44,667 nt of DNA from Candidatus Gastranaerophilales bacterium. Its GTDB lineage: Bacteria > Cyanobacteriota > Vampirovibrionia > Gastranaerophilales > Gastranaerophilaceae. Of the stretch, positions 1 through 44,667 are shown piece after piece. The translations under genes and the position numbers were made by a program. The notes under the pieces are model-generated. The model was not told where the DNA came from, ran no database searches, and saw nothing but the letters and a program-made list of their open reading frames with translations. The DNA lies in contig CALURX010000015.1 of NCBI GenBank assembly GCA_944323265.1, positions 1 through 44,667 of the forward strand, in the 5' to 3' direction. Each line of letters opens with the position of its first letter. Positions within the stretch are counted from its first letter, which is position 1.

Positions 1-4
1 TCAT
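1..4 (-). CDS. 5' end of a gene that runs off the left edge
   Basis: The reverse complement of positions 2-4 is ATG. It is preceded on the minus strand by a strong Shine-Dalgarno (GGAGGAA, within positions 5-13) and, further up, by a TATAAT hexamer (positions 21-26). Only the start codon is inside the window, so the product is unknown. Confidence 0.5.
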
Positions 5-181
5 TGTTCCTCCTTTTTTTATTATATTCGAAAACTTGCCTACTGACCGATTACGTTTTTAGGGGGACAATTCAGAATATTAGAAAAAGTGGGCTTTCAG
101 CCCAGCAATAACCTAAATCATTTATTTAGACGATGTCAGATTTATGATTACGGTCTATCCTGTTATAAGGGGGATAGTGTA

Positions 182-385
182 ATGTTAAATCATGCTATTA
201 TAGAACCGGCAGATATATCAAGTTCAATCACTAAAAATTGGACAGAACAAGCTATTGAATGCTACAAACTAAACGGCAATTGTGAAGAATGCTCTATCAA
301 AAAAGCTCATTACTCTTTTGACTGCCAGATGCCGAAAGTTGTAGAAATACTGATGCTCATGAACGGTGAGCCGGAAATAGATTAG
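182..385 (+). CDS. Small cysteine-containing hypothetical protein (67 aa)
   Basis: This is a soluble 67-residue protein with no signal peptide or membrane segment. The ATG at 182 is chosen because AAGGGGG lies 8 bases upstream; the open frame extends up to a GTG at 89, but that codon has no ribosome binding site. The protein carries four cysteines arranged as a single Cys, a CxxC pair (NCEEC) and a later Cys in the context DCQMPKVVE, which suggests zinc or Fe-S binding. The pattern WTxxAxxCY...C..C...CQM resembles small Cys proteins I associate with anaerobic Firmicutes and Vampirovibrionia. This is recollection, not a search. It converges on the nitroreductase gene and the two ends overlap by 4 bases. 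Function unknown. Confidence 0.6.
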   Translation: MLNHAIIEPADISSSITKNWTEQAIECYKLNGNCEECSIKKAHYSFDCQMPKVVEILMLMNGEPEID

Positions 386-984
386 AATTTGTTTCCGATT
401 CTTTCTAAGAAAACTACATCATCAAAGTCTTTGCGGGTCTTTTTTGTTTCTGTGTGTTCCGCTTCATAGCCAAGCGTAATTATTGTTGATATAATCTGAT
501 TTTCGTTCAGATTAAGTTTTTCTCTTGCTGTTTTGCTCACATCAGGAAGGATTCCTGTAATTTCGTTACCCATAGCACCGATTATACAGGAGCTTATTCC
601 TAAAGATTCGGCCTCCAGCATCATATATGATATCGGATAAATCACCTGCTCCATTGTTCTGATTAGGATTCCGTTTTCTCCTTGCAGCGCAGGGTTCAAG
701 GCCGGTTTCTGAATATGAGTAATCTTTGCCTCTTCCCAGGCGCCTAAATCTGCAACACAAACGATAAGCGCGTCTGCATTTTTTACATGCGCCTGACCTG
801 CAGAAAGTTCGGATAAAAGGTCTTTGTTTTCCTGAGACTTAACTAAAATAAATTTCCATGACTGAACATTCATCCAAGAAGGAGCAAGTCTCCCGGCTTC
901 AAGAATTTTTCTCAAATCTTCATCAGATATATGTTTATCTGAATATTTTCTCACACTCTTTCTGGTTTTAATTAAGTCCAACAT
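382..984 (-). CDS. Nitroreductase family protein
   Basis: An FMN-dependent oxidoreductase of the nitroreductase fold, about 200 residues, the usual length for the family. The N-terminal KTRKSVRKYSD is the typical phosphate/FMN-binding start, followed by RLAPSWMNVQSWKF (the 'APS..N.Q.W.F' signature). A C-terminal segment with GISSCIIG and TLGY matches the second half of the family. Two consecutive ATGs are possible (987 and 984). The minus strand reads AGGAGGG just upstream, and its spacing favours 984. Substrate cannot be predicted; family members reduce nitroaromatics, quinones or flavins with NAD(P)H. It follows the LCP gene on the same strand after about 50 bases. Confidence 0.85.
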   Translation of the reverse strand: MLDLIKTRKSVRKYSDKHISDEDLRKILEAGRLAPSWMNVQSWKFILVKSQENKDLLSELSAGQAHVKNADALIVCVADLGAWEEAKITHIQKPALNPALQGENGILIRTMEQVIYPISYMMLEAESLGISSCIIGAMGNEITGILPDVSKTAREKLNLNENQIISTIITLGYEAEHTETKKTRKDFDDVVFLERIGNKF

Positions 985-1034
985 CATAAACCCTCCTTTT
1001 TTAGGATTTTATCACAAAGTTAACGTTATTTATC

Positions 1035-2327
1035 CTAGCCGCCCTCAGCAAGAACAAGAGTAAAATCGCTGCCTACAGAAAACATTTCCGTCGGGTCGTA
1101 TATAAATTGCATATTATTCAATTCCGGCATTTTCTTTTGGAGCCAGTTGTAAAAATCCACCGTTACCGCATTTTTATTAGCTACAAATCTCGAATGAGAA
1201 AGGTGCGTAATTTTGAGCATATTTACTTCAAACCCGAGCTCAATAAGCTTCTCTTTCATTGCCTGAGCTTCTTCTTCCTTCTTCGGAGAATACATAATGC
1301 CTGCCTTAAACTTTGTTCCGTCTAAAGCCGGCTTATCGCGATAAATCATTCTGTTAATAACTTCCTGCGTCTTTTTAGGGTCAAGAATCCAATAACTTAT
1401 GTACCCTCTCTGGTTCGGAGCACCCGGAAGAGTTGCAATTTCAATCTTATTTTCATCTACGCTGCGTGCAAATGCCGCGTATTGCGAAAGCTCATAAAAG
1501 CTCATATCTGTCTTGACATAAGTATTGCAGATGTTTAACACTTCCGGAATCTTTGCAATAGACTGCGGAGAGTGGAGTTTTTCAAACAAACTTCTCATAA
1601 ACCACTGCTGGCGCTGTGTTCTTCCAATATCGCCCAGTCCGTCTTTTCTGTATCTCAAATACCCGACTGCCTGTTTGCCGTTGAGTACGGTATTTCCTTT
1701 TTCAAGATTGATATGCAGTTTACCTGCATAATCGTGATATTTCATTGGTTTTTCAACATAAATCGGAATTCCGCCGAGCGCATCAACTATTTTTTCGACA
1801 GCTTCATCATGTACAATAATATACCTGTCTATTTTTATCCCAAAAGTTTCCCTCAGCGTTTTTTTGACTAAATCGACACCGCCAAGAGCGTGGGCCGAAT
1901 TAATTTTTTGAATCCCTTTGTTGTCCGGAAGATAAACTTTACTGTCTCTGGGGATTGATATTGCATTTACTGAATGTGTTTTAGGGTCAATATTCACAAT
2001 AATAATAGTATCAGAACGTGTCCCCTCCCAGATATCAGAGCCTGTACCGTTTGAATCTACTCCCAGAAGAAGAATATTTTGTCTCCTCGGAGAAAACGGA
2101 ACTTCAAAATTCTTTCTTTGTTTATGAGAAAGCATCCCCTCTTCTGATTTTTCTCCCATAAAGAAATTATTTTCAACAAGAGTTACACAAACAATAACCG
2201 CACATAGAACTGCCAGAACTATCGTAAATAAAAGTTTTGCAATATTAGATGTTTCTTCTTTTTCTTCACGAATATTTTTCAGAAAAGCTTTATATTCTTC
2301 TTGTTGATTATTATCTGCTATCTTCAT
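1035..2327 (-). CDS. LytR-CpsA-Psr (LCP) family glycopolymer ligase with LytR C-terminal domain
   Basis: A 430-residue membrane-anchored protein. Residues about 29-51 form one transmembrane helix, placing the rest outside the cytoplasmic membrane. The LCP domain (about 83-245) shows LLLGVDSN, GTRSDTIIIVNIDP, AISIPRDS, KINSAHALGG and a late RTQRQQ, which are the family's acidic and arginine residues for binding polyprenyl-pyrophosphate. A LytR_C domain follows (about 340-428). LCP enzymes transfer undecaprenyl-linked glycopolymers to peptidoglycan or other acceptors; in diderms the acceptor is less certain. It is divergent from a glycosyltransferase gene 95 bases away, consistent with envelope assembly. 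Confidence 0.88.
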   Translation of the reverse strand: MKIADNNQQEEYKAFLKNIREEKEETSNIAKLLFTIVLAVLCAVIVCVTLVENNFFMGEKSEEGMLSHKQRKNFEVPFSPRRQNILLLGVDSNGTGSDIWEGTRSDTIIIVNIDPKTHSVNAISIPRDSKVYLPDNKGIQKINSAHALGGVDLVKKTLRETFGIKIDRYIIVHDEAVEKIVDALGGIPIYVEKPMKYHDYAGKLHINLEKGNTVLNGKQAVGYLRYRKDGLGDIGRTQRQQWFMRSLFEKLHSPQSIAKIPEVLNICNTYVKTDMSFYELSQYAAFARSVDENKIEIATLPGAPNQRGYISYWILDPKKTQEVINRMIYRDKPALDGTKFKAGIMYSPKKEEEAQAMKEKLIELGFEVNMLKITHLSHSRFVANKNAVTVDFYNWLQKKMPELNNMQFIYDPTEMFSVGSDFTLVLAEGG

Positions 2328-2421
2328 TTCGATTATTACTCTCTATAATAAAGAATTATATTTTAAGCATGCCAAGAAATCAATTATTGAAAACGTAATG
2401 TTTTTACAGTACAAAAATTAT

Positions 2422-3411
2422 ATGAAAAAGAAGATTTTGTTTATAAATTTTGGCGGTTTGGGCGACGAAATTTTGTTTTTACCGTCGATTATTTCTGTAA
2501 AAAAAGAGTTTCCGGAATCTGAAATAACACTTGCATTAGAGCCCAGAAGCAAAGGCATTATGAGCCTTACAAACATTATTGACAACACTCTCTTTGCCGA
2601 TATAAAAGGCAAAAGCAAGTATTGGGAATTGCTGAAACTTCTGTTTAAGATTTGGACAAAAAGATTCGATATAGTTGTCTCATCAGGCTCAAATAAATTT
2701 ATTTCGATATTTTTGTTTTTAACTTTCATCCCCAAAAGATACGGTTACGATTCCGGAAAATTCAGCGAAATTCTTTTAACCAAAGCTGTGAAACTTAATA
2801 AAAACCAATACGCTGCAAAGATGTATCACGACTTGGTTAGAGATATTACAAAGATTAATACCGAGCTTCCGGAGATTAATATAGAAAGACGAGAAGTTGA
2901 GCCAAATACCGTTTTGATTCATCCGGGCGTGAGCCTTTTGAGTGTTAAAAAAAATATGATAAAAACGATTCCGGCTGACAAGTGGGCAGAAGTTGTTGAA
3001 AAACTTGCAGACTCAGGCAAAAAAGTAATTCTGGCAGGCGGGCCGGATGATAGAGAAACAATTGAGACTATTGTAAAAAGTGTTCCTGCAGAAAAATATA
3101 CCAACATGTTCGGACAAACCAAAAACCTAAAAGAGCTTGCGGAATTAATATCGAGTGCTGAAAAATTCTTATGTTCGGATTCTGCTCCTTTACATATTGC
3201 GGTTGCACTGGGTGTAAAAACTTATGTAATCTTTGGTTCAACCGATGATAAAAAATTAATCCCGCAAAACGAAAAAGTTGTTCCGATAAAAAATGAGAAT
3301 TGCAAATGTCCTCTTCGTCCTTGTTTGTGGGAAAAACGCCAAACCACATGCGAAACTTTGGACTGCTTAAAAATTTCCGCAGATGAGATTGTCTCTGTTG
3401 TTGTAAAATAG
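2422..3411 (+). CDS. Glycosyltransferase family 9 (heptosyltransferase-like)
   Basis: About 329 residues, GT-B fold, GT9 family. The N-terminal KKKILFINFGGLGDEILFLPSI is the nucleotide-sugar transferase start of the ADP-heptose:LPS heptosyltransferase group. The C-terminal half has VLIHPGVS, KVILAGGPDDRE, NMFGQTKNLKELAELIS and FLCSDSAPLHIAVALGVKTYVIFGST, the typical GT9 donor-binding region. It ends in a Cys-rich tail (CKCPLRPCLW..TTC..LDCL) also common in this family. An in-frame ATG at 2398 would add eight residues, but neither start has a Shine-Dalgarno; 2422 fits the family N-terminus better. Role: transfer of a sugar to LPS core or another envelope glycan. Confidence 0.85.
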   Translation: MKKKILFINFGGLGDEILFLPSIISVKKEFPESEITLALEPRSKGIMSLTNIIDNTLFADIKGKSKYWELLKLLFKIWTKRFDIVVSSGSNKFISIFLFLTFIPKRYGYDSGKFSEILLTKAVKLNKNQYAAKMYHDLVRDITKINTELPEINIERREVEPNTVLIHPGVSLLSVKKNMIKTIPADKWAEVVEKLADSGKKVILAGGPDDRETIETIVKSVPAEKYTNMFGQTKNLKELAELISSAEKFLCSDSAPLHIAVALGVKTYVIFGSTDDKKLIPQNEKVVPIKNENCKCPLRPCLWEKRQTTCETLDCLKISADEIVSVVVK

Positions 3412-3437
3412 TATATTTACATTTATATACACAAATA

Positions 3438-3466
3438 TTGTGCAAAGTGAAAAATCATGATATAAA
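3438..3466 (+). promoter_or_regulatory. Sigma-70-type promoter for the glycine-zipper/AAA+ genes
   Basis: TTGTGC at 3438-3443 and TATAAA at 3461-3466 are separated by 17 bases and lie about 38 bases before the next start codon, which has its own AAAGGA site. Read by eye; not tested. Confidence 0.5.
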
Positions 3467-3503
3467 TAAAAGTAATAAGTACCCAAAATGAAAGGACTTA
3501 TTT

Positions 3504-3836
3504 ATGAAAATTTATTCTGTAAATCCGCTTTCACATCAAACACAGACAAGAAAACTTTCTGCAAAAAACGGTCTTGTAAACAATAATCAAAATCTGCAAA
3601 GAACAAATAGCCGGCAGATTTCATTTAAAAGCGATAAAGGTGCGCTAAAAGGTATGGCAGCCGGTGCCTTAGTAGGTCTTGGCGCAGCAGCATTAATAGT
3701 TGCAACAGGCGGACTTGCAGCTGCAGTCGCGGCAGTGGGTGCAACCGGGGTCGCAGGAGCAGGTGCAGGTTTAGGAGCGCAAGTCGGTGGTATTATAGGT
3801 GGGCTTGCAAGCGGAAAAGAGGATGACAAAGGCTAA
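3504..3836 (+). CDS. Glycine-zipper hypothetical protein with N-terminal ISFKS motif
   Basis: 110 residues. The first about 45 are polar, Asn/Gln-rich and end in QISFKS (residues 38-43), a motif that recurs near the N-terminus of two other orphan proteins in this window. Residues about 47-103 are almost wholly Gly/Ala/Val with GxxxG spacing (ALVGLGAAALIVATGG, GIIGGLASG), the pattern of a glycine zipper that packs into membranes. The tail is charged (KEDDKG). There is no classical signal peptide. The start is supported by AAAGGA 7 bases before the ATG. The AAA+ ATPase gene follows after 3 bases, so the two are almost certainly co-transcribed. Function unknown; a membrane-inserting or pore-forming role is possible but unproven. 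Confidence 0.7.
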   Translation: MKIYSVNPLSHQTQTRKLSAKNGLVNNNQNLQRTNSRQISFKSDKGALKGMAAGALVGLGAAALIVATGGLAAAVAAVGATGVAGAGAGLGAQVGGIIGGLASGKEDDKG

Positions 3837-3839
3837 TTA

Positions 3840-4997
3840 ATGATTCAATGTGTATCGCAGCGTATAAGTAAATATCCAATATTTAAAAATACACCAAAAG
3901 ATAATTATTGCGCTATTGGGGGCAAAGCCGCAAGAGAAATAAATACGGACTTAGACTACAGGCGCAAAGTTGTTGAGCAGAATGAAAGGTTGATTGGTAT
4001 TGCCGGAATAATTGGACTTACTCTGCTTTTAGGCGGTTTTATATTTAACATCAGGCAATTGGTTGAACTTACAAAGGGAAAGGCTGATAATAAAATGCCT
4101 GCTGTTATCAGAAAGTTTGAATCTCTTAAAAATAATCCTCAGGTTCCTGCTCTCAATGATTGCAAGAGTATAAATAAAAACTTAAAATCAATACTCGAAA
4201 CCCATATAAACCGACTTAAGGCAGGTCAGGATTTGATTGAGGAAACGGGCGCACCCAAGGCTTCAAATAGACTTCTTTTGTACGGCCCGCCCGGAGTCGG
4301 AAAATCTTTCTTTGGAAAAATATTTGCAAAATCTATAGATGCTGAATATATGGAAGTAATGCACTCTGATATTAATTCAATGTGGGTGGGAGAAGGTGTC
4401 AGCAATATAAAGAATGTATTTCAAAATATAGAAAAAACTGCTAAGAAAAATCCTAGTAAGAAATATGTAGTTGTATTTAATGAAATAGATGCAATGGTCG
4501 GCCCTGTTGATAAAATTACCCAAAGTAAAGGTTCACATTGGATTTCTGTATTAGAAGAACGTTCTGCGTTTCTAAACTCTCTGGAAGTTTTAAAAGAAAG
4601 AACGCCGAATGTTACAATTATCGGAACAACAAACATCTCTCCAAAAAATAACGGACTGGACAGAGCCGCAATGAGCCGGTTTCAGAATCTTGTAGAAGTT
4701 CCATACCCTGATAAGGATTGTATGTATGAAGCTCTTAAGATGAATTTGGATAAAATAAAGAATAAAGATAAATTTATTGAAGAAAATGACAAAGAGTTAA
4801 AAGAATTAGCCGAAAAAATGGCTGAAAGAAATTTTTCATTCAGAAATCTTGAGTTTATTGTTAACGAAGCAAAAATGTATCATCTTAATGATAGAATGAA
4901 CGGAAACAAAAATGATTTCAAGTTTGAATATCTTCAAAAAGCACAGGAGGCTTTCAAGCTTTCTGATGGGGAGCTTGAAGCTGCAGCGAAATCATAA
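3840..4997 (+). CDS. Membrane-anchored AAA+ ATPase with D-to-N Walker B
   Basis: 385 residues. One transmembrane helix at about 51-70 (LIGIAGIIGLTLLLGGFIF) precedes a AAA+ module: Walker A GPPGVGKS (149-156), pore-loop-like region around MWVGEG (181-186), Walker B VVVFNEIDAM (about 210-219), sensor 1 IIGTTNIS, and an arginine-finger-like DRAAMSRF. In classical AAA+ proteins the Walker B reads hhhhDE; here the first acid is Asn (FNE). The second acid (E215), which activates water, is kept. No peptidase or known substrate domain follows, only a helical lid region. It is 3 bases from the glycine-zipper gene and probably acts on it or a membrane partner. Family seen; function inferred. Confidence 0.75.
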   Translation: MIQCVSQRISKYPIFKNTPKDNYCAIGGKAAREINTDLDYRRKVVEQNERLIGIAGIIGLTLLLGGFIFNIRQLVELTKGKADNKMPAVIRKFESLKNNPQVPALNDCKSINKNLKSILETHINRLKAGQDLIEETGAPKASNRLLLYGPPGVGKSFFGKIFAKSIDAEYMEVMHSDINSMWVGEGVSNIKNVFQNIEKTAKKNPSKKYVVVFNEIDAMVGPVDKITQSKGSHWISVLEERSAFLNSLEVLKERTPNVTIIGTTNISPKNNGLDRAAMSRFQNLVEVPYPDKDCMYEALKMNLDKIKNKDKFIEENDKELKELAEKMAERNFSFRNLEFIVNEAKMYHLNDRMNGNKNDFKFEYLQKAQEAFKLSDGELEAAAKS

Positions 4998-5056
4998 TTG
5001 ACTAATTTTCTCGGGTAAATTAAAATAATATAAATCATTATTTTAGGAAAAAACTT

Positions 5057-5641
5057 ATGACAACAACATTAAAAGGATTGGAATTTGACCCGGGATTTGC
5101 GCCGTATATACTGGCTCTCAGGGGTACTATTGAATATTTGTATACTGATATCAACAGATTTAAGAATCTTTCTCAAAGGAAGATGAAATTCAGGCAGTAT
5201 TACAAAAAAATTCTGGAACTTTTTGATAACAATCTGGGCTTTTATGTCGGATGCCTTATGTGGGCAGCGTATATTAAAACCCAGCCGGAACAGGAAATTT
5301 TGAACAATCATTGCCTTGGACAGGAATATGACGAAGAAAGCAATGTATCCGATACAGAATTTATGATTAAGTTTCTGGAACTTTTTCCTAAGGATATGAA
5401 GTATTTTCTCGGCGAAAATTTTGAGTTTGACAGTGATTATTTAAAGATTCTTGAAATGTATAAAGAATTTTTAATTATTAATAAAGGTTTTGTTGAGACG
5501 AAAAATAATACTGACATCAAGCTTCCTGATAAAATGAAAACCGATAATGCAGAAAGTTTTAAAGCAAAGATTGACGAGGTTTTAAAGGAAGAAGACTTAT
5601 CAAAACTTCTGAAATTTAAGGAGTTTGTATGTCAGAAATAA
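5057..5641 (+). CDS. Hypothetical protein upstream of ade
   Basis: 194 residues, soluble, mostly helical, with two Cys in the middle (GCLMWAA, NHCLGQ). No motif or family is recognised. The start has AGGA about 11 bases upstream. Its last 13 bases overlap the start of ade, and the ade Shine-Dalgarno (AAGGAG) lies inside it, so the two are translationally coupled. It may also be co-transcribed with the AAA+ gene 59 bases upstream. Confidence 0.65.
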   Translation: MTTTLKGLEFDPGFAPYILALRGTIEYLYTDINRFKNLSQRKMKFRQYYKKILELFDNNLGFYVGCLMWAAYIKTQPEQEILNNHCLGQEYDEESNVSDTEFMIKFLELFPKDMKYFLGENFEFDSDYLKILEMYKEFLIINKGFVETKNNTDIKLPDKMKTDNAESFKAKIDEVLKEEDLSKLLKFKEFVCQK

Positions 5642-7362
5642 TCAATGTTGCAAGAGGTTTAGAAAAAGCTGATTTGGTTATAAAAAATGCCAATATTGTT
5701 AATGTCCTGTCAGAAGAGATTCATAAAGGCGACATTGCTATTTCAAACGGCATAATTGCAGGCATTGGCGAGGGTTATTCCGGAGGAAAAGAGATTGACA
5801 TAAACGGTGCTTATGTAACCCCTTCATTCATCGATGGTCACGTTCATCTGGAGAGCACAATGATGCTTCCCAAAGAGTTTACAAAACTGGTTCTTCCGGC
5901 CGGCACGACAACAGTAATCATTGACCCGCACGAAATTTCAAATGTTCTGGGGCTTCACGGAATAAGCTTTATGCACGAGGCTGTAAAAAATCTTCCGATA
6001 GATGTTTACACAATGCTTCCTTCCTGCGTTCCTGCAACCCCTTTTGAGACATCCGGATTTGACCTCAACAGCTATGATTTGTCTCTTTTGATTGACAAAC
6101 CCTGGGTTCTGGGAATTGCAGAGATGATGAATTTTCCGGGTGTATTGAATCTTGATAACAATGTTATGGGAAAACTTGAACTTGCAAAGTCAATGGGCAA
6201 ACGGATTGACGGACACGCGCCTTATCTGCACGGAAAAGACTTGTGCGCATATATTGCAAGCGGGGTAAAATCCGACCATGAGTGCACAACACCCGAAGAG
6301 GCAATCGAAAAATTAAGACTCGGAATGTACGTTATGATACGTGAAGGTACTGCCGCAAAGGATTTAGACGCATTGATTCCTGTTTTGAAAAAGTGTAACA
6401 CAAGAAAATGTATCTTTGTGACAGACGACAGGCACCCTGCAGATTTAAAAGAGCATATTAACGGAATGGTAAGACGCACGGTTGAAGCAGGGGTTGACCC
6501 GATTAAGGCGATTCAGGTTGCGAGTTTAAACACGGCAGAATACTTCGGGCTCAAAGATTTAGGCGCGGTCGCACCGGGATATAAGGCAGATATGCTTATC
6601 CTGCCTGATTTAAGAACTTTTAAGCCTGATATTGTAATCAAAAAGGGCTGCATAGTTGCACAGGACGGAAAATTGACCGTGCAGCTTCCTGATACAGAGG
6701 CTTTGTCTATGCGCGGCTCGGTGAATGTTAAATGGATTACGATGGAAGATTTTACGATTAAAGCAGAAGGAAGTAAAGTCCGCGCTCTGGAAGTTATTCC
6801 GCACCAGTTGATTACAAAATCCATTGTATCTGACGTTAAAATTCAAGACGGAAATGCGGTCAGCAATGTTGAGAATGATACCCTAAAAATTTGCGTAATT
6901 GAAAGGCACAGAGCAACCGGAAATATTGGTAAAGGATTTGTAAAAGGCTTCAACCTGAAATGCGGTGCCATAGCTTCAACTGTTGCGCACGATTCACACA
7001 ACATGATTGTTGTGGGGACAAATGATTATGATATGTACACAGCGGCGGTTGCGCTTATCAAATCACAGGGAGGAAAAGTTGTTGTAAAAGACGGCGAAAT
7101 AATATCTGAGCTTCCGCTTCCGATTGCAGGGCTGATGTCAGACAAGGAGTTTGATTATGTCGTAAATAAATGTGATGAACTTAATCAGGCTGCACATTCA
7201 ATTGGGTGCACATTAGAAGATCCGTTCATGACAATGGGATTCCTGTCACTTCCTGTAATTCCGGAACTTAAGGTTACAGATAAAGGCGTATTTGATACTA
7301 ACAAGCTTGATTTTATAGATATTTTTCAAACCGCAGATACGGAAGTTCAGCCGGTTTGTTAA
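5629..7362 (+). CDS. ade: Adenine deaminase
   Basis: 577 residues, the usual length for the two-domain Ade of the amidohydrolase superfamily. It converts adenine to hypoxanthine and ammonia in purine salvage. Metal-ligand motifs are intact: DGHVHLEST (HxH with the following Glu), IIDPHEISNVLG, DGHAPYL, SDHECT and TDDRHP. After the metal-binding barrel, the Ade C-terminal domain shows HRATGNIGKGFVKGFNL, STVAHDSHNMIVVGTND and a final DPFMTMGFLSLPVIPELK. The start overlaps the preceding gene and uses AAGGAG. The stop TAA abuts a structured intergenic element. Confidence 0.95.
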   Translation: MSEIINVARGLEKADLVIKNANIVNVLSEEIHKGDIAISNGIIAGIGEGYSGGKEIDINGAYVTPSFIDGHVHLESTMMLPKEFTKLVLPAGTTTVIIDPHEISNVLGLHGISFMHEAVKNLPIDVYTMLPSCVPATPFETSGFDLNSYDLSLLIDKPWVLGIAEMMNFPGVLNLDNNVMGKLELAKSMGKRIDGHAPYLHGKDLCAYIASGVKSDHECTTPEEAIEKLRLGMYVMIREGTAAKDLDALIPVLKKCNTRKCIFVTDDRHPADLKEHINGMVRRTVEAGVDPIKAIQVASLNTAEYFGLKDLGAVAPGYKADMLILPDLRTFKPDIVIKKGCIVAQDGKLTVQLPDTEALSMRGSVNVKWITMEDFTIKAEGSKVRALEVIPHQLITKSIVSDVKIQDGNAVSNVENDTLKICVIERHRATGNIGKGFVKGFNLKCGAIASTVAHDSHNMIVVGTNDYDMYTAAVALIKSQGGKVVVKDGEIISELPLPIAGLMSDKEFDYVVNKCDELNQAAHSIGCTLEDPFMTMGFLSLPVIPELKVTDKGVFDTNKLDFIDIFQTADTEVQPVC

Positions 7363-7522
7363 TGAGTTTGCGGAAAAATTCACATTTTTCTCGCAAACTC
7401 TCGGGAACGGTTTCACCTCAGGTTGTATGCTATCCCGCACACAACCTGAGGTTCACACACCTAAGGTCGGATTTGAAAAACCTCAAAAATTTGTCAATTT
7501 TTGGGTTTTTCTGCATCCTCTA
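7363..7522 (+). repeat. Three-hairpin intergenic element, copy 1
   Basis: Hairpin A (7364-7400) pairs GAGTTTGCG with CGCAAACTC plus an A/T inner stem. The linker TCGGGAACGGT follows. Hairpin B has arms 7416-7430 and 7437-7451 around the loop TATCCC, one mismatch. The linker GTTCACACACCTAA follows. Hairpin C (about 7477-7508) has loop TGTC. The copy ends with GCATCCTCT. A second copy lies at 16552-16836 with the same loops and linkers but altered stems. It could be a structured RNA, a mobile palindromic repeat or an elaborate terminator. Confidence 0.7.
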
Positions 7523-7541
7523 ATATAAATTTTGTTTCGTA

Positions 7542-7547
7542 TATAAT
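7542..7547 (+). promoter_or_regulatory. -10 hexamer of lepA, positioned for a leaderless mRNA
   Basis: TATAAT, followed by exactly six bases and then the lepA ATG at 7554. With the usual -10 to +1 distance, transcription would begin at the A of ATG. No Shine-Dalgarno is present between them. No good -35 is visible. Confidence 0.5.
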
Positions 7548-7553
7548 AAAACT

Positions 7554-9356
7554 ATGAAACACAGAGACAATGTACGGAATTTTTGTATAATAGCGCACAT
7601 AGACCACGGCAAATCCACACTGGCAGACAGACTTCTGGAAGCAACAGGAACAATAGCCGAAAGAGATATGCAGAACCAGCTTCTGGATACAATGGATATT
7701 GAGCGCGAACGCGGAATCACGATTAAACTTAACGCTGCGAGGATGAATTACACCTCAAAAGACGGCGAAAAATATATTTTTAACCTTATAGACACACCGG
7801 GGCACGTAGATTTTTCTTATGAAGTTTCCCGCTCTCTTGCAGCATGCGAAGGCGCTCTCTTGATTGTTGACGCAACTCAGGGTGTGGAAGCGCAGACGTT
7901 AGCTAATGTCTATATGGCAATAGAACAGAACCTTGAAATCATTCCTGTAATAAACAAAATCGACCTTCCTTCTGCCGATGTTGAAAGAGTAAAGGAAGAA
8001 ATCGAAGAAATATTAGGAATCGATACCTCCATGGCAATCCCGGTAAGCGCCAAAACAGGAATCGGGATTGATGAAGTGCTGGAAGCTATAGTTAAATATG
8101 TTCCGCCTCCTGTTGATACCACAGAAAAGCCCCTGCGCGCTCTGGTTTTCGACAGCGCATACGACCCTTATCTGGGAACTCTTTGTTTCTTCAAAATCAT
8201 GGACGGTAAACTTAAGCTTGGCGACAAAGTTAAGTTTATGGCGTCAGGAAAAGAGTACGAAGTAGTAGAACTCGGCTATCTTACACCGCACAGAGTACAG
8301 GTAAACGAGCTTATATGCGGAGATGTAGGATACTTCGCAGGCTCAATAAAAGAAATTACCAGATTTGTAGGTGATACGGTAACCCACGTAGAAAATCCGG
8401 CATCTGAGCCGCTTCCGGGGTATAAAGAAGCGCTTCCGATGGTATTTTCAGGAATGTATCCTGTTGATAATGAAGATTACCACGAACTCAAAGAAGCCTT
8501 AGAAAAGCTTAAGCTCTCCGACAGCTCGATTACGTTTGAGCCTGAAACTTCAAGTGCTTTAGGGTTCGGTTTCCGCTGCGGATTCTTAGGCATGCTCCAC
8601 ATGGAAATTGCACAAGAAAGGCTCGAAAGAGAATATGACCTTTCAATCGTTACCACAGCGCCTTCCGTAGTTTATAAAGTGCACAAAACAAACGGTGAAG
8701 TCGTTGAAATAGACAACCCGGCAAATCTTCCTGCAGCACAATACAGAGACTATATTGAAGAACCGTACGTCAAAGTCTCAATCATTACTCCGAATGACTA
8801 TGTCGGAACTCTTATGGATTTGTGTCAGACAAAACGCGGTATTTTTATTAATATGAATTACCTTGACAAAGTCAGAGTTGATTTAATCTATCACCTGCCT
8901 CTAAGCGAAGTTATAACAGACTTCTACGACCAGTTGAAGTCCCGCTCAAAAGGGTATGCAAGCCTTGATTACGAATTTGTAGATTACAAACGCTCAAAAT
9001 TGATTAAGCTTGATATCATGCTTGCAGGCGAAGTGGTGGACGCACTTTCGGTTATTTGTCACGAGGATAATGCATATTATATCGGCCAAAAACTCACTGA
9101 AAAATTAAAGACCATAATTCCGCGCCAGATGTTTGAAGTTCCGATTCAGGCAGCAATAGGCGGAAGAGTTATTGCAAGAACCAATATTAAAGCGCTGAGA
9201 AAAAGCGTGCTTGATAAATGCTACGGCGGTGATATAACAAGAAAACGCAAACTGCTTGAAAAACAGAAAAAAGGTAAAAAACGCATGAAGGCAGTAGGAC
9301 GTGTGGAAGTTCCGCAAGAAGCGTTCATGGCGGTTCTAAGCCTAGATGAAGAATAA
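7554..9356 (+). CDS. lepA: Elongation factor 4 (LepA), ribosomal back-translocase GTPase
   Basis: 600 residues, full length. The GTPase domain has G1 AHIDHGKS, G2 RGITIK, G3 DTPGHVDF, G4 NKIDLP and G5 SAKTG. The EF4-specific end is clear: [19 protein letters not shown] in domain III, and the C-terminal [23 protein letters not shown]. It acts on elongating ribosomes and in 30S biogenesis. The start is unusual: no Shine-Dalgarno, and a TATAAT ends 7 bases before the ATG. Confidence 0.97.
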
Positions 9357-9389
9357 AGTTGCCCAAGAGTGTGCAAACTCAAAACAAAA

Positions 9390-9412
9390 AGACCGGATTT
9401 AATATCCGGTCT
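9390..9412. terminator. Bidirectional terminator between lepA and fliD
   Basis: A 9-bp stem (AGACCGGAT / ATCCGGTCT) with a 5-base loop. The minus strand continues into TTTTTGTTTTG, a good tract for ending fliD transcription. The plus strand has a weaker T-rich run downstream. Confidence 0.8.
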
Positions 9413-9430
9413 CCAATTCTGATTTTTCTT

Positions 9431-11167
9431 CTATGATAAGAATGAACTGTAATTCTGCTGCATTTGCGCAATTGCCATTTCCATCTTATAGAATTTGTTT
9501 TCCAATTGCGTTTGATACGTATCGACTTTTTCCTGCTGTTTGGTTATCTTTTCTTCCATTCTTGAAATTTCAGAATCCAAAGTAGAAGTTCTAATATCAA
9601 AGTATCCTGTAGTAGCAGATAAAGTCTGTTCTACAGTTTTTTCCATCATATTTAGAATGCCGTTATCTCCTGCAAGAATTGATTTAACAGAATCCGGATT
9701 CTCTTCGAGAGCTTTTTTAAATGCATCCTCATCAAGAGTCAAGGTATAAGTAGTTGTCGACAGATTATTAGAATCTGCAGAATCAATGTTTATACCGATT
9801 TCTGAAAGAAGCTTAAAAGCCCCTCCATTTGTGGTATTAGCACCATTAGCATAATTTCTCAATGTAGTTGCATAGCTTGTTAAAGAAGTCTCACCATCTA
9901 AGTCAGCACCGCTCGCTGTAACTTCATCGATTTTAGCCATCAAATCGTTATATGCAGTTATAAAATCATTAACAGCAGTAGTCAACTCTTCTGTATCCTG
10001 CGTAATACTCAAGGTTGTCTTGCCATCTTCTTCTGTATTTGCTCTGTTAAGAGTCAACGTAACGCCCTGAATCCTTGAAATATCAGAAGTGATTGTATTA
10101 GAGGTAGACGTCATGCTTGTACCGTTTATTGTAAATAAAGCGTTCTGTCCAAGCTCTTGAGCATCAGTATACATCTTTGAGGAAACAAGATTACCATCAG
10201 CATCCCATTCAGATTCTGTTAAGCCCATTACATCTGTAAAGTTGCTTGTTCCTGCTTCTATATTGATATAAGAAGCACCTTCTTTTGTGGATGTGATAGT
10301 AAGTTTGCCGGTCGCATCGTCCCAGTAAGCATAAGCCTGAGCATCGTCATTGCTGTTAATTTCAGAAATTAATGAAGATAATGTGGTTTTTTCATCAATT
10401 GTGAACGTCGCATCACCGATTGTAAAAGTCCCGGCAGTAATCTGTTCATTAAACCCAGAATCGGCAGAGGTTAGAACAGACGCAACACTAGCTTTATACA
10501 CTGAGTTTGTGGAAGCATAGCTTCCGTCTTCCTGTCGTGTAATACCTAACATAGAGTACATGTTTGAGCTGTCTGTTGTAGCCCCGATATTAATTTCATC
10601 GCCTTCATTTTGTGCCGAGAAAGTCAGCACTCCTGATTCATCAACTTCCGTCTTAATTCCAAAGCCTGCCAACTGAGCCTTTAAATCGCCCAGAGTATCA
10701 TCGTCTTCGATATTAACAGTATGCTTTTGGCCGTTTACATAAGTAGTAAAAGTACCTTCAGTAATACCCAAGTTGGATAAAAGCGTACTGTCATCAGCCA
10801 CGTCGCTCGCAGCCTCTTTAGAAGCAGCTTTTGTATATGTAGCAAGCTGTTGTACCGTTATATCATAAGTCTGTCTTAAAGCATCGCTGCCGGCTGTTGC
10901 TGTAAAGACCTCTTCATTAGAAGATGTCGCAGAGTTTTTGCCAAACAAATCAAAAGAGCCGCCAAATTTAGCGTCTGTAAGTTTTTCCAGCGCGCTTCTC
11001 AATGTAGAAAAAGCACTCCTAACATCATTATAAGTTGTCTTAGTCTCTTGCAAAGCTTTCAGTTCTTCTTGAAGAGCAGTAACTTTTTCCTGTTTAACAC
11101 CTACGAATGCTTCAACCCAACCGGATGTATCCAAGCCTGAGGCCAGACCGCTAAATGATATTGTCAT
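9431..11167 (-). CDS. fliD: Flagellar hook-associated protein 2 (filament cap) FliD
   Basis: 578 residues. The N-terminus (ISFSGLASGLDTSGWVEAFV, followed by a coiled coil with VTALQEELKAL) is the FliD_N signature. The long Ser/Thr/Asp-rich middle is typical of the exposed cap domains. The C-terminal FliD_C coiled coil (about 510-575) ends in FYKMEMAIAQMQQNYSSFLS, very like the conserved 'RFxAME..m..lnsq...L'. FliD caps the flagellar filament and is exported by the flagellar type III apparatus, so no Sec signal is expected. It is alone: no other flagellar gene is in the window. The start has AAGGA 8 bases upstream on the minus strand. Confidence 0.92.
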   Translation of the reverse strand: MTISFSGLASGLDTSGWVEAFVGVKQEKVTALQEELKALQETKTTYNDVRSAFSTLRSALEKLTDAKFGGSFDLFGKNSATSSNEEVFTATAGSDALRQTYDITVQQLATYTKAASKEAASDVADDSTLLSNLGITEGTFTTYVNGQKHTVNIEDDDTLGDLKAQLAGFGIKTEVDESGVLTFSAQNEGDEINIGATTDSSNMYSMLGITRQEDGSYASTNSVYKASVASVLTSADSGFNEQITAGTFTIGDATFTIDEKTTLSSLISEINSNDDAQAYAYWDDATGKLTITSTKEGASYINIEAGTSNFTDVMGLTESEWDADGNLVSSKMYTDAQELGQNALFTINGTSMTSTSNTITSDISRIQGVTLTLNRANTEEDGKTTLSITQDTEELTTAVNDFITAYNDLMAKIDEVTASGADLDGETSLTSYATTLRNYANGANTTNGGAFKLLSEIGINIDSADSNNLSTTTYTLTLDEDAFKKALEENPDSVKSILAGDNGILNMMEKTVEQTLSATTGYFDIRTSTLDSEISRMEEKITKQQEKVDTYQTQLENKFYKMEMAIAQMQQNYSSFLS

Positions 11168-11331
11168 AATAAAAAATCCTTTTTGTTGCTATTGGTATAT
11201 ATACTATATATCATATTATAAACCATGTTATAGCTTATTTCAACCCTTTATATGTATGAGATTGTAACAATTGTAAAGATTTGATACTTTTATTGATATT
11301 CGGCGCTGATTTTTAATCCCTCACGCATAAG

Positions 11332-11645
11332 AGTTGAAAAGTTGAAAAGTTGAAAGGTTGAATAGTCGTTTAGGAGAAGTTATGGGGGTTGAGAAGTTGA
11401 AAAGTTGAAAGGTTGAATAGTCGTTTAGGAGAAGTTATGGGGGGTTGAAAAGTTGAAAAGAAGTTAAAACTCTATTCACCATTCACTATTCACTCTTGTT
11501 CACTCAATACGCACCCTTCACGCTTCACGCCTCACCCTTCACGCTTATTTCACTTGGTCACCTATTCACCTGATCACTTGATCACTAAAACGCACGCTTC
11601 ACCCTTCACGCCTCACCCTTGGCCACCTAATCACTCAAAATCCCC
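11332..11645. repeat. GTTGAA/TTCAC low-complexity repeat, copy 1 (with a 55-bp tandem unit)
   Basis: The left half is made of GTTGAAAAG-like units and includes a tandem duplication with a 55-bp period (GGTTGAATAGTCGTTTAGG at 11356 and again at 11411). The right half is many TTCAC/TCACC units spaced 7-11 bases apart (such as CACCCTTCACGCCTCACCC). The same two-part structure occurs inverted at about 42145-42290 and partly at 44540-44585. Confidence 0.75.
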
Positions 11646-11663
11646 CCACCCCAAAATCTCTTG

Positions 11664-11672
11664 TGGTATAAT
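11664..11672 (+). promoter_or_regulatory. Extended -10 promoter of the phosphohexomutase gene
   Basis: TGGTATAAT is an extended -10 (TGn plus TATAAT). It lies about 22 bases before the ATG, and a strong AGGAGAGG site falls in between. Confidence 0.6.
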
Positions 11673-11694
11673 TAGTAAAAAATAGGAGAGGATT

Positions 11695-13956
11695 ATGTAT
11701 AAATTAAAACCAGGTAGTGAATTAGAGGGAGAATTGTTTAAAAATGTTTTTGACAAAACTCCTGATTACATAAAAAATTTAGATTTAATGAACTTTGATA
11801 ATGAGGACGGATTTACGTTTACTTTAAAGCGCGAACATTTATATCCGCACTCTGAGAGCAATCCGGAGGGGTTAAATCTTTTGGAATGGTTTGCCAATTA
11901 TTCTAAAGAAGCTCAGGTTTCTACAGCCGGTATCAGAGGCCCTCAGAATATTTTGTATCCGCAGGATACAAGGTTTCCGATTAACCTTGTGGGAATTGTG
12001 CTTGCAACACTTGCTAAGGCGCTTGTTGCAAGGGATAAATATGAAGGCAAAGAAATCTTAAAGCTCGCAGGAAGCGAAGTCAGATACAATTCAGCGCTCT
12101 ATCTTGACGCAATTGCACGTATTCAAGCAGCGCAGGGAATTAAAACACTTACACCGAAAGAGCGTAAGACTATTCCTATTTGGCTCGCATCATTTTTGGC
12201 TTTCAAACTCGACTTGCTCGGGGGCGAATATATCACATCAAGCCACGGTATTTCCGTAAAAACTGCAACAAAGGATTTAAATTCTCAGGGAAGCCAGTAT
12301 CTGCCAGAAGAATCTTTGGAATTTGTTAACAAGATTCAGGAAATCTTTGACATTGTAGAAAAAGACGGCTCTTATGAGATTAAAATCGCACCGAAAAATG
12401 ACCCGCTTATTGACGAAGCGATTATGACAAAACTCAATGATGGTATTGATTTATACGTAGAATACCTGAAATCCGGTGTAGCACAGAATCTTGACGGCGT
12501 TAAAAAGATGAAATCAAAACTTTTTATTGAAAGTGTAGGGGGATGTGCTTACAGAACGCTGAGCAGAGTGCTCGAAAAACTCGGCATTCAGGATAAATAC
12601 GTATGGAATAATATTGAAGAAGACCCATTTTTCCATTCAATCGGAAAATACGACACAGACCCTAAGGGAAACAAAGTTTTTTATGATTATTCCGTTGATG
12701 CAACGGTTGTTGCCAAGAGACCAAACGGAGAGAGATTCTTCCCTGTGATAGAGTCGCTTCATTATGACAGGGTTCTTGCGGATTATCCTCTGGGTACAAT
12801 CGTTTTAATCACCGACCCAGACCATGACAGGCTTACGGTATGTCAGATAGAAGCTGTCGGAAACCAGCCGGCGCTTGATGATTACGGTATCTCATATATT
12901 CCTCTGGATGATAGAAGAATCTTGACTATATACAGCGCAAATCAAGCATTTTTAATGCTTATGGATTTCCGTGTCAAACAGTTAAAAGCACAGGGCAAAT
13001 TCAAAAACCATCCGAGATTTATGATAAAGACAACAGCGTCTGCGCTTTCGTGGGACGAGTGGGCTAAGGCACACAAGATTAAGGTTGTCAATGTTCCTGT
13101 CGGATTCAAAGAAATTGCAAACATAATGAAAAAAGTTGAGCTGCAGATAAAAAATAATCCTCAGGGAGAAGTTATTGTTGATGATGTATTCGGAAACTCA
13201 ATCAACCTCGGAGTTCAGCCGCGCTTAATCTTTGGCGGAGAAGAATCCGGCGGAATGATTATGGGCTCGGAAGATATGATTGAATCACTTGCAGGCAGAA
13301 AAGCTATTGCTATGCGTGAAAAAAGCGCTACGGAAGCTATCATTGTCGCATCTTCTCTCGCTGCTAAATTGGAAGAAGAGAACAAAACCCTTTCAGAATA
13401 TCTTATGGAGATTTTTGATTCCAACAATATTGCGGCAAAATATGACGTCAGAGAAGATATAGCATATTATAACGAATCCGAGCCTGATATTGAGAAGCTT
13501 AAACAGGCAAAGGTTGAGGGCGAAAAGCAGAGAACAAAGAATGATTTATTCTATCTCTCGCTTGCCATTGCAGTAAGAGAAGGACTTGCAGACATTGGCG
13601 CAGTGAGAAAAGTTCTAAACAGCGCGTTTGCCGAATTGAGTTTTGATGATTTAAAATCTATCAAATTTGTCGGAGACGGAACTTATTTGGAATTTTCAAA
13701 CAAGTATGTCGAAATCCGTCCATCCGGAACCGACGCAAAAACAAAGGCTTACGCAGGCGGCGAAAACCTTGAAGAGATAGAAAAATTCTCTCGCGTTCTC
13801 GGCAACTACTCAGGAGAAAGAACGGAATTACATAGAGAGCTTATCAGCGAAGATTTTTACAACAAATCTAAAGATACCGCTATGGAGTATTACTTGCAGT
13901 TTGTGGAAAAAGATGCAAACAACGAAGAATTTGTAATTCCCGACTATAAGTTCTAA
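11695..13956 (+). CDS. Phosphohexomutase (phosphoglucomutase/phosphomannomutase superfamily), long form
   Basis: 753 residues, clearly longer than the usual 450-600. The four domain signatures are present in order: AGIRG (78-82) in the entry region; the phosphoserine loop TSSHG (181-185), where most relatives read TASHNP; the metal loop DPDHDR (374-379); the sugar-specificity loop FGGEESGG; and the phosphate-binding EIRPSGTDAKTKAYAGG near the C-terminus. The superfamily interconverts hexose 1- and 6-phosphates via a phosphoserine. The substrate cannot be assigned, and the altered serine loop and extra length argue for a distinct subfamily. Start: AGGAGAGG 3-4 bases before ATG. Confidence 0.85.
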   Translation: MYKLKPGSELEGELFKNVFDKTPDYIKNLDLMNFDNEDGFTFTLKREHLYPHSESNPEGLNLLEWFANYSKEAQVSTAGIRGPQNILYPQDTRFPINLVGIVLATLAKALVARDKYEGKEILKLAGSEVRYNSALYLDAIARIQAAQGIKTLTPKERKTIPIWLASFLAFKLDLLGGEYITSSHGISVKTATKDLNSQGSQYLPEESLEFVNKIQEIFDIVEKDGSYEIKIAPKNDPLIDEAIMTKLNDGIDLYVEYLKSGVAQNLDGVKKMKSKLFIESVGGCAYRTLSRVLEKLGIQDKYVWNNIEEDPFFHSIGKYDTDPKGNKVFYDYSVDATVVAKRPNGERFFPVIESLHYDRVLADYPLGTIVLITDPDHDRLTVCQIEAVGNQPALDDYGISYIPLDDRRILTIYSANQAFLMLMDFRVKQLKAQGKFKNHPRFMIKTTASALSWDEWAKAHKIKVVNVPVGFKEIANIMKKVELQIKNNPQGEVIVDDVFGNSINLGVQPRLIFGGEESGGMIMGSEDMIESLAGRKAIAMREKSATEAIIVASSLAAKLEEENKTLSEYLMEIFDSNNIAAKYDVREDIAYYNESEPDIEKLKQAKVEGEKQRTKNDLFYLSLAIAVREGLADIGAVRKVLNSAFAELSFDDLKSIKFVGDGTYLEFSNKYVEIRPSGTDAKTKAYAGGENLEEIEKFSRVLGNYSGERTELHRELISEDFYNKSKDTAMEYYLQFVEKDANNEEFVIPDYKF

Positions 13957-13964
13957 TCTGATAT

Positions 13965-13993
13965 GGCGGCGCAAGCCTGCGGCTTGCGCCGCC
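13965..13993. other. Perfect 13-bp hairpin between phosphohexomutase and gtrA-like genes
   Basis: The arms GGCGGCGCAAGCC and GGCTTGCGCCGCC flank a 3-base loop TGC. There is no T-run after it, so it is not a textbook terminator. It could stabilise the upstream mRNA end or be a palindromic repeat. An open frame running through it from 13963 is judged not to be the real gene start. Confidence 0.6.
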
Positions 13994-14010
13994 TCTTAAA
14001 AGGGGAAGTT

Positions 14011-14436
14011 TTGAAAAAGTATTGGTTCAGTTTATCGGATAAAATAAGATTCCTTTTGGTCGGCGGATTCAATGCCGGCGTATCTTATGTTATTTATTCG
14101 GCAATATGTCTTATAATGGGAGAGGGCGCTTACCAAATAGCACTTGCGCTTGCGTGGGCAATTTCTTCTGTTGTATCTTTCACCACACAAAAATTCCTTG
14201 TGTTCAAAGGCGGAGGGAACTGGGCTAAGGAGTATTTAAAATGCTGTACCACGTGGTTTTTCAGCTACCTGATTAATGCAGGATTATTGGAATTTATTGT
14301 AAAAATTCTGCATTTGAACGTTTTTGTTGCCCAGATTGTCGCAACACTTTGTGCTGCGGTGTTCACATATATTTTGTTCAAAAAATTCGCTTTCAGAGTT
14401 AAAAACAGGGAGCAAAAATGTACGACGAGGCAATAA
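14011..14436 (+). CDS. GtrA-like membrane protein
   Basis: 141 residues from a TTG start at 14011, chosen because AGGGGAAG lies just upstream and because an ATG at 13963 would put the N-terminus inside a perfect hairpin. Four hydrophobic helices are visible: FLLVGGFNAGVSYVIYSAI, ALALAWAISSVVSF, TWFFSYLINAGLLEFIV and VAQIVATLCAAVFTYILF. The N-terminal KIRFLLVGGFNAGVSY and C-terminal FKKFAF match the GtrA family (PF04138), which helps translocate or present undecaprenyl-linked sugars. It overlaps folC by 19 bases. The neighbouring phosphohexomutase fits sugar-precursor supply. Confidence 0.8.
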   Translation: MKKYWFSLSDKIRFLLVGGFNAGVSYVIYSAICLIMGEGAYQIALALAWAISSVVSFTTQKFLVFKGGGNWAKEYLKCCTTWFFSYLINAGLLEFIVKILHLNVFVAQIVATLCAAVFTYILFKKFAFRVKNREQKCTTRQ

Positions 14437-15572
14437 AACTTTTAACAAGCAAAGGGAAATTCTATATAGAATTGGGTTTGGATAGAATCTCCGCTGCGTT
14501 GGAAAAATTCGGAAACCCTCAGGACGATTTAAAATATATCCATGTTGCAGGAACTAACGGCAAGGGCTCTGTATGTACAATACTGGATTCTATCTTGCAG
14601 GAAGCCGGATACAAAACAGGGCTGTATACAAGTCCGCATATTTGGGATTATACGGAGAGAATAAAAGTTTCAGGGGTTGAGATTCCGAAAGATATTTTTG
14701 CAAAATATGTGTTTGAGGTTTGTAATTGCGGAGTTCATTTAACTGAATTTGAGATACTAACCGTCGTTATGTTTTTGTATTTTAAGCATTCAAATGTTGA
14801 TGTTGTCATCCTAGAAACAGGGCTTGGCGGAAGGTTTGACGCAACAAACGTTATTAAAAACAACTTGTGTTCAATAATTACACAGATAGACTTAGACCAC
14901 ACGGAAAGGCTCGGGAACACAAAAGAAGAAATTGCGTTTGAAAAAGCCGGAATTATCAAAAAAGGATGTCCGGTAATTACCTCTATGGGATTTGAAGCAA
15001 TTAGAGACAAGGCAGATGAGATGGATTCAATGTTCATTTTGACAACGCCTTTTGTTCCGCCCCAATATATCGAAGCTCTGTCACTTAAAGGACTGCATCA
15101 GGTTGATAACCTCGCACTTGCGATTAGCGCGGTTAATTATCTGTTCAAAAATATTTCTGATGAGACAATAATTGAGGGGTTAAAAAAAGTTAAAAACCCA
15201 TGCCGGTTCCAATACTTTGCAGATAAGAATTTAATAGCGGATGCGTCGCATAACCCTAATGGGATTCAGGCATTGAGGAATAATCTTGATTATTATTTTC
15301 CGAACGATAAGAGACGGTATGTATTCGGCTGTCTTAAAAATAAAGATTACGAAAAGATGATGAATATTTTGTTCCGCGAGGGTGATGAAGTTTATTTATA
15401 CGGCTTTGATTATCCTAACGCCTGCACTTATGAAATGCTTCAAGCCAAATGTCCGGTTGCAGCCGCGGAATATTCGGGTAAAAATATATTGACAGGGGAA
15501 AAACTGAATATAATTTGCGGGTCTTTTTATATGTTAGGAGGTATGGAATGGCTCAAATCTCTTCAAGCCTAG
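14418..15572 (+). CDS. folC: Folylpolyglutamate synthase / dihydrofolate synthase
   Basis: 384 residues, a Mur-ligase-superfamily enzyme adding glutamate to folates. The P-loop is HVAGTNGKGSV, followed by GLYTSPH, the Mg-loop LETGLGGRFDATN, IDLDHTERLGNT..I..EKAGIIK (with the carbamylated-lysine region) and the C-terminal-domain entry DASHNPNG. It is somewhat shorter than the usual 420-430, mainly in the C-terminal domain. The start overlaps the upstream gene with AGGGAG upstream; the 3' end overlaps the regulator gene by 25 bases, indicating a tight operon. Confidence 0.92.
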   Translation: MYDEAIKLLTSKGKFYIELGLDRISAALEKFGNPQDDLKYIHVAGTNGKGSVCTILDSILQEAGYKTGLYTSPHIWDYTERIKVSGVEIPKDIFAKYVFEVCNCGVHLTEFEILTVVMFLYFKHSNVDVVILETGLGGRFDATNVIKNNLCSIITQIDLDHTERLGNTKEEIAFEKAGIIKKGCPVITSMGFEAIRDKADEMDSMFILTTPFVPPQYIEALSLKGLHQVDNLALAISAVNYLFKNISDETIIEGLKKVKNPCRFQYFADKNLIADASHNPNGIQALRNNLDYYFPNDKRRYVFGCLKNKDYEKMMNILFREGDEVYLYGFDYPNACTYEMLQAKCPVAAAEYSGKNILTGEKLNIICGSFYMLGGMEWLKSLQA

Positions 15573-15928
15573 AAGATTATATTGAGGCGGTTTACAGTAT
15601 TTATTTGAAGGAAAATAAAGTCAAAGCTATAGATGTTTCAAGAAGGCTTAATGTATCAAGGGCTTCTGTTACCGAGGCTTTGCAAAAGCTTGAACAGCTG
15701 GGGCTGATTGATTACGGTCACTACGGCACGATTTCCATAACAGAAGCAGGGGTTAAGAAGGCAAAAGAAGTAATCAAAAAACATGAAACACTTTCAGCAT
15801 TTTTTGAGAAAGTTCTCGGAGTTAACCACGAGCTTGCAGAAGATACAGCCTGCAAAATTGAACATGTTATCGGAGATGAAATATTAGATAAACTTGAAAA
15901 GCATATTGAGGATTGGTCTAACAAATGA
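15548..15928 (+). CDS. DtxR/MntR-family metal-dependent transcriptional regulator (short form)
   Basis: 126 residues. The ATG at 15548 has AGGAGG six bases upstream; an in-frame upstream start at 15515 has none. The N-terminal SLEDYIEAVYSI is the conserved first helix with the Asp metal ligand. A winged helix-turn-helix follows (KVKAIDVSRRLNVSRASVTEALQKLEQLGLI), then the dimerisation/metal domain (KKHETLSAFFEKVLG, AEDTACKIEHVI). The SH3-like C-terminal domain of DtxR/IdeR is absent, as in MntR, so Mn2+ or Fe2+ sensing is likely. A putative metal exporter gene lies about 900 bases away. It overlaps rnhB in an ATGA arrangement. Confidence 0.85.
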   Translation: MAQISSSLEDYIEAVYSIYLKENKVKAIDVSRRLNVSRASVTEALQKLEQLGLIDYGHYGTISITEAGVKKAKEVIKKHETLSAFFEKVLGVNHELAEDTACKIEHVIGDEILDKLEKHIEDWSNK

Positions 15929-16554
15929 GTTCAGAAGAGTTATTTGAATTTGATGCCGGCTACAATAGTCCGGTAATCGGGACAGATGAGGCAGGGAGAG
16001 GGCCTGCTGCAGGCGGAGTTTTTGCTGCCGCAGTCAGGTTTGAAAAAATCACGCCCGGACTTATGAGGGATTTAGAAATACTTAACGATTCAAAAAAACT
16101 TACCCCCAAAAAGCGTGAAGCTATTTACGACACAATAAAAAACAATACCTGCAATAAAATCGTGTGCGTAGAAGTTGAAGAGATTGAAAAGATAAATATT
16201 TTGAATGCGTCTTTAAAAGCCATGAAAACCGCGTGTGAAGGGATTATCAAAGACGGCAATATCTTAACCCTTGTAGATGGGAACAAACTTATAAAGAATT
16301 TTAGCTTTCCGCAGAAATTTGTGATAAAGGGCGATTCCAAATCCGCTTCAATTGCCGCCGCAAGCATACTTGCAAAAGTAACCAGAGACAGATATATGCA
16401 AAAGCTTCACGAAGAGTTTCCGATGTATAACTGGGCTAAAAACGCCGGATATTTAACCAAAGAACACATTGAAGCAATAGACAAATACGGACTTTGCAAA
16501 TACCACAGACCTTCGTTTTTGAGAAAGCATTTTGCCAAACAAATGACATTATGA
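15925..16554 (+). CDS. rnhB: Ribonuclease HII
   Basis: 209 residues, normal length. It cuts the RNA strand of RNA-DNA hybrids and removes misincorporated ribonucleotides. The catalytic motif GTDEAGRGPAAGG holds the first Asp and Glu; LNDSKKLTPKKRE, LVDGNKL (third Asp) and KGDSKSASIAAASILAKVTRDRYM complete the RNase HII signature. The end PMYNWAKNAGY...YGLCKYHRPSF is also typical. Start coupled to the regulator (ATGA). Its TGA stop is the first three bases of the structured element that follows. Confidence 0.95.
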   Translation: MSSEELFEFDAGYNSPVIGTDEAGRGPAAGGVFAAAVRFEKITPGLMRDLEILNDSKKLTPKKREAIYDTIKNNTCNKIVCVEVEEIEKINILNASLKAMKTACEGIIKDGNILTLVDGNKLIKNFSFPQKFVIKGDSKSASIAAASILAKVTRDRYMQKLHEEFPMYNWAKNAGYLTKEHIEAIDKYGLCKYHRPSFLRKHFAKQMTL

Positions 16555-16836
16555 GTTTGCGAGAAAAATTAAAATTTTTCTCGCAAACTCTCGGGAACGG
16601 TGTCAGGGGTAAAAAATTTTGCCGGTAGTATAAACTACAAACTTGGAAGTAAAGCTAAAAGGTTGTGTGCTATCCCGCACACGACCTGATGTTCACACAC
16701 CTAAAATCAGATTTGAAAAGCGTATTGCCGGCAGAGGCTGAAGGCATTTGCGCAGGCAAAAGCCGAAATGCCGTTTTACGCCGGCAAGCAAGAACCACGA
16801 AAAATTGTCATTTTTCGACTTTTTCCGCATCCTCTT
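16552..16836 (+). repeat. Three-hairpin intergenic element, copy 2 (with extra insertions)
   Basis: Hairpin A is a perfect 18-bp stem (16553-16570 with 16573-16590) and is followed by the same TCGGGAACGGT linker as copy 1. An insertion of about 45 bases follows. Hairpin B (16661-16670 with 16677-16686) has the same TATCCC loop, then GTTCACACACCTAA. A second insertion (about 16723-16788) is itself an inverted repeat (TTGCCGGC / GCCGGCAA) enclosing GGCATTT / AAATGCC. Hairpin C has loop TTGTCA. The copy ends in GCATCCTCT. The left edge supplies the rnhB stop codon and the right edge meets the stop codon of the exporter gene. Confidence 0.7.
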
Positions 16837-17761
16837 ATGTTAAAAATTCTATTGCCATGCCGGATATAATACTAATCATTGTAAGTATAAATATAACCAG
16901 CATAGTGTCTCTAAAATCATTGTTTTTCAAAAGTACCAGAAGCCCCAATCCCGCATTGGAAAGCAGCCCTGCCATACAGGCTGCAAAGCTTATTGAACCT
17001 TTCACAAGCATCATGGTTAGTCCTATTGATACAGCGCAGTTAGGAATTAATCCCGCAACAGACGCTAAAATAACCTGAGTATATTTACCTCCGGCAATAG
17101 AAGTAATTGAATAATGTTCCATGCAGAAGTTTAAGACAAGAGTAATTATCAGAATAAACACAAAAATATTAATTGTGTGCATTACAGGATGTATAATAAG
17201 CTCTCTTTTTGAGCCGTGTTCAATATCATGCTTGCAGCACCCTTCCTCTATCTTTTCATCAGGAAGATCTGTTTTTAAAGGTTCTTTTTGGTGCAAGGCA
17301 AGGTCAATAAAATACCCCATCAATATTGCAATAAAAAGCTTTATTCCGACAATCGGAATAATCAGATAAGCTTTCTCGGGAATCGCAAGCAGTACAGGAA
17401 TTGTCTCATCAGATGTTGCAAGGTATACGGCAATTAAGGTTCCTCTTGTAATAATTCTTCTGGAATACAGACTGCTTGCCATAACGGAAAATCCGCACTG
17501 AGGAAAAATCGCCGCAAGGCTTCCTATAAGAACTCCATAATCTCCTGTTTTTCTAAGAGAAGAATTAATTTTATCCGCATAATAAAATTCTAAAAATTCA
17601 ATCAAAACAAAGATAAAAAACAGGAAAGGAAGTAAATGAATACTGTCTGCAACAGCGTCCGCAGCCCATGGAGCAATCGGAAGCTTTTCTATAATTGAAT
17701 CCACAGGCGCGAAAATAAATTCGTTTAAACTGTTAATTTTATCCAAAACAGAAATCAGCAT
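16835..17761 (-). CDS. Putative manganese/heavy-metal exporter (ArsP_2-type multi-TM protein)
   Basis: 308 residues with about 8-10 hydrophobic helices in two related halves separated by a polar His/Cys-containing loop (EEGCCKHDIEHGSK). Each half carries a similar motif: FPQCGFSV in the first and IPNCAVSIG in the second. This doubled P-[QN]-C pattern is the hallmark I associate with the 'putative manganese transporter/arsenic efflux' family PF11449. Substrate is not proven. A DtxR/MntR-type regulator encoded nearby on the other strand supports Mn. Its start overlaps the tsaC end by 7 bases, so tsaC and this gene form one minus-strand operon. Confidence 0.75.
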   Translation of the reverse strand: MLISVLDKINSLNEFIFAPVDSIIEKLPIAPWAADAVADSIHLLPFLFFIFVLIEFLEFYYADKINSSLRKTGDYGVLIGSLAAIFPQCGFSVMASSLYSRRIITRGTLIAVYLATSDETIPVLLAIPEKAYLIIPIVGIKLFIAILMGYFIDLALHQKEPLKTDLPDEKIEEGCCKHDIEHGSKRELIIHPVMHTINIFVFILIITLVLNFCMEHYSITSIAGGKYTQVILASVAGLIPNCAVSIGLTMMLVKGSISFAACMAGLLSNAGLGLLVLLKNNDFRDTMLVIFILTMISIISGMAIEFLT

Positions 17762-18339
17762 ATTTCGACATCACCCTGTCTGTAAATAACAACACCGTTA
17801 TCCTTAAATCCTGCAACAGTAGACGCTCTACCCGCAGCCGAATAACCGTAATCTCTTACAACCAAATCAACCTTGTCTCCAATATACTTAACAGCTTCAT
17901 CATAGGTCAAAGCCGGAGGTTCACCAGAGATATTAGCGCTTGTTGTAGCCAGCACTCTTCCTTCTATATTCCTGCAAATTTCTGCAAAAACTTTATTATC
18001 CGGAATCCTTACGCCGACAGTCGGCATAGAAGATGTTATAAAATCAGGAGTTTTTTCGGATTTTTCAAGTACAAGCGTAAGAGCGCCCGGAAAATGTTTC
18101 TTAATAAGCTTCTGCGCTTCCTTGGGAATCGGCTGCTTTAGATAATCAAACAGATTATAGAACTCATCGCTCATAAGAATTAACGGTTTTTTTCCGTCTC
18201 TGTGCTTAATCTCATAAATCTTTTTCACAGCCCTCTCGCTTGAAGGCAAGCATCCCAACCCCCAGACAGTGTCAGTCACAAAAGCGATTACACCGTCGTT
18301 TATCAAAATATTATTTATCTTCTCTAAATTTTCTATCAT
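17755..18339 (-). CDS. tsaC: L-threonylcarbamoyladenylate synthase (TsaC/YrdC family)
   Basis: 194 residues, the single-domain YrdC form. It makes threonylcarbamoyl-AMP for the t6A modification of tRNAs reading ANN codons. Visible family features: DGVIAFVTDTVWGLGCLP, IYEIKHRDGKKPLILM (KxR and KP), FPGALTLVLEKS, VGVRIPD and ATTSANISGEPP. First gene of a two-gene minus-strand unit with the metal exporter. A weak AGG precedes the ATG. It is divergent from a small conserved gene. Confidence 0.93.
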   Translation of the reverse strand: MIENLEKINNILINDGVIAFVTDTVWGLGCLPSSERAVKKIYEIKHRDGKKPLILMSDEFYNLFDYLKQPIPKEAQKLIKKHFPGALTLVLEKSEKTPDFITSSMPTVGVRIPDNKVFAEICRNIEGRVLATTSANISGEPPALTYDEAVKYIGDKVDLVVRDYGYSAAGRASTVAGFKDNGVVIYRQGDVEIC

Positions 18340-18364
18340 AATCTTGCCTATATTTTTTTTATAT

Positions 18365-18370
18365 TATAAT
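18365..18370 (+). promoter_or_regulatory. -10 element at the head of the yceD-rpmF-plsX gene string
   Basis: TATAAT lies 34 bases before the ATG of the first gene. TTGCCT at 18344-18349 is a possible -35 with a 15-base spacer, which is short. The hexamer sits in ATTATAAT, which reads similarly on the other strand, so it may also serve tsaC. Confidence 0.4.
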
Positions 18371-18404
18371 ACAGTTAGGTTAAAAAGATAAAGGAGAACT
18401 TAGT

Positions 18405-18650
18405 ATGGTTCAACAATTTAATACACCTCAAAAAACACGTCAGGCAGTAATACTTTTCCTAAAGGGTTCTGCAACTCCTATAGTAATGTATTTTGATAAT
18501 CCGCAGGCAATATATGCGGAATTAAAACAGCTTATGAAAAGCCCTACTCCTGTTCTTGTAGAAAAAGAGCCTATGGGCCCGATTAAAAAGCTCTGCTTTG
18601 TATCAACACAAATTGCAGGACTTGTTTTGCAGGAAGAACCATACGCATAA
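18405..18650 (+). CDS. Small conserved-looking hypothetical protein (81 aa)
   Basis: 81 residues, no signal peptide, no membrane helix. It begins with a Gln/Thr-rich stretch, then TRQAVILFLKGSATPIVMYFDNPQAIYAELKQLM, a compact alpha/beta pattern. It has a clear AAGGAG site 8-9 bases upstream of the ATG. It lies 13 bases before yceD and is probably the first gene of the fatty-acid/ribosomal operon. Not recognised; function unknown. Confidence 0.65.
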   Translation: MVQQFNTPQKTRQAVILFLKGSATPIVMYFDNPQAIYAELKQLMKSPTPVLVEKEPMGPIKKLCFVSTQIAGLVLQEEPYA

Positions 18651-18663
18651 CAAGGTGACTTAA

Positions 18664-19146
18664 ATGTACAAAGTCCTTATCGAAGATATCGAAAAAAATG
18701 CAGATAAAACACTCCGCTATGAGTTTAATGATGTAATCAAGGAACTTGATTGCAATATAGAGGCTGAGCTTGATTTCAAATCGCTTGGAGACTTCATTGA
18801 AGTTAAAGGACATGTTCAGGGAGTAATACCTCTTGAATGTGACCGATGCCTGAACAAGTTTGATTATGATTTGGACTTTGATATCGACGAAACTTATGCC
18901 AAACAATCCCTGTACGACGAATACGGACAAGAGGTCGAACTTCAGTCAGGACAATTCATTACGGATTTGAACGGCGAAAAAGAAATTGATGTTTATGACT
19001 TATTGTATCAATCTGTAATATTACAGTTACCAAATAAAAAAGTTTGTGGTATAAATTGTAATGAGGGATTATTTGTATCAGATGAAGAATTTAAACCTCA
19101 CGATGAAAGAATGGATATTTTTAAGAATATCAAAATAGATAATTAA
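18664..19146 (+). CDS. yceD: YceD/DUF177 family protein
   Basis: 160 residues. The core signature LECDRCLNKFDYDLDFDIDETY holds a CxxC pair, and a later VCGINCNEGL gives a second Cys pair, so a metal site is likely. YceD homologues sit directly upstream of rpmF in most bacteria and are implicated in 23S rRNA accumulation; exactly that order is seen here. The start has GGTG upstream. Confidence 0.85.
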   Translation: MYKVLIEDIEKNADKTLRYEFNDVIKELDCNIEAELDFKSLGDFIEVKGHVQGVIPLECDRCLNKFDYDLDFDIDETYAKQSLYDEYGQEVELQSGQFITDLNGEKEIDVYDLLYQSVILQLPNKKVCGINCNEGLFVSDEEFKPHDERMDIFKNIKIDN

Positions 19147-19192
19147 CCCGATAATATAAGTAGTACAACAAGAATAGAAAGGTATAGGAAAA

Positions 19193-19555
19193 ATGGCAGT
19201 ACCAAAGAAAAGAACAGGGCACAGCGCTCAAGGAAAAAGAAGATCAAACTGGAAGGCAACCAAGCCTGAATTAACCACTTGCCCGAATTGCGGAGCAAAA
19301 GTTTTGACACACACAGTGTGCACAGCTTGCGGTCAATATAAAGGCAGAGTTGTTTCAAGAAAAGCAGAAGGTTTTGTAGAAGCAGGCGAAGTAAAAGAAG
19401 CTAAAAAACCTGCTAAAAAATCAACAAAGAAAGCAACAAAACCGGCAGCAGAAGAAACAAAGGTTGAAGAAACTAAAGCTGAAGAAACAGTTGTTGCAGA
19501 AGAAGCAAAGGCTGAAGAAGTAAAAGAAGAAAAGACAGAAACTCCGGAAGCTTAG
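19193..19555 (+). CDS. rpmF: 50S ribosomal protein L32 with an unusual acidic/basic C-terminal tail
   Basis: 120 residues, about twice the usual 55-60. Residues 1-57 are a normal L32: MAVPKKRTGHSAQGKRRSNW followed by a four-Cys zinc ribbon (CPNCG ... CTACG). Residues about 58-120 are a low-complexity tail of Ala, Lys, Glu and Thr made of units such as KPAKK, TKVEET, KAEE and EAKAEEVKEE. There is no frameshift; the tail reads through cleanly to TAG at 19553-19555 and has the same codon character as its surroundings. It sits in the normal place, between yceD and plsX. Confidence 0.93.
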   Translation: MAVPKKRTGHSAQGKRRSNWKATKPELTTCPNCGAKVLTHTVCTACGQYKGRVVSRKAEGFVEAGEVKEAKKPAKKSTKKATKPAAEETKVEETKAEETVVAEEAKAEEVKEEKTETPEA

Positions 19556-19593
19556 TTTTTTTAGGAATAGAAAAAGATAAAGGGAAGAGTTAA

Positions 19594-20649
19594 ATGACAA
19601 GAATAGCTATAGACGCGATGGGAGGCGACCACGCTCCTTTTGAGATAATAGCAGGTGCAGTATGGGCAGCAGCAGAATATGGTGTAGCTCTGGAATTAGT
19701 CGGCAAGCAGGATAGAATCGAGCACTGTCTCGAAGTTATTCAACAGGAAGGTTTTTTATCCGACTGCGGTAAAGCCGGCAGACGCAGACGAGTGAGAGTT
19801 GATGTAAAATCTCTTGATATCAAAATCACTCACGCGTCAGAAATTATCGAAATGGGCGAAGCTCCTGGGCAGGCTATTCGTAAAAAGAAAAACTCTTCAA
19901 TAGTATTAACGGTAAATTCAGTTGCAACAGGAAGCTCCGATGCTCTTGTTGCAGCAGGTTCTACCGGTGCTGCTATGGCTTCAAGCTTATTCGGTTTGGG
20001 CAGAATCCCGGGAATAGACAGACCGGCGATTGCAGTTACACTTCCGACAATGAAAAAACCTATTGTTATTATTGACGCCGGAGCTAACAGCAATTGCACA
20101 CCGCAAATGCTTAGACAGTTTGCAATTATGGGTATGACTTTCTCTAAAAATGTCTTAGGCATTGAAAAACCGAGAGTTGGTGTTTTAAATATCGGCGAAG
20201 AAGCAGGTAAAGGCAACGAACTCGCTCAAAATACTTATAATCTTCTTGAAGAAGAAAAAGAAAAGTTTAACTTTATGGGTAATATTGAAGGAAGAGAATT
20301 ATTCCTGAACCTCTGCGATGTTGTAGTTTGCGACGGTTTTGTCGGCAACGTTGCATTGAAAATTACGGAAGGCACTTCTTCAATGTTGTTCAGAATGATA
20401 AAAAGCGAGTTTAAGTCAGATTTTCTCGGCATGATTATAGGACTTCTTGCTAAACCTTTCATGAAGAGAATTTATGAAAAGATTAACTATGAAGAATTCG
20501 GAGGCGCTTTGCTTCTCGGCGTAAAAGGCATTACTGTTATCTCTCACGGAAGAAGCAGAGCTTACGCTATTAAAAATGCGGTAAGAGTTGCAAAAGAAGC
20601 CGTTGAAACAGGTGTTAACCGTAAGATTTCAGAAACAATTGAAGGTTAA
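19594..20649 (+). CDS. plsX: Phosphate acyltransferase PlsX
   Basis: 351 residues. It makes acyl-phosphate from acyl-ACP, the first step feeding PlsY in membrane phospholipid synthesis. The N-terminal RIAIDAMGGDHAP is diagnostic, as are ATGSSDALVAAGSTGAAMA, LPT..KPIVIIDAGAN, GVLNIGEEAGKGN, DVVVCDGFVGNVALKITEG and GGALLLGVKGITVISHGRS. A basic insertion (GKAGRRRRVRV) near residue 65 is slightly unusual. AAGGGAAG lies upstream of the ATG. A terminator follows, so fabH is likely transcribed separately. Confidence 0.95.
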   Translation: MTRIAIDAMGGDHAPFEIIAGAVWAAAEYGVALELVGKQDRIEHCLEVIQQEGFLSDCGKAGRRRRVRVDVKSLDIKITHASEIIEMGEAPGQAIRKKKNSSIVLTVNSVATGSSDALVAAGSTGAAMASSLFGLGRIPGIDRPAIAVTLPTMKKPIVIIDAGANSNCTPQMLRQFAIMGMTFSKNVLGIEKPRVGVLNIGEEAGKGNELAQNTYNLLEEEKEKFNFMGNIEGRELFLNLCDVVVCDGFVGNVALKITEGTSSMLFRMIKSEFKSDFLGMIIGLLAKPFMKRIYEKINYEEFGGALLLGVKGITVISHGRSRAYAIKNAVRVAKEAVETGVNRKISETIEG

Positions 20650-20666
20650 GGAACAAATTTACAAAC

Positions 20667-20706
20667 AAAAAGGCGGAACAAGCAATATGTTTCGCCTTTT
20701 TTATTT
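20667..20706 (+). terminator. Terminator after plsX
   Basis: AAAAAGGCG...CGCCTTTTTT with an inner AACA/TGTT pairing, followed by a T-rich tract (TTTTTTATTTTAG). Confidence 0.8.
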
Positions 20707-20751
20707 TAGTTACATCAAAATCCGATAATTTTTCGCAAACTCTTATGGTTG

Positions 20752-20760
20752 TGATATAAT
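20752..20760 (+). promoter_or_regulatory. Extended -10 promoter of fabH
   Basis: TGATATAAT (TGn plus TATAAT) about 55 bases before the fabH ATG. Just upstream (around 20729-20743) is TTTTTCGCAAACTCT, which matches one arm of hairpin A of the three-hairpin element and may be a remnant. Confidence 0.5.
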
Positions 20761-20814
20761 AAAAAAACAGACGAGAATTAAAATAGTCAAATTTTAGAGG
20801 AGTATTGAATAAAT

Positions 20815-21825
20815 ATGGGAAACAATCTAATTCCATTGAGAATTGCCGGTGTCGGCTACAGCCTGCCGGAAACAGTTATAACTAATGACGATTTAACAAA
20901 ACTATATGATACATCTGATGAATGGATTTATACAAGAACCGGCATTAAAGAAAGGCGCGTTGTTTCGGGTGAGCAAAATGCTATAGATTTAGGTTTTGAG
21001 GCTGCAAAAAAAGCTTTAGACAAAGCAAAACTTCAACCGGAAGAATTGGATTTGATTCTTGCCGCGTCATCCGCGCCGCCGGATTTATATCCTGCAATAG
21101 CATGCCATATTCAGGCAAGACTCGGAATCTCAAACCAGATTCCTGCCTTTGATATAACGGCAGCTTGCACAGGGTTAATTTATGGTTTAAGCATTGCAAA
21201 AGCCTATATCGCATCTGGAATGTATAAAAAGATTTTAATCGTTGCAACAGATAACAACTCAAGATTAGTAAATTGGGAAGACAGAGCAACATCTATTCTT
21301 TTTGGCGACGCTGCCGGAGCAATGGTTGTTACAGCTTCCGAGGATGGGGTAGATGATGTCATTGCAATTGACATCAAATCTGACGGACATATCGGAGATT
21401 TGATAGAACTCTCTTTTGACGGCAAAAATTGTCCACTCGTCGAACAATATGAGCCGAAACCAAAAGGAATCCGCATGAACGGCAAGGGCGTTTACGCATT
21501 TGTAGCGAAGATTCTTCCTCATTATGTTGAAAACCTTATAACAAATGCAGGAATGAATGCAGAAGATATCGACTACTTGATTCCTCATCAGGCAAATATC
21601 AGGATTATCCAAGCAGTTCAGGAAAGGCTCGGATATTCAGACGATAAAGTTGTTACGAATATTAAATACTACGGCAATACCTCTGCAGCATCAATTCCGT
21701 TGGCGCTTGCAGAAAGTGTAGAAAAAGGCAAAGTAAAATTAGGCTCAACAGCGGTGTTATGCGGCTTTGGCGCAGGCATGACCTGGGGAGGAGCTATTGT
21801 AAGGTTAAGGGAAGGAATTTGCTAG
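20815..21825 (+). CDS. fabH: 3-oxoacyl-ACP synthase III (FabH)
   Basis: 336 residues, full length. It condenses acetyl-CoA with malonyl-ACP to start fatty-acid synthesis. Catalytic residues: Cys in DITAACTGLIYG, His in IPHQANIRI, Asn in YYGNTSAASIP. The N-terminal SLPETVITNDDL and TRTGIKERR and the C-terminal GFGAGMTWGGAI are typical. GAGGAG lies about 12 bases before the ATG, a long spacing, but no other in-frame start is available because a TGA precedes it. Confidence 0.96.
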   Translation: MGNNLIPLRIAGVGYSLPETVITNDDLTKLYDTSDEWIYTRTGIKERRVVSGEQNAIDLGFEAAKKALDKAKLQPEELDLILAASSAPPDLYPAIACHIQARLGISNQIPAFDITAACTGLIYGLSIAKAYIASGMYKKILIVATDNNSRLVNWEDRATSILFGDAAGAMVVTASEDGVDDVIAIDIKSDGHIGDLIELSFDGKNCPLVEQYEPKPKGIRMNGKGVYAFVAKILPHYVENLITNAGMNAEDIDYLIPHQANIRIIQAVQERLGYSDDKVVTNIKYYGNTSAASIPLALAESVEKGKVKLGSTAVLCGFGAGMTWGGAIVRLREGIC

Positions 21826-22036
21826 GCTGTATTACAATCAATCCAAACAGGAGTTGTGTATTTAAACAAAAATTTACTAACTCTGAAAGTAGAAAGGTCT
21901 TGTCAGAGGCTCCAAAAACTTTTATCAGAAAAGACGAGGCCTTACTTTTGATACATATCAGAGCATGATTCCCAAAAATCTTCAAGACAGAGCAGAAAAA
22001 ATAAGAGAAAAATATAACGAATTAAGGAGTTTCATT

Positions 22037-22984
22037 ATGAGCAAAAAATTAGCGTTTCTATTCCCCGGTCAGGGTTCACAATCCGTCGGAATGGGAAAAG
22101 ATTTGTATGACAATTTTGAAGCAGCAAAAACAGTTTTTGATACTGCTGATTCAACATTAGGCAAAAGCATTACAAAAATATCTTTTGAAGGACCGGAAGA
22201 AGATTTAAAACAAACAATCAATACTCAGCCTGCAATTGTAACGATGTCAATTGCGGCTATGGAAGCTTTAAAATCTAAGCTTGACATAACTCCGGATTTT
22301 GTGGCCGGCCACAGCTTAGGCGAATACTGCGCTATGTTTGCAGGCGGCGTTATGGATTTGAAAACAACGCTTAAGTTAATCCAAAAACGCGCAGAATTGA
22401 TGAGCAAAGTTCAAACAGGCTCTATGGCAGCTGTATTAAACGCAAGTGTTGAACAGCTTAAAGCAGGTCTTGCAGAGGGTTCAAAGGTCGGCTATGTTGA
22501 TGTTGCAAATTATAATTCTCCTGCCCAGGTAGTTATAACAGGCGATGATAATGCAGTCAAGGCAGCTTCTGATTACCTTCTTGCAAACGGCGTAAGAAGA
22601 GTTGTTCCGCTCGCTGTTTCTGGTTCTTTCCACTCTAAATATATGGAAGGTGCTACAAAAGAATTTGTTGATTTTGTTAAGGATTTTGATTTAAGTGACG
22701 CAAAAGTTCCGGTAATTACTAACGTTGATGCGGATATTACAACAAAGGCTGATGATTTCAAGGCAAAAATGCCAAAACAGATTTCATCATCAGTATACTG
22801 GACGCAAACAATCCAGAAAATGGCATCAGAAGGTGTTGATACATTTGTAGAAATCGGACCGGGAAAAGTTCTTGCAGGGCTTAACAGAAAAATTGTTCCG
22901 GATGCAACAGTTTATAATGTTTATGACAAAGAGTCTCTGGAAGCAACAGTTGCTGCGCTGAAAGAACAGCTTGCCGGAGTGTAG
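22037..22984 (+). CDS. fabD: Malonyl-CoA:ACP transacylase (FabD)
   Basis: 315 residues from the ATG at 22037, which has AAGGAG seven bases upstream; an in-frame ATG at 21965 would add a charged 24-residue extension and lacks such a site. Motifs: FLFPGQGSQSVGMGKDLY at the N-terminus, nucleophile GHSLGEYCAM, SGSFHS with the catalytic His, and FVEIGPGKVL. It loads malonyl groups onto ACP. The roughly 210 bases between fabH and fabD show no convincing gene. Confidence 0.95.
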   Translation: MSKKLAFLFPGQGSQSVGMGKDLYDNFEAAKTVFDTADSTLGKSITKISFEGPEEDLKQTINTQPAIVTMSIAAMEALKSKLDITPDFVAGHSLGEYCAMFAGGVMDLKTTLKLIQKRAELMSKVQTGSMAAVLNASVEQLKAGLAEGSKVGYVDVANYNSPAQVVITGDDNAVKAASDYLLANGVRRVVPLAVSGSFHSKYMEGATKEFVDFVKDFDLSDAKVPVITNVDADITTKADDFKAKMPKQISSSVYWTQTIQKMASEGVDTFVEIGPGKVLAGLNRKIVPDATVYNVYDKESLEATVAALKEQLAGV

Positions 22985-22995
22985 AAGATTTGTCG

Positions 22996-23023
22996 GTTGG
23001 GGTTTTTACCCCAACAATGATTT
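22996..23023 (+). terminator. Weak terminator-like hairpin after fabD
   Basis: GTTGGGG / CCCCAAC (22996-23002 with 23009-23015) with a six-base T-rich loop, followed after a few bases by ATTTTT. It would separate fabD from the ORF6N cassette. Confidence 0.5.
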
Positions 23024-23045
23024 TTGAGGTTCCAATTTGGCACCT

Positions 23046-23113
23046 CACCCTAACCCTCTCCTCTTAGGAGAGGGAACACAACAGAATAGACGTAGGTCAG
23101 GCACCGCCTGACA
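23046..23113 (+). repeat. Direct repeat flanking the ORF6N gene, left copy
   Basis: Contains hairpin CCCTCTCCT / AGGAGAGGG, then ACACAACAGAATAGACGTAGG, then hairpin GTCAGGC / GCCTGAC. The right copy at 23837-23903 shares the middle block exactly, but its second stem is GTTGGG / CCCAAC, so the base pairing is kept with different bases. Confidence 0.8.
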
Positions 23114-23137
23114 AAAATTGAAAATTGAATATAAAAC

Positions 23138-23225
23138 TTGTCATCCCGAACTTGTTTCGGGATCTTACCAAAAAGCAAGTATAACGCCACACTGGTAAGA
23201 TGCTGAACCGAGTTCAGCATGACAA
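23138..23225 (+). repeat. Perfect four-way-junction palindromic repeat
   Basis: Four helices tile the stretch with no unpaired junction bases. Closing stem TTGTCAT / ATGACAA (23138-23144 with 23219-23225). Arm 1 CCCGAA / TTCGGG (23145-23161). Arm 2 ATCTTACCA / TGGTAAGAT (23162-23170 with 23193-23201). Arm 3 GCTGAAC / GTTCAGC (23202-23218). A degenerate partial copy follows at about 23250-23279. The pieces resemble palindromic repeats seen in many bacterial genomes. Confidence 0.8.
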
Positions 23226-23279
23226 AATCATTTATCCGGGACAGTTGTGGAACTTGTTTCGGAATCTTACAAAAATCAA

Positions 23280-23304
23280 GACGTAGGTCAGGCACCGCCT
23301 GACA
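23280..23304 (+). repeat. Partial copy of the flanking repeat just before the ORF6N gene
   Basis: GACGTAGGTCAGG and its hairpin partner GCCTGAC repeat the right half of the 23046 copy exactly, ending 16 bases before the ORF6N start. Confidence 0.75.
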
Positions 23305-23320
23305 GAAACTTAAAACAAAA

Positions 23321-23836
23321 ATGGATAGTTTAGTATTAATCAAAAATCTAATATACGAAATTCGCGGGCAAAAGGTTATGCTTGACTTTGAGCTTGCAGA
23401 ATTGTATGAAGTTGAAACAAGAATATTGAATCAAGCAGTGAAACGTAACCAAGAGCGTTTTCCTGAAGATTTTGTTTTTCAGCTTACAAGTGAGGAATGG
23501 GAAGCTTTAAGGGTGAGGTCACAAATTGTGATCTCACCCAAAGGTGGCGGCAGACAATACCTTCCTTACGCTTTTACGGAACAGGGGGTTGCAATGCTCT
23601 CCGGTGTTTTAAGAAGCAAAAGGGCGGTTGAGGTTAATATTCAAATTATGCGGACGTTTGTCAGGTTGAGACAATGGGCGCTGGATAGCAAAGAATTCGG
23701 ACAAAGATTGCTTGACTTAGAGAAGTATTTTATGGAACACTGTAAGGATAACGATACTGACATAAGAAAAATCTATGAAGCAATAGATTTACTTATGGAC
23801 AGGACAAAACCCGGTGACATTGGGTTTAAGGTATAG
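23321..23836 (+). CDS. ORF6N domain-containing protein (phage/mobile-type DNA-binding)
   Basis: 171 residues. Residues about 8-115 match the ORF6N domain: [43 protein letters not shown], then [17 protein letters not shown] and [15 protein letters not shown] short coiled-coil-like tail follows. ORF6N/KilA-N type proteins are known from phages and mobile elements and are thought to bind DNA or act as antirepressors. The gene stands between fabD and fabG, is flanked by direct repeats on both sides, has no clear Shine-Dalgarno, and is unrelated to lipid synthesis, so it looks acquired. Confidence 0.85.
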
Positions 23837-23903
23837 CACCCTAACCCTCTACTGAGAGGAAAGGGAACACAACAGAATAGACGTAGGTTGGGCAATCCCA
23901 ACA
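23837..23903 (+). repeat. Direct repeat flanking the ORF6N gene, right copy
   Basis: It begins one base after the ORF6N stop codon. It shares CACCCTAACCCTCT and ACACAACAGAATAGACGTAGG with the left copy; the first hairpin is degenerate and the second (GTTGGG / CCCAAC) is changed on both arms. Confidence 0.8.
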
Positions 23904-23928
23904 AAAATTTAAAATAAGGAGAAGATTA

Positions 23929-24660
23929 ATGACAGAAAGAAAAATTGCTTTAATTACAGGCGGTTCAAGAGGAATTGGTTTAGCTTGCGCAATTGAACTT
24001 GCAAAAGCAGGATGCGACATTATCATCAACGACATTTGCGATGCAGAAAAAGCTCAACCGGCTTTGGACGAAATCAAAGCTTGCGGTGTTAACGCTTATT
24101 TCTACAGCTTTGATGTTTCAGATGACAAAGCTGTACAGGAAAATGTTGATAAGATGATTGCAGAGCACGGTAAAATCGACATCTTATTAAACAATGCAGG
24201 GATTACAAAAGACGGCCTGTTCATAAGAATGGATATGGAGCAATGGGAAAGAGTTATTAAGATTAATTTGACAAGCGCTTACTGCGTAACACACGCCGTA
24301 ATCAAATATATGATGAAAGCTCGTCAAGGTTCAATCATCAATATGTCAAGTATCGTAGGCCGCCACGGCAACGCAGGACAAGCAAACTACTCAGCTTCAA
24401 AAGCTGGTCTTATCGGCTTAACTCAAACTTTGGCAAAAGAATTCGGCTCTCGCGGCATCAGAGTAAACGCAGTATGCCCAGGCTTTATTCAAACAGCTAT
24501 GACACACGACTTGGCTAACATCGATGAATACTTGAAAGCTATTCCGATGAAGAGACTTGGTACACCTGAAGATATCGCAAAAGTTGTTAAATTCTTAGCA
24601 CTTGATACTGATTACGTAACCGGTCAGGCAATTGAAGTAGCCGGCGGTTTGATGATATAA
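23929..24660 (+). CDS. fabG: 3-oxoacyl-ACP reductase (FabG)
   Basis: 243 residues, classical short-chain dehydrogenase. The NADPH site is TGGSRGIGLA; NNAGIT and the catalytic set Ser (NMSSIVG), Tyr/Lys (YSASKAG) are intact; GFIQTAM follows the usual PG motif. It reduces 3-oxoacyl-ACP in chain elongation. Start: AAGGAGAAG before the ATG. It is separated from fabD by the repeat-flanked ORF6N cassette and followed by a strong terminator. Confidence 0.95.
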   Translation: MTERKIALITGGSRGIGLACAIELAKAGCDIIINDICDAEKAQPALDEIKACGVNAYFYSFDVSDDKAVQENVDKMIAEHGKIDILLNNAGITKDGLFIRMDMEQWERVIKINLTSAYCVTHAVIKYMMKARQGSIINMSSIVGRHGNAGQANYSASKAGLIGLTQTLAKEFGSRGIRVNAVCPGFIQTAMTHDLANIDEYLKAIPMKRLGTPEDIAKVVKFLALDTDYVTGQAIEVAGGLMI

Positions 24661-24671
24661 GAATCTATGAA

Positions 24672-24702
24672 AAAAGCAGATAAGAAACCCTTATCTGCTT
24701 TT
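24672..24702 (+). terminator. Terminator after fabG
   Basis: A 13-bp stem (AAAAGCAGATAAG / CTTATCTGCTTTT) with a 5-base loop, running into TTATTATTC. Confidence 0.85.
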
Positions 24703-24724
24703 ATTATTCTTATTCTATTCTAAA

Positions 24725-25205
24725 CTAGAAAGTATATCTAATGCAGACTTGTTCTTCATAAATATCTGTCTTGCCGGTAAGAGCAAAATTCTTAGCCAAT
24801 TTTACTTCGCCTGAAAATGTAGGTGTTACTTATAAATCCTTATTTGTACCTGTATCACCGCAACGTTTTCTATATATCCGCCCTCAACGCCTAATGCAAA
24901 TTTACCAAATGATGGTTGTTAATGCAGCCTCAAGACCTGCTCTTGTCTCATATGGGATTGTCTGATGAGTTTCAATACTGAAAAATTTAACAATATGACT
25001 CTGATACTGTGTTGAGGAAACTTGTCAACAAGCTGACCTATTAGGTCTAAAGTTTCCTCATTTACAGACAAGCTTGAAGTAGTAATGGAGGGCTCGCTAT
25101 TTCCATATTTTTTTGTATGTCCGGCTTTAGCATAAAGATCTAAGCCCCGAATACCTTTTGCGGCTCACGAGACTTCATACCCAACTACTGTTTTTACCAT
25201 CTATA
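24725..25205 (-). pseudogene. Decayed outer-membrane beta-barrel (autotransporter-like) gene remnant
   Basis: No intact frame exists, but minus-strand translation gives coherent protein in alternating frames: GLDLYAKAGHTKKYGNSEPS, then IPYETRAGLEAALT, then GKFALGVEGGY, and finally VTPTFSGEVKLAKNF..GKTDIYEEQVCIRYTF followed by a stop at 24725. Alternating aromatic/polar strands and a terminal Phe are typical of the last strands of an outer-membrane barrel. Several frameshifts and stops separate the pieces. The rest of the gene (passenger and start) is not present. Family assignment is by pattern only. Confidence 0.6.
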
Positions 25206-25320
25206 TGAGTACCTAATCCAGATAAAGTTTATAATTAAAAATGAATAATTAAAATCTTTTATTTAGATTTAGTCTGATTGATAAAATTACTCTTGCAAAG
25301 TTAGACTTAAGTGTCAATTT

Positions 25321-25356
25321 AACACAGAGTGGCGCGGCGCCACTCTGTGTTTTTCT
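25321..25356. terminator. Strong hairpin at the 3' end of the orphan minus-strand gene
   Basis: AACACAGAGTGG pairs with CCACTCTGTGTT around a GC-rich loop; TTTTTCTT follows on the plus strand. The minus side has only two Ts after the stem, so it is clearly competent in the plus direction and probably partly so for the gene ending at 25362. Confidence 0.7.
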
Positions 25357-25361
25357 TAAAA

Positions 25362-26699
25362 TTACGGTTTATATGGACTAAATAAATCTATTAAATCAAC
25401 TTCGTTGTTAGCCATATCTAGCTCAATTTCCTTCCTGCGTTTCGTCAGGGCCTTGTTTTGTTCAGGTGTGAAGGAGCGGTATGGGCTCAAATATATGTAT
25501 TCAGACTCGCCGCGTTGTGCTTGAAGTTCAGTAGAATGTGGGTTTTTAGTAACCACCTGTTTCGGAGAATAATTCCCTCTCCCATAAAATTCTACATAAT
25601 TTTGTCCGTCATTATATATTTGGACATTAGATCTATAACCTGACTCCTCATTATATTCAGAAGTATATCTATGTCTCCAGCCTTTTGACATTTCGATTTT
25701 AGGTTGTCCATTACCGATTTTCTTATATGTTAGTTTAATACCTTTTCTTGGATCATAGATAATTTCTTCATGATAGCTTCCCCTGTCAATAGTTGTTATC
25801 ATAGGATTTGATTTGCCGTTTGAAGCATTCGGATCAAAATATCGTCTTATGATACTTCCATCATCTTTTGTTTCTTCAATACATTTAAATTCTTCAATGT
25901 TTTTACCGAAGACTTTACCTGTATTTACTTTGGGCCGAGATGCAACGAGTTTTTCTACAGCTTCTTGTTCAGCCTTTATTGCAGCAGCCTTTGCAGCCTC
26001 TGCTTCTGCAATTCGGGCCTGTTCTGCAGCTTTCTTTGCTTCAATAATATTTTGGTAATTAGTTCCATTTTGAGTAAACTTGTAATAGTTATTTTCAGGA
26101 CGTCCGCCATCCCATGTTATCGAGTGTTGCACTCCTGCTGTATTATGAGGTCTTGTTCCCATATCCTGATAACTGCTTGTCAATGGAAATTCTGCATAAA
26201 CTCTATCCATAGAAGCATTATATCTATAATCATTTAATCCGTTACCTGAAACATGATTATAAGTCAATTCTTTATGCTCAAGCGAGCCTGCCTTGCTGTA
26301 ATCTTTCTGTACGCGTATGTTCTTAGTGTATGTCCAGTGTCTGTCTTTATCTTTATCAATACGAATTCTGCTGCCTCCAAAAGCGCTTCCCCCCTCTTCT
26401 CTTGTAATAGTTTTGGTTTCACAGAAGAATGGGAAGTTATCTTCGTTAAATATTGTAATCTTTCTTTTGCCTTCGCCTAAATAATCAATCCTTGCAACTC
26501 CTTTTTTCCCGGCTTCCAGTGTAATTTCTCTTTCAAGACCACTGACAGCACCGGTTATAGGATCCGTTATCGTTCTTGTCATAGGATGTTTTTTTACAGA
26601 AACTGTTTGGGCGGTTTCAATAGCAGGATTTGCACCTCTCCCGAAAAATCTTCTTGCTAAACTTGCACCATATTCTAATCCCAATGAAATCTTACTCAT
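25362..26699 (-). CDS. Orphan hypothetical protein, two beta-rich halves joined by an Ala/Glu helix
   Basis: 445 residues, no signal peptide, no transmembrane helix. The N-terminus MSKISLGLEYGASLARRFFGRG is followed by a polar beta-rich half (to about 215), a short charged Ala-rich helix (EAKKAAEQARIAEAEAAKAA, about 218-245), then a second beta-rich half with many Tyr, Gly, Asn and Arg (RRYFDPNAS, YHEEIIYDPRKGIKLTYKK, RSNVQIYNDGQNYVEFYGRG). It ends in a helical EQNKALTKRRKEIELDMANN segment. GGAG precedes the ATG. It lies, oppositely oriented, between fabG and acpP next to a decayed barrel gene. No family recognised; the Tyr/Gly-rich strand pattern suggests a repeated beta-hairpin fold. Confidence 0.7.
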   Translation of the reverse strand: MSKISLGLEYGASLARRFFGRGANPAIETAQTVSVKKHPMTRTITDPITGAVSGLEREITLEAGKKGVARIDYLGEGKRKITIFNEDNFPFFCETKTITREEGGSAFGGSRIRIDKDKDRHWTYTKNIRVQKDYSKAGSLEHKELTYNHVSGNGLNDYRYNASMDRVYAEFPLTSSYQDMGTRPHNTAGVQHSITWDGGRPENNYYKFTQNGTNYQNIIEAKKAAEQARIAEAEAAKAAAIKAEQEAVEKLVASRPKVNTGKVFGKNIEEFKCIEETKDDGSIIRRYFDPNASNGKSNPMITTIDRGSYHEEIIYDPRKGIKLTYKKIGNGQPKIEMSKGWRHRYTSEYNEESGYRSNVQIYNDGQNYVEFYGRGNYSPKQVVTKNPHSTELQAQRGESEYIYLSPYRSFTPEQNKALTKRRKEIELDMANNEVDLIDLFSPYKP

Positions 26700-26850
26700 T
26701 TTTTCTCCAATCTATTTCTTACATTTACATTTTCTATACTTTAATAAAGTTTTAAAAAAGAAAAAATTTGCCAATTATCCTATCATTACGTTTACAAAAC
26801 TTAATATAAAGCCGCAAAATCTAACAAAGTGTAACAATTTTTGAAGTTTA

Positions 26851-26878
26851 TTGCAAAATTATCTTGAAATAGTATAAT
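26851..26878 (+). promoter_or_regulatory. Promoter of acpP
   Basis: TTGCAA (26851-26856), a 16-base spacer and TATAAT (26873-26878) lie about 45 bases before the acpP ATG, which has its own AAGAGGA site. Confidence 0.65.
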
Positions 26879-26922
26879 TTAGTAGAATAGTGTATTACAC
26901 AATAAATAAGAGGATAAAAAAC

Positions 26923-27153
26923 ATGAGTACATTAGAAAAAGTAAAAAAAGTTGTAGTTGACCAATTAAGCTGCGATGAAGCTTTGGTTACTCCGGAAGCA
27001 AGCTTCACTGCTGATTTAGGTGCAGACTCTTTAGACACCGTTGAATTGGTAATGGCTTTTGAAGAAGAATTCGGCTGCGAAATCCCTGATGAAGAAGCTG
27101 AAAAAATTCAAACTGTTCAAGATGCTGTTAACTACATCGATGCACACTCATAA
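26923..27153 (+). CDS. acpP: Acyl carrier protein
   Basis: 76 residues, highly acidic, the usual ACP length. The 4'-phosphopantetheine attachment Ser is S36 in [18 protein letters not shown]. The ATG at 26923 is chosen over an in-frame upstream ATG (26890) because AAGAGGA lies just upstream and the resulting protein begins exactly where ACPs do. It is directly followed by fabF. Confidence 0.97.
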
Positions 27154-27171
27154 TAAGATTTAAATTTATAT

Positions 27172-27209
27172 TAGGAGGGTGAGGATATCTATTTTCGCCC
27201 TCCTATTTA
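27172..27209 (+). terminator. Attenuator-like hairpin between acpP and fabF
   Basis: An 11-bp stem (TAGGAGGGTGA / TCGCCCTCCTA, one G-T pair) is followed by TTTATT. It would let much more acpP than fabF message accumulate, in line with the high demand for ACP. The left arm contains AGGAGG but no start codon in range. Confidence 0.65.
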
Positions 27210-27227
27210 TTAAGGAAAAGGAAAAAG

Positions 27228-28481
27228 ATGACAAAACGTAGAGTTGTAATAACAGGAATGGGAGCAGTGACTCCGTGTGGTATCGGGGTAGATAAGTTTT
27301 GGGATGCGATGCTTAAGGGCAAAAGCGGCGTTTCTTTGATTGAAGCGATTGATACCGAAAGACATACTGTTAAAATCGCTGCAGAAATCAAAGACAAAGA
27401 TTTTAATCCTGAAGATTATATTGAACCCAAAGATGCAAAAAGAATGGATAGATTTACGCAGTTTGCTATGGCAGCAGCAGACGAAGCTATTGCTGATGCA
27501 AAGCTGGATGAAGCAGGAATTGATCCTTATAGAATTGGGGTGCTTGTAAGTTCTGCAGCAGGTGGATTTAAAACTTTTGAGAAAAACCATATGGCCATGA
27601 TAGAAAAAGGCCCTACAAAGGGTTCGCCATTCACGGTTCCAATGCTTATTGTTGACATGGCTTCAGGAAGAGTTTCAATGAAACACGGCTATAAAGGTGT
27701 AAACAAAGCTGTAGTTTCAGCTTGCGCTACAGGTTCTCATTCAATAGGAGATGCATTTAGAACGATTCAGTACGGAGATGCGGATGTAATGGTTGCAGGC
27801 GGTTGTGAGGCAACAATAACAACTCTTGGTATCGGCGCATTTACAGCGGCAAGAACATTATCAAAAAGAAATGATGAGCCGGAAAAAGCTTCAAGACCTT
27901 ATGATAAAGACAGAGATGGTTTTGTAATGGGTGAAGGAGCAGGAGTTCTTGTATTAGAAGAATATGAACTTGCAAAAAAACGCGGGGCGCATATATATGC
28001 TGAAATAGTCGGATATGGTCAATCTGCGGATGCTTATGATATGGTTGCTCCTGATCCTGAAGGTAATGGTGCAATTAAATCTATGGAACTTGCTCTTAAT
28101 GATGCGGGCTTAAAGCCTGAGGATATCGATTATATCAATCCGCACGGCACAAGCACAGGTTTGGGAGATATTGCTGAATCTCAGGCAATTGCTAAGATTT
28201 TTGGCGACAAAGAAAAGAACTCTAATCTGCTGGTAAGTTCGACAAAAAGCATGCACGGTCATATGCTCGGTGCTACAGGTGCTGTGGAAGGTATTGTATG
28301 CGTTAAGGTTATTACTGACGGTAAGGTGCCTCCTACAATCAACCTTGATAATCAAGATGAACGAGTTGCAAATCTCGACTATGTGCCGCATAAAGCAAGA
28401 GATAAAAAAGTTCGTGCAGCATTATCAAATTCATTCGGATTTGGCGGACATAACGCAACATTAATCTTTAAAGAAGTATAG
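27228..28481 (+). CDS. fabF: 3-oxoacyl-ACP synthase II (FabF)
   Basis: 417 residues, full length. It elongates acyl-ACP with malonyl-ACP. The N-terminal RRVVITGMGAVTPCG, nucleophile in VSACATGSHSIGDA, first His in NPHGTSTGLGD, Lys/second His in STKSMHGHMLGATGAVE, and the C-terminal NSFGFGGHNATLIF are all intact. AAGGAAAAGG precedes the ATG. It ends with a bidirectional terminator. Confidence 0.97.
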   Translation: MTKRRVVITGMGAVTPCGIGVDKFWDAMLKGKSGVSLIEAIDTERHTVKIAAEIKDKDFNPEDYIEPKDAKRMDRFTQFAMAAADEAIADAKLDEAGIDPYRIGVLVSSAAGGFKTFEKNHMAMIEKGPTKGSPFTVPMLIVDMASGRVSMKHGYKGVNKAVVSACATGSHSIGDAFRTIQYGDADVMVAGGCEATITTLGIGAFTAARTLSKRNDEPEKASRPYDKDRDGFVMGEGAGVLVLEEYELAKKRGAHIYAEIVGYGQSADAYDMVAPDPEGNGAIKSMELALNDAGLKPEDIDYINPHGTSTGLGDIAESQAIAKIFGDKEKNSNLLVSSTKSMHGHMLGATGAVEGIVCVKVITDGKVPPTINLDNQDERVANLDYVPHKARDKKVRAALSNSFGFGGHNATLIFKEV

Positions 28482-28501
28482 AGTAATATCATAAATACAA
28501 C

Positions 28502-28532
28502 AAAAAAGCCGCCTAAAGCGGCTTCTTTTTTT
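28502..28532. terminator. Bidirectional terminator after fabF
   Basis: AAGCCGC / GCGGCTT stem with loop CTAAA. There is a T-run to the right (TTCTTTTTTT) and an A-run to the left, so it can serve both fabF and the minus-strand gene ending at 28534. Confidence 0.85.
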
Positions 28533-28533
28533 A

Positions 28534-30756
28534 TTATATTTTTCTGCTTTTTGCTGCTGTTGACAACAAACTCTCCAGCAGCAGGTAAATGTAAGTTTCT
28601 GTTTTTGCAAGCACTTGTGCTGGATTAGCTTGTTTTATTAACAGAGATCTGAAAAAATAAAACTTCGGGATGTTAGCCTCAAGTTCTTGTTTTAACCTTT
28701 GTTTAAACTTTTTATCACGTTTGCATTGGTCTTTGTATAAGCTTAAATTTTTTATATACTCTTTTTTCTGGTATATAACAGATTTTTCTGTCAATGTAAA
28801 TTGTACATCGAAATTTCTTATATAATCCATAATCTGTAGAATGATTTTTGTTATTTCACTATTAGACAGGGGCTTTCTGTATAAATCATACAAGTAGTTC
28901 AGTTCATCGTTTCTTTTTGGGTCTTGAGGAGTATTTGCCAGTATTGCATTATATTCTTCAATTTTATTCTCTTTCGTTTGATTTGATAGCAGTGTTCTAT
29001 ATATCTTATATGGCTCTTCGGAATGCAGCGCAAGAACTTCAATAGCAGCCATTGCTGCAGCGACATTTTCATTATGTTCCAGCTCTGATGTTACCAAATT
29101 TATTAAGTATTCTCTTTCAGCTTTGTTCAGGAGATTTTCATCGTCAAGTTGATCCGCTATGGGGATTGTTGCAAAACTTAATTTAGCTTTTTCTGTCATA
29201 AAAGGACTATTAAGTGCCTTTTTGATTAAATTGTTTTGATATTTAGAAGGGAATCCGCTATATCTGTGATGTATATAATCTCTGAAGACCTCGTCAAGAT
29301 TAGCTGTAATATGGACGTCTTCACCATTTATTCCTCTTAGGGTGTAAACTTTTGCATTATTTTGTGCCGCTGTTTCTTCAAGAAGTTCTAGCGGTGTTTT
29401 GTTTTCTTGTTTTAAGGTTTCAACTGGCTCTTCCGATTTAACTTCTCCGTAGCGCCAGACAAAATGTTCATTCCACTTTGACTGCTCTTCATTATGTATT
29501 GAATAAGCTTTTTCACGGTTTGGAATAATCGTCTGAGTATAGTTTAAAAGCTCGACAAATCTTTGTGGTACATAGTCTATGGCCTTTTGATTTTCGACGT
29601 CTTTAGAAATTATTTGAAATTCGTTGTTTATCGGAATCAATCCGCCGTCTCCGTACGTTTCTTCAAACAGTTCTATTGTATCTGTGATTGAAGTTGAATA
29701 GTGTTTCAATACTTCCGGCCGCGCTTTCCAAAATCTTGCAAAAAATGTTTCAGATTGTTGATTTTCGGTTTTGGTTAAATCAGCAAAATCTTTCATTTCT
29801 TCTGAAAGATGAATTTTATCTGCAGCAACAATCATTATAGGACTAAGGTATTTGACAATAAATGCCGCTTCGGGGTCATCTTTCGTAAATCGTCCGGTTA
29901 TTGCATTTTTGATAGCTTTTTCATCGCCCTTTGATTTTATTATGTCCTTTGTAATTTGGTCTTTCTGGTATTTTTTTATTGTGTACTTTCTAACAGGTTT
30001 TTTTTCTTCTGTTTTAGTTTTGTCAGTAGGGTTGCGGTGCAATTTCACCAGTTCTTTTTGTAACTCTGTTTTATTATGTTTTGGAAGGTTCACAAAGAAC
30101 TTTTTGTACTCTTCCCGCGTTGCAATAAAAGAATGCCAAAAATCTGTTTTAGGGTATTGAATTCCAAAGGCAGATGTTGTGCCGTAGGTTATCGGCTGGG
30201 ATATAACCCCTTTGTATTCCGGATTAAGGTCTTTTTCGTAGAAATCTTTGTTAATTTCTTTTATTGTTTTTCCTTCAAGATAAATTTTCCTTAAAAGATA
30301 TATTCCGAAATTGTCTTCTCCGTCGTTGAAAAGAGGTGTATCGGACATTTCTTTTGCAAGTTTTATATCGGACAAGATTCCGGAACGTCCTTTGAGGCTG
30401 GCTTCGTGAAGATTAGCAAACAAAGGTTCGTCAGGGTAAGTTGACTTAACATCTGCAAAATTATCTATGACTGCAAGATATTTAAAACTTTCACTCATTA
30501 TCTGCTCGGGCGGAATATGTTTTCTCTCGTCATAATCCGCATTGAGAAACTTCTTCATTGTATCAGGCATATATTTAATGTTGAATTCCTGTTCATAAAA
30601 GTTTTCAGGAGTTCTGCCTCTAAAATTAATGTTAAAATCTCTATACCCGCTCATTATTGGATTTAAAGCCGGCGTATTGTATTGAAAAATATTTTTTTGA
30701 GTTTTATTTTGGATAAATGGTTTGTTTTCAGTTAGTGTAATTTTTGTGATTTGCAT
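28534..30756 (-). CDS. Large orphan protein with N-terminal INFRG motif
   Basis: 740 residues, no signal peptide or transmembrane helix. A disordered polar N-terminus (about 1-42) ends in FNINFRGR (residues 41-48), matching the motif in two other orphans here. The remainder is helical and charged, with a Lys-rich stretch around 245-275 (TKTEEKKPVRKYTIKKYQKDQ) and a helical repeat-like C-terminal half (residues about 480-735). No catalytic motif or family is recognised. GGAGG lies upstream of the ATG. Its upstream region shares GGCAAATTTTTT with that of the 445-residue orphan. Possibly secreted or surface-linked if the motif is a targeting tag, but that is speculation. Confidence 0.7.
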   Translation of the reverse strand: MQITKITLTENKPFIQNKTQKNIFQYNTPALNPIMSGYRDFNINFRGRTPENFYEQEFNIKYMPDTMKKFLNADYDERKHIPPEQIMSESFKYLAVIDNFADVKSTYPDEPLFANLHEASLKGRSGILSDIKLAKEMSDTPLFNDGEDNFGIYLLRKIYLEGKTIKEINKDFYEKDLNPEYKGVISQPITYGTTSAFGIQYPKTDFWHSFIATREEYKKFFVNLPKHNKTELQKELVKLHRNPTDKTKTEEKKPVRKYTIKKYQKDQITKDIIKSKGDEKAIKNAITGRFTKDDPEAAFIVKYLSPIMIVAADKIHLSEEMKDFADLTKTENQQSETFFARFWKARPEVLKHYSTSITDTIELFEETYGDGGLIPINNEFQIISKDVENQKAIDYVPQRFVELLNYTQTIIPNREKAYSIHNEEQSKWNEHFVWRYGEVKSEEPVETLKQENKTPLELLEETAAQNNAKVYTLRGINGEDVHITANLDEVFRDYIHHRYSGFPSKYQNNLIKKALNSPFMTEKAKLSFATIPIADQLDDENLLNKAEREYLINLVTSELEHNENVAAAMAAIEVLALHSEEPYKIYRTLLSNQTKENKIEEYNAILANTPQDPKRNDELNYLYDLYRKPLSNSEITKIILQIMDYIRNFDVQFTLTEKSVIYQKKEYIKNLSLYKDQCKRDKKFKQRLKQELEANIPKFYFFRSLLIKQANPAQVLAKTETYIYLLLESLLSTAAKSRKI

Positions 30757-30859
30757 AAAATCCTCCGTTTAATAAGAAAACACAAGAAAAAAAAATTTGC
30801 CACCCAAAATCATATATATAAAGCTGTAGAATTATAAATTTATAGATTAATATAACATT

Positions 30860-31510
30860 ATGTTTAAAGATTTAAGAAACCGCTTTGATTTTTTCATACG
30901 TTCACATACAAGATTTTCCAGAAAGAATTACCGAGGCGAGGCAGAAAATTCTGAGGCTGATTATGTTTTTGACATTTTGAGCCAAAATTTCAAGGCTGAT
31001 TTTCAGGAATCTTTGAGCGTGCTTGATATTGGCTCGAAAAACTGGGCTTATGTCAGAGGAGAATATAAATTTTTTAAAAACCACTGCAAAACGCTAAAAC
31101 TCGATGGGGTCGAAATTGATGCTTACAGACTTTATTCTAATCTCTATTCAAGATATGAAGCGGCTCAATTTTATATAAATGGGCTTGAAGGAGTTAGTTA
31201 CTACGCGGACGATTTGTTGAATATAAAATCCCGATATGATTATATTATTTGGCTCTTACCCTTTGTGACAAAATATCCGCTCAAAAGATGGGGGCTGCCT
31301 GAAAGATTCTTCATGCCGGAAAAGCTGCTGGAGCATGCTTATGAAATCCTTGGAAAAGAAATGCTTATTGTCAATCAAGGTAAAGAGGAAGCTGAAATAC
31401 AAAAAGCTTTGCTTGATAAACTCGGGATTCCGTACGAATCACTGGGCGTTGTTTCAAGCAAAGCTTTAGAATTTAAAAATGCACGCTACGGCTTTTTAGT
31501 CACTAAATAA
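30860..31510 (+). CDS. Putative SAM-dependent methyltransferase
   Basis: 216 residues. A Rossmann-type motif I is visible as LSVLDIGSKNWAYV (about residues 52-65), followed by the acidic loop LDGVEIDAYR (motif II) and DYIIWLLPFV, which fits motif IV/post-II of class I methyltransferases. Motif I is degenerate (GSKNW in place of GxGxG), so the activity is uncertain. There is no Shine-Dalgarno; TAATAT ends seven bases before the ATG, as in other possibly leaderless genes in this window. It converges on hipA and overlaps its end by 15 bases. Confidence 0.6.
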   Translation: MFKDLRNRFDFFIRSHTRFSRKNYRGEAENSEADYVFDILSQNFKADFQESLSVLDIGSKNWAYVRGEYKFFKNHCKTLKLDGVEIDAYRLYSNLYSRYEAAQFYINGLEGVSYYADDLLNIKSRYDYIIWLLPFVTKYPLKRWGLPERFFMPEKLLEHAYEILGKEMLIVNQGKEEAEIQKALLDKLGIPYESLGVVSSKALEFKNARYGFLVTK

Positions 31511-32758
31511 ACCAAACCTCCTAAGCACCCTTCTGCAATTATCTCTTACAAATTTTATAAGATTATTTGCAACCGGAGCATCGATTTCATTTGTTACTAT
31601 GAAGTTTTCTATCGTTGGAGTAAGAATTCGTGCTTGTTCTATTATCATTTTTTTTAGTTGTGTGTAGTTAATACCGACACTTTCTGCCATTTTTTCCCAA
31701 TTGTGCTCACATATTTTATCAGGCTCGTAGTGTCCTCCTATTTTCATAGCCATATTGGAAGTCAAATCCGGATATATTGCAGTACATAGAATATCATAAG
31801 CCGGCGCAAATTGAATGCCGGTATCCGTGTACAAAAGAGAAAAATTTTTGCCATGGGCATCTGCATTCCCTATGAGATAATTAAAAATAATTCGATTTGT
31901 AAGTTCTATTATATTTAACGCCGGCGTTTTTGTATGTCTTATAATTTCATAACAGTCTTTTATGTTTATTCCGCCCTCTCTTTCATACTTGAAAGTGCTT
32001 GTGATATTTTTTGCCTGACAGAAGTCCTCCTGATGTATCCTTTTTACCTGATTTCCTTTAAGCTCACGGTCATAACGTTCAAGCAGAAGATACTTAATAT
32101 TTCCGGTTGTTCTGATTTCACAATTACAAACATTCAATCCGATTTCTTTTGCAACGTTCAGACAGATATATTCATTTTCTACAGAACTTTCAATATCTTT
32201 CATCTCCGGTTTAAGAATATGGGTTGTCGGAACATCTTTGTCTGGCAGTGATACAACATTATCAATCAAAACAACGGCCATCTTATCCTGCGCTCCGGCA
32301 AGAGAAAGTCTTAAACCGTCAGAGTTTGTCAAAAGCGGCTTTAACGGCAAGTCCGAGATATAGTCTTCCAGTGCTTTATCTGTAAATTTTTTTCCTTCAA
32401 TTTTTATAAAATCATTTTTTATATTTTTAGGATTTTCCTCATAATCACTAAAAGACACCGCTCCTGCACAATCATACCCGATAGCCTTCAAGAGGCTGAA
32501 TTCATTTTTAGGATTAATGCCGTATTTTTTTCCGATATAAAGTCTTATTTGTTCACCTTCCGGAAGCAGTCCCTCAAAAAATCCTCTGCATTCTTTATCC
32601 AAATAAGGCTCTTCTCTTAAAGGAAGGCTCAAAGAGAGCGGAATTTTGTTATCTTTGTCATACGTGAAAACAAATTTACCCTGCAAATCCTGCTCGAGAT
32701 ATCCGACAAAATTTTTATTTAATCTTACAGTTAATGTCTTCTCCGGATTCATAGCCAT
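31496..32758 (-). CDS. hipA: HipA-family serine/threonine kinase toxin
   Basis: About 420 residues with both HipA parts: an N-terminal subdomain (VRLNKNFVGYLEQD..., FFEGLLPEG) and the kinase core. Motifs: LSLAGAQDKMAVV (the regulatory phospho-Ser/ATP-lid loop), STTHILKPE-like strand (PTTHILKPEM), YLLLERYDRE, HQEDFCQA, catalytic NADAHGKNFSLLY and metal-binding PAYDI. HipA toxins phosphorylate aminoacyl-tRNA synthetases and cause growth arrest; E. coli HipA targets GltX. The start chosen (32758) follows the hipB stop by one base, with GAGG upstream. Full length and apparently intact. Confidence 0.9.
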   Translation of the reverse strand: MAMNPEKTLTVRLNKNFVGYLEQDLQGKFVFTYDKDNKIPLSLSLPLREEPYLDKECRGFFEGLLPEGEQIRLYIGKKYGINPKNEFSLLKAIGYDCAGAVSFSDYEENPKNIKNDFIKIEGKKFTDKALEDYISDLPLKPLLTNSDGLRLSLAGAQDKMAVVLIDNVVSLPDKDVPTTHILKPEMKDIESSVENEYICLNVAKEIGLNVCNCEIRTTGNIKYLLLERYDRELKGNQVKRIHQEDFCQAKNITSTFKYEREGGINIKDCYEIIRHTKTPALNIIELTNRIIFNYLIGNADAHGKNFSLLYTDTGIQFAPAYDILCTAIYPDLTSNMAMKIGGHYEPDKICEHNWEKMAESVGINYTQLKKMIIEQARILTPTIENFIVTNEIDAPVANNLIKFVRDNCRRVLRRFGLFSD

Positions 32759-32759
32759 C

Positions 32760-32963
32760 CTACTTTGCCTCAAGTTCAATTCCGAGCATGCGAACAATCT
32801 TTAAGGCTTTACCTATCTGGCAGCTCTCTTTCCCTTTTTCTAAATCAACAATATACCTGACACCGACACCACATGCCGCTGCAAGGTCTGATTGTGTTAA
32901 ATTTTGTTCTTTGCGCGTCTTTTTAACAAGCGCTGCCAATGTCTCTAAGTCTTTGATTTGCAT
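32760..32963 (-). CDS. hipB: HipB-like XRE-family antitoxin/repressor
   Basis: 67 residues, a single Cro/C1-type helix-turn-helix: ETLAALVKKTRKEQNLTQSDLAAACGVGVRYIVDLEKGK. It should neutralise HipA and repress the operon by binding the palindromes upstream. There is no obvious Shine-Dalgarno in its roughly 28-base leader. First gene of the hipBA operon. Confidence 0.9.
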   Translation of the reverse strand: MQIKDLETLAALVKKTRKEQNLTQSDLAAACGVGVRYIVDLEKGKESCQIGKALKIVRMLGIELEAK

Positions 32964-32980
32964 GATAGTATGGGATAAAA

Positions 32981-32998
32981 TTTTACCGTTCAGTAAAA
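32981..32998. promoter_or_regulatory. HipB operator O1 (downstream of the hipB -10)
   Basis: TTTTACCGTTCAGTAAAA, an 18-bp palindrome with one arm mismatch. On the minus strand it covers the start site just past the -10. Consensus with O2 and O3: TTTTACCGnnCGGTAAAA. Confidence 0.75.
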
Positions 32999-33026
32999 AT
33001 ATAACATTTTTTGTTTACAAAGTCAA
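32998..33026 (-). promoter_or_regulatory. hipBA promoter
   Basis: On the minus strand, TTGACT (33026-33021), a 17-base spacer and TATATT (33003-32998). It lies between operators O1 and O2, so occupancy of either would block RNA polymerase. Confidence 0.8.
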
Positions 33027-33030
33027 TGTT

Positions 33031-33048
33031 TTTTACCGAGCGGTAAAA
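33031..33048. promoter_or_regulatory. HipB operator O2 (upstream of the hipB -35)
   Basis: TTTTACCGAGCGGTAAAA, perfect arms, starting exactly 50 bp from O1. Confidence 0.8.
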
Positions 33049-33080
33049 TTTAGAAAACTTTACATACTTGACATGCGGAA

Positions 33081-33098
33081 TTTTACCGAACGGTAAAA
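33081..33098. promoter_or_regulatory. HipB operator O3
   Basis: TTTTACCGAACGGTAAAA, perfect arms, starting exactly 50 bp from O2. The symmetry extends to 14-bp arms (33075-33088 with 33091-33104) including GCGGAA / TTCCGC, so on RNA it would also form a hairpin at the end of the minus-strand cupin unit. Confidence 0.8.
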
Positions 33099-33121
33099 TT
33101 CCGCCAAACAATTTCTTGAAA

Positions 33122-33241
33122 CTATGGACAAATTCCTATTCCGCGCAAAATTGCAATCATGCCTTCTGCAAGTTTCTCGTCCGCAGTATTAATCATTATC
33201 TCGAATTTTTTCATTAATTCTTTATTTTGCTCAACGCTCAT
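33122..33241 (-). CDS. 39-residue ORF, truncated SnoaL-like N-terminus
   Basis: The product starts MSVEQNKELMKKFEIMIN, then TADEKLAEGMIA, resembling the first helices of SnoaL/ester-cyclase (NTF2-like) proteins, and stops after ILRGIGICP. GGAG lies nine bases before the ATG and overlaps the end of the cupin gene, so it is probably translated after it. It is either a remnant of a longer gene cut off near O3, or a genuine small protein. Confidence 0.45.
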   Translation of the reverse strand: MSVEQNKELMKKFEIMINTADEKLAEGMIAILRGIGICP

Positions 33242-33244
33242 ATC

Positions 33245-33664
33245 CTAGAACTCCAAATTGTGTACGCCTGTTTTTGAAATTACCATGCCGGCATTTGTTC
33301 CTGTAAAATGAACAACATCAGGTTTATTCAGTGTCCCGAAATCAAGGTAAACGAGTTTTTCTGTCTTTGATGGGTTAGAGATTACGTGTGAGCCTTTTTC
33401 ATTTGCAGGGAAATATATAGCATCGCCCTGTTTAAGTCTGATATCACCGTTTACGGTCTTAACGGAAGCTTCGCCTGATATTATATAGAATACTTCTTCG
33501 TTTTCTTCATGCCAGTGGTAGCCGTAAGCAAAATTTCCCGGCTCTACTTCAACAAAGTTAGCGCTGCATTTTCCTGCCGCAATTTGTTTCACGTTATAAG
33601 TATTTTGGCCTTGGCCTTGAAGTTCGCCTTTTTCTTCTTTGTAATTTTTTACAATAATTTCCAT
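33245..33664 (-). CDS. Cupin domain protein
   Basis: 139 residues, one small-barrel cupin domain. Motif 1 is YGYHWHEENEEVFYIISGEASVK (HxH and Glu metal ligands). Motif 2 is GDAIYFPANEKGSHVISN with the second His. The product family is broad (isomerases, dioxygenases, sensors), so the substrate is unknown. AAAGGCGG lies upstream of the ATG. It is divergent from an HxlR regulator gene 115 bases away, which probably controls it. Confidence 0.85.
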   Translation of the reverse strand: MEIIVKNYKEEKGELQGQGQNTYNVKQIAAGKCSANFVEVEPGNFAYGYHWHEENEEVFYIISGEASVKTVNGDIRLKQGDAIYFPANEKGSHVISNPSKTEKLVYLDFGTLNKPDVVHFTGTNAGMVISKTGVHNLEF

Positions 33665-33779
33665 TTTATACCGCCTTTCTTTTTTTACAATATTATGTTA
33701 AACTGTAGCTGTATAAAAGTAAAGCAGGCACAATTTTGTAATGTAGTATTAAAAAAGTAACTATTGAGGAAAAACAAGC

Positions 33780-34097
33780 ATGTTAGACAAAAAAGACTTA
33801 CCGCCCTGTCCTGTCGCAGTGTTATTAAAACTTATCGGCAACAAATGGAAAATTCTCATCATCCGCGACCTGCTCGGAGGTGTAAAACGCTTTGGCGAAC
33901 TGCAGCGGAGTGTCGGATGTTCTCAAAAAGTGTTAACCGACAATCTGCGCGAACTCGAGGGAAACGGACTTTTGATTCGCAAAGTTTATCCGGAGGTTCC
34001 GCCAAGGGTTGAGTATAAATTATCGAAACTCGGAATGACACTAAACCCTGTACTGCAATCAATGGCAGAGTGGGGAGAGTTTTACAGAAACTCATAA
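33780..34097 (+). CDS. HxlR-family transcriptional regulator
   Basis: 105 residues. PPCPVAVLLKLIGNKWKILIIRDLLGGVKRFGELQRSVGCSQKVLTDNLRELEGNGLLIRKVYPEVPPRVEYKLS is the HxlR winged-helix pattern (Cys near the N-terminus, 'GxKWxxxIl..L', 'R..Y..PPxVEY.L'). The conserved Cys (C10) may sense electrophiles or redox state as in HypR/YodB relatives. GAGG lies about 12 bases before the ATG. Divergent from the cupin gene; TAGT...ACTA half-sites between them (around 33755-33774) are a possible operator. An overlapping frame starting at 33764 is a shadow. Confidence 0.88.
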   Translation: MLDKKDLPPCPVAVLLKLIGNKWKILIIRDLLGGVKRFGELQRSVGCSQKVLTDNLRELEGNGLLIRKVYPEVPPRVEYKLSKLGMTLNPVLQSMAEWGEFYRNS

Positions 34098-34120
34098 AAA
34101 ATCTTATTTTAAGTTTGATG

Positions 34121-34126
34121 TATAAT
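34121..34126 (+). promoter_or_regulatory. -10 hexamer of mnmG, positioned for a leaderless mRNA
   Basis: TATAAT followed by exactly six bases and then ATG (34133). No -35 is obvious and no Shine-Dalgarno intervenes. Confidence 0.5.
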
Positions 34127-34132
34127 GATTCT

Positions 34133-36007
34133 ATGACTAGTCTGGATTATATGAATAACAAGTTTGATGTCATCGTCGTAGGTGCAGGGCATGCCGGCTG
34201 CGAGGCCGCACTATCTGCAGCACGCCTCGGGTGTAATGTTTTGTTATGCACCTTAAACGTAGACAATATTGCACTCCAGCCTTGCAACCCTGCAATCGGG
34301 GGCCCTGCAAAATCAACCCTTGTAAGAGAAATTGATGCTCTTGGAGGTGTGATGGGAGAAGTTGCAGACGCTACTTATATCCAGATGAAAACGCTTAACT
34401 CCTCAAAAGGCCCAGCAGTTAGAGCCTTAAGAGCACAATCGGATAAAAAAGAATACACTCAGTATATGCGCAACATACTGGAAAACACCGATAATATCTG
34501 GATTAAGCAAACCTGTATTACTGAAATTATAGTTAAAGATAATCAGATTATCGGTGCAATAGATGAGTACGGAATAGAATTTTCTTGCCGCGCAATTGTG
34601 CTTACAACAGGCACATCGCTTGACGGAAAAATGTATGTGGGTCTTCAGGCCTACCCAGGCGGAAGGCTCGGCGAGCGTGCTGCAATAGGGCTTTCAGAGT
34701 CACTCAGAAAACACGGAATAACAACAAAAAAGCTTAAAACAGGCACACCTGCAAGGGTTGATAAACGTACAATTGATTATTCAAAAATGGAAGTTCAGCC
34801 GGGCGATGAAAAACTCAGCTTTTATTCATTCAAGCCTAACCGCCCGATAAGACCGCAGGTTCCTTGTTATCTAACGCGGACAAATGAAGAAACACACAGT
34901 ATTATACGTGCAAATCTTGACAAATCACCGATGTATCAGGGTTTAATTCAAGGAGTAGGCCCGAGATACTGCCCATCTATTGAAGATAAAATCGTCAGAT
35001 TTGCATCAAACCCATCACACCATATTTTCATTGAGCCGGAAGGGCTTAATACTTATGAAGTTTATATTCAAGGTTTTTCAACGAGCCTTCCTGCCTGCGT
35101 TCAGATAGAAATGCTCCGCTCGCTTCCGGGTCTGGAAAAAGCTCATATAATAAAACCGGCATACGCCGTTGAATACGATTATGTGCCTGCAATACAGACA
35201 AAGCATTCGCTTATGTCAAAGGATATCGACGGATTGTTCTTCGCAGGCCAGATAAACGGAACAAGCGGGTATGAAGAAGCTGCCGCGCAGGGTTTAATCG
35301 CAGGGATTAATGCCGTAAATTACCTGAACAATAAAGAACCGCTCGAACTTTCAAGAGCATCATCTTATATCGGAACATTAATTGACGATTTGGTTACAAA
35401 GGATATTCAGGAACCATATAGAATGCTGACTTCACGTTCTGAATACAGACTTCTTTTAAGACAGGATAACGCGGATTCAAGACTGACAGAAATCGGACAT
35501 AAAATCGGGCTTATTGATGATGGTCAATACCAAAGATTTCTGGATAAGCAGGAAAAGATTCAAAGAGAAGTTGAAAGGCTGAAAGAAACAAAAGTTTCCT
35601 CAAGCGAAGAAGTTAATTCTATTCTTGCAGGAATCGGCGAGCACATAGACAGAGGTATAAGGCTTGCAGAGCTTCTTAAGCGCCCTAATGTTAGTTACGA
35701 AATCTTCAAGAAACTTGACGAAGAAACACGTAATTTAAACCTCAGCGAAGATATAACAGAAGAAGCAGAAGTTTTGATAAAATATGACGGTTATATAAAG
35801 CGTCAGGAGCAGCAGGTTGAGACAAGCGAAAAGCTTGAAAAATACAGAATCCCTGCCAATATTGATTATTCTAAAATAAAACATATTTCAACCGAAACAA
35901 AAGAAAAGCTTGAAAAAGTCCGCCCGACAAACCTTGCTCAAGCATCAAGAATCGGCGGAGTTAAGCCGGCTGACATTTCCGTTCTAATGGTCATGCTGGG
36001 TAAATGA
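34133..36007 (+). CDS. mnmG: tRNA uridine 5-carboxymethylaminomethyl modification enzyme MnmG (GidA)
   Basis: About 625 residues, full length. With MnmE it installs the cmnm5 group at U34 of several tRNAs. FAD-binding FDVIVVGAGHAGCEAA, then PAIGGPAKSTLVREIDALGG, TGTSLDGKMYVG, GPRYCPSIEDK, and SRSEYRLLLRQDNAD are diagnostic, as is the end (ISTETKEKLEKVRPTNLAQASRIGGVKPADISVL). Two starts are plausible: ATG 34133, seven bases after a TATAAT, and ATG 34151, which begins right at the conserved part with a weak GGA upstream. A longer frame from 34070 overlaps hxlR and is unlikely. Confidence 0.96.
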   Translation: MTSLDYMNNKFDVIVVGAGHAGCEAALSAARLGCNVLLCTLNVDNIALQPCNPAIGGPAKSTLVREIDALGGVMGEVADATYIQMKTLNSSKGPAVRALRAQSDKKEYTQYMRNILENTDNIWIKQTCITEIIVKDNQIIGAIDEYGIEFSCRAIVLTTGTSLDGKMYVGLQAYPGGRLGERAAIGLSESLRKHGITTKKLKTGTPARVDKRTIDYSKMEVQPGDEKLSFYSFKPNRPIRPQVPCYLTRTNEETHSIIRANLDKSPMYQGLIQGVGPRYCPSIEDKIVRFASNPSHHIFIEPEGLNTYEVYIQGFSTSLPACVQIEMLRSLPGLEKAHIIKPAYAVEYDYVPAIQTKHSLMSKDIDGLFFAGQINGTSGYEEAAAQGLIAGINAVNYLNNKEPLELSRASSYIGTLIDDLVTKDIQEPYRMLTSRSEYRLLLRQDNADSRLTEIGHKIGLIDDGQYQRFLDKQEKIQREVERLKETKVSSSEEVNSILAGIGEHIDRGIRLAELLKRPNVSYEIFKKLDEETRNLNLSEDITEEAEVLIKYDGYIKRQEQQVETSEKLEKYRIPANIDYSKIKHISTETKEKLEKVRPTNLAQASRIGGVKPADISVLMVMLGK

Positions 36008-36011
36008 TTTG

Positions 36012-36040
36012 TTGAAATTAGTTAGAATATCAACTATAAT
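36012..36040 (+). promoter_or_regulatory. Promoter of the parDE-like module
   Basis: TTGAAA (36012-36017), a 17-base spacer and TATAAT (36035-36040), about 20 bases before the antitoxin ATG; GGGGG serves as ribosome binding site. Confidence 0.75.
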
Positions 36041-36059
36041 TAAAGAAAAAGGGGGAATA

Positions 36060-36305
36060 ATGGATATATCTTTATCACCCGGTAACGAAAAATTCATTAA
36101 AGATCAAATTGCCGCAGGAATATATAATTCTATAAATGAAGCAATAAATGAAACAATAAAAATAGCTATATCCCATGTTTCCGTATCTTCTGATGATATA
36201 ATGTCATTAAGAAAAGATATTGCCGAAGGCATGGAAGATATTAGAGCCGGCAGAGTACATGATGGGCTTAATTTTATGGACGAACTGATTGCAGAAGATG
36301 AATAG
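36060..36305 (+). CDS. parD: ParD-like type II antitoxin (ribbon-helix-helix)
   Basis: 81 residues. MDISLSPGNEKFIKDQIAAGIYNSINEAINETIKIA fits the ParD/CC2985 pattern (short strand, 'l.p....i...v.sG.y.s..Evi...lr'). The C-terminal half is acidic (AEGMEDIRAGRVHDGLNFMDELIAEDE) for toxin wrapping. The ATG at 36060 has GGGGG just upstream and is preferred over the in-frame start at 36009. It overlaps the toxin gene. Confidence 0.8.
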   Translation: MDISLSPGNEKFIKDQIAAGIYNSINEAINETIKIAISHVSVSSDDIMSLRKDIAEGMEDIRAGRVHDGLNFMDELIAEDE

Positions 36306-36606
36306 ATTAAAAATTATTATAACAGACAGAGCCCAATCTGATATTAGAAAAATTAAGAATTATATTTCTAAAGATAATAAGTCTGCATCAAAATCTTTTG
36401 CAATCAAACTTAAAAATTCTTTTATTAATCTTTCAGCCTATCCCAGACTCGGCAAAAGCCGTCCGGAATTCTCCGGTAATACGAATATATTATTTTTGCC
36501 TGTTATGAAAAACTATCTGGTTGTTTATTATATTTCTCAAGAGAAAATATATATAGTTAGAGTTTTGTCAAATTATCAGAATATTTGTTCAATTCTCAAT
36601 CTATAA
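36298..36606 (+). CDS. parE: ParE/RelE-family toxin
   Basis: 102 residues from the ATG at 36298, which overlaps the antitoxin end by 8 bases. IIITDRAQSDIRKIKNYISKDNKSASKSFAIKLKNSFINLSAYPRLGKSRPEF, then YLVVYYIS..KIYIVRVL is the ParE/RelE superfamily fold, with R in PRLGKSRPE and RVL. ParE toxins poison gyrase while RelE cuts mRNA; the antitoxin type suggests the ParE group. Its TAA directly abuts the stop of the convergent nagA-like gene. Confidence 0.8.
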   Translation: MNRLKIIITDRAQSDIRKIKNYISKDNKSASKSFAIKLKNSFINLSAYPRLGKSRPEFSGNTNILFLPVMKNYLVVYYISQEKIYIVRVLSNYQNICSILNL

Positions 36607-37485
36607 ATTTATATCTGCAATCTCAAATTCTTCATTCCACTCAATTTCACCTTTTGGCTCTATGTTGTGGTATTTGTAAACATTTTCAATGTATTGGGGT
36701 TCAAACATGCCTTTTTTGCCGAGGATTTTAATAATTTCAGGTAAAAGTTTTGTGCTTCCAGCAATCGTTCCGTCCTTTGATGTGGCCTTGTCTCCGTCGT
36801 AGTATATTTTGGAATCCGCAAAAACAGTTTCTTTCAATTCGCTGTAAGTAATCGGAAGCGAATCGCTTATCAGTATTACTTTATCTTTCGGTTTGGATTT
36901 AAAAAACAGCTTAAGTGCATCGTCACTCACATGGACACCGTCTGCTATAATTTCCGCGTAAACACTATCATCAACAAGAGCCGAAAGCGCAGTCGAAATT
37001 CCCCTATGGGAAACAGGAGACATTGCATTAAACGTGTGAGTGGCAGCGTCGACACTTCCCCAGCCGACACAATGCCCTGCCTGAACCTTAACCCCCTTTG
37101 ATTTCAGATAATCAACCAGACCCTCATCAAGCTCCGGCGCAAGGGTTACGATTTTTATAAAATCATCTTCAATTTTCCGGTAGTTTTCAACTGTCAGAGG
37201 CATAAAATGCTCCGGGTTATGAATCCCTTTTTTAAGAGGATTGATAAATATTCCCTCCAGATGAACCCCGAGTATTTCAGGAACTTGTTCCGATGCCTGC
37301 TTTATTATCCCAATCTGTCGTTTAATATTTTCAACAGAATCCGTAACAAGCGTAGGGAAAAATCCGCCTATTCCGATTTTTCTGAGTTTTACCGCAAGTT
37401 CTGCGATATCATCCGCGCTTGCAGTATTAAAATCTACGCCGTAAGCACCGTGAAAATGCTGTTCGATAATTAAAGGTGTTTTCAT
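36601..37485 (-). CDS. Short amidohydrolase related to N-acetylglucosamine-6-phosphate deacetylase
   Basis: 294 residues against about 380-400 for standard NagA. The metal-binding barrel is intact: HFH (10-12), GVHLEGIF, AGHCVG, THTFNAMSPVSHR, IADGVHV, ISDS and GTIAGST. The N-terminal strand region before the HxH and the C-terminal 'GxIxxGxxADLVV' part, which together form the beta-sandwich, are missing. Likely role: deacetylation of GlcNAc-6-P or a related amino-sugar in cell-wall recycling. The start overlaps the murE stop as ATGA, which links it to peptidoglycan genes. Confidence 0.75.
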   Translation of the reverse strand: MKTPLIIEQHFHGAYGVDFNTASADDIAELAVKLRKIGIGGFFPTLVTDSVENIKRQIGIIKQASEQVPEILGVHLEGIFINPLKKGIHNPEHFMPLTVENYRKIEDDFIKIVTLAPELDEGLVDYLKSKGVKVQAGHCVGWGSVDAATHTFNAMSPVSHRGISTALSALVDDSVYAEIIADGVHVSDDALKLFFKSKPKDKVILISDSLPITYSELKETVFADSKIYYDGDKATSKDGTIAGSTKLLPEIIKILGKKGMFEPQYIENVYKYHNIEPKGEIEWNEEFEIADINL

Positions 37486-38939
37486 CCGAAAATCTCTCTG
37501 ACCTTTTCTCTGTCATCAAAGTGTATTATCTCATCCGCAAGAATCTGGTAGTCTTCATGCCCTTTTCCTGCAACAAGTACAACGTCATGCGGCCCTGCAA
37601 TCTTTTTAGCCTCTTTTATTGCAAGTTCTCTATCCGGCTCAACAATAACCTCATTTACGCTTCTGAACCCGGCAAGAATATCCGTAATAATCTGCTGCGG
37701 ATTTTCAGAACGCGGATTGTCGCTTGTAACAATAACTTTGTCTGCTAATTCCTCCGCAATTCTTCCCATCTTAGGACGCTTTGTGGTGTCTCTGTCGCCG
37801 CCGCATCCGAATATACAGATTAATTTACCATCGCTTGGCGTAATATCTCTTGCAGCCTTCAAAACATTTTCCAATCCGTCAGGAGTGTGTGCGTAATCCA
37901 CAATGACCGTCGGCTTGTTGATTATAACTTCAAATCTTCCCGCAACGCCGCCAAGATTCTCCAAAGTCTTTATGGTAACCTCAAGGTCAAGATTCTGAAC
38001 AACAGCAGTCGAAATTGCCGCCAGAACATTATATACGGAAAACATGCCGTTCATCTTAAGTTTTACCGGATACTCTTTTCCTTTTATTACACACACAAAA
38101 GATGCGCCTTCATGAGAAAATCTTACATCCTTAGCACTGACATCAGCCGGCATGTTAATTCCGTATGTAATAACATTCACCGATGGTGAAATCACTTCCA
38201 AAAACCGGCCGGCATAACTGTCATCAGCATTTATAACCGCAAAATCTCCCGCAACAAGGCGTTCAAAAAGTATAGCCTTTGCCTTGAAGTAATTATTCAT
38301 TGTAATATGGAAATCCAAATGGTCCTGAGTCAGGTTTGTAAACACTGCTCCGTTAAAGTCGCAAAAATCAACCCTGTGCTGCGCAAGCGCGTGAGACGAA
38401 ACCTCCATAACAACATTTTTTATACATTTTTCATTAATATCGTAAAACAATTCCTGCAGCTCAGGCGCCTGAGGCGTTGTATGTTTTGCATCGTGGTAAG
38501 AATCAGATGATGAGAATTTATTACCCAAAGTGCCTATTAAAGCACATTGTTGATTGTTAGCCTCGAAAATCTTCTGAATAAGATGTGTAACGGTTGTCTT
38601 TCCATTAGTTCCGGTAACTCCTATCAAGTTAAGCTTTGAAGAAGGGTTGGAATAAAATAAACTTGCAACTTCAGCAATCATTTCTGTTGTGTCGCTGACA
38701 ACAATCTGCGGAGCATCGAGATTAAGCCTTCTTTCAACAACGCAAACACAGGCACCGTTTGCAACAGCTTCTTCCGCGTATTCGTGACCGTCAACGTGCT
38801 CTCCTGTCAAGCAAAAGAAAATATCACCTGGTTCTGTTTTTTTAGAATTATACGAGATTCCTGTTGCCTCATCTGATAAATCATCAAGATTCACCAGCTC
38901 TATATAGTTTATATTATCTACTAAATTTCTCAGTTTCAT
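37482..38939 (-). CDS. murE: UDP-N-acetylmuramoyl-tripeptide synthetase MurE (meso-DAP type)
   Basis: 485 residues, full length. It adds the third amino acid of the peptidoglycan stem. P-loop GVTGTNGKTTVTHL; TTPQAPELQELF; NLTQDHLDFH with the carbamylated Lys region after it; VDYAHTPDGLENVL; CGGDRDTTKRPKM. The substrate motif is DNPRSENP, the form specific for meso-diaminopimelate (Lys-type enzymes differ here). Start overlaps the ftsI stop. Confidence 0.95.
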   Translation of the reverse strand: MKLRNLVDNINYIELVNLDDLSDEATGISYNSKKTEPGDIFFCLTGEHVDGHEYAEEAVANGACVCVVERRLNLDAPQIVVSDTTEMIAEVASLFYSNPSSKLNLIGVTGTNGKTTVTHLIQKIFEANNQQCALIGTLGNKFSSSDSYHDAKHTTPQAPELQELFYDINEKCIKNVVMEVSSHALAQHRVDFCDFNGAVFTNLTQDHLDFHITMNNYFKAKAILFERLVAGDFAVINADDSYAGRFLEVISPSVNVITYGINMPADVSAKDVRFSHEGASFVCVIKGKEYPVKLKMNGMFSVYNVLAAISTAVVQNLDLEVTIKTLENLGGVAGRFEVIINKPTVIVDYAHTPDGLENVLKAARDITPSDGKLICIFGCGGDRDTTKRPKMGRIAEELADKVIVTSDNPRSENPQQIITDILAGFRSVNEVIVEPDRELAIKEAKKIAGPHDVVLVAGKGHEDYQILADEIIHFDDREKVREIFG

Positions 38940-40654
38940 ACTTTTCCTCCAAATTTGTCCGGCTGTAGATTCAAAATGTGTGAGATTTGAGTTGAAATTT
39001 CTTTAAAAATAGGTGCAGCAACCGTATTACCCCAAATCTCTCCACCCTGAGCCGAATCTACTATAACGTAAATAAGCACCTGAGGGTTACTTGACGGCAT
39101 ATATCCTACAATTGAGGTATAAAGCTTATTAGTATACCCTGTTCCGTTTTCTTTAGGCTTAATAGATGTACCTGTTTTTGCTGCAATATTAAAACTATTT
39201 GATTTAATAATAGATTTACCCTGATTAACACTCTCCGTCAGGAGTTCTGTTATTATTCTTGCATGCTCAGGCGTCATAACCTGAACTTTTTTTATCTTAA
39301 CCGCCTCTTCTTCCGGTGAGTATTTAATAACATGCGGCGTAATCCACATTCCGTCATTTGCAATAGCTGCAACTGCCGCTACCATCTGAATTGCAGTGAC
39401 AGAAGAACCGTAGCCGTAACCCATTGAAGCGTGGTCAGAAGAATCCCATCTGCCTGCAGGTTTAAGAATGCCCACAGATTCACCGGGAAGGTCAATTCCT
39501 GTCTTTTGTCCGAATCCAAATTTTTTGAGCATGTCATAAAATTCATACCTGCTCATCATCTGGGCAACCAGAACCGAGCCTACATTGCTTGAATGTTCAA
39601 ACAAATATACCAAATCTATCATGCCCGGTTTCGGGTGTCTGTTGTAATCATAGTTCTTGATAGTCCACCAGCCTACCTTAATCTTTCCGGTATCATTAAT
39701 CTTCGAGAATCTATTAATTTTGCCAAGCTCCATAGCAGAGGCGACAGTTATAATCTTAAATGTAGATCCCGGCGGAAAAACATCGGTCAGAGTCCAGTTT
39801 TTTATCTGGAAATTTGTAGCACTCTTAAAGTTATTCGGGTCATAATAAGGATAAACCGCATAGGCAAGAATCTCACCGTTTCTCGGATTCATAACAATAA
39901 CCGCCCCTCGATGTGCTTTGAATTTTTCAATAGACTTCATCAACTCTCTTTCGCACACATGCTGAACCGCAGCATCAATAGTAAGCGTAACATCTTTACC
40001 CTTAGAAGGTTTTGTAGCTGCTACAGGATCTGTTGTAATAGTATAAATAACCTTTCCCTTAGGCGTAACCTCAATATCTGATTCTCTGGTTACACTCTCC
40101 AGTTTATCCTTTGCCGTAAGCTCAACGCCTGATGCTACATCAGCGTCAAAATTGTAATATCCGAGAACATGCGCTGCAAGTGATCCCTGAGGATAGGTTC
40201 TAATACTCTTCTTATCCATTGGAATTTCTCTGAGATTCAGAGCCGCAATCTTGTCACGAGTATGTCTGTCCACATTTTTTTTTAAAGATATGAGAGAGAC
40301 ATCCTGCCTTAATTTTTCAGTCAAATCAACCTGAGAAATCTTCAAGATTGGAGCCAGAATTTTCGCAAGCTCCTCAGGAGAGTGCACAAAATCTTCTTTT
40401 CTGGCAAAAATATCAAAGTAAACGGTATCCGTTGCAAGCTTTATGCCGTTTCTGTCATAAATGTTTCCGCGCATAACAAAGGAGCTTGCGCGTCGTTGAT
40501 TTTTAGCCTTAATCCTGAAATGCCTTACATCCAAAACCTGAACGCAGAACAGATAAACAACAAACAGAAATACCGCAAACACAAAGATAATCTGCAGCCA
40601 CATCAGACGGTCAGAAAACTGTTTATTTTTATTGATATTTCCGCTATTTCGCAT
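38936..40654 (-). CDS. ftsI: Penicillin-binding protein 2/FtsI-type transpeptidase
   Basis: 572 residues. Cytoplasmic N-tail, one transmembrane helix (about 19-40), PBP dimerisation domain starting RGNIYDRNGIKLATD, and transpeptidase domain with SxxK at S297-K300 (GSTFK), SSN and KTGTS. No PASTA domains. As a class B PBP next to murE it is the septal FtsI candidate. GGGGAG precedes the ATG. It is the first gene of ftsI-murE-nagA-like, each overlapping the next by 4 bases. Confidence 0.93.
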   Translation of the reverse strand: MRNSGNINKNKQFSDRLMWLQIIFVFAVFLFVVYLFCVQVLDVRHFRIKAKNQRRASSFVMRGNIYDRNGIKLATDTVYFDIFARKEDFVHSPEELAKILAPILKISQVDLTEKLRQDVSLISLKKNVDRHTRDKIAALNLREIPMDKKSIRTYPQGSLAAHVLGYYNFDADVASGVELTAKDKLESVTRESDIEVTPKGKVIYTITTDPVAATKPSKGKDVTLTIDAAVQHVCERELMKSIEKFKAHRGAVIVMNPRNGEILAYAVYPYYDPNNFKSATNFQIKNWTLTDVFPPGSTFKIITVASAMELGKINRFSKINDTGKIKVGWWTIKNYDYNRHPKPGMIDLVYLFEHSSNVGSVLVAQMMSRYEFYDMLKKFGFGQKTGIDLPGESVGILKPAGRWDSSDHASMGYGYGSSVTAIQMVAAVAAIANDGMWITPHVIKYSPEEEAVKIKKVQVMTPEHARIITELLTESVNQGKSIIKSNSFNIAAKTGTSIKPKENGTGYTNKLYTSIVGYMPSSNPQVLIYVIVDSAQGGEIWGNTVAAPIFKEISTQISHILNLQPDKFGGKV

Positions 40655-40966
40655 ATTCTCCCCTATAGATAAAATAATACCACAATCTTATATAATAATG
40701 AACATTGTTAAGCAAATAAAAAAGGGCATGCCATGCTGTCGCTGACAAAAATATAAATCCATGGGTTAATAGTCGGTCGTCCTATTTTTTAAGTGTATTT
40801 TTGACATTTTATCCCTAAAAGCCTGTCACTAGTGGATTTTCACAAAACTTAACAATAAGTAACCTCCCCTCTTGACATTTTATTTCGTATAGTGCATAAT
40901 GAAATTGTTGAATGAAGTGTAACAAAAACACTTAATTACAACAGAAAGTTCACAGAGGTGATAATT
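40655..40966. other. Gene-free stretch upstream of the small motif protein
   Basis: About 310 bases with no plausible gene. It contains a good promoter at 40872-40900 (listed separately), and the same TTGACATTTTAT block also occurs at 40801-40812. The ftsI promoter is probably near 40685-40700 (AT-rich, TATA-like on the minus strand). Confidence 0.6.
40872..40900 (+). promoter_or_regulatory. Promoter of the small INFRE-motif gene
   Basis: Consensus TTGACA (40872-40877), 17-base spacer, CATAAT (40895-40900). About 66 bases of leader follow before the ATG. Confidence 0.7.
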
Positions 40967-41245
40967 ATGATGATTAATAAAATCAATAATGTTTCAAATA
41001 TCAACTTTAGAGAAAATAATATAATATCAAAAGGAGCTGATACTCAAAACGCTATATTAATGCTGAGAGACCCTAATGCTTCAGTTAAATTCCAACAAAA
41101 CCAAGAATTTGCAAGAAACGCTGATACTGTTAATACTAACCCTTTCAAATCTCTTGGATACAAATTATACAGAACATTCAGCATGATAAAAGAAAATGAC
41201 CAAACTCCGGTCAATGAAAATAAACAATTTCATGCTATAGCATAA
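40967..41245 (+). CDS. Small hypothetical protein with N-terminal INFRE motif
   Basis: 92 residues from the ATG at 40967, which has AGAGGTG about 7 bases upstream. The N-terminus MMINKINNVSNINFREN carries the I-N-F-R motif at residues 12-15. The rest is polar and Asn-rich with a short amphipathic stretch (PFKSLGYKLYRTFSMIKEND). No family recognised. It has its own strong promoter and a strong terminator, so it is a monocistronic gene that is probably well expressed. Confidence 0.65.
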   Translation: MMINKINNVSNINFRENNIISKGADTQNAILMLRDPNASVKFQQNQEFARNADTVNTNPFKSLGYKLYRTFSMIKENDQTPVNENKQFHAIA

Positions 41246-41319
41246 ATAAACACACACACACTATTAAGATAAACACAAGCCAAAAATATAAATCATAATA
41301 TAATACACACACATAATTT

Positions 41320-41354
41320 AGCGATAATTAAAAGATTATCGCTTTTGCTTTTTT
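41320..41354 (+). terminator. Terminator after the small INFRE-motif gene
   Basis: AGCGATAAT / ATTATCGCT with a 6-base loop, followed by TTTGCTTTTTTA. Confidence 0.85.
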
Positions 41355-41360
41355 ATTGGA

Positions 41361-41393
41361 AAAAAGAAATCCTGCTTCTTATAAGCAGGATTT
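41361..41393 (-). terminator. Terminator of the secreted HExxH protein gene
   Basis: AAATCCTGCTT / AAGCAGGATTT (41367-41377 with 41383-41393); on the minus strand the stem is followed by CTTTTTT. Confidence 0.8.
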
Positions 41394-41422
41394 TAACGAA
41401 GATCGTATGAAGTATTGGAGGA

Positions 41423-41980
41423 TTAGTTCAAACCTAACTGGCTTCTGTAAAAACCGTTGCTTGCAATCTTTTGCTGTACCAGATTATTATTACTGTCTGA
41501 TGCAAGATACATAGCGCTTAATTTGTCTAGTCTCTTTGTCAATCTTGAATCAGGGTAAGTTTTTGAAGCTACTTTCAATCTTGTCCAGCAGGCAGCTTCT
41601 TTTTGGGTTGCAATAGTCTCTTCTTCCAAATCTGCGCTGTAACCAGTATGGCAGCTTTCGTGTGCTATCAAGCAGGCAATCTGTTCTACCGGTGCATTTT
41701 TGTATTTTGAGTTAATCAAAATAACTCTTGTTCCGTAATTGTTATATGTACTTACTGCAAAAGCCTTGCTTCCGTTATAAACCATTGTTAAATCGTCAAA
41801 CTTAACTCTCATGGCGTGGCGTTGAAGGTTTCTTAAAACATCAACTTCGCCTGATTGTTCAAGCAGCTTGATTGCAGAAATAATTTTTGTGTCGCTTGAA
41901 AAATCTGTTGCTCTGTAGGCAAATGCCTGGTTCAGGGTAAAAAATAAGAATGCAAAAAATACTAATACTACTTTTTTCAC
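41423..41980 (-). CDS. Secreted protein with HExxH zinc-metallopeptidase-like motif
   Basis: About 185 residues from a GTG at 41980, preferred because AGGAG lies 10 bases upstream; a longer frame would begin at a TTG at 42004 before that site. The N-terminus KKVVLVFFAFLFFTLNQAFA is a Sec signal peptide with an AFA cleavage site. In the mature part, CLIAHESCHTGYSADLEEET contains HESCH, an HExxH zinc motif, with a nearby downstream Glu cluster that could supply the third ligand. It probably acts in the periplasm or outside the cell. Substrate unknown. Confidence 0.7.
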   Translation of the reverse strand: MKKVVLVFFAFLFFTLNQAFAYRATDFSSDTKIISAIKLLEQSGEVDVLRNLQRHAMRVKFDDLTMVYNGSKAFAVSTYNNYGTRVILINSKYKNAPVEQIACLIAHESCHTGYSADLEEETIATQKEAACWTRLKVASKTYPDSRLTKRLDKLSAMYLASDSNNNLVQQKIASNGFYRSQLGLN

Positions 41981-42144
41981 GATAATAAAGCTCCTAATCA
42001 ACAATTTAAACTTCCGATATATTTGTTTACGGCTGTTTTTCGGAAAACTTTAGGAAAATCAAGAGTATTGTTACAAAACTACATAAAAATTTACAGTTAT
42101 TAATAAATTCGGTTATAGGCTAGTATGCCCAACCGACAAATCAA

Positions 42145-42290
42145 AAGCGTGAAGGGTGAGGCGTGAGGTGTGAAGGGTGTGTTTTAGTGATTAAGTGAAT
42201 AAGAGTGAATGGTGATTAGTGAATAGAGTTTTTAACTACTTTTCAACCTTTCAACTGTTCAACTCTTCAACTTATCACCCTCTCCCCCCT
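42145..42290. repeat. GTTGAA/TTCAC low-complexity repeat, copy 2 (inverted relative to copy 1)
   Basis: Reads GTGAAGGGTGAGGCGTGAGG, then GTGATTAGTGAATAGAG, then TTTCAACCTTTCAACTG. Its reverse complement aligns along most of its length with the 11430-11560 part of copy 1, including GTTAAAACTCTATTCAC and CACGCCTCACCCTTCACGC. Confidence 0.75.
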
Positions 42291-42315
42291 TGAAAAATTC
42301 TCGAAAAAAAACTAT

Positions 42316-42321
42316 TATAAC
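42316..42321 (+). promoter_or_regulatory. -10-like hexamer of rsh, positioned for a leaderless mRNA
   Basis: TATAAC followed by exactly six bases and then the ATG at 42328. No Shine-Dalgarno; a TTGAAA at 42290-42295 is 20 bases upstream, too far for a standard -35. Confidence 0.45.
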
Positions 42322-42327
42322 TATATT

Positions 42328-44535
42328 ATGGAACAGTTTGTCATCTCATTCGACGAAATTCAGGCATTGCTCGTTGAACAGCAATACCAGGAGAGCGATA
42401 TAGAAGAACTTGAAAAAGCTTTTGAATTTGCAAAAAAGCTGCATTCAGGTCAATACAGGGTTTCTGAGGAGCCTTATATTATTCATCCGATGGAGGTTGT
42501 AAAAATACTCATCGGGCTCAGAGCCGATAAGCACACTCTTATGGCGGGTTTTCTGCATGATATTCTTGAAGATACTGACGCAAAGCCGGAAGATATTAAG
42601 GAACTGTTCGGCGAGGATGTTTTAAACCTTGTGCAGGGCGTTACAAAGCTCGGGAAACTGCAGTTCAAATCCACAGAGGAGCGTCAGGCAGAGAATTTCC
42701 GCAGAATGTTTATTGCGATGGCAAGCGATGTAAGGATTATTTTCCTGAAACTAGCTGACAGGCTGCATAATATGCGGACGCTTAATTATATGGCTCCTGC
42801 AAAACAGCAGAGAATTGCACAAGAGACACTGGATATATTTGCTCCGCTTGCGAACAGATTAGGTGTCGGGAAAATCAAGGCTGAACTTGAAGATTTGTCT
42901 CTCAAGTATCTTCATCCGGACAAATACTATGAAATAGCCCAGCTTGTTTCGCAAAAAAAAGCTGAACGTGACATGACCGTTAAGCTTTTGATTGATAAAA
43001 TTTCCAAAGATGTTAAGGCAAGCGGAATTAACGCTAAAATCACAGGCAGAGCCAAGCATTATTACAGTATTTATAACAAAATGCAGCGTCTGAATGTCGC
43101 ATTCCACGACCTTTATGACATCACTGCCGTTCGTGTAATAGTTGATACGGAAAAAGAATGCTATGAGGTTTTGGGGTTAATCCACTCCCAATTTAAACCG
43201 ATTCCGGGGCGTTTCAAAGATTATATTGCCATGCCAAAAAGCAACATGTATCAATCTTTACACACATCCGTTATCGGGCCAAGACAAAAGCCTCTTGAAG
43301 TACAGATAAGAACGTGGGAAATGCACGAGATTGCTGAATACGGTATTGCCGCACACTGGAGATACAAAGAAAAAGGCTCTAAAAAGGCCGATTCAGCAAG
43401 CGACATCAAGTTTTCGTGGATGCGGAAACTGGTTGAGTATAACAAAGACACGCAAAACGCAGAAGATTATGTTAACTCTGTTAAGCTTGACTTATTCTCG
43501 GATCAGGTATTTGCTTTCACACCGGGCGGAGATGTAATCGACCTTCCGCAAGGCGCAACTCCTGTTGACTTTGCTTATCGTATTCACTCTGATGTGGGAC
43601 ATAAAACCGTCGGGGCTTTGATTAACGGACGTATTGCGCAGCTGGATACGAAGCTTAAAAACGGCGATATTGTTGAGATTATGACATCAAAAGTCGCGGC
43701 GCCGCGTCTTGACTGGCTTAATTTTGTCGTAACAAAACAGGCTGCTTCAAAGATAAGACAATGGTACAAAAAGAATAACAGAGAAGACCATATTAATATC
43801 GGAAAAGCAAACCTTGAACATGAACTCACAAAAACGGTTTTTGACGATTATGTTAAAAACGGTGAGTTTGACAAAGTTGCAAAACAAATGAATTATGTGA
43901 GTGCGGATGATTTATTTGCAGCTTTAGGATACGGTGAGACAACTGTTAACAAAATTGTTAACCGCCTGAGAAAACCGCCTAAACAGGAAAGCCCTGCACA
44001 GCACAGACCAAGAAAAGCGTCTGAAAAAGATATTGTCGGGCTTGAGGGTCTTTTATATTCTTTTGCACGATGCTGCTCGCCAATCCCGGGAGAACCTATT
44101 GTCGGGGTGGTTACACGATCTAAGGGAGTCACTATTCACAGGCTTGACTGCAAGACGCTTGAAAATGTTCCTGTAGAAAGATTAATGGATATCCATTGGT
44201 CAGGAAATAATATTAACAAGACTTACAGCACCACAATACGTATTGAAACAGCCGAAAAATTGGGATTGCTCAAAGATGTTATCGGAGTTGTTTCTGATAA
44301 CAACACTAATATAACCTCTGCAAATGTTAAGTCAAAAGGAAAGGTTGGTATTATTGAGCTTGGAATCGAGCTGGATAATATTGATACATTAAGAAAAGTT
44401 ATGACGGCACTGCAGGCAATGCCGGATGTTATTAGCGTAAAACGTATCCAAACATCTTACAGCCTGTCGCCGCAGCAGTTTACAAAAAAACATGTTAAAG
44501 CGCAGAAAAAGCATAAAAAAACTTCCAGCCATTAA
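42328..44535 (+). CDS. rel: Bifunctional (p)ppGpp synthetase/hydrolase (Rel/SpoT type)
   Basis: 735 residues with the full long-RSH order. The HD hydrolase domain has GFLHDILEDT (H77-D78, E81-D82) and LADRLHNMRTL, so hydrolase residues are intact. The synthetase domain has RFKDYIAMPKSNMYQSLHT; the RFKD motif is the form found in bifunctional enzymes rather than RelA. TGS domain starts about 388 (VFAFTPGGDVIDLPQGATPVDFAY). Then come a helical region, a Cys-containing conserved stretch (FARCCSPIPGEPIVGVV..GVTIHR.DC) and a C-terminal ACT domain. It is the master alarmone enzyme for starvation response. No Shine-Dalgarno. A basic tail (KKHVKAQKKHKKTSSH) ends it. Confidence 0.96.
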   Translation: MEQFVISFDEIQALLVEQQYQESDIEELEKAFEFAKKLHSGQYRVSEEPYIIHPMEVVKILIGLRADKHTLMAGFLHDILEDTDAKPEDIKELFGEDVLNLVQGVTKLGKLQFKSTEERQAENFRRMFIAMASDVRIIFLKLADRLHNMRTLNYMAPAKQQRIAQETLDIFAPLANRLGVGKIKAELEDLSLKYLHPDKYYEIAQLVSQKKAERDMTVKLLIDKISKDVKASGINAKITGRAKHYYSIYNKMQRLNVAFHDLYDITAVRVIVDTEKECYEVLGLIHSQFKPIPGRFKDYIAMPKSNMYQSLHTSVIGPRQKPLEVQIRTWEMHEIAEYGIAAHWRYKEKGSKKADSASDIKFSWMRKLVEYNKDTQNAEDYVNSVKLDLFSDQVFAFTPGGDVIDLPQGATPVDFAYRIHSDVGHKTVGALINGRIAQLDTKLKNGDIVEIMTSKVAAPRLDWLNFVVTKQAASKIRQWYKKNNREDHINIGKANLEHELTKTVFDDYVKNGEFDKVAKQMNYVSADDLFAALGYGETTVNKIVNRLRKPPKQESPAQHRPRKASEKDIVGLEGLLYSFARCCSPIPGEPIVGVVTRSKGVTIHRLDCKTLENVPVERLMDIHWSGNNINKTYSTTIRIETAEKLGLLKDVIGVVSDNNTNITSANVKSKGKVGIIELGIELDNIDTLRKVMTALQAMPDVISVKRIQTSYSLSPQQFTKKHVKAQKKHKKTSSH

Positions 44536-44539
44536 TGAA

Positions 44540-44585
44540 AATGTTGAAAAGCGGATAAGTTGAATAGTTGTAGTTATCCCCTCTC
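44540..44585. repeat. Partial GTTGAA repeat, copy 3
   Basis: Directly after rel: GTTGAAAAGCGGATAAGTTG and AATAGTTG, then CCCCTCTCCC, matching the GTTGAA half of the repeat family. The remaining bases to 44667 show no gene or clear signal. Confidence 0.5.
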
Positions 44586-44667
44586 CCACAAGGCACTAGT
44601 GTCCAAATAAAAAATAACAAAAAGAAGCAAGACGCAAATACCAAAGTATTTTTATCCTACAATAAAG

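Follow-up and report, generated by a model that had tools for sequence, protein, structure and literature searches.

Two copies of an element with three hairpins were present in the window, i.e. the whole stretch of 44,667 nucleotides that was analysed. Copy 1 (157 bp) was a complete short form of a mobile element. It followed the TAA stop codon of the adenine deaminase gene, this codon being itself part of the duplicated TAAT that flanks the copy, and the next gene was lepA. Copy 2 (282 bp), a long form with two extra inserts, was located at the end of rnhB, the TGA stop codon of which takes its T from the end of the duplication and its GA from the start of the element. The following features were assigned (window coordinates, strand):

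7360..7363, +: target duplication flanking copy 1 on the left (TAAT, 4 bp), which overlaps the TAA that ends the adenine deaminase gene (5629-7362)
7364..7520, +: copy 1, complete short form (covariance model match 7364-7520, E 4e-42, copy 1 itself being in the model)
7364..7378, +: terminal inverted repeat of the left end, GAGTTTGCGGAAAAA
7364..7400, +: hairpin A, the palindrome at the left end, its 3' arm having a bulged base
7401..7414, +: conserved linker 1, TCGGGAACGGTTTC
7415..7452, +: hairpin B, 16-bp stem varying among copies, conserved tip GCTATCCCGC
7453..7468, +: conserved linker 2, TCACACACCTAAGGTC
7469..7518, +: hairpin C, the palindrome at the right end, with TGTC as its loop
7506..7520, -: terminal inverted repeat of the right end; its reverse complement, GAGGATGCAGAAAAA, is identical to the left repeat at 12 of 15 positions
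7521..7524, +: target duplication flanking copy 1 on the right (TAAT)
16549..16552, +: target duplication flanking copy 2 on the left (TTAT), the final T of which makes up the rnhB stop codon (16552-16554) together with the element's GA
16553..16834, +: copy 2, the 282-bp long form
16606..16659, +: additional segment (GGGGTAAA...GCTAAA) that separates linker 1 from hairpin B and displaces the outer left arm of B; similar segments in L322 and L323
16720..16791 (end approximate), +: additional palindromic module, GCGTATTGCCGGCAGAG...GCCGGCAAGC, located where hairpin C has its base; L072, L105, L149 and L192 have related modules
16835..16838, +: right target duplication TTAT of copy 2

Both copies contained hairpin A, linker GGGAACGGT, hairpin B with its tip, linker TTCACACACCTAA, hairpin C (loop sequence TGTC) and the terminal sequence GCATCCTC, as described by the first-pass annotation, the borders of which were corrected to 7364-7520 and 16553-16834. 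Imperfect terminal inverted repeats GAGnnTGCGGAAAAA were found on both ends of each copy, the element beginning with GAG and finishing with CTC. Hairpins A and C were palindromes built on the left and right end repeats, respectively, and their inner arms displayed consistent differences, namely the bulged base in A and TTTG for GCGG in C. The greater length of copy 2 was due to its two inserts, the first of which precedes hairpin B (about 16606-16659) and the second of which occupies the base of hairpin C (about 16720-16791). Predicted folds were far more stable than those of shuffled sequences (z of -9.4 and -6.0 for copies 1 and 2, respectively; equal stability in 0/200 shuffles each). Stem B barely differed between the two copies and only one-sided changes were seen (A.C to G-C; T-A to T.G), so that this pair alone is no proof of compensated change.

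Other repeats were also observed in the window. A dispersed palindromic repeat (AGACGTAGGTCAGGCACCGCCTGACAAAAATTGAAA, with CACCCTAACCCTCTCC...GAGAGGG upstream) occurred in three copies within 900 bp (23046-23124, 23279-23315 and 23837-23915) and is possibly a second mobile repeat family. Between genes at 11325-11460, a 55-bp unit (GTTGAAAAGTTGAAAAGTTGAAAGGTTGAATAGTCGTTTAGGAGAAGTTATGGGG) was arranged in tandem and followed by CACCCTTCACGCTTCACGCC repeats at 11506-11620.

The genome (G000) contained six full-length copies and one deleted copy. Besides copy 1, short forms were found at C8:7735-7893, C8:4426-4582 and C14:19764-19921. A second long copy, on C38 (about 19495-19781), was identical to copy 2 at 280 of 282 positions and lay at a different site with a different duplication (ATAT, vs TTAT for copy 2). 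The deleted copy, from C10:13524 onward (C10:13524-13582; L009, L027), consisted of hairpin A fused to the right end and had kept its AATT/AATT flanks.

Distribution was evaluated by several searches. Copy 1 as a query matched 25 of 57 genomes (its own and relatives), and the end motif GAGnnTGCGGAAAAA occurred in 41 of 58 genomes of the genus, up to 46 times per strand, with near zero matches for the reversed motif. A pattern made of tip B and linker 2 was found in more than 115 stretches of a species-level genome collection; where titles named the organism, this was mostly Candidatus Gastranaerophilales. A covariance model built from 28 copies matched 25 of 146 genomes of the order, belonging to six families, and when 244 genomes of the phylum were searched, the 16 with matches were all from the order Gastranaerophilales. 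Copies were non-coding, 157-290 bp long and dispersed at many sites.

Some individual occurrences deserve mention. One match to tip B and linker 2 was located on a contig classed as viral (L225; IMGVR_UViG_3300032167_007567, 11304-11336), a possible vehicle between species. Candidatus Adamsella avium, from another family of the order, harboured a single copy (L029, G044:C3:377099-377253) that was 92% identical to copy 1, as if it had been recently transferred. The region 7150-7750 of the window was identical at 601/601 bases to a locus of another species-level genome (L255, G026:C30), several other loci being 14-19% different; this may reflect either recent transfer or a shared contig.

The mobility of the repeat was evident from its insertion sites. 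An exact 4-bp flanking duplication was present in 52 of 99 copies, whereas shuffling the flank pairs 300 times gave 2.9 on average and never more than 9; flanks agreed over 5 bp in only 4 of the 99. Duplicated 4-mers were AT-rich, and the target tended to have TTRACA on its left side and TGTAAA on its right side. Precise empty orthologous sites with a single target were recovered at G000:C27 and G000:C4 for the insertions at G026:C10 and G026:C19, respectively. Conversely, G026:C68 corresponded to the locus of the G000:C38 insertion without the element, this empty site being inexact owing to small indels. The copy at G000:C8:4426 splits a short ORF which, once the element and one CTTA are removed, reads MAREEKVFTLRIKNELFERIKKEAENNKRSITKHIEYILEKSLEK and is the gene of an Arc-like DNA-binding protein. 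Duplications, the two precise empty sites and this interrupted gene show that the repeat is a mobile element, one of the two natures that had been proposed from the window sequence. Terminal inverted repeats, a fixed-length 4-bp duplication and a short, non-coding, multi-copy, dispersed element with empty sites are the hallmarks of miniature inverted-repeat transposable elements (MITEs).

Several variant forms were encountered. The simplest was a bare end-to-end hairpin of 35 bp (L216, duplication AAAA/AAAA), and solo hairpins of about 55 bp were also flanked by duplications (L056, AATA; L063, GAAT). Since such forms devoid of hairpin B carry duplications, hairpin B would not be strictly needed for movement. 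In longer forms, the loops or bases of hairpins contained inserts, either palindromic or of the GGGGTAAA type. Hairpin A was inverted in several copies, as was the tip of B in L050, L191 and L202. Segments of the GGGGTAAA type (window 16606-16659; L322, L323, L191 and L188) recurred inside hairpins of different copies and genomes and are possibly a second small mobile element nesting in the MITE. L217, L223 and L224 displayed the same kind of ends and 4-bp duplications around other interiors (GATTCTTCGG...CTCAGAATGAC type; CTATAGGCGGAGTAGCTT type); these ends suggest that a single mobiliser may serve several MITE families.

Of the 84 copies whose flanks were long enough for neighbouring genes to be examined, 12 overlapped an ORF of at least 90 aa. 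The upstream gene was directed towards the element in 37 cases and away from it in 45, and 11 of the 37 genes reading towards it ended within 7 bp. The downstream gene read away from the element (co-oriented) in 58 cases and towards it (opposed) in 24, a bias that is unexplained. Two features which the window copies had seemed to share fared differently at this scale. A constant orientation relative to the upstream gene did not hold, copies elsewhere being found in both orientations. The start at a stop codon was correct insofar as both copies lie at gene ends; it reflects an insertion preference for AT-rich gene ends, with no fixed relation to the upstream gene, and copy 2 itself supplies the rnhB stop. 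In most relatives, the element is missing there and rnhB stops no more than a few codons away from this point.

Stem evolution was analysed on 28 divergent copies, with 500 shuffles and a control in which partners were slid by one to three columns. Standard pairs accounted for 95.4% of the three hairpins (84.1% shuffled), 30 pairs were changed on both sides (16.4 shuffled) and two-sided cells amounted to 172 (46.9 +/- 6.9 shuffled). None of these three values was reached in the shuffles (0/500), and sliding the partners destroyed the signal, pairing being then 52.8% at most. The covariance model and covariation check advised by the first-pass annotation led to further copies in the order and to covariation in all three hairpins (172 vs 46.9). 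Its statement that stems B and C change while staying paired was right for the genus; in the window pair, the stem B changes are one-sided. Compensated stem change is real, as a property of the wider family and not of the window pair alone.

The changes themselves showed no strand preference. Stem B was represented by 55 different arm pairs, with 797 Watson-Crick, 27 G.T, 30 A.C and 25 other combinations; G.T being as frequent as A.C, no preference for one strand as RNA is apparent. Single-arm changes prevailed over double ones between close copies (56 vs 7), with 23 transversions, 17 A.C and 13 G.T. On the tree, terminal branches carried 189 pair-breaking and 62 Watson-Crick to Watson-Crick changes vs 25 and 58, respectively, on internal branches (Fisher p 3e-13). 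Mismatches were 53 GT and 55 AC on terminal branches, and 6 GT and 11 AC on internal ones. Neutral simulation on the same tree gave about 4-8 Watson-Crick to Watson-Crick changes in all and 91 or more internal breaks. With breaks on terminal branches and compensated changes on internal ones, copies decay after insertion while propagating lineages keep their pairing. Two-sided changes occurred one pair at a time, adjacent two-arm changes being as numerous as expected (7 vs 7.6). A block-change signature of template switching was sought among these stem changes and not found (7 adjacent vs 7.6 expected), an absence which is neither for nor against template switching.

Conservation extended to other families of the order. 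In G042 and G035, the stems and even the tip of B differed, and the general plan and linker words were kept (GT.TCA[B]TTCAC..(CC)..GGTCGG.TTTGAAAAA), with ends GA(A/G)GATGCGG...CCGCACCCTC and target duplications which, read by eye, were seemingly of 3 bp (CAT, TAG, TTA, CAA). Conservation of the words used in the tip B and linker 2 pattern search is overstated, the loci having been chosen by these exact words; linker 1, as well as the copies retrieved with copy 1 or the covariance model, are free of this bias. Linkers that persist across distant families point to a role in mobility, and conserved linkers and tips would probably be needed for mobility rather than for the host. The depth of this conservation exceeds the strict needs of a MITE and counts against reading the repeat as one, as do the seemingly 3-bp duplications of the G042 lineage and the unexplained 58:24 bias of the downstream genes.

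Taken as a whole, we estimate at roughly 85% the probability that the repeat is a MITE of the order Gastranaerophilales, a DNA transposable element that is non-autonomous, is moved by a transposase acting in trans and retains similar arms in its propagating lineages. Its outer ends would be recognised by the trans-supplied transposase, most likely of DDE type, and insertion at AT-rich sites would generate the 4-bp target duplication. Its body consists of palindromes A, B and C joined by the conserved linkers. Once inserted, individual copies decay regardless of pairing and the copy-producing lineages keep paired arms. Two likeliest causes can be considered for this persistence, acting alone or together. 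One arm may be repaired from the other by replication template switching, which would also explain the inverted tips. Alternatively, badly folded copies may lose mobility, i.e. be removed by selection for mobility. Hairpins maintained by template switching have been described in RNA genes (PMC8794818), and arm homogenisation with spacer inversion in yeast coding inverted repeats (PMC8604942); the inverted tips of A and B fit such a spacer inversion.

A reading that partly overlaps with this one retains the MITE and makes selection for mobility the sole cause, the folded single strand (A, B and C) being the substrate of the enzyme and template switching being excluded. Pairing kept in propagating lineages and not in situ, the lack of strand asymmetry expected of a structure that acts as DNA, the drift of stem B alongside conserved tips and linkers, and two-sided changes arising pair by pair would all suit it. 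However, inverted tips and arm homogenisation require no selection, as template switching can account for them (PMC8794818, PMC8604942), and the forms without B and the bare 35-bp hairpin also have target duplications. We regard it as a tentative possibility, clearly the less favoured of the two. Its more specific version, in which the three hairpins as single-stranded DNA, with their conserved tips and linkers, are the substrate of a putative transposase leaving a 4-bp duplication, seems rather improbable. If true, it would describe a structure-dependent parasite that, throughout an entire bacterial order, evolves through compensated changes in its stems.

It is also conceivable that the host maintains the repeat because it encodes a structured RNA with a function, be it a regulatory sRNA, a UTR element or a riboswitch-like motif, and that covariation results from RNA selection. 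Strong covariation on three hairpins, very stable folds, linkers and tips conserved across families and the excess of copies in sense with the downstream gene (58 vs 24 antisense) are all in its favour. Against this, G.T mismatches did not exceed A.C ones (27 vs 30 in stem B, 53/55 on terminal and 6/11 on internal branches) and recent pairs were freely broken (56 single vs 7 double changes between close copies), a combination which argues against a host RNA function of each copy. Copies were moreover found in both orientations, beside unrelated genes and at non-orthologous sites, and Rfam yielded nothing at the gathering threshold, the best permissive matches (E 0.07-0.2) being far under the cut-offs. 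We consider this reading very unlikely, and the discrete, individually selected RNA first envisaged finds no support in the in situ mutations, which break pairs as if there were no constraint, or in the parity of G.T and A.C. An IS200/IS605-type MITE mobilised as a single strand by an HUH enzyme (PATE or REP-like element) would account for hairpins near both ends and for a strand-neutral structure; terminal inverted repeats and a sharp 4-bp duplication are both foreign to this class, and the target duplications rule out such an origin in practice. As for a chance similarity of two intergenic terminators, to be expected had no further copies existed or had pairing been lost at random, AT-rich hairpins do occur at gene ends, and the many additional copies with the same borders across the order leave it a negligible chance.

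Returning to the MITE, a mobiliser was sought in the order. No transposase-bearing copy was found in the end-pair lists examined or by PF01609 scans, these lists held no exact end pairs 0.8-4 kb apart around a transposase, and none of the DDE_Tnp_1 (PF01609) loci fetched from the genus and order had these ends. DDE_Tnp_1 genes were nearly absent from copy-rich genomes. Metagenome-assembled genomes (MAGs) often lose multi-copy IS elements, and repeats break their assemblies; a missing transposase-bearing copy, a point against the MITE reading, is therefore weak evidence. Several candidates were discarded. Neither the solo end motifs nor the end pairs lying far apart (L186, L201) were accompanied by a transposase, their neighbours being ordinary genes, the end pairs of L186 and L169 had no common duplication, and right-end-only matches in G031 and G033 were solo hairpins of about 55 bp rather than ends of a transposase element. 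IS5 makes a 4-bp duplication. Its ends (E. coli IS5A, GGAAGGTGCGAA[C/T]AAG) were similar to those of the element, with the pattern GAnnnTGCG.A.AA and 9 of 12 fixed positions; this is a resemblance only, and no DDE_Tnp_1 gene was found between such ends in the order. These IS5-like ends may serve as a lead only on the mobiliser.

A literature search returned no published work on transposable elements in Gastranaerophilales, and as far as the literature was searched, this MITE family is new. It is ordinary in kind and unusual in its mimicry of RNA covariation: near-perfect covariation on three stems, usually taken as proof of a structured RNA, is here associated with no RNA-strand preference and with free decay of copies. 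MITE families of this kind can yield false ncRNA calls. They also offer a natural system for asking whether compensated stems arise by selection or by template-switch arm copying.

Correia, ERIC, Nezha and RUP elements duplicate TA on insertion. With these and other bacterial MITEs (Correia/NEMIS, ERIC, Nezha, RUP; PMC10969869), the present element has in common a short AT-rich sequence, terminal inverted repeats, a target duplication, an intergenic bias, a strong fold and the lack of an ORF. It differs from them by its 4-bp duplication, by three separate palindromes with compensated stems and by the lack of homology to the families tested (no Rfam match); no partner IS was found for it. Hairpins attributed to template switching (PMC8794818, PMC8604942) likewise present stem changes on both sides with pairing kept and inverted spacers; they belong to RNA genes or yeast coding inverted repeats, whereas a mobile repeat is concerned here, in which block changes were not seen. 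The BOX elements of Streptococcus pneumoniae (PMC3049150) share the modular A-B-C layout, the hairpins, the non-autonomous character and variable modules, a comparison based on published architecture between different bacteria, with no sequence relation known. BOX elements vary in the copy number of their B module, whereas compensated substitutions account for the variation in the B stem of our element, which also occurs as a bare end-to-end form.
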